64,000 nucleotides of DNA from a bacterium (GTDB lineage Bacteria > Hinthialibacterota > Hinthialibacteria > OLB16): the NCBI GenBank assembly GCA_022072055.1, contig JAJVIK010000001.1, forward strand, positions 186,001 through 250,000. Direction: 5' to 3'. Numbering within the stretch: position 1 is the first letter of the stretch; each line of letters opens with the position of its first letter. The notes below the pieces were generated by a model. The model was not told where the DNA came from. It was given only the letters and a program-made list of their open reading frames with translations, and did no database searches. This document shows positions 1 to 64,000 of the stretch, piece by piece. Position numbers and translations under genes: made by a program.

Positions 1-1647
1 CGAACCGGCGGAGCCGAAGGCGTTATTGATGTGGGAGCGGCGGTGCGAGATCTCACCGGGCATGCCCCAGTGGGCGGCGTAGGAATAGGGGACCTCGTTC
101 AAGAGGCCGGTGGAGCAAGCCAGGGCGTGGGCGTAATAATCGCGGTCGATCCAACCCCCTTCGGCATGGTCGTTTCCGTTGCCGGTGAGAAAGTCGCCCC
201 ACTTGAAGATGTCGAAACAGGCCGAGGCCGCCTGGTGGACGGTGTTCGACCAAACGAAATTGGGGGTGTACTCGTACTGGTGGGGTGGAAGCGGCTCCTC
301 GCCCACGTTCCAGGAGTCGATGGTCGGGCTTTCCGCCCAGGTGGCGTGCGCGCGAGCCTCCAGGCGATGGCCCATCCGCTTTTCAGCGTGGCGTTTCGCG
401 CCGACAAACAGATCGACCACCCCATCCTGGAGCAGGTGGTAATAGCGCGCGCGGAACAGCGCGGTGCGGCGGATGTCCTCCGGCGTGGAGCCGAACACAT
501 GCGACACCTCGCCTTTGGCGGAGAGATCGGGGGCGAAATCTTCCTGTCCGGTTGTGAAATAGAGCAGATACTTGGCGAAGTCGAGGTATTCGTCCCCGTA
601 CTTCTCCGCATACCGTTGGGCCAGGCCCGGACTCACATATCGCTGAGTGAATTCGCCGTGGTCATGGTGACGGAAGTAGTGCCAATCCTGTTGGATGTGC
701 ATCTCATCCGAGTACAATCCGTTCAGCTTCACCCCCGCGTCCGCGTAACGATCCACCAGTCCGGTAAGGTAAGGCAGCGCCTTGTCGCTAAAGTAATCCA
801 TCTCGGGGGAGCGATACACCTGGACAACAAGGACCTTGTCGAGCGCCCCCACCTCCGTGTGACCGGTCCCGAAGATCCGAACGCGCTCCAGTTGTTCCCC
901 CTTTTCCCCGAGGCTTTCGACATTCACCCCCTCGCTGATCTCCACAATCCCCTTCGGGTCCACGGCGCGGTAAAGGGTTCCCCGAACGCCCTCCTCGCGA
1001 AAGGCGAACACGCGAATACCCGCGTCCGCCAGGGCGATGGTTCCCTTGTTGTTCTCCCATTTCTTCTGACGCCACATCTGGACGCTAAACGCGCCGGTTG
1101 CGGGGGTGCGAAGCCCCTTGCGATACTGCATCCAGATCCCGGACTCTCCGGTGGCCTCCTGGTAGGCGGGGCCGATCTCGAGCGGGGAGAGGAGGCTGAG
1201 CTCCAGCCCCAGGCCATGTTCTCCGGCGAACTTGCCGAGGGCGGCGATGCGCTGGATATACTCGTCGCGGTCCGGGGTCAAAGTTCGAGGCTTGAGTCCC
1301 TGCCCCGGACGGTATTGGCTGAAGAAATGATCGAAGGCGACAATCAGCGTTCTCGCGCCTTGGGATTGGGCCTGTTTGCAGACGTCGCGAAGCGATTCCA
1401 TCCGGGGCGTCCGTGAAAGCGAAAGGTTGATGGCTTTGTCCGGATCGGCGAGGTCGCGAAGCTCTTGGTCGCTCACCAGGATCAAGTGCGGCCTGCGGAG
1501 CTGAAAGGCCCACGGTCCTGGGAAGGAGACCAGCTCTCCGGAATAGAGGTTTTCTGGAACAGATTCCGGGTCAGCGAGAGCCGCATCCGCGGCGATGGCC
1601 GGGTGAGGAGCTGCCGCGAGGCACAGCCACAAGGAAAGGAGAAACAC
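1..1647 (-). CDS. Secreted TIM-barrel glycosidase-like protein, C-terminus beyond the left edge
   Basis: The minus strand is open from a GTG at 1647 to base 1 with no stop, giving 549 codons; the gene continues off the left edge. The N-terminus is a signal peptide (hydrophobic FLLSLWLCLAAA, then PAIA-A). The body has features of a retaining glycosidase of beta/alpha-barrel type: NGLYSDEMH, where the Glu could be the acid/base at strand 4, and later ARAHATWAE, where the Glu could be the nucleophile. Many Trp, Tyr and His residues would suit a sugar cleft. I cannot assign a GH family. The likely role is exported polysaccharide hydrolysis. A G-rich stretch lies about 11 bases before the GTG; no better start is present. 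The gene lies 80 bp after rplU on the same strand, behind a hairpin, so it probably has its own expression. Fairly sure it is a gene, less sure of the enzyme class. Confidence 0.72.
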   Translation of the reverse strand, partial: MFLLSLWLCLAAAPHPAIAADAALADPESVPENLYSGELVSFPGPWAFQLRRPHLILVSDQELRDLADPDKAINLSLSRTPRMESLRDVCKQAQSQGARTLIVAFDHFFSQYRPGQGLKPRTLTPDRDEYIQRIAALGKFAGEHGLGLELSLLSPLEIGPAYQEATGESGIWMQYRKGLRTPATGAFSVQMWRQKKWENNKGTIALADAGIRVFAFREEGVRGTLYRAVDPKGIVEISEGVNVESLGEKGEQLERVRIFGTGHTEVGALDKVLVVQVYRSPEMDYFSDKALPYLTGLVDRYADAGVKLNGLYSDEMHIQQDWHYFRHHDHGEFTQRYVSPGLAQRYAEKYGDEYLDFAKYLLYFTTGQEDFAPDLSAKGEVSHVFGSTPEDIRRTALFRARYYHLLQDGVVDLFVGAKRHAEKRMGHRLEARAHATWAESPTIDSWNVGEEPLPPHQYEYTPNFVWSNTVHQAASACFDIFKWGDFLTGNGNDHAEGGWIDRDYYAHALACSTGLLNEVPYSYAAHWGMPGEISHRRSHINNAFGSAGS

Positions 1648-1696
1648 GGCGCGACAGGTCCCCCCGCTCCCACGCTCCGAGGGGGGGAGTGGCGCC

Positions 1697-1722
1697 GAAG
1701 GCGGGATGGGAGTCCCGCCTTC
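1697..1722 (-). terminator. Perfect 10-bp hairpin after rplU
   Basis: GAAGGCGGGA and TCCCGCCTTC form a perfect 10-bp stem around a 6-base loop, 5 bases past the rplU stop. No T-tract follows on the minus strand (a C-run does), so it may be a 3'-stabilising or Rho-assisted end rather than a classical intrinsic terminator. Confidence 0.5.
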
Positions 1723-1727
1723 CTGGG

Positions 1728-2105
1728 TCACGATTCGGTCACGGGGGCGGATTCGGGCTGGCGCACTTTGGGATCGGTCGCGTGAATTCCGGCGCCGGAA
1801 ATCTCATCGATCCGAACGCGCGTGAAGGATTGTCGATGGCCGTTCTTGCGGTAGTAGTTCTTGCGTCGGCGGTATTTCCCCACCAGCACCTTGCGGGCGC
1901 GATCCTGAAGGACCACCTCGCAGGTGACCTTGGCGTCTGGGATCACCGGGCTTCCAACTTCGAGGTTGTCACCCTCCCCCACCGCCAGGACCTGGTCGAT
2001 TTCGACGGTTTCACCCACCTCGCCGGGGAGCTTTTCCACGTCAATACGGTCTCCAACCGAGACTCTATGCTGCTTCCCGCCCGTGCGGATGATGGCGTAA
2101 ACCAT
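1728..2105 (-). CDS. rplU: 50S ribosomal protein L21
   Basis: Ribosomal protein L21 of the large subunit, which binds 23S rRNA. The N-terminus MVYAIIRTGGKQ is the L21 signature, and the basic segment KYRRRKNYYRKNGHRQ (about residues 73-88) is the RNA-binding C-terminal motif. The protein is 125 residues against a usual 100-105; the extra 20 residues (GIHATDPKVRQPESAP...) are an unstructured tail. The start at 2105 is preferred over an upstream in-frame ATG at 2132 because GGAGG lies 11 bases before it and L21 proteins start at MVYA. A good sigma-70 promoter lies upstream. rpmA and obg, which usually follow rplU, are absent: the next gene on this strand is a secreted glycosidase-like protein. 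Confidence 0.97.
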   Translation of the reverse strand: MVYAIIRTGGKQHRVSVGDRIDVEKLPGEVGETVEIDQVLAVGEGDNLEVGSPVIPDAKVTCEVVLQDRARKVLVGKYRRRKNYYRKNGHRQSFTRVRIDEISGAGIHATDPKVRQPESAPVTES

Positions 2106-2140
2106 GATTCTGACAACCTCCGAAGTGTGCAAACCTTAAG

Positions 2141-2170
2141 AATTTAGGGGAAAGGACAGGTCCAGGTCAA
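2141..2170 (-). promoter_or_regulatory. Sigma-70-type promoter of rplU
   Basis: On the minus strand the sequence reads TTGACC, an 18-base spacer, then TAAATT, about 36 bases before the rplU ATG. The predicted transcript start is near 2134. No ribosomal leader fold was recognised in the short 5' leader. Confidence 0.65.
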
Positions 2171-2201
2171 GACCAACCGAAGCGGCCACACCCTAGCGGG
2201 G

Positions 2202-2873
2202 CTAGTCCGGGAAGCGTGGTTCCGGCCAGGGGGATTTCACCCCGGCGGCATCCCGGGCATCTTTGAGCTGTTGCACCTGCGCTCGAGTCAGGGGGTCCAC
2301 CTTGCCGAGTGTGTGAGCCAGCCACTGGACTCGGGCCGAGTGCTCCACCGATTCATGATGGTAATAAGCCCCCCACAAATCCCCGGCATAGGTCACCACT
2401 CCGTGGTTCTTGAGTAGCAGCGCGTTGGTCTGGGTCACATAGGGATCGATGCCATCGTAGAGCTCGCCGCTTCCAGGCATGTAATAGGGCACGAGCGGAA
2501 TTCCCCCAAGCCCGTAGACCAGCTCGGGAAGGACCGGCAGGTCGAGCGCGATCCCCGCCACCGCGAAGGCCGTCGCGTGCGGGGCGTGAGTGTGCACCAC
2601 CCCGCCGATTTCCGGACGGCGCTCGTAGACCTTCTGATGCATCCGCCACTCAGTGGAGACCCGTCCGGAGCCTTCGACCAGGTTCCCCGCGCCATCCACG
2701 AGCAGAACCCTTTCCGGGGTCACCTCTCCCTTGCTCACCCCGGAAGGAGTGATCAGGAAGCGATCCGGTCCCACTCGCGCCGAAATGTTGCCATCATTGC
2801 TCGCCACCCAGCCGCGAGCATGAACACGGCGACTGACCTCGCTCACGGTATGGCGGAGATCGTGCGGACTCAT
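2202..2873 (-). CDS. Class II aldolase/adducin family protein (fuculose-phosphate aldolase-like)
   Basis: A 223-residue cytosolic zinc-dependent class II aldolase, the size of L-fuculose-1-phosphate aldolase and related sugar-phosphate aldolases or epimerases. Features seen: the phosphate-binding GNIS at 28-31, ITPSG at 41-45, the catalytic Glu75 in STEW, the zinc ligands His94 and His96 in VHTHAPHA, and a third zinc ligand His157 in LLLKNHG. The expected role is retro-aldol cleavage of a deoxy- or keto-sugar phosphate; substrate cannot be told from sequence. It lies last in a minus-strand run leuC-like, desaturase-like, aldolase, with gaps near 70 bp that leave room for separate promoters. 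In a window rich in polysaccharide-degrading genes, a catabolic role for fucose- or rhamnose-type sugars is plausible but inferred. Confidence 0.88.
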   Translation of the reverse strand: MSPHDLRHTVSEVSRRVHARGWVASNDGNISARVGPDRFLITPSGVSKGEVTPERVLLVDGAGNLVEGSGRVSTEWRMHQKVYERRPEIGGVVHTHAPHATAFAVAGIALDLPVLPELVYGLGGIPLVPYYMPGSGELYDGIDPYVTQTNALLLKNHGVVTYAGDLWGAYYHHESVEHSARVQWLAHTLGKVDPLTRAQVQQLKDARDAAGVKSPWPEPRFPD

Positions 2874-2943
2874 CCTCGGACCATCCCGCCGTAAAATGAC
2901 TTTGAGCGGCGCGCCACGGGAGTCAAACGGGAAGGTCTCAACC

Positions 2944-3783
2944 TCAGACCGCCACCGCGAGGGAGTCCGCGTAGGGGTCCTCGGCCTCGGGATCGACTTG
3001 TTTGGTGGACTTGGAGAGCTCTTTGAGCTCCTCGCGGGTCACATCCAGGTTATTCAGAATTGGGCGGACCACATGACGGAGGAAGATCCGGTCGGAGAAT
3101 ATCTTTTCCGCCACAATCCGCTTGCCGCGCGACTCCCAATCCGGGATGACTTCTTGCGCGGGCATCTCAAAGTTGGCCAACACCTCGGCCAGGTCGCAAA
3201 GGGTCCCATCGCGGTCCTCGTCCATGAAGATCTTGACTCCATCGCGGAAGAAGGAATGGTGCGCGGCCTCATCCTTGGTGAGGAATTGGAGCGCGGTCCC
3301 CAGGGCCTCGTCACCCGCTTCCAGGGCGCGCTCGCGGAGTTTGCGGTAGTTCATGCCCGTGGCGAGCTCTTGAAACATGGTGTAGATGATCATCTTCCGC
3401 GGGGAATCGAAGCCAAGGTTCCATTCGTTGGCGAGGACCGTGTCGGCGAAATCGGTGACCTCCTGCCGAGTGCGGTTGCCGGAGCGGACCAACCACTCCT
3501 CCAGCACAAGGGAATGCTTGGATTCCTCGTACCCCCAGTTCGCCTGGAACCAGGCGCGCCCACGACTCCGGCGCACCAACTGGAGGATCTTGGAGGTGTA
3601 ATCGGGGAGATACAGTTCCACCGCGCAGAACGATTCGACAATGTATGGGATGTAATCCGGAACCTCTTTCCTGGCCAGATCCCAAGGGATGTCGTTCAGC
3701 ATATTCCACCGCCGAGTGGCCTCGGCCCTGTGGAAGTACTCCGTGTAGAGATCGTAAAAACGGTTCTCAAGCGTGGCGGACAC
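2944..3783 (-). CDS. Acyl-ACP desaturase-like ferritin-fold diiron protein
   Basis: A 279-residue four-helix diiron protein of the soluble acyl-ACP desaturase family (plant stearoyl-ACP desaturase, mycobacterial DesA). Iron ligands visible in order: Glu56 (AVELYLP), Glu87-x-x-His90 in YEESKHS, Glu139 (MFQEL), and Glu172-x-x-His175 in DEAAHH, matching the E...ExxH...E...ExxH pattern. The enzyme would insert a cis double bond into an acyl-ACP, or carry out another O2-dependent oxidation, using ferredoxin electrons. The start is a GTG at 3783 preceded by GAGGGG at good distance. It sits between a LeuC-like gene and an aldolase; no ferredoxin or fatty-acid gene is adjacent. Family assignment is fairly firm; the exact reaction is unknown. 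Confidence 0.82.
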   Translation of the reverse strand: MSATLENRFYDLYTEYFHRAEATRRWNMLNDIPWDLARKEVPDYIPYIVESFCAVELYLPDYTSKILQLVRRSRGRAWFQANWGYEESKHSLVLEEWLVRSGNRTRQEVTDFADTVLANEWNLGFDSPRKMIIYTMFQELATGMNYRKLRERALEAGDEALGTALQFLTKDEAAHHSFFRDGVKIFMDEDRDGTLCDLAEVLANFEMPAQEVIPDWESRGKRIVAEKIFSDRIFLRHVVRPILNNLDVTREELKELSKSTKQVDPEAEDPYADSLAVAV

Positions 3784-3852
3784 TCTGTTTATCCCCTCTT
3801 CCCCCAGATCAGGAGCGCCCCCATTCCCAGGCGGACCGATTTGCCGAGACCC

Positions 3853-5196
3853 TCAACGGAGGTACTCCCTCGGGTCGGTAATGTAGCCTCTGACCGCCGA
3901 AGCGGCAACGGTATACGGGGACGCGAGGAAGACCTGGGCGGCCTTGGACCCCATACGCCCGGGGAAATTGCGGTTGGTGGTGGAGATGCACACCTCGGGT
4001 CCATTCAGCCGACCGAAGGTGTCGGCGGGCCCTCCCAAACACGCGGCGCAGGAGGCTGGGCCGGTCTGAGCTCCAGCCGCTTTGAAAATGTCGCGCAGGG
4101 TCTTCCCGTTGACCTTGCGTTGATCCAGCTCGGAGTCCACCTCGGTGGTCGCGGGGACCACAAAGGTTGCAACCGACACCGTCTTCCCCTCCAGGATGCG
4201 CGCGGCGGCCTCGAAATCCTCGATCTTGCCTCCCGTGCAGGAGCCGATATAGGCGCGGGTGAGTTTCACATCCGAGACTTCCCGAGCCGTGGCGCGGTTG
4301 TCCGGGGAGTGAGGTTTGGCCACTGTCGGCTCAAGCCTTGAGAGGTCATACTCACGGACCGAGTGATATGTCGCATCGGGATCGCTCTTGACAACCTCGA
4401 AGGGCTTGTTCGTGCGAGCCCGAACAAAGTTCTCGGTAAGTTCATCCGCCGGGATGATCCCGTTTTTGCCCCCTGCCTCGATGGCCATGTTGCAGATGGT
4501 CATGCGCTCCTCAATGGAGAGAGAAAACACCCCCTCGCCATCAAACTCCATGGCCCGGTAGGTCGCCCCATCCACGCCGATGTCGCCGATTACGTGCAGG
4601 ATGATGTCCTTGGCCATCAGGTATTCGGGCAGACGGTTGTGGAGCACGAATTTCATGGTCTCGGGTACGCGCAGCCAGGTCTTCCCGGTTCCCATGACAA
4701 AGCCGGCGTCGGTGTTGCCGATGCCGGTGGCAAATTCCCCGAATGCCCCGGCCGTGCAGGTGTGCGAGTCGGTGCCCAGGAGGATTTCGCCCGGACGGGT
4801 GTGGCCCTCCTCGGGAAGCGCGATGTGGCAGACCCCCTTGTAATTGGTCTTCTGGGGGTCGCGGTACGGGGAGGGAAATCCCTCCGCTTTCACGAAATCC
4901 GGGTCATAAAAGTACTTGATTCCCTGCTCCTTCACAAAGGCGCGGAGGATCTCGATATTGCGGTGGGCGTGAACATCGGCTGTGAAAATATAGTGGTCGG
5001 GGATGATGACCACCCGCTCCGGGTCGAAGACCCGGGCGCCCGGACCGAAGTGTTTGCGAAACACGCCGATGGTCCCTGGCCCGCAAACATCGTGGGTCAT
5101 CAGGATGTCGGTGTTCACCCAAACATTCTCCCCGGCCTCCACGCGGGGACGTCCCGCATGGCGCGCGAGGATCTTTTCGGTCAAGGTCATTCCCAT
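3853..5196 (-). CDS. LeuC/aconitase-family hydro-lyase large subunit
   Basis: A 447-residue protein of the aconitase superfamily, two-subunit type, matching the archaeal-type 3-isopropylmalate dehydratase, homoaconitase or methylmalate dehydratase large subunits. It carries the iron-sulfur cysteines IGSCTGG and SCAAC (C-x2-C), the active-site segment GTDSHTCTAGAFG, and NRNFPGRMG near the C-terminus. Aconitase-type enzymes move a hydroxyl group by dehydration and rehydration using a [4Fe-4S] cluster. The small LeuD-type swivel subunit, required in this type, is not next to it or elsewhere in the window. The usual PGCSxC is replaced by PASCAAC, so the substrate may not be isopropylmalate. It has a very good promoter and heads a loose minus-strand run with the desaturase-like and aldolase genes. 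Confidence 0.88.
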   Translation of the reverse strand: MGMTLTEKILARHAGRPRVEAGENVWVNTDILMTHDVCGPGTIGVFRKHFGPGARVFDPERVVIIPDHYIFTADVHAHRNIEILRAFVKEQGIKYFYDPDFVKAEGFPSPYRDPQKTNYKGVCHIALPEEGHTRPGEILLGTDSHTCTAGAFGEFATGIGNTDAGFVMGTGKTWLRVPETMKFVLHNRLPEYLMAKDIILHVIGDIGVDGATYRAMEFDGEGVFSLSIEERMTICNMAIEAGGKNGIIPADELTENFVRARTNKPFEVVKSDPDATYHSVREYDLSRLEPTVAKPHSPDNRATAREVSDVKLTRAYIGSCTGGKIEDFEAAARILEGKTVSVATFVVPATTEVDSELDQRKVNGKTLRDIFKAAGAQTGPASCAACLGGPADTFGRLNGPEVCISTTNRNFPGRMGSKAAQVFLASPYTVAASAVRGYITDPREYLR

Positions 5197-5248
5197 GAAA
5201 CCAGGGTTCCTTTCGGAGCCAAAATTACCAGCCGCCGGCTGAATCTTA

Positions 5249-5276
5249 AGTATATCGGCGGTTGGCGCGGAGTCAA
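5249..5276 (-). promoter_or_regulatory. Sigma-70-type promoter of the LeuC-like gene
   Basis: On the minus strand: TTGACT, a 16-base spacer, TATACT. It lies about 55 bases before the LeuC-like ATG and in the gap shared with the divergent ADP-ribosylglycohydrolase gene. A short GC-rich inverted repeat (CAGCC...GGCTG, near 5230-5242) lies between promoter and gene. Confidence 0.7.
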
Positions 5277-5350
5277 TTCGCCTTCAACTGTTCGCCGCTG
5301 GGAGAGTGGCCGCTAAAGTGGGATACTGCCCACCCCACAAGGAGAGCATC

Positions 5351-6691
5351 ATGAATTTCGAGTGGCTTCACTTTACCCGGAAAGACCTCGCCATCGAGCG
5401 CGAACAGCTCCTCGATGAAGGCAAGGACCGCGCCGAGCTCGAACCGGTATTCCAAGAACTGTCCGAGGGGGGGGCCGACGACGAAGGGGGTTTCCAGGCA
5501 CGATTTGAGGAGTTCCTGGACAACGCTCAAGCCGCGCCCACTCGCGACGACTTTCCCTTCGTTGAGCCTTCCGACCTCGGCTCCATCCGCGAGCTCCGTC
5601 CCGAAGGCCCGCGACGGATGGTCTCCCAGCTCTCGAACGAAGAGATACAAGACCGAATCCATGCCGCATGGCTGGGGCGCTGCGCCGGGAACCTGCTCGG
5701 CAAACCGATCGAAGGGTGGCTTTCCGAGCGGGTCTGGGGATTTCTCCGGGACCAGGGGCGTTTTCCCCTCGCGGACTACTTCCGCTCGGATGTCCCCGAG
5801 GACCTCATCGAGAAGTACCGGATTGACCCCAAGGCCGCGTTTATCAACACGGTCTCCCACGCGGTGGAAGATGATGACCTCAACTACACGGTCACGGGTC
5901 TCGCAGTTCTCAAGCAATACGGGAGGGACTTCTCGCCCGAAAACGTGGGGGAGTTCTGGCTTGCCAATATCCCGATCCTGCACGTCTGCACCGCCGAGCG
6001 AGTGGCCTATCGGAACCTGGTCCGCTTGATTCCGCCTCCGCGTTCCGCCACCACGCGCAATCCTTACCGGGAATGGATCGGGGCGCAGATTCGAGGGGAT
6101 TTCTGGGGCTATGCCGCGCTCGGAAACCCAGAACTCGCGGCGGAGTTCGCCTGGCGGGATGCCTCCATCAGCCATGTCAAAAACGGAGTTTATGGGGAGA
6201 TGTGGGTGGCCGCGATGGTCGCCGCCGCGCCCTTTGCGGGCGCCCTGCGCGAGGTGATCGAGATCGGCCTTTCCGAAATCCCCGCCAACTGCCGCTTGGC
6301 GGCGGCAATCCGCGAGGTTCTGGAGTGGCGAAGCCGGGGGATCGACTATAGCGACGCCATCGGGAAGGTCCACCAGCTCTGGAATGAGAGCAACCCGCAT
6401 CACTGGTGCCACACGATCAGCAACGCTCAGATCGTCGCGGTGGGACTGCTTTGGGGGGGAAGCGATTTCTCTTCCTCCATCTGCCGCGCGGTGCAACCGT
6501 GCTACGACACCGACTGCAACGGCGCCACGGTCGGGTCCATCTTCGGGATGATGTCGGGAACCAAGGGGATTCCCGAAAGGTGGACCGATCCGCTCCATGA
6601 CACGTTGGAGACCGGGGTTGCCGGATACCGTCGCGTGCGGATCTCGGATCTTGCCAAGGAGACCCATGAGGTTCACAGGACGCTCGGTTAG
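5351..6691 (+). CDS. ADP-ribosylglycohydrolase-family protein with N-terminal extension
   Basis: A 446-residue member of the all-helical ADP-ribosyl hydrolase (DraG/ARH) family. From about residue 98 it shows the family pattern: AAWLGRCAGNLLGKPIEG (107-123), the acidic metal-binding EDDD (173-176), WRDA followed by NGVYGE, and DTDCNGATVGSI near 386, where the Asp residues bind the two magnesium ions. The first 95 residues (acidic, helical) are an extension not needed for the fold. ATG at 5351 is chosen because GGAGAG lies before it; an in-frame ATG at 5306 lacks such a site. The family removes ADP-ribose from proteins, but large environmental branches are uncharacterised and may hydrolyse other ribosides. 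Neighbours do not reveal the target: it diverges from the LeuC-like gene and converges with a sulfatase. Confidence 0.85.
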   Translation: MNFEWLHFTRKDLAIEREQLLDEGKDRAELEPVFQELSEGGADDEGGFQARFEEFLDNAQAAPTRDDFPFVEPSDLGSIRELRPEGPRRMVSQLSNEEIQDRIHAAWLGRCAGNLLGKPIEGWLSERVWGFLRDQGRFPLADYFRSDVPEDLIEKYRIDPKAAFINTVSHAVEDDDLNYTVTGLAVLKQYGRDFSPENVGEFWLANIPILHVCTAERVAYRNLVRLIPPPRSATTRNPYREWIGAQIRGDFWGYAALGNPELAAEFAWRDASISHVKNGVYGEMWVAAMVAAAPFAGALREVIEIGLSEIPANCRLAAAIREVLEWRSRGIDYSDAIGKVHQLWNESNPHHWCHTISNAQIVAVGLLWGGSDFSSSICRAVQPCYDTDCNGATVGSIFGMMSGTKGIPERWTDPLHDTLETGVAGYRRVRISDLAKETHEVHRTLG

Positions 6692-6742
6692 TCGCACTCC
6701 CTCCGAGCCGCGATTGTAAGGGAGGGGGAGCGCGCATCGTGA

Positions 6743-6759
6743 GCGGAGTCAAACTCCGC
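6743..6759. terminator. Hairpin between convergent genes
   Basis: GCGGAGT-CAA-ACTCCGC is a perfect 7-bp stem with a 3-base loop between the converging ADP-ribosylglycohydrolase and sulfatase genes. No T-tract flanks it on either strand, so it is a hairpin of terminator placement only. Confidence 0.4.
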
Positions 6760-6826
6760 AAGGAGGTTCCGCCCGGCAGTCCAAGGGAGGGCCGAACGAG
6801 CACGGATGCCTGTCCTACAGAGAAAG

Positions 6827-8380
6827 TCAGGCGTGGCTCAGGCGGCGCGGGAGGGCGATATCGGTCTCGGCCAGACGATGGTGGAGTCGTTCGATCAATT
6901 CCCGCCGAAGTCCGGAGGACGCGCTGTCCGTCCAGAGGTTATGCAGTTCGTTCGGATCGCCGGTGAAATCAAACAGTTCGCCGTATGGCTCCGCGCCGCG
7001 ATGCCCGGTGTAGGTGGTGATCTTGTGGGTCTCCGTGACCAGGGTCCGCAGACGTAGCCCCAAGTAATCCTCATCGTTCTCGATCAGCACGGAATCCTGC
7101 ACACTCTCAGCGTCACCGCGCAGGATTGGGGCAAGCGAGCGACCCGGCCACGCGGGAGGCTGCTTGGGGGCCTCCGAGGAAGCAAGCCCCTCGGGCGCGG
7201 GAACCCCGGCGAGGTCCATCACCGTCGGCGCGAAATCCAGCAGACTCGCCAGCCCGGCGCAGCTCCTCGGTTTGAACCGAGCGGGCCAGCGCCAGACCAT
7301 GGGAACACGCAGCAACCCCTCGAAATGGAACGGCCCTTTGTTCAGCAGGCCATGATCCCCCATCATGTCCCCATGGTCCGAGATAAAGACAACCACTGTG
7401 TCGTCGGCCAATTCCTTGGATTCCAGCGCCCCAAGCACGCGCCCCAGGTGGTGGTCGATCTGGCTCACCATGCCGTAGGTGTATGCCAGGATTTCACGGC
7501 GATGCTCCATCGACATCTGGGTCGGATCCATTCGGCCGCTGAGCAGGAGCCTGCGCTCGTAAATCTCCTTGAAGAACGGCGCGAGGTCCTCCAGTTCCCC
7601 TTCGCGCAGCACCGGCGGAACTACATCCTCGGGTTTGTACATCCGGTCGTATGGCTCCGGGACATGATAAGGGTGATGTGGATCGGGGAACGAGCAGACC
7701 GCGAGGAACGAGTGATCTCCATCCTGCTCGGAGAGAAACCGGATGGTTCGATCGGCGGTGTAGGCGGTGTGGTGGAACCGGGAATCAAGCGGGAAGGTCG
7801 CGCACCCCTGGGCGCCGAGGGGTGAGGGTTTCAGCGGGGTGGTCATCAGACGTTCCCACTGTTCGGGATGCTCACGTCCCAGCCAGAGGGCGTAGTCGCC
7901 ACCCACTCGGGACCCGTGACCGAGCGTGACCTCGGTGGTATGGAAACCGTAGTACGGGGAAGGAAGGGATTCCACCGCCCCTGATGACCAATGGTCACTG
8001 AGCTCCGGGAAGCGTTCCGGAGGCATCTTCTCCAAAGGGAAATCCGGACGGCGGGTGTAGTTGGTGAGGTGGATCTTGCCGAAGGAGGCGGTTCGATAAC
8101 CGGCCTCGGCGAGCGCGCCGGGCAGTGTGGGGATCGAGGGGTCGAGCGGGATGCCGTTGGTCCGGACCCTATGGCCGCGTGGCGAGAGGCCGGTCCAGAG
8201 TGTGGAGCGGCTGGGCATGCACAGCGGGCAATTCACATAGGCCCTCTGAAAGTGAACCCCGGAAACGGCAAGTTTGTCGAGGTTGGGGGTCTGGATGACC
8301 CTGTTTCCCGCGCGGCCCATGTGGTCGGCGCGCATCTGGTCAACAATGAAGATCAGGAAATTCGGGTGATGAGCGGCCAT
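6827..8380 (-). CDS. Type I sulfatase
   Basis: A 517-residue type I (formylglycine) sulfatase. The active-site motif C-x-P-S-R is present as Cys54-Met-Pro-Ser-Arg58; Cys54 would be oxidised to formylglycine by FGE or an anaerobic sulfatase-maturing enzyme, neither of which is in the window. Calcium ligands include Asp14-Gln15 in FIVDQMRAD and the later SDHGD (around residue 336). Family role: removal of sulfate esters from sugars, typically sulfated polysaccharides. No signal peptide is seen at this start, so the enzyme may act in the cytoplasm or use an uncalled upstream start; the small TPR gene ends only 3 bp upstream, which leaves little room. Co-transcription with the TPR gene is very likely. 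Fits the polysaccharide-degradation theme of the window. Confidence 0.93.
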   Translation of the reverse strand: MAAHHPNFLIFIVDQMRADHMGRAGNRVIQTPNLDKLAVSGVHFQRAYVNCPLCMPSRSTLWTGLSPRGHRVRTNGIPLDPSIPTLPGALAEAGYRTASFGKIHLTNYTRRPDFPLEKMPPERFPELSDHWSSGAVESLPSPYYGFHTTEVTLGHGSRVGGDYALWLGREHPEQWERLMTTPLKPSPLGAQGCATFPLDSRFHHTAYTADRTIRFLSEQDGDHSFLAVCSFPDPHHPYHVPEPYDRMYKPEDVVPPVLREGELEDLAPFFKEIYERRLLLSGRMDPTQMSMEHRREILAYTYGMVSQIDHHLGRVLGALESKELADDTVVVFISDHGDMMGDHGLLNKGPFHFEGLLRVPMVWRWPARFKPRSCAGLASLLDFAPTVMDLAGVPAPEGLASSEAPKQPPAWPGRSLAPILRGDAESVQDSVLIENDEDYLGLRLRTLVTETHKITTYTGHRGAEPYGELFDFTGDPNELHNLWTDSASSGLRRELIERLHHRLAETDIALPRRLSHA

Positions 8381-8383
8381 GGG

Positions 8384-8734
8384 TCAGCGCGTGGGGTCCC
8401 AGCAGGAATCAAGATCGCCGGCGAGCGCGCCGGAGCCGCTTTCCTCGACCACCTCAAAAGTGGTCGGATCGGTTTGGTCCAATCGCGCGAGCCAAGCGCG
8501 CGCGCGATGGTTGGCGGGGGCTAGGGTCACCGACTTTGTCCAGGCCTTTCTGGCGAGATCCGCCCGGTTGATCTTGGCGTAGCAGGCCCCCAAGAGGAAC
8601 TGGATCTCGGAGGACTCGGGAAACTTGGTCTCCGCCGCCCGCAGAAACCGTCCCGCCTCGACAAGCTTCCCTTCGCGCGCCAGTGCCTTGGCCTCATTGA
8701 GGAAATCTTCGAGAACTCTTAACTCGCCGCCCAT
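8384..8734 (-). CDS. Small TPR-repeat protein
   Basis: A 116-residue protein with about two TPR-like helical hairpins (residues 10-85): alternating Ala/Gly/Leu/Tyr spacing, for example AKALAREGKLVEAGRFLRAA and FLLGACYAKINRADLARKAW, ending in LAPANHRARAWLARLD. No signal peptide or transmembrane segment. Such proteins act as protein-protein adaptors. It directly precedes the sulfatase gene on the minus strand (3-bp gap), so the two are expected to be co-translated. Nothing in the sequence tells the partner. Real coding is supported by codon pattern, spacing and repeat structure. Confidence 0.7.
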   Translation of the reverse strand: MGGELRVLEDFLNEAKALAREGKLVEAGRFLRAAETKFPESSEIQFLLGACYAKINRADLARKAWTKSVTLAPANHRARAWLARLDQTDPTTFEVVEESGSGALAGDLDSCWDPTR

Positions 8735-8761
8735 GGCAACCGCCGATCCAGGGGATGGTAT

Positions 8762-8778
8762 CCCGATTCGGAATCGGG
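8762..8778. promoter_or_regulatory. 17-bp perfect palindrome, candidate operator
   Basis: CCCGATTC-G-GAATCGGG is an 8+1+8 perfect inverted repeat in the gap between the divergent sulfatase/TPR and Gfo/Idh genes, 27 bases before the TPR start. Size and symmetry suit a dimeric repressor site (LacI-like), but no regulator is encoded beside it. A TTGACA (8820-8825) facing the Gfo/Idh gene lies nearby, with a poor -10. Confidence 0.4.
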
Positions 8779-8909
8779 CGCACCCCTTGAATGTTTGTCG
8801 ATTTACTCGAAAGCCACGCTTGACAGGGAACCACGCCGGTGGAACATAGCCCCCTTGGCGCGGAGCTGCGCGCTTGGCCTGATTTCAGGAGTCTGGGAGG
8901 CGGTTTGGG

Positions 8910-10187
8910 ATGCGAAGACGAGATTTCCTCAAGAAGACGGTTCAGGGCGCGGCGGCGCTCGCGACAGCCTCGGACCCGCTCGCTCGCGCGGCGCGAGCCG
9001 CCGTTTCGCCAAACGAGAAGGTTACCCTCGCGGTCATCGGGTGTGGGGGGATGGGCGGCAGACACCTCGAGATCCTCTCCGCCAATCCCGAGGTGAACGT
9101 GGCGGCGGTCTGCGATGTGTACAAGCCGCGATACCTGGACTGGGCCGACAAGGTGGAGAAGCTCTCTGGAAAGAAACCGGACGGTTACCAGGACTTCCGA
9201 AATGTCCTGGACCGGAAGGACATTGATGCGGTTTTTGTGGTCACCCCGGACCACTGGCATCCCTTGCTCACCATCCTCGCGTGCCAGGCCGCGAAGGATG
9301 TGTATGTGGAGAAGCCGGTCTGCACGGTGGTCGAGGAAGGGCGCGCGATGGTCGAGACCGCCCGTCGCTACGGGCGCGTGGTCCAGGCCGGGACCCAGCA
9401 ACGCTCCATGCCGGTCTTCCAGGAGGCAATCAAGGTTCTCCGGAGCGGGCGCCTGGGCCAGATCACCAACGCGACCGCGTGGGTGGGAGTCAACGAGTGG
9501 GGAGTGGGCGAAAACCCCGGACCGATCCCCGAAGGGTTGGACTGGGACCTGTGGCTCGGCCCCGCGCCCTACGTCCCCTATTCCAGGGAGCGCCAATTCG
9601 GGTTCATGGGCTGGTGGGACTACGCTCGCGGCGGGCAGCTCACCAACTGGGGGATTCACCTGATGGACATTGTCCAGTGGGGGATCGGACAGGACCGTCC
9701 GCTCTCGGTGTGCGCGCTGGGAGGGAGCTATCGCGGCGGCGCGGGCGCGGACAACCACGAGACCATCGAGGCATTCTTTGAGTATCCGGACTGCACGGTG
9801 ACCTGGGAGCAGCGCCCCTGGAACATCCACGCCAACAAGGGGTATGGGATCAAGTTTCAGGGGACCGAGGGGCAGCTCTTTGTGGACCGTTCCACCGTGG
9901 TGGTCAAGCCCGACAAGCTCGGGATTAAGGAGATTGTGGGGGAACCGGAGAAGAGCTGGGCCAATCCGGAGCACCACGCCAACTTCTTTCATTGCATCCG
10001 AACTCGGGAGAGGCCGGTGGCGGACATCGAACAAGGATTCCGATCAACCACGGCGGTGCTGCTCGCGGGGATCGCGCTCAAGACCAAGCGGAAACTGTAT
10101 TGGGATGGGGATGCTGAAAGATTCCTCCGTGATGAGCAGGCCAACCGTTATCTGTCCCGGCCCTATCGTCCGCCCTGGCATCTTTGA
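8910..10187 (+). CDS. Tat-exported Gfo/Idh/MocA-family oxidoreductase
   Basis: A 425-residue NAD(P)-dependent oxidoreductase with an N-terminal twin-arginine signal (RRRDFLKK, then a weakly hydrophobic Ala-rich stretch to about residue 31). The Rossmann motif VIGCGGMGG is at 42-50, the conserved EKPVC at 134-138 and WGIHLMD in the C-terminal substrate domain. Tat export implies a folded, cofactor-loaded enzyme outside the cytoplasm, as in the secreted glucose-fructose oxidoreductase-like and sugar-modifying enzymes common in Planctomycetes-type bacteria. GGGAGG precedes the ATG. It is the first gene of a plus-strand series (HEAT-repeat protein, PHP, GT-C, MFS, YdjY-like), though a 75-bp gap separates it from the next gene. 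The substrate is probably a sugar or inositol; unproven. Confidence 0.92.
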   Translation: MRRRDFLKKTVQGAAALATASDPLARAARAAVSPNEKVTLAVIGCGGMGGRHLEILSANPEVNVAAVCDVYKPRYLDWADKVEKLSGKKPDGYQDFRNVLDRKDIDAVFVVTPDHWHPLLTILACQAAKDVYVEKPVCTVVEEGRAMVETARRYGRVVQAGTQQRSMPVFQEAIKVLRSGRLGQITNATAWVGVNEWGVGENPGPIPEGLDWDLWLGPAPYVPYSRERQFGFMGWWDYARGGQLTNWGIHLMDIVQWGIGQDRPLSVCALGGSYRGGAGADNHETIEAFFEYPDCTVTWEQRPWNIHANKGYGIKFQGTEGQLFVDRSTVVVKPDKLGIKEIVGEPEKSWANPEHHANFFHCIRTRERPVADIEQGFRSTTAVLLAGIALKTKRKLYWDGDAERFLRDEQANRYLSRPYRPPWHL

Positions 10188-10262
10188 GGGCAGGCCGAAA
10201 GGGTCAAATCCGTCATCCGCTCCGTCGCGGCTGAGATGAATTCGTGTGTGTGGGAGCTCAAG

Positions 10263-12332
10263 ATGAGTCGCAAGTGGTTCGCCTTTCCTTTTCTGGTGCT
10301 GATCTCGGGGGCGCTGGCCGGTCCCGCGAGGATCGAGGAGCTCGTGGGCCGGCTCGCGAGCGAGGAGGCTCGGGAGCAGGCCCGGGCTCGTCAGATGTTG
10401 TTCCATGAGGGTCCGGAGACGGTTCCTTATGTGCTCCCGCTGCTGTCGCACGAGAAGGAGTCGGTGTGGCGGGCGGCGTTCAATGTACTCGAGGACATCG
10501 CCAACGATGTCTCCGCGCCGGGCAGAACCCGCGAGCGCGCCGCGGTGGCCCAGGAATTGATGAGCCTGGTGGCCCCCGACAAGTCCAACGCCCTCAAGGA
10601 GCGCGGACTGCGCCTGCTGCCGCTGGTGATCCCGCAGGGGCAGGATCTCGCCCCAATTGCCGCTTTGCTGGGGGATGCCGAGATGCGCGAGAAGGCGCGC
10701 GCCGCGCTGCTCCAGACCGGAACCAAGGAAGCGCGCGATGCCCTTCGCGCCGCGCTGGGAACCTCCGATCCCCCCTTCCAGGTCGCTCTGCTTAACGCAC
10801 TGGGTGAATTGGAGGACAACGACAGTCTAGAGACCATACGTCGCTTCGCGGTGACCGGCCCCGCCGAGGTTCAAGTGGCGGCCGTGCGGGCCTTGGCCTG
10901 GACCGGGGATCCTTCACTGATCAAGCTCGCCAAGGGGGTCCGTGATGCAGCCGCGGAAGGGCTGAAAAGTGAGGCCGAGGATGCCCTGCTCCGTTTGCTT
11001 CGGGTGGTGGCGCGCAAGGGTGGAAACTGGGAGATTGCGGTTAAGACCTACGAGGAGTTGATCGCCACGGGCGGAGCAGCGGCCAAGGGCGGATCCCTTG
11101 TCGCGCTGGGAGAGCTCGGAGATGAGCGTCATGTGACAGTAATCCTCAACACCATTGGGGGCGACGATCCGGAACTGTTCCGAATTGGGATTGACGCCCT
11201 CGGAAGGATGCAAGGGGCGAACGCGGCGCGCCGGCTCGCCTCGCTCTATCCCGGCCTTTCACGGGAGGTCCAGCTCGCGGTGCTGCCGATCCTGGGCAAG
11301 CATGAGGATGAAGCCGCCGCCGCGGTGCTGAAGGAGGCGGCTCAGTCGGAAGACCGTGTATTCCGCTCGGCGGGTCTTGCGGGCCTCGGCAGGTCGGGAC
11401 GGTCGGACGCGATCCCGTTCCTGCTGGCCGCCGCCGAAAAGGGCGAGTCGAATGAAAAGGACCAGGCCCTCGGAGGGCTTCTTGCGGTGGGCGCGGCGCT
11501 CGGAGAAAGGGGCAAGACCCACGAAGCCGGGCAGGCTTACCTGGGGGTCTGGAACTTCGGGGGTTCCAACGAGTGGAAGCTCAGGGCATTGGAGGGAGTC
11601 GCGCGGCACCCATCGCCGGATGCTCTCGATGCGGCGATGGAAGCCTCGCGGGACTCCGCCCTCCGGGAAACCGCGCTCAAAGCCCTCATCGGCGTGGCCG
11701 GGGCGCTGGTGGCCACCGCCCAACCGGAAAAGGCGGTCGAGGCCTATCGCCGTGTCGCCGCTCTCTCTCCCGACATGGCCAGCCTTCAGAAGCTCGCGGA
11801 GGATTTAAGGGCCTCCAAAGTGGACATGAACCTCGCGGAGATGGTGGGCTTCCTCACTCGCTGGTCTCTGGTGGGGCCTTTCCCGCTGGGCGAGAACAAG
11901 GAGGGGTGGAGCAAGGAGTTTGTCCAGGAGCCCGCGGTGGATCTCAAGGCCTGCTACACGCAAGGGGACCAGAACCTGTGCTGGAAGGAAGTCCGCGGAA
12001 GCGGCGACCTCGGCAAGGTGGACCTCCTGGCCGAAGTCGCATCGTGCGAGGCGTGTTTGGCGTACGCCCTTGCCGAGTTCAGTGTCGAGGAGGAGCAGGA
12101 TGCGGTCCTCAGCCTGGGCGTGGATGATGGGGAGAAGGTGTGGGTCAACCAATCCCTGGTTCTGGATAATTTCCGGATCGGCGGCTTGGTGGTGGATCAG
12201 GACAAAGTCCCGGTCCATCTGGTCAAGGGGGCCAACACGTTGCTCCTGAAGGTCTACCAGAACAACATGCCCTGGGAATTCTGCGCGCGCCTCCTCACGC
12301 CGGAGGGGAACCCGGTCAAGTTCAGACAGTGA
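10263..12332 (+). CDS. Secreted HEAT-repeat protein with C-terminal jelly-roll domain
   Basis: A 689-residue protein starting with a signal peptide (SRKWFAFPFLVLISGALAG). ATG at 10263 is chosen because GGAG precedes it; an in-frame ATG at 10236 would add nine residues ahead of the signal. Residues about 25-490 are helical HEAT/PBS-lyase-like repeats, with recurring patterns such as LLNALGELEDNDSLETIRRFA and LVALGELGDERHVTVIL. A TPR-like hairpin follows (KAVEAYRRVAALSPDMA). The last 160 residues start with a PFPLGENKEGW-type segment and run through VDDGEKVWVNQ to KGANTLLLKVYQN, a beta-sandwich resembling PA14/carbohydrate-binding domains. The combination suggests an exported scaffold or sugar-binding protein; no catalytic motif is seen. 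Lies between the Gfo/Idh oxidoreductase and the PHP gene. Confidence 0.82.
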   Translation: MSRKWFAFPFLVLISGALAGPARIEELVGRLASEEAREQARARQMLFHEGPETVPYVLPLLSHEKESVWRAAFNVLEDIANDVSAPGRTRERAAVAQELMSLVAPDKSNALKERGLRLLPLVIPQGQDLAPIAALLGDAEMREKARAALLQTGTKEARDALRAALGTSDPPFQVALLNALGELEDNDSLETIRRFAVTGPAEVQVAAVRALAWTGDPSLIKLAKGVRDAAAEGLKSEAEDALLRLLRVVARKGGNWEIAVKTYEELIATGGAAAKGGSLVALGELGDERHVTVILNTIGGDDPELFRIGIDALGRMQGANAARRLASLYPGLSREVQLAVLPILGKHEDEAAAAVLKEAAQSEDRVFRSAGLAGLGRSGRSDAIPFLLAAAEKGESNEKDQALGGLLAVGAALGERGKTHEAGQAYLGVWNFGGSNEWKLRALEGVARHPSPDALDAAMEASRDSALRETALKALIGVAGALVATAQPEKAVEAYRRVAALSPDMASLQKLAEDLRASKVDMNLAEMVGFLTRWSLVGPFPLGENKEGWSKEFVQEPAVDLKACYTQGDQNLCWKEVRGSGDLGKVDLLAEVASCEACLAYALAEFSVEEEQDAVLSLGVDDGEKVWVNQSLVLDNFRIGGLVVDQDKVPVHLVKGANTLLLKVYQNNMPWEFCARLLTPEGNPVKFRQ

Positions 12333-12354
12333 ACCGGAAAGGGTCATTCAATCA

Positions 12355-13242
12355 ATGCCGCTCCGAATTGAGTCCCCCTATGAGAATCTCTCGGGCCGGT
12401 GGCTGCGAGGCAACATGCACGCCCACACCACCTGCAGTGATGGCGCGCGCTCGCCGAGCGAGCTGGTCTCGGTCTACGCGGAGATGGGGTATGACTGGCT
12501 GTGCATCAGCGATCACGACCTGGTGACCCCGGCCCCGCCCGACGCGCCTGAAGCGTTGATCCTCCTCTCCGGCAACGAAATCACGGCGAATGGACCGCAC
12601 ATCCTGCATGTGGGGGCAGAGGTTGCGGTGGAGCCGTCGCCGGACCGCGCTAAAGTGATTGAGGAGGTTGCCAAGGCGGGGGGAATCTGCGTGCTGAATC
12701 ACCCGAACTGGGAGAAGCATTTCTCGCATTGGCCCCAAGACAAGTTGGAAGCGATGCCTCGGAAATACGACGGCATCGAAATCTTTAATGGGATTGTGAT
12801 CCGGCATGAGGGCAGCCCGCTCGCCACCGACCGGTGGGACCGCTTACTTTCCAAGGGGGTCCGCGCCTGGGGGTACGCCAACGACGACACCCATAGCGAT
12901 TTCGACCTGGGCAACGGATGGAATCGTGTCTGCTGCCGATCGAGGAAGGTCGAGGACATCCTCGTCGGGCTGAAGCAGGGGCGCTGTTACGCTTCCACGG
13001 GAGTGGAGCTATCCAGCCTCGAAACCGTGGGGACTCGGATCCGGATCATCGCGCGCAACGGCAGCCTGTGCATCCCGGTGGTGGATTGGGGCGTGGAGAT
13101 CGGGCGCTTCCCCGGAAGGGCGTGGGAGTTCGAGATTGAGAAGCTCATCGGTGATCGCAGGCCCAGCTACATTCGCTTTGAAATCCATGGCGACGGGGTC
13201 GCTTCGGCATGGACCCAGCCGATCTATCTGAGTTGGACCTGA
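12355..13242 (+). CDS. PHP-domain metal-dependent phosphoesterase
   Basis: A 295-residue PHP-family protein. The metal-binding motif MHAHTTCSDG gives His22, His24 and Asp29; ISDHD is at 51-55, LNHPNWE supplies a further His, and YANDDTHSD supplies late Asp/His ligands. The PHP fold binds three metal ions and hydrolyses phosphoesters such as histidinol phosphate, nucleoside 3',5'-bisphosphate or RNA ends. The 80 C-terminal residues form a beta-rich extension (IRIIARNGSLCIPVVDWG) seen in environmental PHP proteins. Start at 12355 has AAAGGG upstream, 22 bp after the HEAT-repeat gene. The next gene begins inside its last 34 bases, so the cluster is translationally tight. Substrate unknown. Confidence 0.9.
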   Translation: MPLRIESPYENLSGRWLRGNMHAHTTCSDGARSPSELVSVYAEMGYDWLCISDHDLVTPAPPDAPEALILLSGNEITANGPHILHVGAEVAVEPSPDRAKVIEEVAKAGGICVLNHPNWEKHFSHWPQDKLEAMPRKYDGIEIFNGIVIRHEGSPLATDRWDRLLSKGVRAWGYANDDTHSDFDLGNGWNRVCCRSRKVEDILVGLKQGRCYASTGVELSSLETVGTRIRIIARNGSLCIPVVDWGVEIGRFPGRAWEFEIEKLIGDRRPSYIRFEIHGDGVASAWTQPIYLSWT

Positions 13243-14963
13243 ACGCGAAGCGAGGGAGTGAGGGCGCGACTCCCACGCGCGAGGCGTGGATTCGCGGTGG
13301 GGGGATCGCGCTCTGGCTGCTTCTCGGCACATGGCTTGTCATGGGAGCGGTCTCGCTGTCGGTTTACTCGTGGAACCAACCCGGCTCGTTGAAGGACCAG
13401 GTCGAAGGTTATTATTTCCATCTTGCCTGGGGTTGGTGGCCCTCGGGGATTCTGATTCTGTATGTTCCCTTCTTCGGGGCGCTTTGGCTGGTCCGAAGCG
13501 GGCATCGACACCTCTCGATCATCCTCGCCGTGAGCATCCTCGCGCGGCTCGCCCTGCTCCCCAGTCACCTCATATTGGAAACCGACCCATACCGGTACCT
13601 CTGGGATGGGCGGGTCCTGCTCGGCGGGGAGAATCCCTTCCGGTTCGCCCCCGCCGAGGTGGAGCGCGCGCTTGCCCCTTCCATCGCTCAGCAGCCGCTC
13701 GACTCACGCCTTCAGACACTGGCGGCGGCGCTCGAACGCGACACCCTCCACCAGGAAATCCTCTCTCAGGTCAACAACAAGAAGGTCCCCACAATCTATT
13801 TCCCCACCGCTCAGGGCGCCTTCGCTCTCACCAGCTTCCTGGTCACCCGCCTCCTGACCACCCAGTCCGAGGATGAGGATTTCGATTGGGACCGAGAGGT
13901 GAATCGGGCGCTGCTCCTGTGGAAGACTGTTCTGTTCGCGGTGGAGATTGCGGTCCTATGGGTCTTGACCGTTTCCCTTCCGGAATTTGGGGCGCGAAGG
14001 GAATGGGTGGCGGTCTACGGTTGGTGCCCGTTGATCCTCAAGGAATACATGAACAGCGGGCATTTCGACCCGATTGTGATCCTGCTCACACTCCTGGCCG
14101 TGCGACAGACATTCCATCCGGCGCCCCCGCGGTCTCCGGAGACCGGACCCCATGGAGGTCTTCGCCGCGCGCTGGCGGGCTGCCTGTTCGGCTTGGGCGC
14201 GGGCTGCAAGCTCTACCCCCTCCTGCTCGCCCCCCTATTCATCAAGCGCCTGGGACGGATCGGAGTGGCGACCCTCGCGGGGACGCTCATCCTTCTCTTT
14301 GCCCCGTTCGCGGGAATCGGCATCCGGTTGTTCTCCGGGTTCGCGGCCTTTTCCGAGCGCTGGGAATTCAACAGCAGCCTGGTGGCGCTGCTCGAATGGA
14401 TCATCTCTCGCTGCCAGGACCTTCTTCGTGGGGGTCCACCCCTAGCGTCCGGGACTGAGGTTTCATCCGATCCACTGCTTCATTTCGCGGGGGTGGACTT
14501 CCATATGGACGCTTTTCTGGGAGCAAAATTGGTTTGCGGCGTGATGCTGATGGGGACCCTCGCGCTACTCGCATGGAGAACCTGGCGCGAGCAGAAGGAG
14601 GGGGTTCCCAGAGCGGACCGGCTTATCCTCCATCGCTGCTTTCTTCTGCTCGGGGTCCTCCTGCTCGCCAGCCCGGTGACCGACCCCTGGTATGTGGGCT
14701 GGATTGTCCCGTTCATGTGTGTGTTCCGAAACCCGGCCTGGCTGCTCCTCCTGTTCACTCAGCAGGTCTATTACCTCTATTTCTGGAACGATTGGGACTA
14801 TTTCACCCTGGCCGATTTGGGATGGAAAGGCATTCCTTTCAACCTGGAAATCGCGCGTCCTTTGGAATACCTCCCGTTTTACGCCCTGCTCCTGTACGGT
14901 TGGGCGTGGGCGCGGAAGGGTTGGGCGCGGGCGCGTAAGGCCCCGGAAAGAACCCCAGGATGA
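13209..14963 (+). CDS. Polytopic GT-C-type glycosyltransferase-like membrane protein
   Basis: A 584-residue integral membrane protein with around ten to twelve hydrophobic helices. After the first helix (about 32-53) the first large loop carries LETDPYRYLWDGRVLLGGENPF (about 123-144), the acidic motif typical of GT-C proteins of the mannosyltransferase/DUF2029 (GT87) kind, where the Asp would act as catalytic base with a polyprenyl-phosphate sugar donor on the outer face of the membrane. The end is basic (GWAWARKGWARARK). It starts inside the PHP gene and its stop overlaps the MFS start as ATGA, so it belongs to the same operon. The glycan made is unknown. Confidence 0.82.
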   Translation: MDPADLSELDLNAKRGSEGATPTREAWIRGGGIALWLLLGTWLVMGAVSLSVYSWNQPGSLKDQVEGYYFHLAWGWWPSGILILYVPFFGALWLVRSGHRHLSIILAVSILARLALLPSHLILETDPYRYLWDGRVLLGGENPFRFAPAEVERALAPSIAQQPLDSRLQTLAAALERDTLHQEILSQVNNKKVPTIYFPTAQGAFALTSFLVTRLLTTQSEDEDFDWDREVNRALLLWKTVLFAVEIAVLWVLTVSLPEFGARREWVAVYGWCPLILKEYMNSGHFDPIVILLTLLAVRQTFHPAPPRSPETGPHGGLRRALAGCLFGLGAGCKLYPLLLAPLFIKRLGRIGVATLAGTLILLFAPFAGIGIRLFSGFAAFSERWEFNSSLVALLEWIISRCQDLLRGGPPLASGTEVSSDPLLHFAGVDFHMDAFLGAKLVCGVMLMGTLALLAWRTWREQKEGVPRADRLILHRCFLLLGVLLLASPVTDPWYVGWIVPFMCVFRNPAWLLLLFTQQVYYLYFWNDWDYFTLADLGWKGIPFNLEIARPLEYLPFYALLLYGWAWARKGWARARKAPERTPG

Positions 14964-16135
14964 ACCACAAGACTTGGATTTCCATGTACCTCGCCGCGGT
15001 CTTCGGCGCGCTGGGGGTGCATTTCGTTTATCTCCAGATCTATCTCAGGGATCACGGCTTTTCCTATCAGGAGATCGGGTTCTTTCTGGCGCTTATCCCG
15101 CTGGTGGCGATGGTTGTCTCCCCGGTGTGGGGGATGATCGCGGATTCGAGCTCGGATCCCAGACGAATTCTCCGCATCCTGCTGGTCCTGATCCCAATGT
15201 GTCACTTGCCGCTCCTCCTCGGAGGGGGATTCTGGGTCTGCCTTGCGGTCTGCATTTGCATCGCGCTGTTTTATCAGCCGCTCATCCCGATTCAGGACAG
15301 CCTGGTCTTGAGGGCGCTCCACATTCATGGCGGGGATTACGGGCGACTGCGTATCTGGGGTTCGATCGGCTTCACAATCCCCGCGCTTTTTCTTTCGGTT
15401 TTCTGGGGCCATTCGAGCATGGGGGCGATTAACTGGACCGCGCCCGGTCTGCTGTTCGCGGCCTATTCGGCAGCCGCTTTCGCCCTTTCCCACGCCCTCC
15501 CGCCGGTCCCCCCGGAGCGCAAGCACGGCCTCTCGGCGGCCGGTTTCCACCTGCTCGAAAAACCGACTTTCCTGGTCTTGATGGGAAGTGTGTTTCTCGC
15601 GCGCGTGGCTTCCTCCAGCCTGGAGGGCTATCAGGGAGTGTATCTTGAGGAACTCGGGGTTCCGGTGGAGCAGCTCGCCCTGTTTGTCGCCCTGGGTCCG
15701 CTTTCGGAGGTGTTCACGATTTTCTATTCTCAGAGATGGCTGGCGCGAATCGGGGCGCGGAAGCTGATGGCCATCTGCCTCGGCGCGCTGGTGGTGCGCT
15801 TGGCGGTGACCGCCGGGAGCCAGAGTTGGCCGGTCCTGGTCGGAGTCCAGGCCCTCCACTGCCTGACATTCGGGACTCAGCACGTGGTCACGGTGTTGGT
15901 GGTGAACCAGCTCGCGGGAGACTCGATCCGCGCCTCGGCCCAGACCCTGGCGACCGTGTTCTCGAACTACCTCTCGCGGCTGGTCGGACTCTCCGCCGCG
16001 GGATGGATCGCGCAACACTATGCCCTCCAGGGTTTGTTCGGAGTGGCGGCCGGGATCGCGGCCCTGTCGCTCGCGCTTTGGTGGATTCTGTATCGAGACA
16101 CCGAGGATGCCGACCTCAAGAGAGGTGTTCGATGA
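14960..16135 (+). CDS. MFS transporter, HcaT/LacY-like (MFS_1_like) group
   Basis: A 391-residue major-facilitator protein with twelve predicted helices. The segment GDYGRLRIWGSIGF (about 124-137) and the loop DSSSDPRRILRILL after helix 2 are typical of the MFS_1_like group (3-phenylpropionate permease HcaT, nucleoside permeases, LacY relatives), whose members import carboxylates, nucleosides or disaccharides with protons. The start overlaps the stop of the GT-C gene by four bases, and the YdjY-like gene starts within its stop, so the three are translationally coupled. A sugar or sugar acid freed by neighbouring hydrolases is a likely substrate, by inference. Confidence 0.85.
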   Translation: MNHKTWISMYLAAVFGALGVHFVYLQIYLRDHGFSYQEIGFFLALIPLVAMVVSPVWGMIADSSSDPRRILRILLVLIPMCHLPLLLGGGFWVCLAVCICIALFYQPLIPIQDSLVLRALHIHGGDYGRLRIWGSIGFTIPALFLSVFWGHSSMGAINWTAPGLLFAAYSAAAFALSHALPPVPPERKHGLSAAGFHLLEKPTFLVLMGSVFLARVASSSLEGYQGVYLEELGVPVEQLALFVALGPLSEVFTIFYSQRWLARIGARKLMAICLGALVVRLAVTAGSQSWPVLVGVQALHCLTFGTQHVVTVLVVNQLAGDSIRASAQTLATVFSNYLSRLVGLSAAGWIAQHYALQGLFGVAAGIAALSLALWWILYRDTEDADLKRGVR

Positions 16136-16779
16136 AAACCTGCATGACTTGGGCGACCCTGGTGGTCGGGTTTTCACTCCTTTCGCTCGGGGCACGCTCG
16201 GAGATCCAGCCACCGCCTCCGGAAGATCTCCTGATGGAGCTGGATGGGACCATCCACCCTCAACGCTTCCTTGAGGTTCAAGGCGAACCGTTCGGGCACC
16301 ATGCAATTGTCTGGAGAGGGGGGCGGACAGCGAGCCGCGCGCTGATTGTCACCGAGACCTCCGACCGCGAGGTCGCGGACCGCTTGGCCGCGCTCGGAGC
16401 CTTTGGGGGCAACAACCTCGCGCCTCAGGCCTGGGAGAATCGGAAGGACCGCGCCGATCCCTCGGCGGATGAGCGGGTTTCCGGCTCCACGGTCGAGGTT
16501 TGGGTGGAATGGGAAGGCGGGGGCGGCAGCCGCAATCTGGCTGTCCTGATGGGTTTACCGGATGCACAATACCGGTTTGGAGACCACCGTCACCTGATCC
16601 CGGTCTGGCGTTCAGGCTGCATTGTGTGTAATGTTTCCTGCCCCGGTGGGAAGATTTCGAACCGCTCTCTGACCATTCGTGACCAGACTGAAGGCCGCCT
16701 GCACCCCAAGTTGAACCTTAAGGACCTGCCGCCGGATGGAACCAAGGTCCGGATTCGGCTCTATCGCGCCGGCTGGTGA
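16132..16779 (+). CDS. Secreted YdjY-domain-like protein
   Basis: A 215-residue protein whose ATG at 16132 overlaps the MFS stop (ATGA). The first 23 residues are a signal peptide (TWATLVVGFSLLSLGARS). The body shows the pattern GHHAIVWRGGRTASRALIVTE then EVADRLAALGAFGG, which resembles the YdjY domain: a small alpha/beta domain of unknown function, common as a secreted or lipoprotein domain in Planctomycetes-like bacteria. The core is followed by a beta-rich segment (STVEVWVEWEGG, HLIPVWRSGCIVCNVSCPGG) with three cysteines within eight residues that might bind metal or form a disulfide. Last gene of the plus-strand cluster. Coding is certain; domain naming is moderately sure. Confidence 0.72.
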   Translation: MKTCMTWATLVVGFSLLSLGARSEIQPPPPEDLLMELDGTIHPQRFLEVQGEPFGHHAIVWRGGRTASRALIVTETSDREVADRLAALGAFGGNNLAPQAWENRKDRADPSADERVSGSTVEVWVEWEGGGGSRNLAVLMGLPDAQYRFGDHRHLIPVWRSGCIVCNVSCPGGKISNRSLTIRDQTEGRLHPKLNLKDLPPDGTKVRIRLYRAGW

Positions 16780-16783
16780 TTTC

Positions 16784-16797
16784 CGGCGGAACCGCCG
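16784..16797 (+). terminator. Short GC-rich hairpin after the YdjY-like gene
   Basis: CGGCGG-AA-CCGCCG inverted repeat 5 bases past the stop. It is short, has a minimal loop and no T-tract, so its role as a terminator is doubtful. Confidence 0.3.
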
Positions 16798-16824
16798 TGA
16801 GATCCATGCGGAGCGAACCCCGGA

Positions 16825-16852
16825 TTGACGGGTAAGACAGATTGGATACGAT
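16825..16852 (+). promoter_or_regulatory. aceE promoter placing the transcript start at or near the start codon
   Basis: TTGACG (16825-16830), a 16-base spacer, TACGAT (16847-16852). The ATG is at 16859, only six bases after the -10 box, so transcription would begin at or next to the A of ATG. No purine-rich ribosome site precedes the ATG, which agrees with a leaderless mRNA. Confidence 0.55.
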
Positions 16853-16858
16853 CAAAAC

Positions 16859-19534
16859 ATGACTCAAGAAACACTCTCGACCCCTGAAACCCTCAACGGT
16901 GAACTGAAGCCCTGGTTGGAGCGGATCCAAACCACCTTGGACCAAGCCGGGCCTTGCCAGGCCGGACGCCTGGTGGACCGTCTGCGCGAAGCCGCGCGCA
17001 AATTGGGGGTTCCGCTCAGCCCCACGGTCAACACCCCTTACATCAACACCATCCCGGTGGAGGATCAACCGCCCTACCCCGGCAACCGGACCCTCGAGCG
17101 CCGGATCAAGAGCATCATCCGCTGGAACGCGATGGCGATGGTGGTGAATGGGAACCATGCCTCCCCTGGAATCGGCGGGCATATCTCCACCTACGCCTCC
17201 GCCGCGACGCTTTTCGAGGTTGGCTTCAACCACTTTTTCCGCGCCAAGGGGGAAGCCGGGTCTGGGGACCAGGTGTATTTCCAGGGGCACGCTTCTCCGG
17301 GGGTGTATTCCCGAGCGTTCCTGGAGGGGCGGCTTTCCGTCGAACAACTGGTCAATTTCCGTCGCGAGCTCGGCAAAGGCGGAGGGCTTTCCTCTTACCC
17401 GCACCCCTGGCTGATGCCGGATTTCTGGCAGTTTCCCTCGGTCAGCATGGGACTTTCGCCGATTGAGGCGATCTACCAGGCGCGTTTCAACCGCTACCTC
17501 ATGCATCGTGGCGTCCTCGACACCGGGAACAGCCGGGTCTGGGCGTTCATGGGCGACGGCGAAATGGATGAGCCGGAGAGCCTGGGGGCGCTCACCCTGG
17601 CCTCGCGCGAGGGACTCGACAACCTGATCTTCGTGGTCAACTGCAACCTCCAGCGCCTGGATGGGCCGGTGCGCGGAAACGGAAAGATCATCCAGGAGCT
17701 GGAGGCCGCCTTCCGGGGCGCGGGCTGGAATGTGATCAAAGTGGTCTGGGGGAGCGACTGGGATCCGCTGCTCGCGAGGGATGAAGACGGCCTGCTCCTC
17801 AAGCGGATGGAGGAGACCGTGGACGGCCAGTATCAGAAGTACTCGGTCGTTTCCGGAGACTTTATCCGAGATGATTTTTTCGGGACCAACCCGAAGCTAC
17901 TGGAGATGGTGGAGCATCTCTCCGACGAACAGCTCCAGAGGATGCGTCGCGGCGGCCATGACCCCGCCAAGGTTTACGCCGCTTATCATTCGGCGGTGAA
18001 CCACCAAGGCGCCCCCTCGGTGATCCTGGCCAAGACCATCAAGGGCTACGGTCTCGGCGAGGCGGGCGAGGGCCGCAATATTTCGCACCAACAAAAGAAG
18101 CTGAACGAGCAGGAGCTCCGGGAATTCCGGGATCGGTTCGACATCCCGATCAGCGACGCGGAACTGGGCGAGTGCCCGTTTTATCGCCCGCCGGAAGACA
18201 GCGAAGAGATTCAGTATCTCCACGAGCGCCGCGGGGCCCTCGGCGGCTACCTCCCGGCGCGCCATTATCGCCCCAAGAAGCTCCGCACCCCGGAGCTGTC
18301 CAGCTTCCGGAGCATGCTGGGGGGGAGTTCCGGGCGGGATGAGTCCACCACCATGGCGTTCGGGCGCATTCTCGCGCAGCTCTTGCGCGATAAGGAGATC
18401 GGGCAACTTGTGGTTCCGATTGTTCCCGACGAGGCCCGCACCTTCGGGTTGGATTCGCTCTTCCAAAAGTACGGCATCTACAGCCACCAGGGGCAGAAGT
18501 ACCTCCCGGTGGATTACCCCGGCCTGCTGTATTACCGCGAGGCCACGGACGGTCAGTTGATCGAGGAGGGGATCACCGAAGCCGGGTCGATGTGTTCATT
18601 CATCGCCGCCGGAACCTCTTACGCCACCCACGATCAACCGATGATCCCGTTCTTCATCTACTACTCGATGTTCGGTTTCCAGCGCATCGGGGATTTGATC
18701 TGGGCCGCGGCCGACCAGCGCTCGAAGGGCTTCGTGCTGGGGGCCACCGCCGGGCGAACCACCCTTGCGGGGGAGGGACTCCAGCACCAGGATGGCCACA
18801 GCCAGCTCGCCGCCGGCGTGATCCCGAACGTCGTGACATACGACCCCGCCTGGTCCTATGAAATCGCGGTCATCATTCGAGATGGCATCCGTCGGATGTA
18901 CGAGGAGGGCGAGGAGGTTTTCTATTACCTCACCCTTCAGAACGAGCCTTATGCCCAGCCGCAGATGCCGGAGGGGGTGGAGGAGGGAATCCTCAAAGGG
19001 GCATACAAGTTCCGCGCGGCGGAGGACCCGGGCAATCGCCCCAGAATTCACCTGTTCGGCAGCGCGGCCATCCTCCGGGAGGCGCTCCGGGCGCAGGAGA
19101 TCCTGGCCGAGAAATATGGCGTGGCGGCGGATGTGTGGAGCGTTACCAGCTACAAGGAGCTGCGCCGGGATGCCGTGGCGTGTCGGCGTTGGAACTTGCT
19201 GCATCCCGGCCAGGAGCCGCGCGCGCCCTACATCACCCGGATTCTCGAACCGGAGCCTTGGCCGGTGGTGGCCTCAAGCGACCATGTGCGCTTGGTCCCG
19301 GAAATGATTGCCCCCTATGTTCCCGGCGGTCTTTACGCCCTCGGGACCGATGGCTTTGGGAGGAGCGAAGCGCGCAAGGAACTACGCCGGTTCTTCGAGG
19401 TGGACACTGAGCATGTGGTCCTCGCCGCGCTCAGCAGGCTGCTCGAAAAGGGTCAGGTCACTCCCGAAGTGGTGAAACAGGCGATCCGGGATCTGGGCAT
19501 CGATCCTGAGAAGGATGATCCTTTCACGGTCTAG
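16859..19534 (+). CDS. aceE: Pyruvate dehydrogenase E1 component, homodimeric type
   Basis: An 891-residue homodimeric E1 of the pyruvate dehydrogenase complex, the expected length. It decarboxylates pyruvate with thiamine diphosphate and transfers the acetyl group to lipoyl-E2, feeding acetyl-CoA. Seen: NGNHASPGIGGHISTYASA near the N-terminus (catalytic His), the ThDP/magnesium motif from MGDGEMDEPES to VVNCNLQRLDGPVRGNGKIIQE (about 229-277), and the transketolase-like pyrimidine and C-terminal domains (for example GATAGRTTLAGEGLQHQDGHS around 640). The aceF (E2) and lpd (E3) genes are not adjacent, unlike the usual aceE-aceF-lpd operon. No Shine-Dalgarno precedes the ATG. The stop lies 3 bp from the convergent heparinase-like gene, with no terminator between them. 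Confidence 0.97.
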   Translation: MTQETLSTPETLNGELKPWLERIQTTLDQAGPCQAGRLVDRLREAARKLGVPLSPTVNTPYINTIPVEDQPPYPGNRTLERRIKSIIRWNAMAMVVNGNHASPGIGGHISTYASAATLFEVGFNHFFRAKGEAGSGDQVYFQGHASPGVYSRAFLEGRLSVEQLVNFRRELGKGGGLSSYPHPWLMPDFWQFPSVSMGLSPIEAIYQARFNRYLMHRGVLDTGNSRVWAFMGDGEMDEPESLGALTLASREGLDNLIFVVNCNLQRLDGPVRGNGKIIQELEAAFRGAGWNVIKVVWGSDWDPLLARDEDGLLLKRMEETVDGQYQKYSVVSGDFIRDDFFGTNPKLLEMVEHLSDEQLQRMRRGGHDPAKVYAAYHSAVNHQGAPSVILAKTIKGYGLGEAGEGRNISHQQKKLNEQELREFRDRFDIPISDAELGECPFYRPPEDSEEIQYLHERRGALGGYLPARHYRPKKLRTPELSSFRSMLGGSSGRDESTTMAFGRILAQLLRDKEIGQLVVPIVPDEARTFGLDSLFQKYGIYSHQGQKYLPVDYPGLLYYREATDGQLIEEGITEAGSMCSFIAAGTSYATHDQPMIPFFIYYSMFGFQRIGDLIWAAADQRSKGFVLGATAGRTTLAGEGLQHQDGHSQLAAGVIPNVVTYDPAWSYEIAVIIRDGIRRMYEEGEEVFYYLTLQNEPYAQPQMPEGVEEGILKGAYKFRAAEDPGNRPRIHLFGSAAILREALRAQEILAEKYGVAADVWSVTSYKELRRDAVACRRWNLLHPGQEPRAPYITRILEPEPWPVVASSDHVRLVPEMIAPYVPGGLYALGTDGFGRSEARKELRRFFEVDTEHVVLAALSRLLEKGQVTPEVVKQAIRDLGIDPEKDDPFTV

Positions 19535-19537
19535 GCC

Positions 19538-22500
19538 TTAGTCCGGAATCCAGCCCTCCGCGGTGGTGGTGATCGAGGGTCCCTGGGTGACCGGATCACG
19601 CGGCAAGAACAGGAAGTTCCGACGCTCCGGGACAGTCAGCGGCAGGCCCGGCGTGGAAGGCCAGTGAATCGCCCCACTCTGGTCGACCGCGAAGAGATAC
19701 TCCAAATTCCCGCCGACCGTCTTGGCCAGGGCGAACTTGGCCGAGGTCCGCAGCCTTCCATCCACGGTGACCTCCTGAAGCGGCTCCGGTTGGCAGAAGA
19801 CCAGGTAATCCGCGCCATCCAAGCTCACCCGACCGGCGGTTCCCCGTGAAACCGTAATCGGTTGAAAGCTGGCGGCGGCGCCCCCCAGATCGACCGGAAC
19901 CAGAGCGGAGAGATACTGGGTTCCCACCCCGCTGGTCTTGGCGATGAAGTACGGCACCGGAACTTCCGGACCGGACCACTCGATGGCGTGCGAGACGGTG
20001 TAGTTCTCAAAGGTCACCGAGGGACCGAAGAAGTGGATGTCGAGCTTGCGCCCCGAGGCCTTGGTGAAGGTGGCGCGCTGCGGAGTCGAGAGGTTGAGGG
20101 TCCCGTTGCAGTGTCCGGTCCAGCCGTAGGCGTGCGACTGGTTATCCGGGGCCTTCATGTCATCCAGAATGATGAAGAAGCGATGGTCGGGGAACAGCAC
20201 ATGGCGGTCGAGCTGCGCCTTGGTCTTGTAGTAAGACTGGTCGTTCGGGCAGTTCAATTGAGTGGCCATGATGCCGTAATCGATGAAAGGCGACACCAGG
20301 TTCGCCTTCATGGTGGCGATGGTCGCGCGGCTGGGTCCTCCGGCCATGTACTGGTTGGTGGGTCCGGGGGTGTTGTCATCCACCAGGATGACATTCTGTG
20401 ATTCGGGGTTGGAGCGAATCCAGTCCGCGGGTTCATCGGTGTTCTGAAGGAATTTTTCTCCGAAGGCGTTGAGGAAGATCGCCGTGGAATCATCCTTGCG
20501 GTGGGCCTCGTAGGAGGTCCAGGAGGTTTCACGTCCCCACAGAATCAGCTGCACGGTGTTGGAGTCGGAGTAATCCCCCTGAAAGACCATGTTGTTGTTA
20601 TAGCACTTGCTGCCGGTGTCCCAGGGCGCGGTCACCGGATAGGTGGGATCATGCCAGGCGACCACATAGGGGATCGGCTCGATCCCATTGGGGTTGATTC
20701 CCAAAGCGGGCTGGTGGCGGGTGTAATGCCAGCGGAGAACCCCCATGTCGAGGTGGTTCTCGAAGCGTTTGTTCATGATCAGATGGCAATCCTGAAGGAT
20801 GGTGTAGCGCGCCTGGCCGTAGGAGGGGTACTTGCGGTCCCAGGGAACCCGCGCGCGGATCGACCACTCGAAGGCGCGGCGGAACTCCGGATGGGCGTCC
20901 ATCAGGTTCTGATTATGGTAGCCCGCGAACATGTTGAGGAAGTAAGCCAGAACTGTGCGCCCGGAGGCGTCATAGGAGGTGCTTTCCTTGCTCACCCCAT
21001 CATCCCAGACCGAATCCCAAAGAGTCGAATTCAGTTTGGGTCCGTTCGATTGCCCCTCGGGCAGCTCCGAGTCCTCCACATACCGCTGCCAACTGACCGG
21101 CGGCGTGAAGGGCGCGCCCTCCCAGCTCGCCACTGTGGCCCCACCGAACACAGGGGAATCGAAGGAAGGCATGGTGTAGGCCGCGGCGAGGAGTCCCATC
21201 GAGGACTTGAGGTTCCAGTTGCCGCGAATCTCGGGGATGAACCTCATTTTCACATAGGCTTCTTGGGCGAGCGCCTCGCGGAGTTTGAGGTCATCAATGG
21301 GGTCAATCTCGGGAAAACCGGCGAGCATGTCGTAGGCGGTGTGGGCGTGCAAACAGTTGAAGCCCCGATCCCACCACTCAAAGGTCACTTCGCCGTTCGG
21401 TCCGGACCACTGCCCGGCCTGGCTCTCATCCCCCAAGTTGTCGTAGGAGCCGAGAATCGCGAGCAGGGTGCGAAACGCCTTGCGGGCAAGCTCCGCGCCG
21501 GTGTAGGTCGAGTCGCGGATTGGACCGGTCCCCTCGAGAGAGTAGACAAAAGCGGCGCTCATGGCCTGCCCCGCCACGCTCCCAAACCGAATCTTTTCGT
21601 CAATCTCGTAGTTGCGTCCCATCAATCCCTTGATCTGGTTGCCGTTGGTCTTGAGCTTCTTGTACTCGTTGGCGAGATCGCTGTTCGAGAGGATTCGCGT
21701 GAGCAGCGGCGCGCGCTCCTCCGCGCGGCAGATGATCACCGGGTGGGTCTCGCTTGCCGTGGCAATCGCCGGCTCGCGCACCAGGGTGCGGCGCTTGATC
21801 GGCCCGTTCGCGCCAATCCGAGTCTCGAGCTCGGTCGGCGTGTTCGCCGCGAGGTTCAGCGTGGAGAGCGAGATGGGACCGGAAACATCGGTCCAATTCC
21901 CGCCCGCGATTCGATACCGGACCGGCCCCGGGTTGGGGGAGAGATTGGTGAGGGTGAGGTCCACATTCCCGGAGAAATAGGTGGTCTGAGGATTGACCCT
22001 TCCCTGGAAGTAACTCTTGGGCCGGGTGGTGAAGAATCGTCCGCCGCTCCCCGCGCTGAATGAAAGCGCCGGGGTTTTCGGGTTGAGCACCACCCAGACC
22101 ACTCGTCCATCGGAGGCCTGGGAGTGACGTTCGTTGCTTCCGATCCAGCCTCGATCATCATCCCAGTAAGCGAGCTCATGCCACTCATCCCCAGAGTTCG
22201 CCTCGATGTAACCCTTGCTGTAGCGGCTGTCCACATCCGCGCCGTTGACCTGCCCCACGCGCTCGGATGGGGTGGCGATGCCGTCGCTCTCGATGGAGTC
22301 GTAGAAGGTCTTGGGGGTGAAGGCGCCGGTGTACTGCTTGAACATCGGATGCGCCTTCCAGCGGTCGGTCCCGTAAGTTTGGCCATTCTGGACATAGGCC
22401 TGCTTGCCATCCCAATACCGGAGTCCGTCCGAATCAAAGCGGTAGCGGATCACCCCGCTGTCCCCGGCCAGACTCCCCGGATCGACACTGCTGGGGGGAC

Positions 22501-23962
22501 TGACACCCGGCTGTCCTCCGGTCCAGAGTTGGGCGGGTTTGGAGTTCTTGGCGTTGTGCGCCAGGGTCATCTCCACGCTGTCGCGGACATATAGGACCCC
22601 ATGGTCATCAATGTTGGTGTCGTAAAACAGGACCTCATAGACATAGTCGGCGTTCTCCACGCCCGCGAGGCGAAGGTCGATCCCGACCTTGCGATTGGCC
22701 GGTACCGCCCACTGGGGAGCCCCCGAGGATGCGGCGCCGGAGGCCGCGTTCGAGAGCGTGGAGACATTCGTTCCGATCACCTTCATGCGGAAATGCAGGG
22801 TCCCGCCGGGGAGGGAGAAGCACTCGACCGACTGAGCCAGTCCGCCGATCCAGGGGTCGGGGATATTCGGGATTTTGGCGGCGGAGTTGAACTGGTCCTC
22901 GGTGGTGATGGGGGCGGCGGAATAGCGGATGTCATACGCAGCGGCGGCCTGCATCCCGGCCAGGTCCAGGTTTCCATCGGGCGCGGTCCAGGTGAGCTGA
23001 TACCCACCCGGGCGCGGGGAGGGGGCAACCGCAAGATCGGTTACCGGGTCCACCCGACCCGGTTGGCCGGTTTGATCGACCACGAGCGTGGGAGTGGGAG
23101 TCCGCGAGGGCGTGGCGGGCCCGGCGGAGGTGGAGGTGGGAGTCGGGGGTATTGCGGAGGTGTGGGTCGGGGTCGGCGGGACAGCCTGCGTGTTTGTGAC
23201 CGTGGGGGTCGCCGTGGGGAGCGGCTGTCCCAGATCGACATGCGCCCCGGTCACCGAGATCCGGTCGATATAGACCAAGTGGTAAGAGCCGTTATCCGAC
23301 AGGCACCGAAGCCCGATCTTCCCTCCCGCGCCGAGGGTCGAGAGCGCGCCGGAGTCGCTGTCGGTATACTCCAGTTCCAGCGACCCATCGATTCCCCGAT
23401 CCACGCGAAAGAGAATCCCCGCCGCGGAGGCGCTCACCTCGAAGCGGTAGGCGGTGACCACCGAGTCGCCCACATCCGGCGGCTCGAAATCGCCGCGCGC
23501 GAGGATGGTCTCCACTCCGCCCATGCGACGGATGAGCTCGCCATCGGTGAGCGAGGCCAGGCGGATGAAGTAGAAGTTGTCCGGATCCTTGTAGAGCAGC
23601 AGCATCCCGGCGGTCTTGCGGACATATTTGCTGCTCCACCCGAAATCGATCGTGAAGCTGTTCCAATCCACGATCTCGTTGGCGACCACAAGCGTGTCGA
23701 GGGGGCTGCCGTTGGACCGGGGCCAAATCATCGCCAAGCTGCCGGGAACATCGGTCTGCGCAACCAGGGGGTCGACACGGACACCTCCAGCCAGGGTGCT
23801 CCAGGAGAGCCCTTGAGGGGAAACCGGGGAGAGGTCGGCGGTCCCGCGTGTCCGAGAGTCGAAGTTGTCGGCGAGCGTGGTCTGGGCGAAGCTGTCCACG
23901 CTGAGCGCGAGGAGCGCGACCAGAAGGCCAAGACAGGAACCCAAAATCCTATTCGCCTTCAC
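19538..23962 (-). CDS. Large modular secreted heparinase II/III-like polysaccharide lyase
   Basis: A protein of 1474 residues from GTG 23962 (preceded by GAGGGGG); an ATG at 24016 in frame would add 18 residues. Order of parts: signal peptide (ILGSCLGLLVALLALSVDSFAQ); an N-terminal beta-sandwich of LamG/GH16-binding type (about 30-235, with DNFDSRTRG and a late VYIDRISVTG); a P/T-rich linker of about 45 residues (repeated PTPT/PTPTST units); an FN3-like domain; a beta-rich region of about 300 residues; an (alpha/alpha) toroid from about residue 740 with WWDRGFNCLHAHTAYDM; and a C-terminal beta-sandwich. The last two match heparinase II/III- or alginate-lyase-type enzymes, which cleave uronic-acid polysaccharides by beta-elimination. 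Probably secreted or cell-surface. Substrate unproven. Confidence 0.85.
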   Translation of the reverse strand: MKANRILGSCLGLLVALLALSVDSFAQTTLADNFDSRTRGTADLSPVSPQGLSWSTLAGGVRVDPLVAQTDVPGSLAMIWPRSNGSPLDTLVVANEIVDWNSFTIDFGWSSKYVRKTAGMLLLYKDPDNFYFIRLASLTDGELIRRMGGVETILARGDFEPPDVGDSVVTAYRFEVSASAAGILFRVDRGIDGSLELEYTDSDSGALSTLGAGGKIGLRCLSDNGSYHLVYIDRISVTGAHVDLGQPLPTATPTVTNTQAVPPTPTHTSAIPPTPTSTSAGPATPSRTPTPTLVVDQTGQPGRVDPVTDLAVAPSPRPGGYQLTWTAPDGNLDLAGMQAAAAYDIRYSAAPITTEDQFNSAAKIPNIPDPWIGGLAQSVECFSLPGGTLHFRMKVIGTNVSTLSNAASGAASSGAPQWAVPANRKVGIDLRLAGVENADYVYEVLFYDTNIDDHGVLYVRDSVEMTLAHNAKNSKPAQLWTGGQPGVSPPSSVDPGSLAGDSGVIRYRFDSDGLRYWDGKQAYVQNGQTYGTDRWKAHPMFKQYTGAFTPKTFYDSIESDGIATPSERVGQVNGADVDSRYSKGYIEANSGDEWHELAYWDDDRGWIGSNERHSQASDGRVVWVVLNPKTPALSFSAGSGGRFFTTRPKSYFQGRVNPQTTYFSGNVDLTLTNLSPNPGPVRYRIAGGNWTDVSGPISLSTLNLAANTPTELETRIGANGPIKRRTLVREPAIATASETHPVIICRAEERAPLLTRILSNSDLANEYKKLKTNGNQIKGLMGRNYEIDEKIRFGSVAGQAMSAAFVYSLEGTGPIRDSTYTGAELARKAFRTLLAILGSYDNLGDESQAGQWSGPNGEVTFEWWDRGFNCLHAHTAYDMLAGFPEIDPIDDLKLREALAQEAYVKMRFIPEIRGNWNLKSSMGLLAAAYTMPSFDSPVFGGATVASWEGAPFTPPVSWQRYVEDSELPEGQSNGPKLNSTLWDSVWDDGVSKESTSYDASGRTVLAYFLNMFAGYHNQNLMDAHPEFRRAFEWSIRARVPWDRKYPSYGQARYTILQDCHLIMNKRFENHLDMGVLRWHYTRHQPALGINPNGIEPIPYVVAWHDPTYPVTAPWDTGSKCYNNNMVFQGDYSDSNTVQLILWGRETSWTSYEAHRKDDSTAIFLNAFGEKFLQNTDEPADWIRSNPESQNVILVDDNTPGPTNQYMAGGPSRATIATMKANLVSPFIDYGIMATQLNCPNDQSYYKTKAQLDRHVLFPDHRFFIILDDMKAPDNQSHAYGWTGHCNGTLNLSTPQRATFTKASGRKLDIHFFGPSVTFENYTVSHAIEWSGPEVPVPYFIAKTSGVGTQYLSALVPVDLGGAAASFQPITVSRGTAGRVSLDGADYLVFCQPEPLQEVTVDGRLRTSAKFALAKTVGGNLEYLFAVDQSGAIHWPSTPGLPLTVPERRNFLFLPRDPVTQGPSITTTAEGWIPD

Positions 23963-24266
23963 TGAACCCACCCCCTCGGTGCGGTGTCTAAAGAGTATAT
24001 CCGCGTTTCTTGTCATTTGCTAGTTCCAATATTGGTGGCAAATCCTATACCATCCCTTGATTTGCAGGCGGGAGAACCCTTAGCAGCGCTCTTCGACCGA
24101 GGCTATCCCCCTTAAATGACTTGGCTTAGGAAGGACCTCCAACAGGCGATTCCTGGGAACTCAGGGGGATTGATCGAAGCGTCTCATTACAGAGGCGACA
24201 TGAAATATTGCTTATCCCCGGGTGGGCAGGGTGCGCGATCTGGTTTCAATAGTTGTCAACCGTGAA

Positions 24267-25991
24267 TCATTCTCCGTTTGCGGTGACACCGCGGATCGGG
24301 CCACTGGGGGATCCGGGGGATTCGGGAAGCCGTTCCAGGACCACCAGCCGCTTGGTTCCGACCCCGCCACCATAGCCCTCCTCCCTTTCGTGGACTCTCC
24401 ACCAACGATCTTTCCAATTCGGGTCCCCGCAGAACCCATTCATGAACTTCTCGATCTCGCTCTCCAGGTCGGCCAGGTAGCGGACCCCTTGCTCATCAAT
24501 GTAGCGGCAGAGGCGCTTCTCCTTAAGCGCGGGAATGACACTGTCGTTCATGACCCCATCGAGATTGACCACCGGTCTGCCGCAGCGGTAGCTCAGAATC
24601 CCGGAATTGAAGCCTCCCACAACCGCGTCTTGCGGGGTGTTGTCCTCGATCCACGGGGCAATCTCTTCATACAGGGCGGAGTGTAGCGGGTGCCAGCGGT
24701 CGGAGGCGTATCCGCGCCGGAAGGCATCCCCGCCCGCGAGCATCGCCCCCATGATGAGAAACACAAAGCACCCCGCCACCCGTTGGCAGGCCCTTCCGGG
24801 GTCGCGCGAGCGCGCCGCGAGCCCGGCCACAACCCATGCCACGAAGACCAGGAACGGAAGCATCGCGGGATAGAGGTAACGTATCCCCACTCGTCCAAAC
24901 AGGATGTAGTACACGGCATGAGAGAGGGTGTAGAGCGGAATCCACCAGAGAACACGGAGGACGGGGTCCCTCCGCGCCTTCCAGAGCAGCGCCAGAAAGA
25001 CAAGGATCGACACCCCGAACAGCAGAACCCCAACATAGCGCAGCGGGCTTACCGAAGGAGCGGCGATGGGCCAGTAGCCGAACATGTTCCCCAGGTCGTT
25101 GATCGGCTCAATCAGCCGGGAAGCACGGTTGGCGAGAAATGCCTCGAGGTTGGAGAGCAGACCCGAAGTCGGATCCCAGGCCCCTCCGCTCCAGATCTTA
25201 ATGGCAACCCGGCTGTTGGGGAGGAGGGTCCCCGAGGTCCGCCAACTGAAGAGGAACCAGGGAATGAGCATCAGCAGAGCCACCGCCCCCGCCATCGAGG
25301 GCAAGAACAGGCTCTTGAGCGCGCGGGGCAAGCCGGACTCTTCCCGATACGCGCTCCAACCCCTGGCCGTGAGGTAAAACCACACAACTCCGCCGAGGAG
25401 CAAGGAGTCCATTCTGGCGTTAAAGGCGAACCCAAGGAGGACTCCAAGAAGGAGGGAGTCCGTGAGGCTCTTGAGGCTCTCTCTCTGGAGGAGGAAGGCG
25501 GTGATCAGCGCCACGGACAGCCCCGCAAGCCCGGTCTCCAGCCCTCCCAGCGGAACCGACATCATCCGGTAGTTGAACAGGAAGTAGGCCGCGAAGGGGA
25601 GCGCGACCGAGGGAGCGGGAGACTTGCGCAGCGCGCGGAAGAGGACCCAGGCGGTGGCGACAAAGCACAGGCTCGCGCAGAACAGGGCCACCTGAATGGC
25701 GCGCTCGCTCTCGGTTCCGAAGGCGCGGACAATGGCCGTGCAGATCAGCATCCAGAGCGGATGGAACCCGTTGGTTGGGTGGATTCCATCCAGGCTGGCG
25801 GGCTTCCCCTCCACCAGGTTCGCGGCCCCTTGGAGGTAATAGAACATGTCCTCGATGATGGTGTGACCGAGGGGGATGGTGACCGGGAGCCAAGCAAAGG
25901 CACAGGCGAAGAGCGCCCCCACCCACGCGAGGCACAGGAACAGGGGTTTCCATGGGGAAGGCGCGGGTGAGTTGTTCGGGTCGGATTTCAT
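24267..25991 (-). CDS. Polytopic GT-C-like membrane protein
   Basis: A 574-residue integral membrane protein with about ten to twelve helices. After the first helix the loop has IIEDMFYYLQGA (Glu47-Asp48), then DGIHPTNGFHPLW, the acidic and aromatic pattern of lipid-linked-sugar glycosyltransferases of the GT39/ArnT type (Asp/Glu as catalytic base). A short C-terminal soluble domain follows the last helix; it includes DNTPQDAVVGGFNSGILSYRCGRPVVNLDGVMND, the extracytoplasmic domain found at the end of many such proteins. Divergent from the next membrane gene at 26085. The gap 24017-24266 beyond its stop holds no gene, tRNA or clear signal. Confidence 0.82.
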   Translation of the reverse strand: MKSDPNNSPAPSPWKPLFLCLAWVGALFACAFAWLPVTIPLGHTIIEDMFYYLQGAANLVEGKPASLDGIHPTNGFHPLWMLICTAIVRAFGTESERAIQVALFCASLCFVATAWVLFRALRKSPAPSVALPFAAYFLFNYRMMSVPLGGLETGLAGLSVALITAFLLQRESLKSLTDSLLLGVLLGFAFNARMDSLLLGGVVWFYLTARGWSAYREESGLPRALKSLFLPSMAGAVALLMLIPWFLFSWRTSGTLLPNSRVAIKIWSGGAWDPTSGLLSNLEAFLANRASRLIEPINDLGNMFGYWPIAAPSVSPLRYVGVLLFGVSILVFLALLWKARRDPVLRVLWWIPLYTLSHAVYYILFGRVGIRYLYPAMLPFLVFVAWVVAGLAARSRDPGRACQRVAGCFVFLIMGAMLAGGDAFRRGYASDRWHPLHSALYEEIAPWIEDNTPQDAVVGGFNSGILSYRCGRPVVNLDGVMNDSVIPALKEKRLCRYIDEQGVRYLADLESEIEKFMNGFCGDPNWKDRWWRVHEREEGYGGGVGTKRLVVLERLPESPGSPSGPIRGVTANGE

Positions 25992-26084
25992 TCCGGTGAG
26001 TTGCCTTGTCCTGGCCGCGCGCCGATACTTGAGACCGACCCGTCCTTCATCTCAGTCGAAAGGCGCTTCACAACCGAGACCTTC

Positions 26085-27782
26085 ATGATGGAATCCGGAC
26101 TTTCCATGGAATCAGACAGGAGGGCCTCCCTTCCCTGGATGCCGCTTGTGGCCGGCATGATCCTCGGCGCTCTGCTTTTTGCCTGGCGAAACCCGCGATG
26201 GATCAACCCGGATTGCGCGGTGAACCTGTGCCTGGGGGATCTGCTCCTCAATGGCCAAATTCCGTATGTGGATTTTGTCGAGATCAATCCCCCGCTGATC
26301 ATGTATGTGAACACGCTCCCCGCGCTGGTGGCGCGAGTTCTGGATTGCGGACCGATTTTATGCTTCCAGGGTCTTGTCATCGCGGTATGGATCATATCCA
26401 TCTTGCAGCTTCGCGCTATCCTTTTTTTTGCGTCGGGGCCCTTTCGGCGCGAGGAAGTCGGGATCATTCTGACCGCTTGGTCTTTCTCGACAATTTGCGT
26501 GCATCTGCAAGATCACTTCGGGCAACGTGAACACCTGTTCCTGCTTTTCTACATCCCCTTCCTTGTCATGCGTATCCTGCGCCACCAAGGGGAGCGCTAT
26601 CGAGCCCCGCTCACCATTTTAACAGGAGCTCTGGCGGGGATCGGGGTTTCCCTCAAACCTCATTACCTCCTGGCGGCGATCCTGGCGGAAGCCCTCCTGC
26701 TTCTTATCCGAGGTGGGTTCAGAAGGTCGCTCGACACTGAAAACCTCGCGCTGAGCGCGGTTGTGCTGGCGTATGTGGGCCATTGGCTTCTGGTCCCGGC
26801 GGAGATGCGCGAGGCCTTTTTCGGGCGCTGGGTTCCGTTGGTGGTGGACGGGTACGCGGCTTATGACGCCAAAGGGTTGCTCGGGAGGTGGCTCCCGATG
26901 GCCAATCTGACCTGGCCGTTCGACACCCGCTGGACTCGGTGGCCTCGGATCCTCCTTTCGGCAGGGGTGCTCCTCGCTGAACTTGCGTGCCTGGGGTTGG
27001 CGGTCCGTTCGTCGCTTCGACCGGGGTCCCGCTTCCGTCTGTTCCTGATCAGCTTCCCCGCTCTTTCGATTCTTGGGCTCCTCCTGTACTGGGTCCAAGG
27101 GAAGGGATTTCCCTACCATCGCATTCCGATGGACCTCCCTGTGCTGATGACTCTCTGCTTCTTGTACCTGGAGACTTCTCGAGTCGACGCGAGCCGTCCG
27201 CCGAGTCCCTCACGGTCGATCCGGCAAGGCCTGGCGTACGCCGCTTGCGCGCTTCTCACCGTGCTATTCTTCGCCCGCGCGGCGATCATCCCGCCCCGGG
27301 AAGTCTCTCCGGCGGTGGCGGAACTGGATCGGGGCTTCCGTCGTTTGGTCGAGGCACACAGCGGCGCGAACGACCCGATCCTTGCCTTCTCCACCTCGGT
27401 GGCTCCGATCTTCCCGACCATCCTCCAGCTCGACCGAGCGCCGGGCAGTCGCTACATCTGGACCTTCCCGCTCGCGCTCTTCTATCACCGGACAGACGGG
27501 AAGGCCGCGCTGTCCGCATATCACGCTCGGGATTCCTTGCCCGAGCAGGAGAGACGCTTTCTGGCCGAGCTGGGCGCGGATGTGGCGAACCGAAAACCCA
27601 TTTTGGTCGTGATTCCAAACCGTCCCGGCGGCCAAGGGCTTCCCGAGTGGTTCAACATCGCCGAATACCTCGAATCGGTGGGCTGGATGGAGGAAGCTCT
27701 CCAAGGATACGAGCGGGTCGGGGGCGAGGGGGCCTGGCTCGGGTTTCGCCGCAAGCAATCTACGGAGGTCCCAAACGGATGA
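26085..27782 (+). CDS. Polytopic membrane protein, putative GT-C glycosyltransferase
   Basis: A 565-residue membrane protein from ATG 26085 (an in-frame ATG at 26106 is an alternative; neither has a strong ribosome site). Around ten hydrophobic helices. The first loop has WINPDCAVNLCLGDLLLNGQ followed by YVDFVEINPPLIMYV, which resembles the Asp/Glu-bearing first loop of GT-C enzymes (IPYvDF.e.NPPL is common in GT39-like proteins). A soluble C-terminal region (about 400-565) has no recognised motif. Its stop overlaps the ATG of the UroD-like gene (ATGA), implying coupling. Function inferred from fold pattern only. Confidence 0.72.
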   Translation: MMESGLSMESDRRASLPWMPLVAGMILGALLFAWRNPRWINPDCAVNLCLGDLLLNGQIPYVDFVEINPPLIMYVNTLPALVARVLDCGPILCFQGLVIAVWIISILQLRAILFFASGPFRREEVGIILTAWSFSTICVHLQDHFGQREHLFLLFYIPFLVMRILRHQGERYRAPLTILTGALAGIGVSLKPHYLLAAILAEALLLLIRGGFRRSLDTENLALSAVVLAYVGHWLLVPAEMREAFFGRWVPLVVDGYAAYDAKGLLGRWLPMANLTWPFDTRWTRWPRILLSAGVLLAELACLGLAVRSSLRPGSRFRLFLISFPALSILGLLLYWVQGKGFPYHRIPMDLPVLMTLCFLYLETSRVDASRPPSPSRSIRQGLAYAACALLTVLFFARAAIIPPREVSPAVAELDRGFRRLVEAHSGANDPILAFSTSVAPIFPTILQLDRAPGSRYIWTFPLALFYHRTDGKAALSAYHARDSLPEQERRFLAELGADVANRKPILVVIPNRPGGQGLPEWFNIAEYLESVGWMEEALQGYERVGGEGAWLGFRRKQSTEVPNG

Positions 27783-28825
27783 CCCCACGCGAACGTTGGA
27801 AGGCGGTGTTGGACCGAAGGACCCCCGACCGGATCCCCTGTGATTTCTGGTCCACCCCCGAGGTCTTGTCCAGGCTGCTCCGCGAGCTCCGGTGCCCGAC
27901 CGAGGATGATCTCTGGCGCGCGCTGGGGATCGACCGAGCGCATGATGTCGCGCCCCGCTTTGTCGGTCCGGAGGAGCGCAAGGACAATCTCTGGATGATT
28001 GAAGTGAAGGAGCAGGTCTACGGCGATGGGTTGGGGAGCTACGCCGAGCTTTCCCATGCCCCGTTCGCGGAGTTCTCCGAACCGGAGGAACTTGTGGATT
28101 TCCCCTGGCCCGATCCCGACTGGTTCGACTTTTCGCGTGTCGCCGACGATCTGGAACGGGTCCGGGAGTGGCCGATTCGCGGCGGGGGGTTTGAGCCCTT
28201 CAATCTCTACTGCGCGATGCGCGGTCTCGAACTCGCCTTCATGGATCTGGCGACCGAATCCCCCTTCCTCGAGGCGGCGCTGGAGCGGATTTTCGATTTC
28301 CATTACGAGTTCAATCGGAGGCTTTTCGAGGCCGCGGGGTGGGGCGCGATCGACTTCACCTATGTCGCCGAGGACTTCGGCGGCCAGAACGCCCTGCTGA
28401 TGAGTCCGGACAAGATCGAACGCTTCTTTATTCCCCGCATGAAAGCGATGATCGATTTGGCGCACGCCCACGGGGTCCGCGCCTTTCACCATGATGATGG
28501 CGCGATCCGGAGGATTATTCCACGCATGATTGAGATCGGGATCGATATTCTCAACCCGATTCAGTGGCGCTGCGCGGGAATGGAGCGGGAGGGGTTGAAG
28601 CGGGACTTCGGGGAGCAGGTCGTCTTTCATGGCGGAGTGGACAACCAGCAGTCCCTTCCCTTCGGGTCTCCGAAGGATGTGAGGATGGAAGTCCTTGAGA
28701 ACATCCGGATTCTGGGGGCCGGCGGGGGCTATATCGTGGCCCCCTGCCACAACATCCAGCCGGTTTCGCCAACCGAAAACATCCTGGCCCTTTACGAGGC
28801 GGTGCGCGCGGCCTCGGGGGGATAA
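27779..28825 (+). CDS. UroD/MtaA-like (uroporphyrinogen decarboxylase family) protein, paralogue 1
   Basis: A 348-residue TIM-barrel protein of the uroporphyrinogen decarboxylase superfamily. True HemE makes coproporphyrinogen III; this branch (MtaA/CmuA-like methyltransferases and many uncharacterised paralogues) lacks the HemE N-terminus. Visible: MTPRERWKAVLDRRTPDRIP at the start, RAFHHDDG on the strand where MtaA has the zinc motif H-x-C, DILNPIQWR, and APCHNIQPVSPTENILALYEAV at the end. ATG at 27779 is preceded by GGAGG and overlaps the stop of the membrane gene. The 3' end overlaps the convergent paralogue 2 by 34 bp. Probably a methyl- or decarboxylation-related enzyme of unknown substrate; no corrinoid protein is nearby. 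Confidence 0.85.
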   Translation: MTPRERWKAVLDRRTPDRIPCDFWSTPEVLSRLLRELRCPTEDDLWRALGIDRAHDVAPRFVGPEERKDNLWMIEVKEQVYGDGLGSYAELSHAPFAEFSEPEELVDFPWPDPDWFDFSRVADDLERVREWPIRGGGFEPFNLYCAMRGLELAFMDLATESPFLEAALERIFDFHYEFNRRLFEAAGWGAIDFTYVAEDFGGQNALLMSPDKIERFFIPRMKAMIDLAHAHGVRAFHHDDGAIRRIIPRMIEIGIDILNPIQWRCAGMEREGLKRDFGEQVVFHGGVDNQQSLPFGSPKDVRMEVLENIRILGAGGGYIVAPCHNIQPVSPTENILALYEAVRAASGG

Positions 28826-29769
28826 TTCCCGAATTCCCTCCACACCTCCAGCATCGCCTCATAGCGCGAAAGGCGCATGCCGGTGTAAATGCAGTTGCTG
28901 GTGGAGAAGACATACCCGCCGCCGGGCATTCCGTTCTCCAGGGCGTAGCGAGCCGAGGCGCGCACCTCCTCCAAGGTCCCGGTGTCGAGCAATCCGCAGT
29001 TCACATTTCCGATCAGGCAGACCTCGTGTCCGTGGCGGCGCTTGACCTCGGCGATGTCCACTCCGCCTTGAGGATCGAGGGAATGGAGGGCGTGCGGCCT
29101 GGCTTGGATGAGCTGGTCGAGGATCGGCATGATGTTGCCGTCGGTGTGCTTGATGACGTAATACCCCATGTCTCGATAGCCTTGGATCAGCTTGGCGAGA
29201 AAAGGGGTGACGAACTCGCCGAACATCGTGGGGGAGAGGAACGGGCCGGTGTTGAAGCAATAATCCGCGCAGAGGGCGAAGCCGTCCAGTCCGCCGGGAC
29301 GTTTGAGGCGCGCGGCGAGTTCGAGGGCGTCGTTGACCATCTTGTCCGCTTCGGCCTTCACCTTTTCGGGCTCCTCGGCGAGGCGGATGGAGAAATCAAG
29401 CATGTGGTCGCCGTCGGGAATCGCGAAGGTGGCGTCCCCATGGACCATGAGGAAGTAATGGTCCCCCGATTTCTCCCGGACCAGATCCACCATGCGGAGA
29501 ATCTCCTCCTCGCGGTGGGGATTGGGGTGGAGAAAGATGGCGGAATGCTCGAAGCGCTCGGCGGTGGCGATGAAGACATCCGCGATGTCCTCGCGGTGAA
29601 GCCGGCGCTCCTTCTCCTCCATCTGGTCCCACTGCGCGTAATTGCGGTGGCCGGGATGGACCTTTCCGAACGCCTCCATGGTCAGGAAGAAAACCAGTTC
29701 GAGGTGAGGCGCGCGTCCCACGGGGGGCCGTCGCTCCAGGGCGGTCAGGAGTTGCTCGCGGGGTGTCAT
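28792..29769 (-). CDS. UroD/MtaA-like protein, paralogue 2
   Basis: A 325-residue UroD-superfamily protein: MTPREQLLTALERRPP start, VIKHTDGNIMPILDQL in the middle (H-T-D-G at the place of the MtaA zinc motif), DPQGGVDIAEVKRRHG, and VFSTSNCIYTGMRLSRYEAML near the C-terminus. Paralogous to 27779-28825 and 29770-30930 by the shared start and the H-x-D-G motif. It is directly downstream of paralogue 3 with no gap (stop of paralogue 3 abuts its ATG) and overlaps the end of paralogue 1 on the other strand. Role unknown; the family uses a TIM barrel for methyl transfer or decarboxylation. Confidence 0.83.
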   Translation of the reverse strand: MTPREQLLTALERRPPVGRAPHLELVFFLTMEAFGKVHPGHRNYAQWDQMEEKERRLHREDIADVFIATAERFEHSAIFLHPNPHREEEILRMVDLVREKSGDHYFLMVHGDATFAIPDGDHMLDFSIRLAEEPEKVKAEADKMVNDALELAARLKRPGGLDGFALCADYCFNTGPFLSPTMFGEFVTPFLAKLIQGYRDMGYYVIKHTDGNIMPILDQLIQARPHALHSLDPQGGVDIAEVKRRHGHEVCLIGNVNCGLLDTGTLEEVRASARYALENGMPGGGYVFSTSNCIYTGMRLSRYEAMLEVWREFGNYPPEAARTAS

Positions 29770-30930
29770 CTAATCTCCCTCCAGGGAACCGGGGTTCGAG
29801 GGAACCTCGGCGTTGTAATCATCCACAATCTTCCCCACCAGACGGACCCGCTCCAGGTCCCCCGTGGAGGAGATCTCATCCGAGATTCCGAGGATGAGAC
29901 GGGGAGCGAAGAGCTCGATCAGGCGCTCCGCGCACTCCGCGAGCTCTTCCTCCGTATAGGTCCGGTCGAAGAACACGGCTGGAATTCCATCCAGGAGAAA
30001 GACCTCATTCCCCAGCGCCTCCTTCATCTCCTCCAGGGTGACATCCCCCTGCGGCTTGGGGGTGATCGCCTCAATCCCATCCAGGCCCGAACTTCGCGCG
30101 TAAGGCAACAGCGCCTTGGTGTCGCCATCCCAGTGGGAGTAGACAAACTTGCCGGCGGAGTGCAGCCGCGCGCAGCGGTCGTGATAGGCCGGGAGCACCC
30201 ACTGTTCGTAGAGGCGCGGGGACAGGGTCGCGCAATGCAGGTTGTCTCCGAAACAGACCAGCCGGATCGGCGAGCGATTGATGACTTCGATCATCCTCAA
30301 GTGACACTCATGGAGGGCCCTGAAGTAATCCTCGACCACCTCTTCCCATTCGAGGAGGGCAAAAATGGCGCGCTCGACCCCCATGGTTTCGAGATAGAGG
30401 TGCTCCACATTCACCCTCGGCATGTACATGGAGGGCGCGCCCCGGTCTCCCCACATGGAAAGGACCTCGCGGAAGCGGTCTTCATCCCACTCCCAGGTCG
30501 TGTGGTCCTGAATCCAAGTCCCCACTCGCATGTCCTCCGGGGTTTCGATCCAGTGCTTTTCCTGAATCTCGAACCAGCTGTTCGCGGACTTGCGGAACAC
30601 CGCGGAGATTTCCCCAACCGGGGTGCGTACGCATCGCCGGATCACCCCCTCGGAGAGGGTCTGCTCGGTTCGCTCGATGCGCGGGTCCTCCACACGGCGA
30701 TAGCAGTCGTTGTAGTCATAGACACGGTTCGAACACCCGAGGTCCCGGTAGATTTCCGCTTCAGTCATCTCCCTGTAACGCTCCGGCAAGGGTTCGCCGG
30801 CGAAGCGTTTGTCGGTAAACCAGCACAGGATGCGCGGCTGCCAAAGGACCCTTCCATGCGCGTGTCCAAAGGCGACATCCAGGTTGAACTGGGCAAGATC
30901 AAGATTCCGGTGGTCGGTGGGGCGCGACAT
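29770..30930 (-). CDS. UroD/MtaA-like protein, paralogue 3
   Basis: A 386-residue member of the UroD-like superfamily and first gene of the pair with paralogue 2. It is longer at the N-terminus than the other two (WQPRILCWFTDKRFAGE instead of the MTPRE start). VYSHWDGDTKALLPYA carries the H-x-D-G motif, AITPKPQGDVTLEEMKEALG follows, and ILGISDEISSTGDLERVRLVG ends the barrel. Promoter-like TATAAT lies 31-36 bases before the ATG. Substrate unknown; presence of three diverged paralogues suggests specialised methyl transfer or demethylation of several related compounds rather than heme synthesis. Confidence 0.8.
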   Translation of the reverse strand: MSRPTDHRNLDLAQFNLDVAFGHAHGRVLWQPRILCWFTDKRFAGEPLPERYREMTEAEIYRDLGCSNRVYDYNDCYRRVEDPRIERTEQTLSEGVIRRCVRTPVGEISAVFRKSANSWFEIQEKHWIETPEDMRVGTWIQDHTTWEWDEDRFREVLSMWGDRGAPSMYMPRVNVEHLYLETMGVERAIFALLEWEEVVEDYFRALHECHLRMIEVINRSPIRLVCFGDNLHCATLSPRLYEQWVLPAYHDRCARLHSAGKFVYSHWDGDTKALLPYARSSGLDGIEAITPKPQGDVTLEEMKEALGNEVFLLDGIPAVFFDRTYTEEELAECAERLIELFAPRLILGISDEISSTGDLERVRLVGKIVDDYNAEVPSNPGSLEGD

Positions 30931-30960
30931 GCTGGAGCCGTGGAGTTCTAGTCAATGCGC

Positions 30961-30989
30961 ATTATAGAAGGGATTTGCCGGTTTCACGA
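30961..30989 (-). promoter_or_regulatory. Promoter of the UroD-like pair (perfect -10, weak -35)
   Basis: On the minus strand TATAAT (plus 30961-30966) lies 31-36 bases before the paralogue 3 ATG. The -35 region at 17 bases reads TCGTGA, a poor match. Confidence 0.4.
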
Positions 30990-31018
30990 TGGGCGCGGAG
31001 GTCCATGGAAACACGCCG

Positions 31019-31927
31019 CTAGAGTCTCCGAAACCACTTGGAGAAATCCGCCGGAAGGGTGTGGACCTCATAAGGGCGTTTCTCGGGTTCGTTCCAGGTC
31101 CAGGCTTCGGGGGTTGGAGACTCCGGGGCAAGCAGTCCGACCAAGTGGGAGCCTGTTCCGGTGAGCGTGGCCCCGAGGCACCCTTTTCGGAGCAGGAGGT
31201 CTCGGAGCTCCGCGAGCCTCGGCCTGCGGCTGAAAACGACCTCCTGGAAGGCGTTGAACATCAGGGACCCGAGAAGGGCGAGATCCCCTTTCTTCCAGAC
31301 CTGGATGAACGCCTCGGCGGGGGGATGAGGGCGCTCGGAGGAAGGGGGCATGCGGCCATAAATCGCCCCGGTCTCATGGGAACTCCCCGGATCGAGCACG
31401 ACCATGCGAAGGGGATGGACATCCGCGATGCGATCCACAATTTCGCCGCGACCGCGCACGCGCGCCGGTCCGCCGATCAAGCTGTAGGGGACATCCGATC
31501 CGACCGCGAGGGCGCGCGCCATCAGAGTGTTCCCGCTGATGCTGAACACTCGTGTCAGGTAGCGGATCAACGTGGCGGCGTCCGAGGTCCCCCCTCCCAA
31601 TCCCGCCCCAGGGGGAATGTGCTTCGCCAACCGCATGGAAACCCCCCAGCGGGTGCCTTTTAGAATCTCATTGGCCGCCTTGATGAGGTGATTGGTTTCA
31701 TCGAGCGGGATGCCGGGGGTGTCGCATTCGAGCGTGTGCCTGCCCGTGTCGTTAAGAACAAGGTCGATCTCATCAAAGAGGTCCACCGACACATTGACCG
31801 CGTCCAGGTTGTGGTACCCATCGGGGCGTCGGTCGAGTACGTCGATAAACAAGTTGACCTTGGCCGGAGCGAGAAGCCGCACCGGTTGTTCGATGGGATA
31901 AAGGGGGAGGACTTCAGCGGGGGTCAC
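31019..31927 (-). CDS. ispE: 4-diphosphocytidyl-2-C-methyl-D-erythritol kinase
   Basis: A 302-residue GHMP kinase of the MEP isoprenoid pathway; it phosphorylates CDP-methylerythritol at the 2-hydroxyl using ATP. Seen: APAKVNLFIDVLDRRPDGYHN (20-40) with Lys23 and Asn25, the ATP-binding glycine loop PPGAGLGGGTSDAA (105-118), and GSDVPYSLIGGPARVRGRGE (143-162) with catalytic Asp145. Length and motifs are normal. Usual partners (ispD, ispF, prs, spoVG) are absent. It is 24 bp downstream of a sigma-54 response regulator on the same strand and is probably the last gene of that transcription unit. The C-terminal WTWNEPEKRPYE tail is unusual but short. Confidence 0.95.
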   Translation of the reverse strand: MTPAEVLPLYPIEQPVRLLAPAKVNLFIDVLDRRPDGYHNLDAVNVSVDLFDEIDLVLNDTGRHTLECDTPGIPLDETNHLIKAANEILKGTRWGVSMRLAKHIPPGAGLGGGTSDAATLIRYLTRVFSISGNTLMARALAVGSDVPYSLIGGPARVRGRGEIVDRIADVHPLRMVVLDPGSSHETGAIYGRMPPSSERPHPPAEAFIQVWKKGDLALLGSLMFNAFQEVVFSRRPRLAELRDLLLRKGCLGATLTGTGSHLVGLLAPESPTPEAWTWNEPEKRPYEVHTLPADFSKWFRRL

Positions 31928-31951
31928 TGTGGCTCTTGTCCATCGCGAATG

Positions 31952-33361
31952 CTAATCGATTTCACCGGCCTCGCTGAAATCTTTCGGATTCAGACCCAAC
32001 CGGTCGAGTTTCTCCTGGAGATTCTTGCGGTGCATGCCGAGCGCCTCGGCGGTGCGGGTCACATTGCCCCGGTGACGCTCCAGGGTTTTTCCGAAGAAGC
32101 GCTTTTCGAAGGCATCCAGAACCCGCTGCTTGGCTTCCTTGTAGGTGATCGATTCATCCTCCACCCAGGCCTCCTCGGGGGGACGCGGCTGGACGATCTC
32201 CGGCGGCGGAGCCAAGCTGCCACCAATCTGTCCGAGCAGCTCGGGGGAATCAAGCACCACGGCCCGCTCCACCACGTTGCGTAGTTCCCGGACATTTCCG
32301 GGCCACTCGTATTTCATGAGCCGCTCCTGAACCGAGGTGGGGACTCGAAAGCTCTCAGCGTCCTTGCCGAGCTGCTTGAGGAAATGGGCCACAAGAACGG
32401 GGATGTCCGTGGGATGGTTTCGCAGGGGCGGCACCTCGATGGGAACCACATTGAGCCGGAAGTAGAGGTCCTCGCGAAACCTTCCCGCCCTGACTTCCTC
32501 CGCGAGGTTGCGATTCGTCGCGGCCACCACGCGGACATCCACGCGTTTCGATCCGCGCCCCCCCACCGGCTCGATGGTTTGCTCCTGAAGCACGCGGAGG
32601 ATTTTGCCTTGAAGCCCCAGGTTCATGTCCCCGATTTCGTCCAGGAAGATGGTCCCCCGGTCGGCGAGTTCGAAGCTTCCCACCCGATTCTGGACCGCCC
32701 CGGTGAAAGCGCCCTTGACATGCCCGAACAGCGTGCTTTCCAAGAGCTCCTCCGGGATCGCGATGCAGTTGATCGGCACAAAGGCGTTTTGCGCCCGCCC
32801 GGAGAGATTATGGATGGCGCGCGCGACGAGCTCCTTGCCCACTCCGCTCTCGCCGAGGATAAGGGTTGTGGCCTCGCTCCGCGCCACGCGCTCAATCAGG
32901 GTGAAGAGGGTCTTCATCGGCGCGGATTCGCCCACAAGCCCAATCTGACCCGGACCGAGCGAGAGCTCCTCGCGCAGGAACAGGTTCTCCAAGACCAACC
33001 GCTTCCGGTCGATCGCGCGGCGGACCGCCTTGAGCATGTCTTCCTGGTTGTAGGGCTTCTCGATGAAATCAACCGCCCCTTCCTGCATGGCGCGCACCGC
33101 CACCTGCACGGTCCCGTGGGCGGTGAGCAGAATCACCGGAAGGGACGGATTGACCCGTTGAACCTCCGCGAGCAGCTCCTCTCCGGAGAGGTTCGGCATC
33201 CGCAGGTCCGAAATCACACAGTCATGGGAGGAGGATTGGAGCAGCCCCAGGGCCACCGCTCCATCCTCGGCGGTCTCAATGTCGTACCCGGCGGCCTCCA
33301 ACTGCAGGCCGAGAGCCTTTCTCAATCGGGGTTCATCATCGACGATCAGAACTTTGGGCAT
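31952..33361 (-). CDS. Sigma-54-dependent response regulator (NtrC family), with canonical GAFTGA
   Basis: A 469-residue NtrC-type regulator. REC domain 1-120 with phospho-acceptor Asp52 (VISDLRMP) and Asp8-Asp9; AAA+ domain with Walker A GESGVGKE; the sigma-54 contact loop GHVKGAFTGA; Walker B-type FLDEIGDM; the arginine-finger region REDLYFRLNVVPI; and a Fis-type helix-turn-helix at the C-terminus (GNVTRTAEALGMHRKNLQEKLDRL). It activates sigma-54 promoters when phosphorylated. No histidine kinase is in the window. It follows the second regulator by 21 bp and precedes ispE by 24 bp, so all three probably share a transcript. Confidence 0.95.
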   Translation of the reverse strand: MPKVLIVDDEPRLRKALGLQLEAAGYDIETAEDGAVALGLLQSSSHDCVISDLRMPNLSGEELLAEVQRVNPSLPVILLTAHGTVQVAVRAMQEGAVDFIEKPYNQEDMLKAVRRAIDRKRLVLENLFLREELSLGPGQIGLVGESAPMKTLFTLIERVARSEATTLILGESGVGKELVARAIHNLSGRAQNAFVPINCIAIPEELLESTLFGHVKGAFTGAVQNRVGSFELADRGTIFLDEIGDMNLGLQGKILRVLQEQTIEPVGGRGSKRVDVRVVAATNRNLAEEVRAGRFREDLYFRLNVVPIEVPPLRNHPTDIPVLVAHFLKQLGKDAESFRVPTSVQERLMKYEWPGNVRELRNVVERAVVLDSPELLGQIGGSLAPPPEIVQPRPPEEAWVEDESITYKEAKQRVLDAFEKRFFGKTLERHRGNVTRTAEALGMHRKNLQEKLDRLGLNPKDFSEAGEID

Positions 33362-33382
33362 GGTCGGCGGGAAGATTCAGGC

Positions 33383-34765
33383 TCAGCCGGCCTGATCCGA
33401 GACCCGAATCTTGAACTCGCGGAGTTTCTCCTGCAAGTGGCGGCGCGAGAGGCCCGCCACGATGGAGGATCGGGTCACATTGTAGTCATTGGAGGCCAGC
33501 AGGTTCTGGAAGTAATTCTTCTCGAACGCCGCCTTGGCCTGTTTGTACGGGAGTTGCTCGATCTCATGCAGACCCGTGCGCCAATCGGTTTCTTGCACAA
33601 TCTCGCCGGGCAGGTCGCCTTTGCTGATGGTTTGACCGTCCTTCATGATCACCAGACGTTCGATCAGGTTTTGAAGCTCTCGGACATTCCCCGGCCAGCG
33701 ATAGCTCCGCAGCGCCTCCATGGCATCCGGCGTGAAACCGGCCAGGGAACGCCCCATCTTCCGCGTGCATAACGCGAGGAAATGGTCGATCAGGATCGGG
33801 ATGTCCTCGCGCCGCTCACGAAGCGGCGGAACCGCGATGGGAAAGGTGGCCAGACGGTAGAACAGGTCCTCGCGGAATCTCCCGGTTTCCTGTTCGACCT
33901 TGAGATCGCGATTGGTCGCGGCGATGATCCGGATATCGGTGTTTCGGAAGGTCACTCCGCCGACCCGGCGGACCTCGCGGGTCTCGATCACCCGAAGGAG
34001 CTTCACCTGAAGCTCGAGCGGGAGATCCCCGATCTCATCCAGGAAGAGGGTGCTCTGGTTGGCCCGCTCCAGCAGCCCCGGTTTGGCGGTGTGGGCGCTG
34101 GTGAAGGCCCCCTTTTCGTGCCCGAAGAGTTCGCTTTCGATCAGGTCGCGGGGAAAAGCCCCGCAATTGATCGCCACCATGGCGCGGTCGGAGCGCTTGG
34201 AGCTTTGATGGATCGCGCGCGCCACCAGCTCCTTTCCGGTTCCGCTTTCGCCGGTAATCAGCACCGTGGCGTCCGTGGCGGCCACATGCGCGATGAGCTT
34301 GCCGATGGATTGCATCGCGGGGCTGCTTCCGACCAGTTCGCCCGGTCCGACCTGATTGGCGAGCTGCTCCGATAGGACCCGTTTCTCCTTGCGCAGGCGA
34401 AAGAGCTCCACCGCGTTGGCGATCACCCGCACGACTTCATCGTTGTCGAAGGGCTTGATGAAGTAGTCGAAGGCTCCGGCGCGGATCACCTCCTGGGCGA
34501 GCTGCACATTCCCGTAGGCCGACATCACAATCATGATCTGCTCGGGGTCGCGTCGGCGGACCTCATGAAGGAACGCCAGCCCATCCATCTCCGGCATGCG
34601 CACATCGGTCACCACACAGTCGTAGCTGCGCTGGTTCAGCTTCTCGAGGGCATCCAGGCCGTTATGGGAGATCTCCACGCTGTAGCCCTCATCCCGCAGG
34701 ATGCGCGACAGTATCCGGCAGAGGTTCTCCTCATCATCCACGAGCAAGATGCTGGCCGCGCTCAT
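33383..34765 (-). CDS. Sigma-54-type response regulator with variant GAFTSA loop
   Basis: A 460-residue paralogue of the next gene. REC domain with Asp54 (VVTDVRMP), AAA+ domain with Walker A GESGTGKE, FLDEIGDLP, REDLFYRLATFPI, and a Fis-like helix-turn-helix at the end (YNVTRSSIVAGLSRRHLQEKLREF). The sigma-54 contact loop reads GHEKGAFTSA instead of GAFTGA: the second Gly is Ser. In this family GAFTGA contacts sigma-54 and changes in it often impair activation, although natural variants do occur. Its start overlaps the preceding small membrane-protein gene by four bases (ATGA), tying it to the GT-C/DUF2298/NHL gene upstream. Target promoters unknown. Confidence 0.93.
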   Translation of the reverse strand: MSAASILLVDDEENLCRILSRILRDEGYSVEISHNGLDALEKLNQRSYDCVVTDVRMPEMDGLAFLHEVRRRDPEQIMIVMSAYGNVQLAQEVIRAGAFDYFIKPFDNDEVVRVIANAVELFRLRKEKRVLSEQLANQVGPGELVGSSPAMQSIGKLIAHVAATDATVLITGESGTGKELVARAIHQSSKRSDRAMVAINCGAFPRDLIESELFGHEKGAFTSAHTAKPGLLERANQSTLFLDEIGDLPLELQVKLLRVIETREVRRVGGVTFRNTDIRIIAATNRDLKVEQETGRFREDLFYRLATFPIAVPPLRERREDIPILIDHFLALCTRKMGRSLAGFTPDAMEALRSYRWPGNVRELQNLIERLVIMKDGQTISKGDLPGEIVQETDWRTGLHEIEQLPYKQAKAAFEKNYFQNLLASNDYNVTRSSIVAGLSRRHLQEKLREFKIRVSDQAG

Positions 34766-35046
34766 TTCGACTCACTTGCCTCCCGCAGCGCAGTGTACTC
34801 ATCCAGGAGGCGCTTGTGGACCTTCCTCTCTTGCTCGATCTTGTCGGAGTATTCCCGTTCCAGGGAAGCCAGGAGACGGTCGTGCTCCTCCAAGATGGCC
34901 CGCCTTTCGTTTCCCTCGCGCGGGGCGGCAAGCCACGCGGAGTGCCAGTAGGAGTCCAGCGATTCGGGAAACCAGAGCGGCTTGGTGGCCGCCAGGGCCG
35001 CCACCACCGCCCCCACGCTCGCGGTCACAATCAGCATCCCTCTCAT
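34762..35046 (-). CDS. Small membrane-anchored coiled-coil protein
   Basis: A 94-residue protein with one N-terminal membrane helix (LIVTASVGAVVAALAATKPLWF) and a charged helical remainder, from about residue 45, with heptad-like spacing (ILEEHDRLLASLEREYSDKIEQERKVHKRLLDEYTALREA) consistent with a coiled coil. No family recognised. It lies 16 bp after the giant fusion gene and overlaps the start of the first regulator by four bases, so it is a genuine part of that operon and may connect the membrane protein with another partner. Role unknown. Confidence 0.7.
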   Translation of the reverse strand: MRGMLIVTASVGAVVAALAATKPLWFPESLDSYWHSAWLAAPREGNERRAILEEHDRLLASLEREYSDKIEQERKVHKRLLDEYTALREASESK

Positions 35047-35062
35047 GGATCGCCTCCGAATC

Positions 35063-38000
35063 CTAGTTCATCGGAACCAGGACCACCTTGTGACCCTGGC
35101 GCAAGGTCGCGAGGACCCTTGAGTCCGGAGCCACCGCGATCCCAATCGGGAAACCGTTCACGGGAATCTTCTTGAGAGTCTCGCCCCGCTCGGAGAGAAC
35201 CAGCACCTGGTTGTGTTCGGGGTCTGTCACCAGGAGACGGTTCCCCTTTTCGTCCCAGCAGAGGTGCATTTCGTTGGTGGTTCCGCCGGTGGATTCGGTC
35301 GCTAGGGGCCAGGCGCGGAGAAAACGTCCGCGCCCATCGAAAAAGACCACGCGGGTCCTGCGAGCGTCCGTGACCGCGAGACCCAGCGGAGTGATCTCGA
35401 CATCCACCGGCTCCGCAAGACGGTGCTCCTCGGGTCCGTTCGCTCCCCACTCGCCGACCTTCTTTCCGCTCGGGTCAAAGATCATCAGGTTCTTGGCCCC
35501 TGTATTGGCGAGGTAAATCAACTTGCCGGACAGGGTCGGAGTGGCCGGGAGGATCACCTTCCCTTCCCCGGTCACCTCCCCAATCGGCGCCTGTCCCACG
35601 GCGATGCCGCGCGGACCGAACGCTGACATGGAGATCACCTTGGCGATCTCCCCCGTGGGGCTGAAGATCTGGACACGCGAGTTCCAGGTGTCGAGGACAT
35701 AGAGGGTCCCATTCTCATCGATCGTGAGGTCATTCGGCTCCTTGAAGAACCCCTGCTCCTCGCCTTGCTCTCCCACCCACCACTGGAAGTTTCCGCGTTC
35801 ATCAAAGGACTGAATCCGGTGGTTCATGGTGTCGGCCACGAAAGCCTGCCCCGACTTCGAGAACACAATCGCGCGCGGCTCCTTGTATTGGCCGGGAGCA
35901 AAACCCTCCGAGCCGCGCAGAAGCGGCTGGCCGGAATCTTTCACAAACAGCGAAGGTTGTTCAACCGCTTTTTCCTTGAAGTCGGCCTCCAAACGGTAAT
36001 CCGGGTCCACTGCGTAGAGGGTCACCCCGGGCGGTTTGATCTTGCTGCGGAACACCGGACGGAAAAGGTCGGACCATTGGTCGAACTTCTCCAGTTCACG
36101 GCCCTCATCCAGGCCGTAGAGAGTGCGCTCCACTTGCCCCAAGACAACATAACGGACATTGTGGGCGCGAAGGACATCGCGAACCTTCTCGCGCTGGAAC
36201 GAGGTGAACACGGTGCGAGCATCCTCAAGCCTCGGTTCGGGCTTGTTATCTCGTTCGCGGCTGTGGTGGACCCACCCGATCAGGGTCGGAAGCCCGGTGT
36301 TGCTGGAATACCGGGCGCGGTCATCGCGATAGGAGGAGTCGATCTCGGACCCCTCCAGGATGGTCGGAACGCCATCCGTCTTGGCGCGGAGCCAATCAAT
36401 CGCGGCGGCGGCGTCCGGCTCCTTGACTCGAAGGTAATTCAAACCATCCGCGGTCCGGACCCCCTTCACCTGTCGGGAGCGAAAGTCCACCCCATTCCCT
36501 TGGGAGTAAATGTACGGCGCCACCATTGGAAAAAGGGCCGAGAACGCCAACGCTCCCATAAGGAGGGGATATCCCAAGGTGTACCGGCATAGCCGCGCCA
36601 GGGCGCGCGCGGGCGCGGGGGCCAAGTCCACCGGCTTTTCGAGCCATAGGGCCATCAACCAGCCGCACCCGATCGAAAGGCAAATCCAGGCCTGCAAGTG
36701 AAACTTGAAGATGGTGTTCCAGCGGTGGCCCGGCGGTCCCCAACCCTCGACCACATAGACCACTTCGATCCCGGCGATGATCGCCAGCCCCAGACCGAGA
36801 ATCCCGGCGCCCAAGCGATCCTTGAGCGTCACTCCTCGCCGGAGCATGAACGGAACAAACAGGAGGAACAAAGCCAGGACAAAGCCACAGACCACATAGG
36901 CGATGTCGGAGTCGAGATACCGCCAGTAGGCCAGCTCGTTGGTCTTGGCTGGAATCGAATCGAGGCCGGCGGGATCAAAGGTGCCCCGAGCCTGGCCCCG
37001 AAGGAGCCACGCCATGGCGAGTGACAGCAGGATCGAACCCGCCGCCCAGCATCCCATCTTGATCCCCGCGCCTTGGGTGGAGCGGATCCATCGCCCGTAC
37101 AGGGTTACGAGGCCGACTCCCACGATCACGGTGAGGAACCCGAAGATCTGGAAATACTCGTAGGGGGTGACCCACCCGCACCCGGCTTCCGCCATCCACC
37201 CGGTTCCCTTGACCCGCTGGGGGATCTCGAAGCTGAGGTGGAAGGGATAGAAGAAGGCGTAACTCAACCCCCATACCACGATCAAAGGGAGGAGAACCTC
37301 CGCGAGGAGGAAGAACTTCCAAGCCGTGAGCTTTTCGAGCTTCCTCCCCCACAGATTGAGGTCGTGGATCGCGCGTCCCAGAGTCTCCCGCGTGGCCGCG
37401 AAATAGTCCCGGCAATGGAAGGCAAAGAGGACCAGCACCCCGCCCGCGAAGAAGAGCAGCAACCCCGGGAAATCCCAACGGTTGGTGATCGAGACCATTC
37501 CGAGCAGAAGCCCGATCACGGCGATCTGCGCGCGGGAGACCCAGGGGCCTCCACCGCAATCGAAACATTCCAGGCGAATGTCCGCGGACTTGAGTCGCCA
37601 CACCTCGGCCCGGCGCAGGATGTAGGCTGTCATGAGCGACAGGGCGAGCACTCCGATAGGCATGATCAGGAAGTGAGCGTGCAGGTCGGCGAAGGTCGCG
37701 GTCCATGCCGGAAACTCGCAGGCCACCGAGGAGCGAACAATCCGACTGAGCTTCCACAGGTAATCATCGAACCCGAGCAGACGGGACAGATCCGCCTGGC
37801 GCGCCTGCTCCACGAGCTCCGGATCATACGCCGCGCGGAACGCCAGCCAGACATGGCCGAATACATCGCCGGTGAGGGAAAACGCCGCACGCAGTTGCTC
37901 CCAAACATCGGCGAAGTATCCCGATAGCCCATCGTGCGGGACATAATTCTCGCGGAAGAGTTTGGGTTCGATTGGGCCTCCGGGCGCGCGAAGATTGGCG

Positions 38001-41000
38001 GCGATCTGAATGAAGCTTTTCCCCGTTCCGGCCATGGTGGCCAGGAACGCTCCGAGCAACCCCCCGAGCTTGCTGTTGGTCAGGTTGAGGACAAGGCCGA
38101 ACACGAGCACAAACACAAGCGCCGGCCAACTTCCCGCCGCGAGGTTGTAAGCGTATTCCGGCGGAACCCCCACACTCTTCCCGAAAAGGCCGACAACCGC
38201 ATGCCCATAGTAGTAATAATTGATGTGCCGCCCGGCGAACCAGGGGTCCACGGCGGGAAAGGTTGGGTTCTTGTAGGCGGCGTTGACAAACGAGATGTCC
38301 ATCGACTTCTCGCCCCAATGGATGTCCGGATTCGAGGCCCGAATCCCGAAGAAGTAATTGAACACCAGAAGAAAGAGGACCTCGGAGAACACCGCGAGCT
38401 TCCAATGGGCGCGCAGAAACTCGGCCATCGCCGGCATCGACTTTCGCAGGCAAAGGATGGAAGCGGCGGTCCATGCCACCAGGACAAGCGCGCTCGCCCA
38501 CGGGGCATTGGTCCACCATCCCACGCTCGCTCCGAACCAGAGGAGGTAGGTGAAAAGGAGGATGGCCACCATCTTGGAGGCGAACAGGCCGCCATCGCGC
38601 GCCCCCCGGAAGAGGGTGAAGGTGATCGGCCAAAAAAGCCATCCGAGCGCGATCAGTCCAAAGACCCAGAGATGGACCGCGTAAGTCGCCCGAGGCGCGA
38701 GGATCGAACGGTTTTCATCATGGGTCAGAATCTGCTCGCGGGAAAGCTCGCGGATCCATTCGGGCGGATTCGACATCCGCTCGATGATCTCCTGCGCGGG
38801 GATCCGCTCCACGCGCTCGAAGATGTGCATGGTCGGGTGGTCATAAAGGGACAGGGATTCATCGGCGAGCTCATATCGAATCGGAATCCCAAGCACATAA
38901 ACCGGCTCCGAAAAAGTCTTGACCAAGCGGTATCCCAGGTGTCCCGCGAAAAGGGACTTCACGAACAGACAGCGGTTGGGGGAATCCTCCGGGGATTGAA
39001 GAAAGGCGCCATAATTGCGCTTGGAGGAAAAGCAGTAGTAATCCGCCGAGGCCATCTGCCGCGCGATGCCCGCGAGGTGTTGCGGGTCATCCGAGTGCAC
39101 GGGATTCACCGAGAGCTGCTGGTAGCGGGCGGCGACTCCACCCCAGGGGACCGAATCGTCCCAACTTTCGGTGATGATCCGCTTGCCCGCGGGGACTTCC
39201 TTGTCGAACCAGTCGGCGGCCACCATCCAGGGGTGGTCCTTGCGGTAGATTTCCACGAAGGCGAAGGAGAACAGGGCGCTCCAAACAACGGTCGCGAGCG
39301 CGAGACCGGCAATCGCGCCATGCCACTTCAACCCGCGCCGCCCTCCGTCTTCCCACTGCTTGCGGAGGAGGGTGTAGGCCCACACCCCCAGCGCCGCCCC
39401 CCATAGACAATAGAAGGGGGCCTGCGCGATGAGGTAGCGTGGAAACTTGGTGTGGAAGAACATCGTGGTGGCAAGGTTGGGGACCACCCAAGCCCACACC
39501 ACCCATTCCTTCCAGCAGGGACGATGGATCGGTCGGAGGACTCCGAAAAACACCCCGAACAGGCACAACAAGCCGAGCGGAGGCCCCATCCCCCACAAGA
39601 TCAGGTTTTTCCATTGATACACCACGGGTGTGGTGTGGTCGTACTGACGGGTCCAAACCAAGCCGCCATCCACCGCCATGCGTCGCTGTTCATCCACATC
39701 GCGCCAGTGGACCGCCCCTCCCACTGTGAGCCGGTTCTCGAAGGGGCGATTGCCATCCGGGTGCATGTGGGCCCCGAAATGGAAGCCGAGCGGCCCGGTG
39801 AACCGATCCAGCCAATCGGTAAACCGGAGCAGGGCGGAGCGAGTCGCTCCGGGTGTTTCGCCGCGCGGGGGGCCGAGGTCGAGGTGGACGAAGGAGAGAG
39901 TCGGGGCCTCCCAGTCCGCCAGTGTTTGCTCGGTTGCGCGCGCGCCGCGGCGTTCGGACGGGAAGTCCAGAAATCCGAACGGCTGTCCCAGGAAGGCGCT
40001 GAGCCAAATCAGGGCAAAGGAGGCAATCCCAAGGACTTTCAGGTGGACCCCAAAGGCGCAAGTCTTGAGGCTGAAGAATGGGACATGCGGGCGCTGTTTC
40101 CAGAAGGCCATTCCGAGCGCGCCGGCCCATGGGATGAACAGCAGGATCGCGCCGAACTTGGTGGCGAGTCCCAGCCCAAACCAGACCGAGGCGGCGGCCA
40201 TCGCCCGCCAGCGCTGTCCCCAGGTTTGGGCATCGAGGAAGACCAGCAAGGAATAGACCGAGGCGGTGGTGAAAAACGCGAGGATCACATCGAAGGTGAA
40301 GTAATGGGAAAGTTGAATGTGCAGGACCGTGAAGGTGAGGAAGATGGCCGCGAGCAGGCCGACTCTGCGACTATAGACCCGGGCTCCGATGCGATAGGCA
40401 TAGAGGATGGTCAGGGTTCCCGCAATGGCCGATAGCGGGCGCCCCAACATCGCCCAGCTACCGTAATGCCAAGTCCGGCGTCCGGAGTCCACTTGTCCCG
40501 CGAGGAACAGTTTCCCGCACAGATGGAACAGGATGGCGTACAACAGGAGGGCCCCGCCCAGTTCCAGGAGAAACCGGCCCAGTCGGGGCTTCCGTTCCGG
40601 GTCGGAGAGCGCGAGCGCCAATTTGACCGCCCAACGGATCGCAAGCAGGGTGATGAACAGTCCGAGGAGATAGAACCTCACCGCCCAAGGCGAGAAACTG
40701 TTTCCCAGCCAGGACAGGAAGACCAGCGTGTAATAGGGGAAGGTCCCGTAGTTGAACGAGTTGATGTTGAGCTTGCTGGACTGGGTGAGGAAACGGAGTT
40801 TGAAAGCGCGCCATTGGTGATCCAGGAAGGACTCGCCTTCCAGACGTTCAACGGGGTCCCAGCCGAGCCCGCCGGCCTTGCCGTAGACACTCCGTTCGTC
40901 GGGGTGGGTGTACCCCGGGTTGGCATCCCAAGGCGCGCCCGCCTCACGCTCGTAGCCCCAGTCATGTCCCGTAAGCCGCAGGGAACCGCCGACAAGCAGG

Positions 41001-41044
41001 CATAGCAGGAGACCGGAAAGACAGACCAGGCGGCTCTCGTTCAT
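35063..41044 (-). CDS. 1993-residue fusion: GT39-like + DUF2298 + NHL propeller membrane protein
   Basis: One uninterrupted reading frame. Part 1, about 1-830: polytopic GT-C-like domain; GYTHPDERSVYGKAG in the first outer loop holds the acidic pair where GT39 enzymes have their catalytic base, and YGTFPYYTLVF follows. Part 2, about 850-1690: a DUF2298/Chlor_Arch_YYY-type domain, with NPDIHWGEKSMDISFVNA, DPWFAGRHINYYYYGH and many helices. Part 3, about 1705-1993: NHL beta-propeller repeats, for example EPRAIVFSKSGQAFVADTMNHRIQSF then NDLTIDENGTLYVLDTWNSRVQIF, predicted outside the membrane. DUF2298 proteins and GT39 proteins often occur as neighbours; the three-part fusion suggests a glycan transfer machine with an outside sensing or binding domain. 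Followed by a small coiled-coil gene, two sigma-54 regulators and ispE. A TTGACA (41085-41090) lies upstream with no good -10. Confidence 0.88.
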   Translation of the reverse strand: MNESRLVCLSGLLLCLLVGGSLRLTGHDWGYEREAGAPWDANPGYTHPDERSVYGKAGGLGWDPVERLEGESFLDHQWRAFKLRFLTQSSKLNINSFNYGTFPYYTLVFLSWLGNSFSPWAVRFYLLGLFITLLAIRWAVKLALALSDPERKPRLGRFLLELGGALLLYAILFHLCGKLFLAGQVDSGRRTWHYGSWAMLGRPLSAIAGTLTILYAYRIGARVYSRRVGLLAAIFLTFTVLHIQLSHYFTFDVILAFFTTASVYSLLVFLDAQTWGQRWRAMAAASVWFGLGLATKFGAILLFIPWAGALGMAFWKQRPHVPFFSLKTCAFGVHLKVLGIASFALIWLSAFLGQPFGFLDFPSERRGARATEQTLADWEAPTLSFVHLDLGPPRGETPGATRSALLRFTDWLDRFTGPLGFHFGAHMHPDGNRPFENRLTVGGAVHWRDVDEQRRMAVDGGLVWTRQYDHTTPVVYQWKNLILWGMGPPLGLLCLFGVFFGVLRPIHRPCWKEWVVWAWVVPNLATTMFFHTKFPRYLIAQAPFYCLWGAALGVWAYTLLRKQWEDGGRRGLKWHGAIAGLALATVVWSALFSFAFVEIYRKDHPWMVAADWFDKEVPAGKRIITESWDDSVPWGGVAARYQQLSVNPVHSDDPQHLAGIARQMASADYYCFSSKRNYGAFLQSPEDSPNRCLFVKSLFAGHLGYRLVKTFSEPVYVLGIPIRYELADESLSLYDHPTMHIFERVERIPAQEIIERMSNPPEWIRELSREQILTHDENRSILAPRATYAVHLWVFGLIALGWLFWPITFTLFRGARDGGLFASKMVAILLFTYLLWFGASVGWWTNAPWASALVLVAWTAASILCLRKSMPAMAEFLRAHWKLAVFSEVLFLLVFNYFFGIRASNPDIHWGEKSMDISFVNAAYKNPTFPAVDPWFAGRHINYYYYGHAVVGLFGKSVGVPPEYAYNLAAGSWPALVFVLVFGLVLNLTNSKLGGLLGAFLATMAGTGKSFIQIAANLRAPGGPIEPKLFRENYVPHDGLSGYFADVWEQLRAAFSLTGDVFGHVWLAFRAAYDPELVEQARQADLSRLLGFDDYLWKLSRIVRSSVACEFPAWTATFADLHAHFLIMPIGVLALSLMTAYILRRAEVWRLKSADIRLECFDCGGGPWVSRAQIAVIGLLLGMVSITNRWDFPGLLLFFAGGVLVLFAFHCRDYFAATRETLGRAIHDLNLWGRKLEKLTAWKFFLLAEVLLPLIVVWGLSYAFFYPFHLSFEIPQRVKGTGWMAEAGCGWVTPYEYFQIFGFLTVIVGVGLVTLYGRWIRSTQGAGIKMGCWAAGSILLSLAMAWLLRGQARGTFDPAGLDSIPAKTNELAYWRYLDSDIAYVVCGFVLALFLLFVPFMLRRGVTLKDRLGAGILGLGLAIIAGIEVVYVVEGWGPPGHRWNTIFKFHLQAWICLSIGCGWLMALWLEKPVDLAPAPARALARLCRYTLGYPLLMGALAFSALFPMVAPYIYSQGNGVDFRSRQVKGVRTADGLNYLRVKEPDAAAAIDWLRAKTDGVPTILEGSEIDSSYRDDRARYSSNTGLPTLIGWVHHSRERDNKPEPRLEDARTVFTSFQREKVRDVLRAHNVRYVVLGQVERTLYGLDEGRELEKFDQWSDLFRPVFRSKIKPPGVTLYAVDPDYRLEADFKEKAVEQPSLFVKDSGQPLLRGSEGFAPGQYKEPRAIVFSKSGQAFVADTMNHRIQSFDERGNFQWWVGEQGEEQGFFKEPNDLTIDENGTLYVLDTWNSRVQIFSPTGEIAKVISMSAFGPRGIAVGQAPIGEVTGEGKVILPATPTLSGKLIYLANTGAKNLMIFDPSGKKVGEWGANGPEEHRLAEPVDVEITPLGLAVTDARRTRVVFFDGRGRFLRAWPLATESTGGTTNEMHLCWDEKGNRLLVTDPEHNQVLVLSERGETLKKIPVNGFPIGIAVAPDSRVLATLRQGHKVVLVPMN

Positions 41045-41099
41045 GGAAGCGGCGGAACGGCTCCGGTGTGGGACATGGCGCGGGTGTCAACCAGGGTCA

Positions 41100-42470
41100 T
41101 CAGGCGGCGCAAACCTCACGGACAATGTCGGCGAACACCGCAAGCCCCTCTTCGAGCGCCTCTTCGGTGATGCACAGCGGAGGGTTGAGTTTGATGGTTC
41201 CCCCGCCCGGCCCCACCGGGGCGAAGGTGAGGATCCCGCTTTCATAGCAGCGTCGCGTGATCGCGTGCGCGGTGGGCCCATCCGGCTCCTTGGTTCCGGG
41301 TTTCACAAAGCGGATCCCGCGAATCAACCCCTTGCCGTGCGAGGCTCCGATGTTGGGCATTTCTTTTCCGAGGGCGTCGAGGCGCGCCCCCAAAACCCGA
41401 CCGAGTCGCTCGGAGTTTTCCACCAGACCCTCGGCCTCGATCACCTCGATGCTGGCCCGCGCGGCGCGGCAACAGATCGGGTTTCCGGAATGGGTGCTGG
41501 TCATTTCGCCGTGCCCGAAAAGGTCCATCAGGTAGCCCCTTCCAATCACGGCGGACAGCGGCATGCCGCTGGTGATCCCCTTGCCGCAGCAGATCAGGTC
41601 CGGTTCGATCCCATAGCGCTCGAAGCCAAACCAGCGCCCGCAGCGTCCGAACCCGGCTTGCACTTCATCCAGAATGAGCGCCGCCTCGTTCCGGTCGCAC
41701 CACGCGCGCAGGCTTTTCATGAAGTCCGCCGGAGCGAAGGAGCCGGTGGCGCCTTGATAGGTCTCCAGTAGCACCCCGGCGACTTCATCCGGGCGCGCCG
41801 CGCGGGACTCGAGCGCCGCGAGAAAGGCCTCGAAGGTGGTATTTTCGTTGGCGAATCCATCCGGAAACGGAACCTGAACGAAGGTCGGGTCCTCCTGATG
41901 AATCCACTCTTTGAGATGGGGGATTCCCCCCGCGAGCTGAGACCCAAGGGTCCTCCCATGAAAGGCGTTGACAAAGCTCACAATCCGCTTCTTCTTGTCC
42001 CCATGACGGTCGGTTCCGTAACGGCGAGCGATCTTGATGGCGCACTCGATGGCCTCGGAGCCGGTGGTCAACAGGAACACCTTGTTGAGATAAGGGGGAG
42101 CCACTTCGGCGAGTTTTTCGACCAGGTCGAGGCGCGCCTGATGCGGGAAGCAGTAGGAATGGTGAAGCCCTTTTCCGAGCTCCTCCTCCATCGCGGCGCG
42201 AATCCACTGGCGTCCGTGCCCCGCGTTGGCCACCAGCACTCCCGAGGAAAAATCGATCCAACGGTTGCCATGGGGGTCCTCGACTGTAAAGCGGTGGGCG
42301 CGATGCCAGATAATCGGGGGCTGTCCCAACATGCTACGGGCTTCGTGGAGGGCCAAGCGATTCAGCAGCTGGAGCGCCTCCGGGTGTGGAAGGGGAGTCC
42401 GGATGGACCGCCACTCGGTCTCCACAAGGGGGACAATCTGGGGTTCATGCGGATAGGCCGGCGCTGCCAT
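41100..42470 (-). CDS. Class III pyridoxal-phosphate aminotransferase
   Basis: A 456-residue fold-type I PLP enzyme of class III (acetylornithine, 4-aminobutyrate or related aminotransferases). Seen: FSSGVLVANAGHGRQ, FLLTTGSEAIECAIKIARRYG, HGRTLGSQLAGG, LILDEVQAGFGRCG (Asp binding PLP N1), and CCGKGITSGMPLSAVIG with the PLP Lys near residue 296. ATG 42470 is chosen since AAGGAA precedes it and the family start fits; a longer frame reaching 42785 has only low-complexity sequence before it. It catalyses amino-group transfer between an omega-amino compound and 2-oxoglutarate; substrate unknown. Divergent from mobA. Confidence 0.92.
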   Translation of the reverse strand: MAAPAYPHEPQIVPLVETEWRSIRTPLPHPEALQLLNRLALHEARSMLGQPPIIWHRAHRFTVEDPHGNRWIDFSSGVLVANAGHGRQWIRAAMEEELGKGLHHSYCFPHQARLDLVEKLAEVAPPYLNKVFLLTTGSEAIECAIKIARRYGTDRHGDKKKRIVSFVNAFHGRTLGSQLAGGIPHLKEWIHQEDPTFVQVPFPDGFANENTTFEAFLAALESRAARPDEVAGVLLETYQGATGSFAPADFMKSLRAWCDRNEAALILDEVQAGFGRCGRWFGFERYGIEPDLICCGKGITSGMPLSAVIGRGYLMDLFGHGEMTSTHSGNPICCRAARASIEVIEAEGLVENSERLGRVLGARLDALGKEMPNIGASHGKGLIRGIRFVKPGTKEPDGPTAHAITRRCYESGILTFAPVGPGGGTIKLNPPLCITEEALEEGLAVFADIVREVCAA

Positions 42471-42547
42471 GAACAGTTCCTTGGTTTGGCTGAAGTGGAC
42501 TATGCTGAGAGCAGAATAACGGGACTCTAGGATAGGATGGGCGTCTG

Positions 42548-43138
42548 ATGAAGGGTGCAGGCCATTTGGGGGTTTTGGGGGCCGTGCTGGCAGGCGGAAA
42601 GAGCCGCCGGATGGGGGTTCCCAAAGAGGGCGTGGTCCTGGCGGATGGCAGGGCCATGATCGAGCATGTCCTCGATTCCCTGCGTCCGGTGTGCGGGCGG
42701 CTTGCGGTGGTGGGGGAGTGTCGCGGCTGGCGGATTCCCTCGGAGATTCCCCACATTCCGGACCTCGAACCTGGGCAGGGACCACTGGGAGGAATCGAGG
42801 CCTTGCTCGCCAGCGGTCTGGCGGGGTCCTATCTGGTGGTCACCTGCGACCAACCCTTGCTCAAGCCGGAGCTGCTGAAACGGCTGATCGAAAAAGCCGC
42901 GGGGGGCGGCCCGGTTTTCATCCGGCCATTCGCGGGACGAGAGCTGGATCCCTTTCCCGGGGTTTTTCCGGACGTTTGGCTCCCGGCGATACATGCCGCG
43001 CTGGAGGAGGGGAGGCGCGGAGTCCGCGAATTCCTTCTCTCCCAGGCTGTCGAATGGGTGGAGGTCTCCGAGGCCGAGGTCGACCGGATTCGGAGTTTCA
43101 ACAGCCCGGAAGAGGTCGCTGAACTTCGGAAGCGGTGA
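42548..43138 (+). CDS. mobA: Molybdenum cofactor guanylyltransferase
   Basis: A 196-residue nucleotidyltransferase: VLAGGKSRRMG (13-23) is the GTP-binding signature, followed by PKEGVVLADG, PDLEPGQGPLGGIEALL, and VTCDQPLLKP. MobA attaches GMP to molybdopterin to give the bis-MGD cofactor of DMSO-reductase-type enzymes. GGATGGG precedes the ATG. No other moa/moe gene is in the window. It lies 40 bp before cmk on the same strand. MobA implies that the host has molybdoenzymes of the bis-MGD type, none of which is encoded here. Confidence 0.92.
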   Translation: MKGAGHLGVLGAVLAGGKSRRMGVPKEGVVLADGRAMIEHVLDSLRPVCGRLAVVGECRGWRIPSEIPHIPDLEPGQGPLGGIEALLASGLAGSYLVVTCDQPLLKPELLKRLIEKAAGGGPVFIRPFAGRELDPFPGVFPDVWLPAIHAALEEGRRGVREFLLSQAVEWVEVSEAEVDRIRSFNSPEEVAELRKR

Positions 43139-43178
43139 CACCTGAGCGAGGATTTGTGATAGTCTTCCCAGGTCAGCC

Positions 43179-43874
43179 ATGATTGTCGCCATAGATGGAC
43201 CGGTGGGCGTGGGGAAGAGCACGGTGGCTCGGGCGGTCGCCGAACAGATGGGCTTCCTGCACATTGACACGGGGGCCATGTACCGCGCGCTCGCGTTGCG
43301 CTGCCTCGAGGAGGATCTCGACCCGGATGATCCTCAAGCGATGGGCGAGATGGCGGCGTTTACCCAGGTTCGTCTGGAGCCATCCCCAAGGGGCCCGAAG
43401 GTCCACTTGAATTCACATGATGTCACCGAGGCGATCCGCTCGCCCGAGGTGACCGCGCTGGTTTCCAAGGTCTCCGCGCATCCCGGCCTTCGCGAGATTG
43501 TGGTCCACCGTCAGCGTCTCATGGCGGAGCACGGAAGCGTGGTCATGGAAGGGCGCGACATCGGCACGGTGGTGTTTCCCCGCGCGGATGTGAAAATCTA
43601 TCTGGATGCCAGTCTGGACGCGCGTGTCAGGCGTCGCGCTGGGGATTATGAAGCGCGTGGCACCCCCTGGTCATTCGAGGAAATCCGCCAGTCTGTCCTG
43701 GCGCGCGATGATTATGACAAGAATCGCGAGGTCAGCCCGCTCCGTGTCGCCGACGACGCCTTGGTGGTGGACACCACCGAGCTTTCCTTCGAGGAGGTTG
43801 TCGCGCGGATCGTGAAGATCATCCGCGACAAGATCCGCGAAAAGCGCTCGGCGGAGAAGAAGCGGAAGGGATAG
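43179..43874 (+). CDS. cmk: Cytidylate kinase
   Basis: A 231-residue CMP/dCMP kinase that makes CDP for RNA and DNA precursors. P-loop GPVGVGKST at 7-15, HIDTGAMYRALALRC (the substrate-binding region) after it, MEGRDIGTVVFPRADVKIYLDAS in the middle, and ARRRAGDYEARG-like LID residues. Normal size. In many bacteria cmk precedes rpsA; here the next gene is on the other strand. Probably transcribed from its own promoter or read through from mobA. The predicted C-terminal lysine-rich tail (KIIRDKIREKRSAEKKRKG) is typical. Confidence 0.96.
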   Translation: MIVAIDGPVGVGKSTVARAVAEQMGFLHIDTGAMYRALALRCLEEDLDPDDPQAMGEMAAFTQVRLEPSPRGPKVHLNSHDVTEAIRSPEVTALVSKVSAHPGLREIVVHRQRLMAEHGSVVMEGRDIGTVVFPRADVKIYLDASLDARVRRRAGDYEARGTPWSFEEIRQSVLARDDYDKNREVSPLRVADDALVVDTTELSFEEVVARIVKIIRDKIREKRSAEKKRKG

Positions 43875-43887
43875 TCTCCCAGGGGCC

Positions 43888-45912
43888 TCAGGGCATCGGT
43901 TTTTCCGGAACTCGGAAACGTTCCGCGCGTTCCGTCAATCTTGCCGCGTCCTCGTGTCTTCCCAACAATCGGTTGAGCCTCGCCGCTTCCTCCAAGTACC
44001 CCGCCCAACAGGGGTTGTACAACAGTTTCCCTTCGACCGCTCCGAGAGTGACCCTTGGATCGCGCGCGAGACGCCCATACTCCTCCCAGCCATCGAAGAG
44101 GGCGATTCCGTGACGGTAATTCCCGGCCATGCGGAGCTGAACGAGAGCGGTCTCGAGATCGTTTTGGGCCAGGGCCACTGAGGCGCGATACAGGAGGGCA
44201 TCGTGGGTTTCGAGCAGTGGGTAGCGAATCGAATCCAAAGCCTCGGCGGCAAGTGAAAGTGACGCGGAGGCGCGCGCCGGCTCCGCCGCCGAGAGGCCGC
44301 GCCGGTATTCCTCGAAGCCGAACTTCAGTCGTTGCTGATCGCGAAGCCCCACCGACCCCGCGCTCACCAGTCCGGCGGCGAGGATCCCTGTCAGAAGGCG
44401 CTGACCGAAGCGCATGGGAGCGGCGGGCGCGCTCCCCCTCGCGCGCGTGGCGCTGAGGATCGCGAGACAGCCGATCGCCAGGAAGCTCGGCTGCGGCTGA
44501 CGCAAGGGGAAATCCACCAGCGAGTGAAACAAGATCAGCAAGAGGCAGGTCCACGCGGCCCAGACCATGGGACTGTGCGCCGCCAGGGGCGGCGAGTGAC
44601 CGTGCGGGCGGCGAATCCCCAGCCAAATTGCGCTCGCAACCAACCACGCGAAAGTCAGCATCCCGAGCGCGCCGGTCTCGGCGAGAATCTGGAGCGGATC
44701 GCTGTGCGCCTGGGGAACCAGACCGACTGAGGGACGATCATGCGGATGGTCCCGCTGGCGATAAACCTCCCCCTGGTAAAGGTTGTGGAGATTATAGTAC
44801 CGGCCATATCCGATCCCCCGCAGCGGATGATCCTTCACCATCAGGCCGGTGGTCCGCCAGATGAACCGCCGCGCGCCGAAGCCACCCTTCCAGCGCGGCG
44901 AATCGAGAGCTTCCCGAACCAGCCCCTCCGGATGATTGGGGATTCCCCAAGGCAGAAGCAGGGTCCCCCAGACGAAAAGCAGCGCCCCCAGCGCGGCAAG
45001 CGTGATTCCCCGTTGCACCTTGGAGCGGACGGCAAACGCGACCAGCGCGAGAAGAGCCGACGCTCCCACAGTGAAAATCAAGATCCGAGAGGCGGAGGCG
45101 AGCGACTCGCTCAGGAGCGCGCGGAGCAACACGAAAAGCCCCGCCGAGATCGAGTATGCCGCCGCGGCTCGCCTCCAAGGGCGAAGCTCTCCTCCCGTCG
45201 GAAAGAACGCGGCCGCCAGGGGAAGCATGACAAAAAGCCCGAGCCATGCCCCCACGGTGAACACGGTGGTGAGGGCATACAGGAAGATCATCCCGACTCC
45301 GGCCCATGCGATCCGCGCGAAACGAGAGGCCCCGCTTGCCCACCAACGCGCGAGAACGACCGGGAGCAGATAGACCAGATATCCCCCAACCTCGTTTGGG
45401 TTTCCGAGGGTGGAGGAAAGGTGGAAGCGCCAATCCGAAACCGGTTCAGCGCCCCACCGGAAAATTCCCCAGTCCTGAAGAATCGCGAGCGCTCCCACCA
45501 GCGCGCCACCCACGGCAAAGGCTCCAAGCAGATGTCCGGCTTGGCGGACGGACTCCTCCCTTGTCCTTGACCCGAAGGAAGCAATCAGCAGGCGGAAGAC
45601 CAGATAGCCAAGCGGAAGCCGCAACCACAAGGCAAGCGTGACATCCCAATCGGGCGCCCGCCATCTCCAGGCAAAGAGGGTGGCCGCGAGGCAGGCGAGG
45701 ATGGGAGTATCGAGCGGTATCCGGGGCTGCCGGATGGAAACCCCATTCCAGCAGGCGATGGCCAAGAGCAGCCCGGTCCACGCCATGAGGAAGAACCACT
45801 TGGGTTCATGGAAGCTGTCGTAGGCGGGGGCCCAGACGATGAGCGGGAAAACCACCGCGAAGAGCAGCCAAAGCGGCCTGCCATCCACTCGGGTCGTAAA
45901 TGGGCGAGTCAT
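43888..45912 (-). CDS. O-antigen ligase-like (Wzy_C) membrane protein
   Basis: A 674-residue polytopic protein from ATG 45912, which overlaps the stop of the DUF2723 gene (ATGA); an in-frame upstream ATG at 46035 lies inside that gene and is less likely. About twelve helices are followed by a soluble C-terminal segment of about 120 residues with TPR-like helices. The outer-loop motif PQAHSDPLQILAETGALGML (around 410) matches the Wzy_C signature of O-antigen ligases and polymerases, which join or polymerise lipid-linked glycans outside the cytoplasm. Coupled to the DUF2723 GT-C gene, this suggests a two-gene glycan unit. Exact glycan unknown. Confidence 0.82.
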   Translation of the reverse strand: MTRPFTTRVDGRPLWLLFAVVFPLIVWAPAYDSFHEPKWFFLMAWTGLLLAIACWNGVSIRQPRIPLDTPILACLAATLFAWRWRAPDWDVTLALWLRLPLGYLVFRLLIASFGSRTREESVRQAGHLLGAFAVGGALVGALAILQDWGIFRWGAEPVSDWRFHLSSTLGNPNEVGGYLVYLLPVVLARWWASGASRFARIAWAGVGMIFLYALTTVFTVGAWLGLFVMLPLAAAFFPTGGELRPWRRAAAAYSISAGLFVLLRALLSESLASASRILIFTVGASALLALVAFAVRSKVQRGITLAALGALLFVWGTLLLPWGIPNHPEGLVREALDSPRWKGGFGARRFIWRTTGLMVKDHPLRGIGYGRYYNLHNLYQGEVYRQRDHPHDRPSVGLVPQAHSDPLQILAETGALGMLTFAWLVASAIWLGIRRPHGHSPPLAAHSPMVWAAWTCLLLILFHSLVDFPLRQPQPSFLAIGCLAILSATRARGSAPAAPMRFGQRLLTGILAAGLVSAGSVGLRDQQRLKFGFEEYRRGLSAAEPARASASLSLAAEALDSIRYPLLETHDALLYRASVALAQNDLETALVQLRMAGNYRHGIALFDGWEEYGRLARDPRVTLGAVEGKLLYNPCWAGYLEEAARLNRLLGRHEDAARLTERAERFRVPEKPMP

Positions 45913-47753
45913 GGTCCATTTTCCATGGCCTCGTTCTGAAGCTCCAGACGGTAGAGCTTCCCGGAGGGAACCGGCATTCGATCGAGGTCCGAATGCCCTT
46001 CGGTCAGAATCGGCACGCGCAAGCATTCCCGCCACTCGACCGGTCGCGGAAGGTATCGCTCCAGCTCCTGGAACAATCCGGTCAGATAGAGCGGCCGCTC
46101 CTCGAAAGATGGAAACAGCCGCTCCACCATGAGGAGCGCCAGAGTGTGCCGGTTCTCCAGGAAGATTCGGCCCCCCACCTTGTAGATCCGGGTGAGCGGG
46201 GCCGTGGGGCGCGGGGTGGCCGCCTCAAGAAACTCGGTAAGAATCTTTTCCTCCAAGGGAACTCGATCGGTCCCCTTCGCGAGCATCTGAAAGAAATCGG
46301 AATGGATCCCTTCCCGAAGCAGGGTCTTCTCATACCAGGGGGAAGTGAAGAACCCCTCGGAGAGCAGGGCGACGCGCGCGCCGCGTCGGGCCACCTCCTT
46401 GTGATAAAGGAGCGGGAAATAGGTGTAGTCCACCGGTTCTTGGGCGCGCGCGGGGACCGCGATCAAGACCGCTCCGGGCGGGGGTTGATCGAGGGTCCTT
46501 CGGGCGAGACGTTCGGGCAGCTCAAGCAGATAAGGGGAGGGACCCTCGATCGCGCGGAGCCGCCAGGATACGGAAAGGAGCGCCAGCGCCACCAGTGTCC
46601 ACGGGAGCATCGGTGTCTTGGAGCGCGCCCATTCCAGAGCCGCTCCCCATCCGACCCCAGCGGCGAGAGCCCAAACCAACAACGGTAGAAGGTGAAAATC
46701 GGCCTGGTCGGCGACATGGTATTGGGCGATGAAAACGGTCGGGAGAGCCCAGGCGGCGAGTCCGGACCCAAAGGCTCGTCTGGCGACCGTCGCCGAGTGT
46801 CCCACTCCGAGAAATGCCATCCCAAGGGAGAGTCCGAGGGCGCTCCAGAGAATCCCGGGAACCCCTGTGAGGCTTTCCAGGGTGAGGCGGATCGGGCTTG
46901 GGGAAAACCCCTGCTCGTGCGCCATCCACTCCTTGACCCGAAGGATTTCCTGGTCGGTCCGAAACTGGTGGGCGGAGAAGACTTTCCAGAGGTTTCCGAA
47001 GGTCGAAGGGTCCTCCCAGTTGAGCGGAATGTCGGAGCGCGCGCGGAGCCAAAGGACCAGATACGGTCCGAAAACGGCAAGGCCAAAGAGGGCCGCGGCG
47101 GCGGGGAAGAGGCGCCGCGGCGGGTTCCAGGTCCTGAGTGATCCCGCGAGCCAAAGGGCCAAGCCGGGAAGGAGGAAGACCAGCAGGCGGTGATGCCCCA
47201 GCGCAAGTCCGGCCAGGAGGGCCACCATCAGGAGCCCTCGTTCCGAAGGCTGTGAGACAAACCGCGCTCCAAGGAAGAGACAGCTTGCCGCAAGCAGGAG
47301 AGAAAAGGCATACACTTCCGTGGTGACCGCCTGACGGATCACCAAGGGGGAAAGGGCGAACGCAAGGAGTCCCAACCGCCATCCGATACCCTTCCAGTGG
47401 TTTTCTTTCTCGATTGGAATCATCCGGAACAAGAGTCCGAACGCGAGGAGGGCGCAAGCCGCCGAAAACAGGTTCCCCTTGAAGGCGACGGAGCCTAGCG
47501 GCAGGCAACCGAAAGTCTTGAGGGCCAGGAGATAGAGCGGATACCCGGTGGGATGGGCGACTCCATCGCGCCAGGCGGCGGTGAGCAGTTCGGGGCCGTC
47601 GCCCCAGCTGATGAATGGGCGAATATGCCCGGAGAAAACAGTCGCGAGAAGGGCGAGCAGAAGGGAGTCCAGCAGGGCTTGAGCACGTTCGGTAATTCCA
47701 CAGTCTCCGCTTCGTCTCAGCTGGCTTGATCGGCGGGGTCGTCCTTCAACCAC
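45909..47753 (-). CDS. DUF2723/TMEM260-like GT-C membrane protein
   Basis: A 614-residue polytopic membrane protein. The N-terminal motif SWGDGPELLTAAWRDGVAHPTGYPLYLLAL (about 49-78) is the DUF2723 signature: an acidic outer loop (Asp52, Glu55) followed by H-P-T-G-Y-P-L, as in the O-mannosyltransferase TMEM260 (GT117). The C-terminal region is soluble and may face outside. The start is uncertain: GTG 47753 (used) or TTG 47771 are in frame; an ATG at 47969 is unlikely, because the terminator of the gene at 47960 falls inside that longer frame. The stop is fused to the O-antigen ligase start. Probable role: transferring a sugar from a polyprenyl phosphate. Confidence 0.78.
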   Translation of the reverse strand: MVEGRPRRSSQLRRSGDCGITERAQALLDSLLLALLATVFSGHIRPFISWGDGPELLTAAWRDGVAHPTGYPLYLLALKTFGCLPLGSVAFKGNLFSAACALLAFGLLFRMIPIEKENHWKGIGWRLGLLAFALSPLVIRQAVTTEVYAFSLLLAASCLFLGARFVSQPSERGLLMVALLAGLALGHHRLLVFLLPGLALWLAGSLRTWNPPRRLFPAAAALFGLAVFGPYLVLWLRARSDIPLNWEDPSTFGNLWKVFSAHQFRTDQEILRVKEWMAHEQGFSPSPIRLTLESLTGVPGILWSALGLSLGMAFLGVGHSATVARRAFGSGLAAWALPTVFIAQYHVADQADFHLLPLLVWALAAGVGWGAALEWARSKTPMLPWTLVALALLSVSWRLRAIEGPSPYLLELPERLARRTLDQPPPGAVLIAVPARAQEPVDYTYFPLLYHKEVARRGARVALLSEGFFTSPWYEKTLLREGIHSDFFQMLAKGTDRVPLEEKILTEFLEAATPRPTAPLTRIYKVGGRIFLENRHTLALLMVERLFPSFEERPLYLTGLFQELERYLPRPVEWRECLRVPILTEGHSDLDRMPVPSGKLYRLELQNEAMENGP

Positions 47754-47830
47754 TTTGCATTCTCTGGGCAATATCTCATTTACTTCCTGAAATGATATGG
47801 TCGAGTCTCCCAAAAGGGAATGCTTGAGGA

Positions 47831-47855
47831 AAAAAATGGGGGGCTGTGGCCCCCC
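47831..47855 (-). terminator. Intrinsic terminator of the tandem-repeat exoprotein gene
   Basis: GGGGGGC-TGTG-GCCCCCC forms a 7-bp GC stem (47838-47855). Read on the minus strand it is followed by ATTTTTT (47837-47831), giving a classical Rho-independent terminator about 105 bp past the stop at 47960. Confidence 0.8.
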
Positions 47856-47959
47856 GCTCAGACTACTCGTTGTTGAACTCCGTTTCGATTCAGTCCGACC
47901 TTCGATGATGCAAGGCAGCCCCCAGTGAGGAAATCCACCCAATCTGAGAACCTGGCGCG

Positions 47960-49036
47960 TCAGTCCCAAAATGCCCTGACATAGAGGTCGTAAATCCTGA
48001 TGTAACGACCCCCCGCCGTTCCATCAGGAGTGAGGAGGACCTCCATATCATTGAACTGGGTAGAAGTCCATTTCCCGGACGATTTGGTGAATGTAACGGA
48101 ATACCAATTGGGTATCGTGGAAAGCCCTACGGTCTGGGGGGTTACGGAATCGCTTGGAATACTCAGCCCAATTTCCAGTGGTTCAACAACCGAGTTGGAT
48201 TCCATTCCATAGAACACGACCTCAATCCGCTTGACATCAGACCGACATGCGTTCGATTCGCTGAGAGGGTCCACTTCGTAGGCTTGCGTGACAAGTTCAT
48301 CGTCCGCACCATTGGCCTCAATATAGGTTGCTGTGCTGGGGGTGGAACCCTCGTGTCGGAATTTGCCTTTGTTGATGTTGCTCGCACTGTTTACAGACCA
48401 ATCTCCTGTCCCATCATCCCCAATTACGGTCGGTCTCCTGTACTCAGGGAAGATTGGGCGAACATAAAGAGCCTCAATACTGATTGCCTCAGAAGTCAAT
48501 AGGCTGGGTCCAGATACCAGCGACACTGCAAGGTAATTCAAATCATCCCGAGTCCAGTATCCCGACCCCTTATTGAAAATGGCTGTGTCCCAACCTTCAG
48601 TGGTGCTCATATCGACCTCTTGCTCGCTCTGCCAGCTCCCTACATAAAGGTTCACCCAAGGATCGTCAACGTCATTTGAGCTGAGGCTTCCGCGGATCAG
48701 AACCTCGATGGAATTGGACTCAGCATGTTCCGCAGGATATCCGGGATCACCAATAAGGTAGCTCTGGTACACCTCCTCATCCGCCGGTCCAGTCGCTTCA
48801 GCATGGCCATCATCAGCGTCATTGCTCGGATAGGTCACGTCGTCGTCAACCAGGGTGTATTCACAGGTAGTCCAATCACAGCCACCGAGGCATCCGCATT
48901 CAGCCACAGGACGGAGCTCTTCATCACACATGGCACCCGCCCTTACAGTTCCTAGCGCCAATACCACACATACGACCAGAACGGCCACACCCGGCGGAAA
49001 CCAACCTGAACTGCGCATCCTTGTGCTTCTCGACAT
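47960..49036 (-). CDS. Secreted tandem-repeat protein of unknown function
   Basis: A 358-residue protein with a clear signal peptide (GVAVLVVCVVLALGTVRAGA), then a Cys-rich start (CDEELRPVAECGCLGGCDWTTC) and two related repeats of about 140 residues. Repeat 1 runs from YTLVDDD to EALYVRPIF; repeat 2 from PTVIGDDG to YDLYVRAFW. Both contain a GSGYW/SSGKW-type Trp motif, an acidic patch and a closing Y-V-R-x-F/I strand, so each is probably a beta-sandwich. No family was recognised. AAAGGAG lies nine bases before the ATG. Composition is visibly less GC-rich than the flanks, possibly acquired by transfer. The gene ends with an intrinsic terminator. Probably a surface or secreted binding protein. 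Confidence 0.75.
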   Translation of the reverse strand: MSRSTRMRSSGWFPPGVAVLVVCVVLALGTVRAGAMCDEELRPVAECGCLGGCDWTTCEYTLVDDDVTYPSNDADDGHAEATGPADEEVYQSYLIGDPGYPAEHAESNSIEVLIRGSLSSNDVDDPWVNLYVGSWQSEQEVDMSTTEGWDTAIFNKGSGYWTRDDLNYLAVSLVSGPSLLTSEAISIEALYVRPIFPEYRRPTVIGDDGTGDWSVNSASNINKGKFRHEGSTPSTATYIEANGADDELVTQAYEVDPLSESNACRSDVKRIEVVFYGMESNSVVEPLEIGLSIPSDSVTPQTVGLSTIPNWYSVTFTKSSGKWTSTQFNDMEVLLTPDGTAGGRYIRIYDLYVRAFWD

Positions 49037-49209
49037 CGGACAGGCTCCTTTCAGTTACTAGAGTGAGTTCTTGCAATCAACCACTACGAGCTACTGTGAA
49101 CACGACGCTATTCTCGATGTCAATAGACTGCACACCCTTCTGAGGAGGGAGGATGCTTACGTTTTCGATTCCATCAAACCGAGATTGAGGAGATTTGTCG
49201 TTATAGGCA
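49037..49209 (-). other. Intergenic stretch with a doubtful small reading frame
   Basis: The gap between the tandem-repeat exoprotein and the parvulin gene. A minus-strand frame of 63 codons (49268 to 49077) begins inside the parvulin gene. Its first third is a shadow of that gene, its rest is protein-like (NDKSPQSRFDGIENVSILPP) but lacks a family match. Treated as unproven. No terminator is visible after the parvulin stop. Confidence 0.2.
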
Positions 49210-51015
49210 TCAACGTAGATAATCGTCGGGCATGAGCATCCGAACCGCTCCAATTGACGCATCTTCAAGACCTGATTCTCTCAGCAATTCACCTCTGAGC
49301 CTCGCCTTTTCTTCCACCTGCCGACGTAAATGCAGGTTTACGGTTATCTCGGCAGAACTGCCTGAGAGGGATCGTTGATCTGGCCCATTAGCTTCCACAA
49401 CCTTGGCAGCGACCACCCTCCCAAGATGGCGAAACGGACGGGGTGTCCAAGTCCCCACAGGCAAGGCGAGGATCGTGTCCCAAATGGGTTTCGGGTAGCG
49501 TGACCCGACGATAAGGGGAGGAGTGACACCGCCACGAGATGTTTCTTCGCCCTTGGACCACTTCCTCACCACCTCTTCCTCCGGGGTACCTGCCTGAATC
49601 TCCACTAGGGCCTGAAGAGCTTTCTCCTCCGCCTCCCGTAACGCAAACTCCATCTCCGAGGGCCGCGTCGCGTCGCGTGGTTGAACTGCAATCTCCCGCA
49701 AGATGTATTGAGGCTTGGTCTTGAAGTCCTCAAGGTGGGCTTCGTAGTACTCCCTCACTTCGGTGGCTGAGATCGGCGGGAGCGCAGCAATTCGTGTCTT
49801 GAGTTCATGTTGAAACAGCAGCTTACCGAGGAGCGCCAGTCGATCCATGCGATAGCGCTGTTCATAGGTGGCATCGGAAGTGAATCCTTGCCGAGCAGCA
49901 TCTTGACGGATCAGCTCCGGGAGGAGGACCCTTTCTACGAGGTGAGTCCTGTAGGTCTCCAGAAGCCGCTCTCGAGGTTGTTCGTCGTCGATCACACCAA
50001 GGGGGCGAATCTTGAGGAGGTCGCGCAAGTCTTTGAAGGCGATCTTTAGGGGCCCGGCCTCGCCTAATGGTGCGGCGTCGTTCACGCCCTCCATGGTGGC
50101 CGACGCGACAAACGCCGCAAGTGTGTCTCCGCGCACTTTGAGAGTTTCCGAGGCACGGAGACGCGCACGCAACCCGATCAAATTGTCGTGCGTCTTCCGG
50201 TATTTCAGGGTTTCTAAAATGGAGGGTGCGGCTTCCTCCAGGGAAAGCAGCCTCGGAGCTTCCTTGGTCTCCAACCGCAGAATATGGAACCCGAACTTGG
50301 TGGGAATCACATCGCTGACCTCGCCCGGTTCGAGCGCCATGGCGGCCTCCTCCAAGGCGCGCGACAGTTTCCCCAAGGAGTGAGGTCCCGAAACCTGAAA
50401 GGCGCTGGTCGGGGAACCCGTGGCCCATGTTGCGGCCGCGAGGAAGTCCTCAAGCGGGACTTCGCCATCGCCCGGTTTCTTATCCCCCAACATCTTTGCA
50501 AGGGTCTCGCGCGCCTTGCGTTCCAGGTCTTTTCGGCAGGATTCGGCCTCGCACCGCGTGGCGTCGAAAAAGACTCGCCGGATGCTGAAACTCCCCACCC
50601 GCGCGAAATTGGCTCGATGCTCCCGGTAGTACCTCTCGATTTCCTCGGGGGAGGGATCCTCAGCCGGACGGAGAACCTCTTCAATCAGTCGATTCTCACT
50701 CTCTCCACACTCCAGCCCCCACAGTCCCCAGCGCACCTCCGGCAACTTTTCCCAGCTCGCGAATTGGACCTCCGCCTTGGCGGCCAAGAGACGGTGGATA
50801 GAAAAGTCCTCCAATATTTCGCTCGGACTGGGCAGGTTCGGACGCATCCGTTTCAAGTCCTCAAACCGGGCGCGAACATAGAGGTGATAATCCTGATCGT
50901 AGATCGGTCCCAGCCGGTCCCGAGCAAGAGGCGGCGGCTCGCCTTCGGCCACTCCTGAAATGCCATGAGAGAGGCTCAGAATGAGAGTGAGCAGAAGCGA
51001 GGAGAGTGGGTTCAT
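49210..51015 (-). CDS. Exported parvulin-type peptidyl-prolyl isomerase (SurA/PrsA-like)
   Basis: A 601-residue exported protein: signal peptide (NPLSSLLLTLILSLSHGISG) at ATG 51015, chosen because GGAG precedes it; an ATG at 51030 is in frame. Two parvulin-like segments are seen: one from SFSIRRVFFDATR to EPGEVSDVIPTKFGFHILRLE (about 140-260), which keeps the GFHIL-type end of rotamase domains, and a second, more degenerate one from QYILREIAVQPRDA to LPVGTWTPRPFRHLG (about 440-550). SurA-like proteins assist folding of outer-membrane and secreted proteins in the periplasm. Flanked by two secreted-protein genes, which it may serve. Two cysteines (CEAESC) near 158 are unusual and may form a disulfide. 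Confidence 0.83.
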   Translation of the reverse strand: MNPLSSLLLTLILSLSHGISGVAEGEPPPLARDRLGPIYDQDYHLYVRARFEDLKRMRPNLPSPSEILEDFSIHRLLAAKAEVQFASWEKLPEVRWGLWGLECGESENRLIEEVLRPAEDPSPEEIERYYREHRANFARVGSFSIRRVFFDATRCEAESCRKDLERKARETLAKMLGDKKPGDGEVPLEDFLAAATWATGSPTSAFQVSGPHSLGKLSRALEEAAMALEPGEVSDVIPTKFGFHILRLETKEAPRLLSLEEAAPSILETLKYRKTHDNLIGLRARLRASETLKVRGDTLAAFVASATMEGVNDAAPLGEAGPLKIAFKDLRDLLKIRPLGVIDDEQPRERLLETYRTHLVERVLLPELIRQDAARQGFTSDATYEQRYRMDRLALLGKLLFQHELKTRIAALPPISATEVREYYEAHLEDFKTKPQYILREIAVQPRDATRPSEMEFALREAEEKALQALVEIQAGTPEEEVVRKWSKGEETSRGGVTPPLIVGSRYPKPIWDTILALPVGTWTPRPFRHLGRVVAAKVVEANGPDQRSLSGSSAEITVNLHLRRQVEEKARLRGELLRESGLEDASIGAVRMLMPDDYLR

Positions 51016-51070
51016 CGCGGGAAGCTCCATCGGAGGCGATTCCTGTCAAACATAGCAGATGAACCGGGCA

Positions 51071-51111
51071 AAAAACAAACCGGGGTCGGTGGATGGCTCC
51101 CTCGACCCCGG
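51071..51111 (-). terminator. Intrinsic terminator after the 588-residue exoprotein gene
   Basis: CCGGGGTCG and CGACCCCGG form a 9-bp stem (51080-51088 with 51103-51111) around a 14-base loop. On the minus strand it is followed by TTTGTTTTTTG, a good T-tract, 23 bp past the stop at 51134. Confidence 0.75.
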
Positions 51112-51133
51112 CGAGTACCGTCAGGATTCAGGC

Positions 51134-52900
51134 TTAATCATACAGGTCCCACTCCCGGACCGCGGTTCCGGGCGGAATCGCGCTGGGAAGCTGGAACAGA
51201 CGCGCAACCTGACTTTGTGGCAATGGCTTCGCCACTCCCGTGCAATCCACAGCCGTGGAGATCGTCGGAACTGCATTGTCGCTGGTCCAGCAAACGCAAA
51301 TTGTGTCGCCGCTGATCGCGACTTCGAGGATCGAGGAATCACCGGTGTAGCCAGTTCCCGAGTTGTTATCCGTCGTGGGATCGGGTAAACCGCTCACAAA
51401 GAAATTTGGCGTTTTGGGCGTCCCATCCGGGTTATACACCCGACAAACCACCGCGCGGGTGGAGTTGTCTCGGTAAGCCACCACGATGGTGCCGTCCTGC
51501 TCGTCCACATCCACGGCCTGCCCGACTCGCCAAGCATCGCTGAAGGCACCCGTGCTGGGACCGGCGCCACCGTTGAGGTCATCGTCGACAATGATGGTGC
51601 GGGTCACCGGCAAGCAGGTCCCCGCCGTTGTGTTGACCTCCCAAATCATCAGTCCGCGACGGAAGAAACCGGAGGCGGTGTGCTTGAGGGTGCACATTCT
51701 GGCGAGACGGTTCCCACCGCAGGCCATGTTCTGCTCACGGTCGAACCAGGTGTCACGGTTGGTGTCGTTCTCGAACCCGGTGGGCAGCGGCATGTTGTTG
51801 CCGCCAGGGTTGTTGAGCGGGCTGGTCTGGGTGGCGTATGCAACCAGGGTTCCCGCGTTGTTATAGATGGCGATCATCTGATCCTGATACAACCCATACC
51901 ACCCGTTTGCATAGTCCGAATCCCCACTGCTTGACGCCTCCGACTTCGGAGACCAAAAACCGGGAGCGCTGGGAGCCCAATAGACTTGGGGACGTTTCCG
52001 GGTCTGGAAAACCGCAGTCGTGCTCAAAACGTAGGTCGTTGCCGCCGGGTTGGTGATCGAATGAACCGTCACATCATCATTGGCGGTTCCGTAGAACGGA
52101 TTGGAAACATTGTCCACCGCAGTTCGGTCGGGGTCGATGAACACTCGAATCTCGTTGGAGTTGGCATTGCTCGAGCGAGTGCAGCCGCTATAGAATGAAT
52201 TGCCATCCGAAAGGATCCCCACGCCCGCTGGCTTGGCGCTAACACCGCCGACCCAATTGGGGTCACCGCCGCCAAGATCGTCCGGGGAGGGAACATTTCG
52301 ACCCGGGGTCATATCGCAGATGGTGTTTCCGTCACGGTCGAAACGCTGGAAATTGGCCTTTCCCCCGGCTGAACCCGAAGCCGGAGAAGCATTGTTCCAG
52401 TAGTTGAGCGCCGCCGGGGTATTGGCCCCGAGGAGCAGCTTCCAGGTCGGAGTTTCGCGGAGGCAGGCTCCGATGATGAACTCACCCGTCTCGCGGTTTC
52501 CTCTCACCATGACATCTTGAGAGAGCTTGGCGGGCTGGACCCCCGCAGTCAGCGCGGTGATGTCCGTGGTGCCATCATCCCCGATCCACCCACCAAGGTC
52601 CGCCACGATCCCATTCCGGTCGACCACAACCTTCCTGAGACCGCAGTCCACGCCGTTGGCGTTGATCGCGGCGGTCCCCACGACAACGAATTCCTCCCGG
52701 TTGGTCACCGGATCCTTACCGATGGCCGCCATGCCGAGCGCGTTAGGACGATTGTTTCCGAAGGCCAGGAAGTCCGGCCACACGTCAAAATTGGGGCTGA
52801 GTGTCTGGACGCCCGCCGCCACGGGGTCCAGGGGCTGCGCGAACACAACATTGGGGGACAGCAGGCAAAGCACTGCCGCCAATACAAGTAATTTTCGCAT
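51134..52900 (-). CDS. Secreted protein of unknown function
   Basis: A 588-residue protein with a strong signal peptide (KLLVLAAVLCLLSPNVVFA). The mature part is rich in Asn, Gly, Asp and Ser, poor in Lys, and beta-rich. Repeated short strands such as EEFVVVGTAAINANG, GLMIWEVNTTAG and IVVAYRDNSTRAVVCRVYNPDG suggest a beta-propeller or beta-helix. Several Cys residues are spread through it. No catalytic motif and no C-terminal sorting or anchor signal seen. AAGGAGAG lies before the ATG. Leader contains a hairpin at 52938-52954. Probably an abundant or surface-exposed exoprotein. Function unknown. Confidence 0.72.
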   Translation of the reverse strand: MRKLLVLAAVLCLLSPNVVFAQPLDPVAAGVQTLSPNFDVWPDFLAFGNNRPNALGMAAIGKDPVTNREEFVVVGTAAINANGVDCGLRKVVVDRNGIVADLGGWIGDDGTTDITALTAGVQPAKLSQDVMVRGNRETGEFIIGACLRETPTWKLLLGANTPAALNYWNNASPASGSAGGKANFQRFDRDGNTICDMTPGRNVPSPDDLGGGDPNWVGGVSAKPAGVGILSDGNSFYSGCTRSSNANSNEIRVFIDPDRTAVDNVSNPFYGTANDDVTVHSITNPAATTYVLSTTAVFQTRKRPQVYWAPSAPGFWSPKSEASSSGDSDYANGWYGLYQDQMIAIYNNAGTLVAYATQTSPLNNPGGNNMPLPTGFENDTNRDTWFDREQNMACGGNRLARMCTLKHTASGFFRRGLMIWEVNTTAGTCLPVTRTIIVDDDLNGGAGPSTGAFSDAWRVGQAVDVDEQDGTIVVAYRDNSTRAVVCRVYNPDGTPKTPNFFVSGLPDPTTDNNSGTGYTGDSSILEVAISGDTICVCWTSDNAVPTISTAVDCTGVAKPLPQSQVARLFQLPSAIPPGTAVREWDLYD

Positions 52901-52937
52901 TTTGGGGTGCTCTCCTTACAACAAGGAAAATCCAAAG

Positions 52938-52954
52938 GGCGGTCACCGACCGCC
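52938..52954 (-). promoter_or_regulatory. Leader hairpin of the 588-residue exoprotein gene
   Basis: GGCGGTC-ACC-GACCGCC, a perfect 7-bp stem 38 bases upstream of the ATG within the likely 5' leader. May stabilise the mRNA or bind a regulator; no attached T-tract. Confidence 0.35.
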
Positions 52955-53140
52955 ATTACCCGATCCCATCCTCCCCTGACAAGCTCGAAAAGGTCAGGAA
53001 CGGTGTCTGCACCGAGAAGACCCTCCTCTCATTCGGCTGAATTCCCGTGGCCGCCACGCGACGCGAACCTCACGGGACACTCGACCATCCCGTGGATGGA
53101 CACACCCCATCTTTCCAATAAGGGGGCCATTCCAAGGATC

Positions 53141-53169
53141 ATCCTACATCTTTCTCAAACCCAGGGCAA
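53141..53169 (-). promoter_or_regulatory. Candidate promoter toward the 588-residue exoprotein gene
   Basis: Minus strand: TTGCCC, a 17-base spacer, TAGGAT. It would give a long leader of about 235 bases. Match is moderate and unsupported by other evidence. Confidence 0.3.
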
Positions 53170-53290
53170 ACGCTTTTTTGGTTAAGATTGTGTTCAAGTC
53201 GCCGCATACCTACCGCAAAATCGTCCCCTCTCACCCCCGCCAGGCGTTTGGGTGTAGAATACCGCTTGCCATGACAGGTGGGCGAACCTC

Positions 53291-53776
53291 ATGCAACTCA
53301 CTCTACGCGCTGATTATTCCCTGAGGGTCCTCCTGTACCTCGCGGTCCACCCCGGAAGGCTTGTGCCGACCTCGGAGATCGCCGCGGCGTACGGGATTTC
53401 AAACAACCATCTGGTCAAGGTGGTGCTCTTGCTCTCCCATGAGGGCTATATCCGCTCACATCGAGGGCGCCTGGGAGGGAATGAGCTCGCGCTCGATCCC
53501 GAGGCGATCAATCTCGGCGAGGTGCTCCGCAGGGTGGAGCCGGATTTCAAGGTTGTCGAATGCTTTGATGAAGGGACCAACACTTGCCCGATTCTGCCGG
53601 TGTGCGGCCTCAAGGTCGCGCTGGCGAAGGCGGTTGAAGCCTTCCTCCAGGTGGTGGACCGTTACACCCTGGCGGATGTCACCCGCCCCGAAACTCGACC
53701 GGCCCTGGCGGCGCACTTCCTTCCGCTCCCCAACGGACCAGGCCACCACCATGTGACCCACATGGCCGCCAAGTAG
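53291..53776 (+). CDS. Rrf2-family regulator, NsrR-like iron-sulfur sensor
   Basis: A 161-residue Rrf2-family winged-helix regulator. The N-terminal QLTLRADYSLRVLLYLA, SNNHLVKVVLLLSHEGYIRSHRGRLGG recognition region and the C-terminal helix KAVEAFLQVVDRYTLADV match NsrR closely. Three Cys residues at 91, 99 and 105 lie where NsrR has its [Fe-S] ligands, although E. coli NsrR has 91, 96 and 102: an extra three residues lie between the first two. NsrR represses nitric-oxide stress genes and releases DNA when NO attacks the cluster. AGGTGGG precedes the ATG. Its targets are not adjacent (no hmp, norB or hcp in the window). It is divergent from the 588-residue exoprotein gene. Could equally be a non-NO Rrf2 regulator. 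Confidence 0.85.
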   Translation: MQLTLRADYSLRVLLYLAVHPGRLVPTSEIAAAYGISNNHLVKVVLLLSHEGYIRSHRGRLGGNELALDPEAINLGEVLRRVEPDFKVVECFDEGTNTCPILPVCGLKVALAKAVEAFLQVVDRYTLADVTRPETRPALAAHFLPLPNGPGHHHVTHMAAK

Positions 53777-53797
53777 GGGCCATGCCATCGGGAGTCC

Positions 53798-55210
53798 CTA
53801 CGCGAAGAGATCCCTCACCGGCTTCCCAAGGGCATCCCGAGTGACATAGAACGGGCGCTTCTCAACCTCGTAGGCCAGCGCCGGAGAGATCCCCATCGCG
53901 GTGTACATGGTGGCGTGTAGATCCTCAATCGTGACTGGTTTGTCGAGAATCTTGCAGGGGCGCTCCTCGGCGGTCTCGCCGTACAGGAATCCTTTCTTCA
54001 CCCCGCCGCCGAACATCAACACCGAACCGGCATCCGTGAAGTGACGGTGCATGCCGTAATGCTTCAGCTCGGTCATGATCGCCGGGACCTCGACCTGATT
54101 CTTGACCGGATTGTCGGGCTTGCCCTCGACCAGCATGTCGCGACTGAATTCGCTCGCCAGAACGATCAATGTCCGATCGAGCAATCCACGCTCCTCCAGG
54201 TCGAGGACCAATTGGGCGATGGGGGCATCGATGAGCTGCTTCATGTCCACGAGGCGGGTGTGGCCGTTCTCGTGGGTGTCCCACATCTTGAACGGCTCAT
54301 ACTCCGAGGTGACCTCGATGAACCGGGCGCCGACCTCCACCAGTCGGCGCGCGAGCAGGCACCCCAGCCCGAAACGACCGGTGTTGTAAACATCGAACTT
54401 CTCTTTCGGTTCAAGCGCGAGGTCGAAAGCCTTGGAGGCGGGGGAGCTCAGCAAGCGGTGGGCGTTGTCCATCGATCGGACCAACGATTCCTTCTGGAAG
54501 TCGCCGCCGAATTCGCCGATGGGACTGGCCTCCGCCAGGCGCTTATAGAACTTGTGGCGGTTTTCGAACCGGCTCGGAGTCATCCCCTCCGGGGGGCGGA
54601 CGCTGCGCACATCATCGGGATACGGAACCAGGAAAGGACCATATTCGCTGCCGAGAAACCCGGCCTGATGGAAGGCCTTCAGCTCCTCCCCTTCCCCCAC
54701 ATCCAAACGCTGTCCGATGTCGATGAAGGCCGGGACATCCGGATTGAGCGGCCCGAGGGTCCGCGCGATCACCGCGCCGATGTGCGGGGCGGCCACGGTC
54801 TGCGGGGGAGCATAACCGGTGTGCCACTGGTATTGGTGACGGGAATGCAAGATGAAGCCGAGGTCCCCCGCTTGGTAAGTCCGCACCAGGGTCGCTCGGT
54901 CGATCACCTTGGCGATCTTCTCCAGCCCCTCGGAAAGCTTGATGTTGTCCACAACGGTGTCGATGGCGGGGAAGGTGGAGAGAACCGCGTTGGCCTCCAG
55001 ACCGGACTCGAAGGGGGTGTGGCGCTTGGGGTCGAAGGTCTCGGTGTGGGCCATGCCTCCCCCCATCCACAGGACAATCAAAGTGTCCGCGGTGGCCTTC
55101 GGATTGGAAGGCGCGGCAATCGCCCTCGGAAACCCAGCGCCCAAAGCCCCCAAAGTGGCCGCGCTCGCGCTCTTAAGGAAGTCTCTGCGACTCCAGCCTA
55201 TACGCTTCAT
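53798..55210 (-). CDS. Tat-exported DUF1501 protein
   Basis: A 470-residue DUF1501 protein with a twin-arginine signal (WSRRDFLKSASAATLGALGAG). ATG 55210 has GAGGAAAG before it; an in-frame start at 55225 is less likely. DUF1501 proteins have an alkaline-phosphatase/sulfatase-like core and are typically exported. Motifs: LWMGGGMAHTETFDPK near the start, WDTHENGHTRLVDM (about 305), and VLASEFSRD. The gene follows the DUF1549/DUF1553 gene on the same strand with a 79-bp gap, the usual Planctomycete-type pair. Their biochemical role is not established; often assumed to handle glycans or sulfated substrates outside the cell. Confidence 0.92.
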   Translation of the reverse strand: MKRIGWSRRDFLKSASAATLGALGAGFPRAIAAPSNPKATADTLIVLWMGGGMAHTETFDPKRHTPFESGLEANAVLSTFPAIDTVVDNIKLSEGLEKIAKVIDRATLVRTYQAGDLGFILHSRHQYQWHTGYAPPQTVAAPHIGAVIARTLGPLNPDVPAFIDIGQRLDVGEGEELKAFHQAGFLGSEYGPFLVPYPDDVRSVRPPEGMTPSRFENRHKFYKRLAEASPIGEFGGDFQKESLVRSMDNAHRLLSSPASKAFDLALEPKEKFDVYNTGRFGLGCLLARRLVEVGARFIEVTSEYEPFKMWDTHENGHTRLVDMKQLIDAPIAQLVLDLEERGLLDRTLIVLASEFSRDMLVEGKPDNPVKNQVEVPAIMTELKHYGMHRHFTDAGSVLMFGGGVKKGFLYGETAEERPCKILDKPVTIEDLHATMYTAMGISPALAYEVEKRPFYVTRDALGKPVRDLFA

Positions 55211-55289
55211 GTTGCTTTCCTCCAACCGCCAGTTCTTGAAGGGTCGCGGCGCGATCGTAACGGTCGCGCGACTTCTCGTCCCCGCACCG

Positions 55290-57230
55290 TTAATAGATTA
55301 ACTGAAACTCCGGCAGCATCGCCACCGCCCAGAGGAGGTCTTGCACACCCTCTTCCTTGGCTTGTTCGCCGAGGAGCTCCGAAGCCAAGGCCCACTCCTC
55401 GGGTGTCGGTTCACGTCCGAGGGCCGACCGGAAGACGTGCCGGGTGATCTCCTCCGGGGTGGCCGAGCCGCTCGCGAGCAGCTCGGCCGCTCCCTGCTTG
55501 AGGATTTCCGAAAGGGTCTGTCCATTGGTGAGTTCAAGAATCTCCAAGGTGGTGGCCAGCGAGGCTCTATGGGTGACCACCTGCTCCCGGTTGGGGCGTC
55601 CCATGGCCACCGCGAGCGGATCGGCCTTGAGGTGCCAGGCGCGCACTCGCCCGGGCGCGCTGGGGTCCTCCGAGACCTGAATGTCCGTGGCGGGAGTCGC
55701 GGGCCAAACATCCACCACAGCCGCCAGGGCATCCCGGAACTGCTCGGAGGACAGGCGGCGAACAGCCGGTCCTTCGAAGACATAGTCCTGCTGGTGGAGC
55801 AGGTCGAGACTGACCGAGGGGAGCTGATAGGCGCGGGATGTCAGCATCAGGCGGATGGCGTGCTTGAGATCGTACCCGCTTTCCGCGAGGTCCACGGCCA
55901 ACCAGTCCAGAAGGTCCGGGTGCCACGGATCGTTGTCCATTTCATCCACCGGCTCCACCAGGCCGCGCCCATGGAAGCGGGTCCAGAGACGATTCACAAT
56001 GGTGCGGGTGAGACGACCGTTCTTTTCACTGGTCAGGATTTCGGCCAGGCGCGCCAAGCGGATCTCCCGGCCGGCATCCGCCGGAATGGACCCTAGTTCG
56101 GAGTACAGAAACTTCGCGGTGGCGGTGGCTCCGGTGGCGGTGTCGCAGCGGAAGATCCCCAATGGCTTGGGCGCGAATGCGCTGGCCAGATTGTAAGCGT
56201 CCTCCAGCTTCCAATTGCTGATGAAGCTATCGTGGCAAGAGGCGCATTTCAGATTGATGCCGAGGAACACCTGGGAAACATTCTGCGCGGCCTGCATTTC
56301 CGGGGTCTGGCTCGAGTTGACCACCCCGCGCCACACAATCCCCTTGATGAACCCCTCGGAGCCGGTTACCGGATGAATCAGTTGCGCGACAAACTCATCA
56401 TAGGGGAGATTGGACTTAAGGGCCTGGTACAGCCAGGCGGAAATCTGCTTCCGGCCGCCATCGATATAACCGGTTCCGGCGAAATCATTCCGGAGAGCAT
56501 CGTTCCAGAAGCTCATCCAGTGCTCGGCGTAGGCCTGGTTCCTCTCCAGGAGGGAATCGACCAGCTTGTCACGTTTGTTCGGGTCGGGGTCGCGGAGGAA
56601 GGCCTCAAGCTCCTCCGGCGTGGGCAAGAGACCGGTCACATCGAGATAGACCCGTCGGGCGAACACGCGATCCGAAACCGGCTCCCTGGGCTGGACATCG
56701 TGGCTTTCAAAATAGGGTTCCAGGAAGCGGTCAATCGGGTTGGTGGAACCGCGCGCCTCGGCGACCGGAATCTCCGGGCGATGAGGAGAAAGGGGGGCCT
56801 CCTTGAAGCGGCCAAAAGAGAAACCCTCCTCCCATTCGAGACCCTGGTCGATCCAAGCGCGCAGCAGCCCGACCTTTTCCGGGGTGAGACGCTCCCCATC
56901 CGGGGGCATGACCTCATCCTTCTCCACACCGGCCACCAGGCGGATCAATCGGCTGGACTGGCTCTTGCCGATCTCCAGGACCGGACCATTCTCCCCCCCG
57001 GCGAGCAAGGTTTCGCGCGAATCGATCTTGAAACCTCCGCGCGCCTTGCCGCGACCGTGGCACTGAACGCAACTCCGGTTCAGGATCGGTTTGATCTCCT
57101 TGTCAAAGGAGACTGTGTGAGTCGCCGCCGCGGGGACTTCGGTGATCGCGGAGGCTTGGCCCTCTTCCGCGCGAGCGGAAATCGGATAAGAAAGCAGTCC
57201 AAAAACGATGAAAAGAAATAAGCGCGCCAT
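55290..57230 (-). CDS. Planctomycete-type cytochrome c with DUF1549 and DUF1553
   Basis: A 646-residue exported protein. Signal peptide MARLFLFIVFGLLSYPISARA from ATG 57230 (a GTG at 57251 is also in frame). The N-terminal PSCyt1-type heme segment has Cys54-x-x-Cys57-His58 (CVQCHG) with MPPDGERL as the distal Met region, followed by DUF1549 with a second motif CASCHD in LKCASCHDSFISNW and the DUF1553 segment with RTIVNRLWTRFHGRGLVEPVDEMD. It is expected to bind heme c in the cell envelope and to act with the DUF1501 partner. Very common in Planctomycetes and Verrucomicrobia, also seen in related uncultured lineages. Function unknown, perhaps electron transfer or oxidative substrate handling. 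Confidence 0.92.
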   Translation of the reverse strand: MARLFLFIVFGLLSYPISARAEEGQASAITEVPAAATHTVSFDKEIKPILNRSCVQCHGRGKARGGFKIDSRETLLAGGENGPVLEIGKSQSSRLIRLVAGVEKDEVMPPDGERLTPEKVGLLRAWIDQGLEWEEGFSFGRFKEAPLSPHRPEIPVAEARGSTNPIDRFLEPYFESHDVQPREPVSDRVFARRVYLDVTGLLPTPEELEAFLRDPDPNKRDKLVDSLLERNQAYAEHWMSFWNDALRNDFAGTGYIDGGRKQISAWLYQALKSNLPYDEFVAQLIHPVTGSEGFIKGIVWRGVVNSSQTPEMQAAQNVSQVFLGINLKCASCHDSFISNWKLEDAYNLASAFAPKPLGIFRCDTATGATATAKFLYSELGSIPADAGREIRLARLAEILTSEKNGRLTRTIVNRLWTRFHGRGLVEPVDEMDNDPWHPDLLDWLAVDLAESGYDLKHAIRLMLTSRAYQLPSVSLDLLHQQDYVFEGPAVRRLSSEQFRDALAAVVDVWPATPATDIQVSEDPSAPGRVRAWHLKADPLAVAMGRPNREQVVTHRASLATTLEILELTNGQTLSEILKQGAAELLASGSATPEEITRHVFRSALGREPTPEEWALASELLGEQAKEEGVQDLLWAVAMLPEFQLIY

Positions 57231-57423
57231 CTGAGAAAGATACACCTCCACCCCCAGCGGTAGCCCTGATTCTAATCCCAGGGAAAGAGGCTTTTCAATA
57301 GGAGATTTCCGGATTCTTGGGGCGGGAATTCTTAAACCCTCACCCCTCCAAACCCGCTCTCCGCGGGCGGCTGAGAGCTTGAGTTGGAATGCGCATGCGC
57401 ATCCTTCAGACTGTGGGACCGCA

Positions 57424-58398
57424 ATGAACCCAAGTCCGACGGGCGAATGGCTCCTCGTTCACAACCCGCGTTCCCGTCGTGGGGCCAGGGTCGCGTCCGA
57501 GGTCCGAGGATTTCTCGAGCGCCAGCCTCCGGCCACCGCGCCACGCCCGCGCTGGCTTACACTCGAGGAACTTCCCGAAACCGGAGTGGCCCCCGAGCGA
57601 GTCCTGGCCCTCGGCGGAGATGGAACCATCAACGCGGTCTTGAATTGGCTGTGGAGAAACAACTTGGAGGCCCCACTGGCGATTGTTCCCGCCGGAACCG
57701 GGAACAACCTCGCGAAGGGGCTGGGTGTTCCCCTGGAGATCCAGGCCTCCCTCAAGCTCGCGCTTTGCGGAGCGCGCCTCTGTCGCTTGGATGCCGGGGT
57801 GATCCGGGACGGAAGGTCCGGCTGGTCCACGGTGACCGTGCAGTCATTGTGTTTTGGATTTCCCGCCCACATCTCCGCCCGCTTTGATCGGATGCGACGG
57901 AATCCCCTGACACGGCCGCTCTTGACCCTCCTTGGAGACACGGCCTATCGCTTGCTGGCGGCCTTGGGTTTGGAGGGACAGAAACGCATGGAAAGGAAGG
58001 GCAGGCACTTGCTTGAATCCAAGCTGCGAATCGACGGCGAAGCCCTCGCGGAAACCGTCCTTGCGCTCTTTGTCGGCAATGAGCGCTCCCTGGGGGGGAG
58101 CTTCATTCCTTGCCCGCTGGCCCTTCCCGATGATGGGAAGCTCGACCTCTGCCTGGTGCGCGCCGGAACCGGGGCGAACTACTGGCGCCTTTTCGCGGAG
58201 GTGGTGAGGGGCGCGCATTTGGCTAATGTAGGGGTGGTCCGTTATATCCAGTTCGAGAAACGGCTCGACCTCGAGTTTTCCTCTCCTACTCCCGTGCTTG
58301 TGGATGGCGATATCCGGGAAACCAGCGACCGTTTCGGGATCGAGGTCCTGCCGAGAAGGTTCCCCGTGGTGGTTCCGGAGGGAAACGGGGCGGGCTGA
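57424..58398 (+). CDS. Diacylglycerol kinase-like lipid kinase
   Basis: A 324-residue protein of the DAGK_cat family (YegS/DgkB-like lipid kinases). Motifs: LVHNPRSRRG near the start, ALGGDGTINAVLNWL (62-76) with the GGDGT nucleotide motif, VPAGTGNNLAKGLG (88-101), and a late DGKLDLCLVRAGT with the substrate/Mg region. Such enzymes phosphorylate diacylglycerol, sphingoid or polyprenyl-like lipids with ATP. Start ATG 57424 follows GTGGGA; an upstream TTG at 57379 adds no family sequence. It stands alone between the PSCyt gene and the alpha/beta hydrolase, both on the other strand. Lipid substrate unknown. Confidence 0.9.
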   Translation: MNPSPTGEWLLVHNPRSRRGARVASEVRGFLERQPPATAPRPRWLTLEELPETGVAPERVLALGGDGTINAVLNWLWRNNLEAPLAIVPAGTGNNLAKGLGVPLEIQASLKLALCGARLCRLDAGVIRDGRSGWSTVTVQSLCFGFPAHISARFDRMRRNPLTRPLLTLLGDTAYRLLAALGLEGQKRMERKGRHLLESKLRIDGEALAETVLALFVGNERSLGGSFIPCPLALPDDGKLDLCLVRAGTGANYWRLFAEVVRGAHLANVGVVRYIQFEKRLDLEFSSPTPVLVDGDIRETSDRFGIEVLPRRFPVVVPEGNGAG

Positions 58399-58412
58399 GG
58401 TCCTGGAGTGTC

Positions 58413-59258
58413 TTACCTCGATTTTCCGAGAAACTCGATCACTGTTCGCGTGTACACCTCGCCCAACGCGCTCCAGTCATCGTTGTGCCCCCCGGCCTTG
58501 AGGATCAGGAGGTTCTTGGGATCGCGCGCGGCTGCGTGCAGCTCCCGGCTCATCCGGGAGGGGACAATCTCATCCTTCTCGCAATGGATCAGCAACAGCG
58601 GGGTGGGCGAGATGCGCGCGACGAAATCGATGGGATCATGTCCGCCGGATATGGCGAACGAAAGAGGCCAGGCGAAGAGCCAGGTGATGGGGTTGCCGCG
58701 AAGCGCCGCGCGGGCCTCGGCGCGGTAAGCGGTGAAGGGGGCCGAGGCCACAACCGCGCGCGTGGATTGCGGCGCCTCACCGGCGGCGACAATCGCCAGA
58801 CAGGCCCCCAACGAGTGTCCCATCAGAAACGGTTTGCCCCACCTCGACTCCACGAATGCCAAGGCGGCGTGAGTGTCCGCCAAGGTGGACTTTCGAGTCG
58901 GCGTTCTCGGCGAGGAATCCCCATACCCCCGGTAGTCGAACAGGAGAACTCGGTATCCGAACTCGGGCAGGAAATCGACGAAGCCGACATGGTTTTCGAG
59001 GTTCCCCGCGTTGCCGTGGCAGAACACCACAGTCCCGCTTGCCTCCTCAACGAGCGGCTCGAGAACCCACGCCGAAATCCGCTCCTGCTCCACCGGGATG
59101 CGGATTTCGTCGACACGGTGGGTCGAGGCGATGGGCGGGATAGGATGCCCCCGCGTGGGCGCATAAAAGGCGCTATCCGCTCGGAGGAACACGATCAGAA
59201 CCAGGACAGTTGGAAGGATGGACCGAATCAGCCACCCACGCCGGATGGACTTCCACAT
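58413..59258 (-). CDS. Membrane-anchored alpha/beta hydrolase
   Basis: A 281-residue alpha/beta-hydrolase with an N-terminal membrane anchor (RSILPTVLVLIVFL). Oxyanion-type HGN at 81-83, nucleophile Ser149 in GHSLGA, Asp229 in EKDEIV and His258 in GGHND form the triad. Similar to BEM46/ABHD13-type serine hydrolases of unknown substrate. AAGGGG precedes the ATG. It starts 2 bp after the MalG-like permease stop and thus sits in the sugar ABC importer operon; possible roles are deacylation of sugars or signal modification. Coding and family are sure; substrate is not. Confidence 0.88.
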   Translation of the reverse strand: MWKSIRRGWLIRSILPTVLVLIVFLRADSAFYAPTRGHPIPPIASTHRVDEIRIPVEQERISAWVLEPLVEEASGTVVFCHGNAGNLENHVGFVDFLPEFGYRVLLFDYRGYGDSSPRTPTRKSTLADTHAALAFVESRWGKPFLMGHSLGACLAIVAAGEAPQSTRAVVASAPFTAYRAEARAALRGNPITWLFAWPLSFAISGGHDPIDFVARISPTPLLLIHCEKDEIVPSRMSRELHAAARDPKNLLILKAGGHNDDWSALGEVYTRTVIEFLGKSR

Positions 59259-59260
59259 TG

Positions 59261-60166
59261 TTACCCCTTGAGCGCTCCGAGGGTGATGCCTTGGGTCAGG
59301 TAGCGTTGAAGGAAAATGTAGACCACCAGGGTCGGTAGCATCACGATCACGAGTCCCGCGAACAGCAGCCCGAAGTCGCTCCGGTAATTGGCCTGGATCG
59401 ATACGGCGGCAAGCCCGAGCGGCAGCGTCTTGTACTTATCCGTGTTGATGAACACCAGCGCGAGGAAGTACTCGTTCCAAAGGCCGATGAAGTTGAAGAT
59501 CGCGGCGGTCACCACCCCGGGTTTGGCCAGGGGGAGCATGACCGTCCAAAACGCCCGGAACTCCCCACAACCATCGATGATTCCCGCTTCGTACAGCTCG
59601 GTCGGAAGGGTCCGGAAAAAAGAGGTCAGGATGAAGAGAGTGAAAGAGAGCGAGAGCGAGACATACAACAACACCAAGCCGGGATGGCTGTCCGCCAGGG
59701 ACACCTCGACATGGTTCTGTCCGAACCACGCGAAGAGCGGAGAGAGGGCGACCGTGAGGGCTTCCGACCAATCCTTGTACTGAAAGAACAACGGAACCAG
59801 GAGCAGTTGGACCGGAACCATCATCCCGGAGAGGAAGTACACCAGCAGCCAACGAAAGGTCCGCGAATGATAGCGCGCCAGGGCGTAAGCCGCGGGGCAG
59901 GCAATCGCGAGGAGCAGCGCGAGCGAGGAAGAGACCACGAGCACGCTGTTCAGGAAGTAGTCCTCGAAGTGGGACTTGACCCAAGCTTTCCGGTAGTTGG
60001 CGCCAAGCGATCCGGACCAATCCTCGGGCCAGCCGAAGGGCGCGCGGAAGATTTCCTCGGTGCTCCGCGCGGAGGTCACGATCACCCAGCCGAACGGGAG
60101 CACCACCGCCAGCAGCCAGGCGATCAGGCAGACATAAAGCAGGAACCGACCTCCGCTTGTGTCCAT
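59261..60166 (-). CDS. Sugar ABC transporter permease, MalG-like
   Basis: A 301-residue inner-membrane permease with six predicted helices of the carbohydrate-uptake CUT1 type. The EAA loop EAGIIDGCGEFRAFWTVMLPLAKP (about 191-214) contacts the ATPase. It pairs with the MalF-like permease next door (1-bp overlap) and the binding protein upstream. Import of a mono- or oligosaccharide is expected; substrate unknown. No ATPase gene is in the operon. Confidence 0.93.
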   Translation of the reverse strand: MDTSGGRFLLYVCLIAWLLAVVLPFGWVIVTSARSTEEIFRAPFGWPEDWSGSLGANYRKAWVKSHFEDYFLNSVLVVSSSLALLLAIACPAAYALARYHSRTFRWLLVYFLSGMMVPVQLLLVPLFFQYKDWSEALTVALSPLFAWFGQNHVEVSLADSHPGLVLLYVSLSLSFTLFILTSFFRTLPTELYEAGIIDGCGEFRAFWTVMLPLAKPGVVTAAIFNFIGLWNEYFLALVFINTDKYKTLPLGLAAVSIQANYRSDFGLLFAGLVIVMLPTLVVYIFLQRYLTQGITLGALKG

Positions 60167-61113
60167 CAGTACTCCAGCGCCTCCTTGCGGTACAGGCGAA
60201 GCGTGACCAGGGTGAAGAGCAAGACAGCCAGAAAGATCACCACCGCGATGGCGGCGCCATATCCGGCCTGGTACTCGTTAAAGATCTTGGAATACATCAG
60301 GGTGGCCAGGGTGTTCGAATCCGGGCGCGACTGCTGCTGTTCGATGACCCAGACCGCGTCAAAGACCTTAAGCCCGGCGATCAGGAGAAAAACCATGCCG
60401 GTCACCACCGTGTCCCAGATCAATGGCAAGGTGATGTGGAAGAACTGCAAGGTCGGCGAGGCCCCATCCACCCGCGCGGCGTCGTAGAGGGTCTCCGGAA
60501 CCGCCTGCATGGCGGCAAGAAACAGGAGCATGTAAAACCCCGTGGCGGTCCAAACGATCATCGGGATCAGCGACCAGGCGAGAATCTTGGAGTCGGTGAA
60601 CGCCACGGGAACCTTGAAAGTGGGTTCCGCGGCAAGACCCAGGGCTGTCAACCCACTGTTCAGCCACCCGAGAAGGGCGTTGAACACCCCAAATCCGCTC
60701 GTGCTGTAGAGCAACATCCAGAGGATCGAGACCGCCACCGCCGAGAGGATGTTGGGGAAGAAGAACGCCACGCGAAAGATCGAGGCGCCGCGAACCCGCG
60801 AGCGCATCGCGGAGGCAAAACACAGCGCGAGCGCGAGGATCAGCACCGCGGGACCGATCATCAGGATCAGGTTGTTTCGGATCGCCACCGGGAAGAGCTT
60901 GGCGGATTTGCCCGCCTCCGCAGAGAAACCGGCGACCATCTGTTGAAAATTCTCCAAACCGATGTAAACGGGGTCGGACAGGCCATCCCATCGGGTGAGC
61001 GCGAAGTAGAAGCCTTTCACCGCGGGCCAGGCCACCCAGAAGGTGAATAAGAGGAACGCGGGGGTGACCGCTGCGAGCGCGAAACGTCTTTGGTGGGCGC
61101 GATGGGGGCTCAC
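60166..61113 (-). CDS. Sugar ABC transporter permease, MalF-like
   Basis: A 315-residue permease with about six helices, CUT1 type. The EAA motif DAARVDGASPTLQFFHITLPLIWD (about 212-235) is present. It overlaps the substrate-binding-protein gene by four bases and the MalG-like gene by one, so the three are one operon. Forms a heterodimeric channel with the MalG-like protein. N-terminal YVALTRW-like segment is FYFALTRWDGLSDP, typical of UgpA/LacF homologues. Confidence 0.93.
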   Translation of the reverse strand: MSPHRAHQRRFALAAVTPAFLLFTFWVAWPAVKGFYFALTRWDGLSDPVYIGLENFQQMVAGFSAEAGKSAKLFPVAIRNNLILMIGPAVLILALALCFASAMRSRVRGASIFRVAFFFPNILSAVAVSILWMLLYSTSGFGVFNALLGWLNSGLTALGLAAEPTFKVPVAFTDSKILAWSLIPMIVWTATGFYMLLFLAAMQAVPETLYDAARVDGASPTLQFFHITLPLIWDTVVTGMVFLLIAGLKVFDAVWVIEQQQSRPDSNTLATLMYSKIFNEYQAGYGAAIAVVIFLAVLLFTLVTLRLYRKEALEY

Positions 61114-62504
61114 AGCGCCTCCTCCACCCCCGCGCCTTGCGGGAGCGGCCTGGGCTGGGGTTTGTAGACATCGGGGTTCCGGCGGATCCGTTCGAGCCCC
61201 TTTTCGGCCACTCGCGCAAACGCTTCGGGCTTGATCTTTCCGGAGAGGAGATCCTCAAGCGTGGGAAACCAAACCTCGTTCCGCCAGGTCGGGAAAAGGT
61301 CGAGCAACCGGTTGTCGAAGGTGAAGGCGGCGTTTTCGACAAGGGTCAGGACATCCGCGAGGGTCTGGCCGATCTCTTCCCTCCGAGTGGCCCCTTCGAT
61401 CGAGGAAACAGTCGAAACCGTCTTGACCCATTCCCTCGAGTTCTCGAGTGAAAGCATGAAACGCAAGAGCTCGGCCCCCTCCTCGGGCCTGCCGCCATCC
61501 CTGAAGGCGAGGAAGGCCTGCGCGCCGGCGGCGACCACCGCTCGTTCGCTTCCCTTCCCCCCCTCAAACCGCGGGATGATGAAACAGCTCAGGCGAAAGT
61601 CCTTGGGGAAGGCGTTGCGCATCTCGTTCTCGAGCCAAACCCCGCAGGGGATCATGGCGGCGCGACGGTTGCAGAATTCCAGCTGCGCCTCGGTGTGACT
61701 CATGGTCATCGCGCCTTCCTGGAAATACCGAGTGGTGAAGCTCTGCACCACGCGCGCGGCCTCGATGGCCTCGGGATCGAGAAACGCACCGGGTTCAAAA
61801 TTCTGGCAGCGCTCGACCTTGCGGATCCCGGAAAGACGCTGGAACACGCTCCAATAGAGGGCGTCACCGTAATACGGATACTTCCCCTGGTAAGCGAGCG
61901 GCGCGATGCCCGCCTGCTTGATCTCCTCGCACAGGGTTTCCCACTCACTGAAGGTAGAGGGCAGCTTCCATCCGTGTTTTTCAAAGAGGGTCTTGTCGTA
62001 CCACAGAATCCAGGCATTGAAGGTGAGCGGGATCGCGCAAGTCTGGCCTTCGTAAGTGAAGGGATTCAAGGCCCCGCGCAGAAAGGTTTCCCGCCAGGTC
62101 TTGTTGGATTGGTCGAAGGAGGGGCCATCGAGCCAATCGTTGAGGGAGAAGAGGGCTCCCGCCGGGGCGAGTTTCCAGAACGGCAGCGGGGCGTCGCTGA
62201 TGTCCGGAGGGGCGCCCCGAAGGATGCGTGGGCGGACCTTGTCGATCACGCGCGGGTCGCCCCAAAAATCCACCCGGATGGGTTTGCCGAGCGCGGCGCG
62301 GTGAGCGACAAACCTTTCCACAACCTTTTGGTGCCAGGCCATCCCGAAGCCGCCATCGAAGATGGCCATCTCGACACGGGGGACCCCCTCCTGCTCGCCC
62401 GCCGAACGAAACAATCCGCAACCTTGGAGCGTCGCGCTCGAGAGCGCACCGCATGCCGAGGCCACAAACCGCCGCCTGCCCCACTTCGGTGAAGTCCCGC
62501 GCAT
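61110..62504 (-). CDS. Sugar ABC transporter substrate-binding protein
   Basis: A 464-residue extracytoplasmic binding protein. The N-terminus combines a twin-arginine-like motif (GRRRFVASACGALSS) and a lipobox-like TLQGC with Cys29 as the lipidation residue. The body is an MBP-type (SBP_bac_1) fold: FDGGFGMAWHQKVVERFV, FNAWILWYDKTLFEKHGW, FLAFRDGGRPEEGAELLRFML. First gene of the ABC operon, followed by both permeases. Captures a sugar for import; ligand unknown. The Tat-like signal with a lipobox is unusual for this family, but such double signals are seen in GC-rich lineages. Confidence 0.9.
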   Translation of the reverse strand: MRGTSPKWGRRRFVASACGALSSATLQGCGLFRSAGEQEGVPRVEMAIFDGGFGMAWHQKVVERFVAHRAALGKPIRVDFWGDPRVIDKVRPRILRGAPPDISDAPLPFWKLAPAGALFSLNDWLDGPSFDQSNKTWRETFLRGALNPFTYEGQTCAIPLTFNAWILWYDKTLFEKHGWKLPSTFSEWETLCEEIKQAGIAPLAYQGKYPYYGDALYWSVFQRLSGIRKVERCQNFEPGAFLDPEAIEAARVVQSFTTRYFQEGAMTMSHTEAQLEFCNRRAAMIPCGVWLENEMRNAFPKDFRLSCFIIPRFEGGKGSERAVVAAGAQAFLAFRDGGRPEEGAELLRFMLSLENSREWVKTVSTVSSIEGATRREEIGQTLADVLTLVENAAFTFDNRLLDLFPTWRNEVWFPTLEDLLSGKIKPEAFARVAEKGLERIRRNPDVYKPQPRPLPQGAGVEEAL

Positions 62505-62569
62505 GGCGGGATGGATTGTTCCGAATTGACGCGGGTTGTCCAGGTGGGGCGAATCGTGGAAATTGCAGT

Positions 62570-62776
62570 ATGAAATCGGTTCCTGGGAAAGATTTCATCT
62601 CGGTTCTTGAGCAACCTGGTTGGCGTGTTTTACGGATCAATGGGAGCCACCATGCGTGTGGCAAAACCGGAGACCCTTCAAGAATCTCCTTCCCGGTCCA
62701 TGGCAATCGTCCGATTAAGGAGGGTTTGCTCCTTTACTTCTTGAAACTGGCCGGCCTCACCGAGGACGATCTCTAA
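62570..62776 (+). CDS. HicA-family toxin (orphan)
   Basis: A 68-residue HicA-type mRNA interferase: a small dsRNA-binding-like fold. The catalytic His lies in NGSHHACGKTG (GSHH at 25-28), followed by the typical ISFPVHGNRPIKEGLLLYFLKLAGLTEDDL. HicA toxins cut mRNA and are held by HicB, which also represses the pair. No hicB lies beside it: upstream is the ABC binding-protein gene (opposite strand), downstream a REC-HPt-REC gene whose end overlaps it by four bases (convergent). The longer in-frame region upstream of 62570 lacks family sequence. Either an orphan, a neighbour-independent HicA homologue, or a partner lost. Confidence 0.85.
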   Translation: MKSVPGKDFISVLEQPGWRVLRINGSHHACGKTGDPSRISFPVHGNRPIKEGLLLYFLKLAGLTEDDL

Positions 62777-63978
62777 TCGGATTCCTTGTCCCGTCGTCCC
62801 AACCCGTACACCAACGCCTTCACCGCGAGTTCAATCCACAGGAACGGTTTGGCGATCAAATCGTTGCCGCCGACATCAGTGGAGCGTGAACGGCTTTCAA
62901 AATCGGATAGCGCGGTCACAAAAACCACGGGGGTTTTCGCGTGGTTCGGCAGCAGACGGATTTGCGCGCAGAGATCGAAACCGTTCATCCCCGGCATGTC
63001 CACATCCAGGAAGATCAGGTCGAAGTTGTTTTCCCCGCAGAGCGAAAGCGCGGTAAGCGGGTCCGCCAGGAGCACCGCGCGCAGATTCACCTTCTCCAGG
63101 GCGGCCCCCACGAGACGACGCGAGGTCGAGGAGTCATCCACGGCCAGGATCAAGAACGGTGGAATCCTCTCCGGTTCGGAAGGCGCGCATCGCTCGACCA
63201 GATCGATGAGAATCTCCGTGGCCTGAGAAACAGTCTTAAACGTGGAGGAGGTCACCTGTTGGGGGTGGTCGATCAATTCCTTAAGCAGCGCCTCCAGCGC
63301 GCTCGACATTTCGGCCACCTGATGGAAACCGATGAAGGCCGCCTTGCCCACCAGGGCATGCACGGTGTGGAGCAGCTTCGCCAGGTCGGCCTCTTTGCCT
63401 CCTCCCGCGATCACGGCGCGCAGACGGCTCTCGAGCGACGCCACGATTTGCGCGGCGCCCTCCACGAAGACCTGCTGAAGCTCCACAAGGTGGGCGACAT
63501 CGGCCTCTCCGGCGAGAGTGGACAGCGTCGGCTTGGGAGGAGGCTCGGGAGGAGCGGGCGGCTGCGACTCCGGCTCTCTTTCCGCTCTTGCCCTTGAAGC
63601 TTCCGCCAGGGTCGTTCGAACCAGCTCAACCAGGTGCTTGGGGGTGCAGCCGGCCTTGGTCATACAGCGGTTCGCGCCGGCCTCCCAGGCCGCCTCGACC
63701 TGCGCGCCCGAATACGAGTTGCTGAGCACAACCACGGGAAGGTGATGGGTCTCGCGTCGCGAGCGGATGTTTCGCAGGACCTCAAGCCCGCTCAACCCCG
63801 GCAGAACCAAATCGAGCAGGACCAGATCGAACTGCTTGAAATAAAGACTTTCGATGGCGGATTGTCCGTCATGGGCGCACTCCACCTCATAGCCTTCGCT
63901 ATTCAGCTTCATCCAGTAGACCCGAGACATGATCGGGTCATCATCCACCACCAGGACTCGCTTGGGCCCATCCGCCAT
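62773..63978 (-). CDS. REC-HPt-REC phosphorelay protein
   Basis: A 401-residue cytosolic protein. First receiver 1-125 with acceptor Asp56 (LLDLVLPG) and Asp12-14; a P/E-rich linker about 130-150; an HPt-like helical domain 160-265 with candidate phospho-His207 in HTVHALVGKAAF, matching H-x-(L/I)-x-G of HPt domains; and a second receiver from about 275 with acceptor Asp325 (FLDVDMPG). No DNA-binding or enzymatic output domain follows. The layout suggests an internal phosphorelay or phosphate sink for histidine kinases elsewhere. Its 3' end overlaps the convergent HicA gene by four bases. Its upstream partner lies beyond the right edge. Confidence 0.9.
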   Translation of the reverse strand: MADGPKRVLVVDDDPIMSRVYWMKLNSEGYEVECAHDGQSAIESLYFKQFDLVLLDLVLPGLSGLEVLRNIRSRRETHHLPVVVLSNSYSGAQVEAAWEAGANRCMTKAGCTPKHLVELVRTTLAEASRARAEREPESQPPAPPEPPPKPTLSTLAGEADVAHLVELQQVFVEGAAQIVASLESRLRAVIAGGGKEADLAKLLHTVHALVGKAAFIGFHQVAEMSSALEALLKELIDHPQQVTSSTFKTVSQATEILIDLVERCAPSEPERIPPFLILAVDDSSTSRRLVGAALEKVNLRAVLLADPLTALSLCGENNFDLIFLDVDMPGMNGFDLCAQIRLLPNHAKTPVVFVTALSDFESRSRSTDVGGNDLIAKPFLWIELAVKALVYGLGRRDKESD

Positions 63979-64000
63979 GGAATCGCGCTCATCTGACCTT

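Follow-up and report, generated by a model that had tools for sequence, protein, structure and literature searches.

We propose that a 1993-residue protein encoded in a bacterial genome is a membrane glycosylation enzyme in which two diverged GT-C units and an external NHL propeller form one chain, a reading to which we assign a probability of about 0.6. The gene occupies positions 35063..41044 on the minus strand of the window, the 64,000-nucleotide stretch of DNA that was analysed, and consists of a single open frame of 1993 codons from ATG to TAG with no internal stop. Searches with Pfam and NCBIfam profiles place three modules along the chain, in the order (N- to C-terminal) of a PMT/GT39-like GT-C glycosyltransferase domain, a DUF2298 domain, and an NHL propeller. 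DUF2298 defines a membrane protein family that is widespread in bacteria and archaea and to which, to our knowledge, no biochemistry has been assigned. In the papers searched, the term was found only as a mention of a neighboring gene and in a database paper, and a literature search for Chlor_Arch_YYY, TIGR03662, or TIGR03663 returned nothing.

The fusion is not a product of sequencing or assembly error, an explanation whose probability we consider vanishingly small. Independent assemblies from many genomes and several phyla contain frames with this module order and size, and codon-position GC is even over all ten 200-codon blocks of the frame, so that no junction of different genes is visible. 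Nothing in the source genome (G000) points to an artefact; the one interruption observed is in the assembly of its relative Candidatus Hinthialibacteria OLB16, whose gene is 56% identical over the C-terminal part. A preliminary description of this DNA had reported, without naming a strand, one uninterrupted frame with three modules, and this is confirmed by the open frame, by orthologous frames, and by profile searches of each segment, which returned PMT/PMT_2, DUF2298/TIGR03662, and NHL. Two outcomes at odds with that description, an artefactual joining of separate genes and the lack of a DUF2298 profile match, were checked for and neither held.

The OLB16 copy (L015 1-300) is broken near a contig end into ORFs of 95 and 763 aa with one stop reported, probably through a frameshift or an assembly error. 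Two tandem NtrC-type response regulators (31952..34765, minus strand) lie downstream of the fusion gene, followed by an IspE-like GHMP kinase (31019-31927), in the same order as in OLB16. Each regulator is 76-78% identical to its OLB16 counterpart, with cross-matches of about 43%, and both are thus better conserved than the neighboring fusion protein. Upstream and on the same strand, an O-antigen-ligase-like (Wzy_C) gene and a TMEM260-like GT-C gene (43888..47969, minus) constitute a second membrane glycosylation gene set. The surroundings also include two neighboring URO-D-like genes with modest scores (28792-30930, minus) and an ORF at 47960-49036 (minus) with no Pfam match and a GC3 of 0.54, which is unusually low for a window of 62% GC.

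The evidence is strong that residues 1-780 (38705..41044; this and all other parts of the gene lie on the minus strand) are the GT-C transferase half of the protein. Pfam PMT matches residues 193-352 (3e-12) and PMT_2 residues 203-317 (9e-12), both above their gathering scores. An AlphaFold model of the domain (pTM 0.81), which includes a C-terminal soluble alpha/beta domain at residues of about 603-780, was matched by Foldseek to AglB/STT3, ALG9/12, Pmt4, and ArnT, with AglB nearest (E 2e-9); TM-scores were only about 0.3-0.5 and sequence identity about 9-20%. The predicted acidic pair of GT-C enzymes lies in an HPDE motif in the first extracytoplasmic loop (residues 47-50, 40895..40906), whose H, D, and E are invariant in our alignment. 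H-x-D-E was found in 35 of 35 GT frames, although that of L127 lies outside the match to the GT domain and is not relied on. Judging from the fold and the invariant motif, the N-terminal unit would be a transferase of the GT39-like kind, taking its sugar from polyprenyl phosphate at the extracytoplasmic face and relying on HPDE as the acidic center.

The DUF2298/Chlor_Arch_YYY domain spans residues 790-1665 (36050..38677), as delimited by Pfam, TIGR03662, the structural model, and topology. Pfam DUF2298 matches residues 830-1454 (1.3e-74; 252.4 bits against a cut-off of 27.8), and NCBIfam TIGR03662 matches residues 790-1656 with 338.8 bits against a curated cut-off of 300.25. The domain is predicted to contain 16 transmembrane (TM) helices followed by a soluble alpha/beta domain at about 1535-1665. 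We assigned this topology ourselves, positioning one helix by eye; under it, K and R are denser inside (0.21) than outside (0.09; p 0.001). Three motifs of the family are present in predicted extracytoplasmic segments: the YYY-G signature as INYYYYG (residues 941-947, 38204..38224), preceded in the same loop by near-invariant E912 and D933; DLHAH (residues 1120-1124, 37673..37687); and R-x-NT-x-FK as RWNTIFK (residues 1441-1447, 36704..36724), with R, N, F, and K invariant. Under the predicted topology, all invariant polar residues of the domain map to outer loops or lie close to the outer ends of helices.

At the level of sequence profiles, DUF2298 appears to be a remote relative of the GT domain. 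A comparison of 45 stand-alone DUF2298 sequences with the GT domain by hhalign gave a probability of 94% (72.6 bits, E 1e-7), far above the controls, in which reversed profiles scored 22-23 bits and 20 block shuffles scored at most 36; the match is confident only over 127 columns that cover the last TM helix and the soluble domain and do not include the catalytic core. This final comparison used larger alignments and was limited to stand-alone rows because fused GT sequence could contaminate a DUF2298 profile. Earlier comparisons with 40 and 17 rows had given 48-89% by segment, with parts not clearly above controls. Comparison of the DUF2298 and Agl23 profiles gave no signal above the null, and a sequence search of DUF2298 against solved structures gave no GT-C match. 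The model of the DUF2298 and NHL parts is confident (pLDDT 86.9), and in a search of PDB and BFVD with its fold the 50 matches listed were all of propeller type. The apparent remote kinship makes it doubtful that DUF2298 is a wholly different type of module; it is likely a second, diverged GT-C-type unit. Together with the predicted outward-facing position of the conserved E, D, H, R, and K residues, the kinship makes handling of a lipid-linked sugar on the outer face the most likely role of this domain, either as a second transferase or as a part that binds and passes on the substrate.

Our survey found that fusion of DUF2298 to a GT domain is widespread. Seven other genomes of the source's class (L053-L059) encode the same architecture in about 1920-1990 aa, and GT-DUF2298-NHL proteins of 1776-1980 aa occur in another phylum (G090, G232, G352, G353, and G354). 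DUF2298 is present in 42 of 61 genomes in the phylum of G073, most carriers combining a copy of about 740-870 aa with another inside a frame of about 1400-1750 aa; two copies per genome are found in most cases. An HMM built from 17 of the N-terminal GT domains detected the same domain in all 33 of the long DUF2298 frames fetched from several phyla, those of the source's class included, and frames outside the 17 matched too. Most of these fusions lack NHL, and one protein of 2766 aa (L051) has the architecture GT-DUF2298-DUF2298-TPR. The NHL tail is thus the variable part, and only the NHL-tailed form looks lineage-limited. In a tree of 40 DUF2298 domains, stand-alone and GT-fused copies separate with few label changes, with the deep branches partly open; of the two DUF2298 lineages, one is normally fused to GT. 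The preliminary description was a real and useful observation, but it treated as rare a fusion that is widespread: its statement that the modules are usually separate is wrong for GT and DUF2298.

Natural unfused counterparts also exist. In G005, genes for GT (812 aa) and DUF2298-NHL (1176 aa) overlap by a few bases and adjoin a stand-alone DUF2298 gene. In G021, a GT gene (524 aa) and a DUF2298 gene are adjacent and divergent, with a second DUF2298 gene and Agl23 within about 10 kb. In the tree, the DUF2298 of both split arrangements falls within the fused clade. Such strict pairing with GT in one lineage, along with the absence of the HxDE motif from DUF2298, is what would be expected if DUF2298 were a catalytically dead, GT-C-like scaffold or an allosteric partner of the GT domain. 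We regard this as improbable, given that its charged residues are invariant or nearly so across phyla, even in stand-alone copies.

The two DUF2298 types are linked to a third membrane protein, Agl23 (TIGR03663). Of 290 genomes sampled, 30 carry DUF2298, and 27 of these also have Agl23 (Fisher 1e-27); outside the source's class the figure is 14 of 16 (Fisher 3e-16). These p values overstate independence because the sampled genomes are related. Control searches detected both DUF2298 and TIGR03663 in the archaeon Haloferax volcanii. Stand-alone DUF2298 and Agl23 are often clustered; L141 and L145 have the gene order GT-DUF2298 / DUF2298 / Agl23-like / Agl23, with similar arrangements in L130, L045, and L047. 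GT2 genes lie near some of these clusters, and on plasmid pNP95 of Pseudobutyrivibrio xylanivorans DUF2298 lies among O-antigen-type genes in a polysaccharide cluster. The partner genes of the source genome, including two Agl23-NHL frames (1157 and 1176 aa), sit on other contigs rather than beside the fusion. The supposed link of DUF2298 to GT39-like genes is borne out by the fusions and adjacent split genes, and the suggestion that GT and DUF2298 act as one machine is supported by the conserved fusion, its split versions, and the cassette with Agl23. These same arrangements place DUF2298 in glycosylation with lipid-linked sugars at the outer face. The fusion protein would be part of a polyprenyl-phosphate-sugar glycosylation cassette, working in a set with stand-alone DUF2298 and with Agl23, which could plausibly supply lipid-linked sugars at the outer face.

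Purified Agl23 of Haloarcula hispanica translocates lipid-linked oligosaccharide in vitro, an activity demonstrated for an archaeal Agl23 only (PMC11182771). One alternative is that DUF2298 is itself a translocase of lipid-linked sugars, or an accessory to one, and that the fusion ties together two steps, the flipping of a polyprenyl-phosphate sugar and the transfer of that sugar by the GT domain. The tight co-occurrence and clustering with Agl23, the usual presence of two DUF2298 copies, and the many predicted TM helices would fit this model, but it appears unlikely: the conserved residues are all predicted on the outer side, an enzyme-like pattern unlike a two-sided transport path, and the domain appears to be remote kin of a transferase. 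More speculatively, and with still less confidence, DUF2298 and Agl23 could both be GT-C-derived translocators of polyprenyl-linked sugars, the fusion a translocase-transferase that links flipping with glycosyl transfer in a single chain, and NHL a docking platform outside.

For the NHL propeller of the proposed glycosylation enzyme (residues of about 1705-1993, 35066..35932; Pfam 1e-13, with matches starting at about residue 1711), Foldseek matches the NHL domains of TRIM2/3/71 with a TMt of about 0.8. NHL is also found fused to Agl23 (L045, L047), to DUF2298 (source genome, L063), or to GT-DUF2298, and the clusters of G218 and G077 encode two stand-alone NHL proteins, each with an N-terminal hydrophobic anchor. 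Based on topology and these anchored proteins, the propeller is most likely extracytoplasmic, where it would most likely bind partners or the acceptor. The preliminary description had NHL sensing or holding the acceptor; of that idea, the evidence bears on the extracytoplasmic position. Paired anchored NHL proteins are seen in DUF2298/Agl23 clusters at 13505-15620 of L046 and 12554-14598 of L064, as if one were for Agl23 and one for GT-DUF2298.

These results make the function of DUF2298 testable by naming residues to mutate, and connect the family to an Agl23 with measured activity and to a possible role in building sugar coats. They also bear on how lipid-linked sugars cross membranes.

The protein can be compared to three known systems. 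With GT39/GT83 and related GT-C transferases (PMT, ArnT, AglB/STT3) it shares the fold, the H-x-D-E of the first outer loop, and the C-terminal soluble domain; unlike in those enzymes, the GT domain is fused to DUF2298, and sequence identity to them is low. Agl23, too, is GT39-like (hhalign 98.6% to the GT domain described here; ArnT is its only PDB match), occurs in the same gene clusters as DUF2298 and, like it, can carry an NHL tail. The fusion protein is not an Agl23, and TIGR03663 was not among its NCBIfam matches. With TIGR03662/PF10060 it shares a full-length match above cut-off, the YYY-G signature, and the occurrence of both stand-alone and large-protein copies. The TIGR03662 entry describes a large class with an unnamed N-terminal region, two copies of the domain, and TPRs. 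The large form here is instead GT-DUF2298-NHL, whereas the 2766-aa protein fits that class and has the GT domain described here as its N-terminal region.
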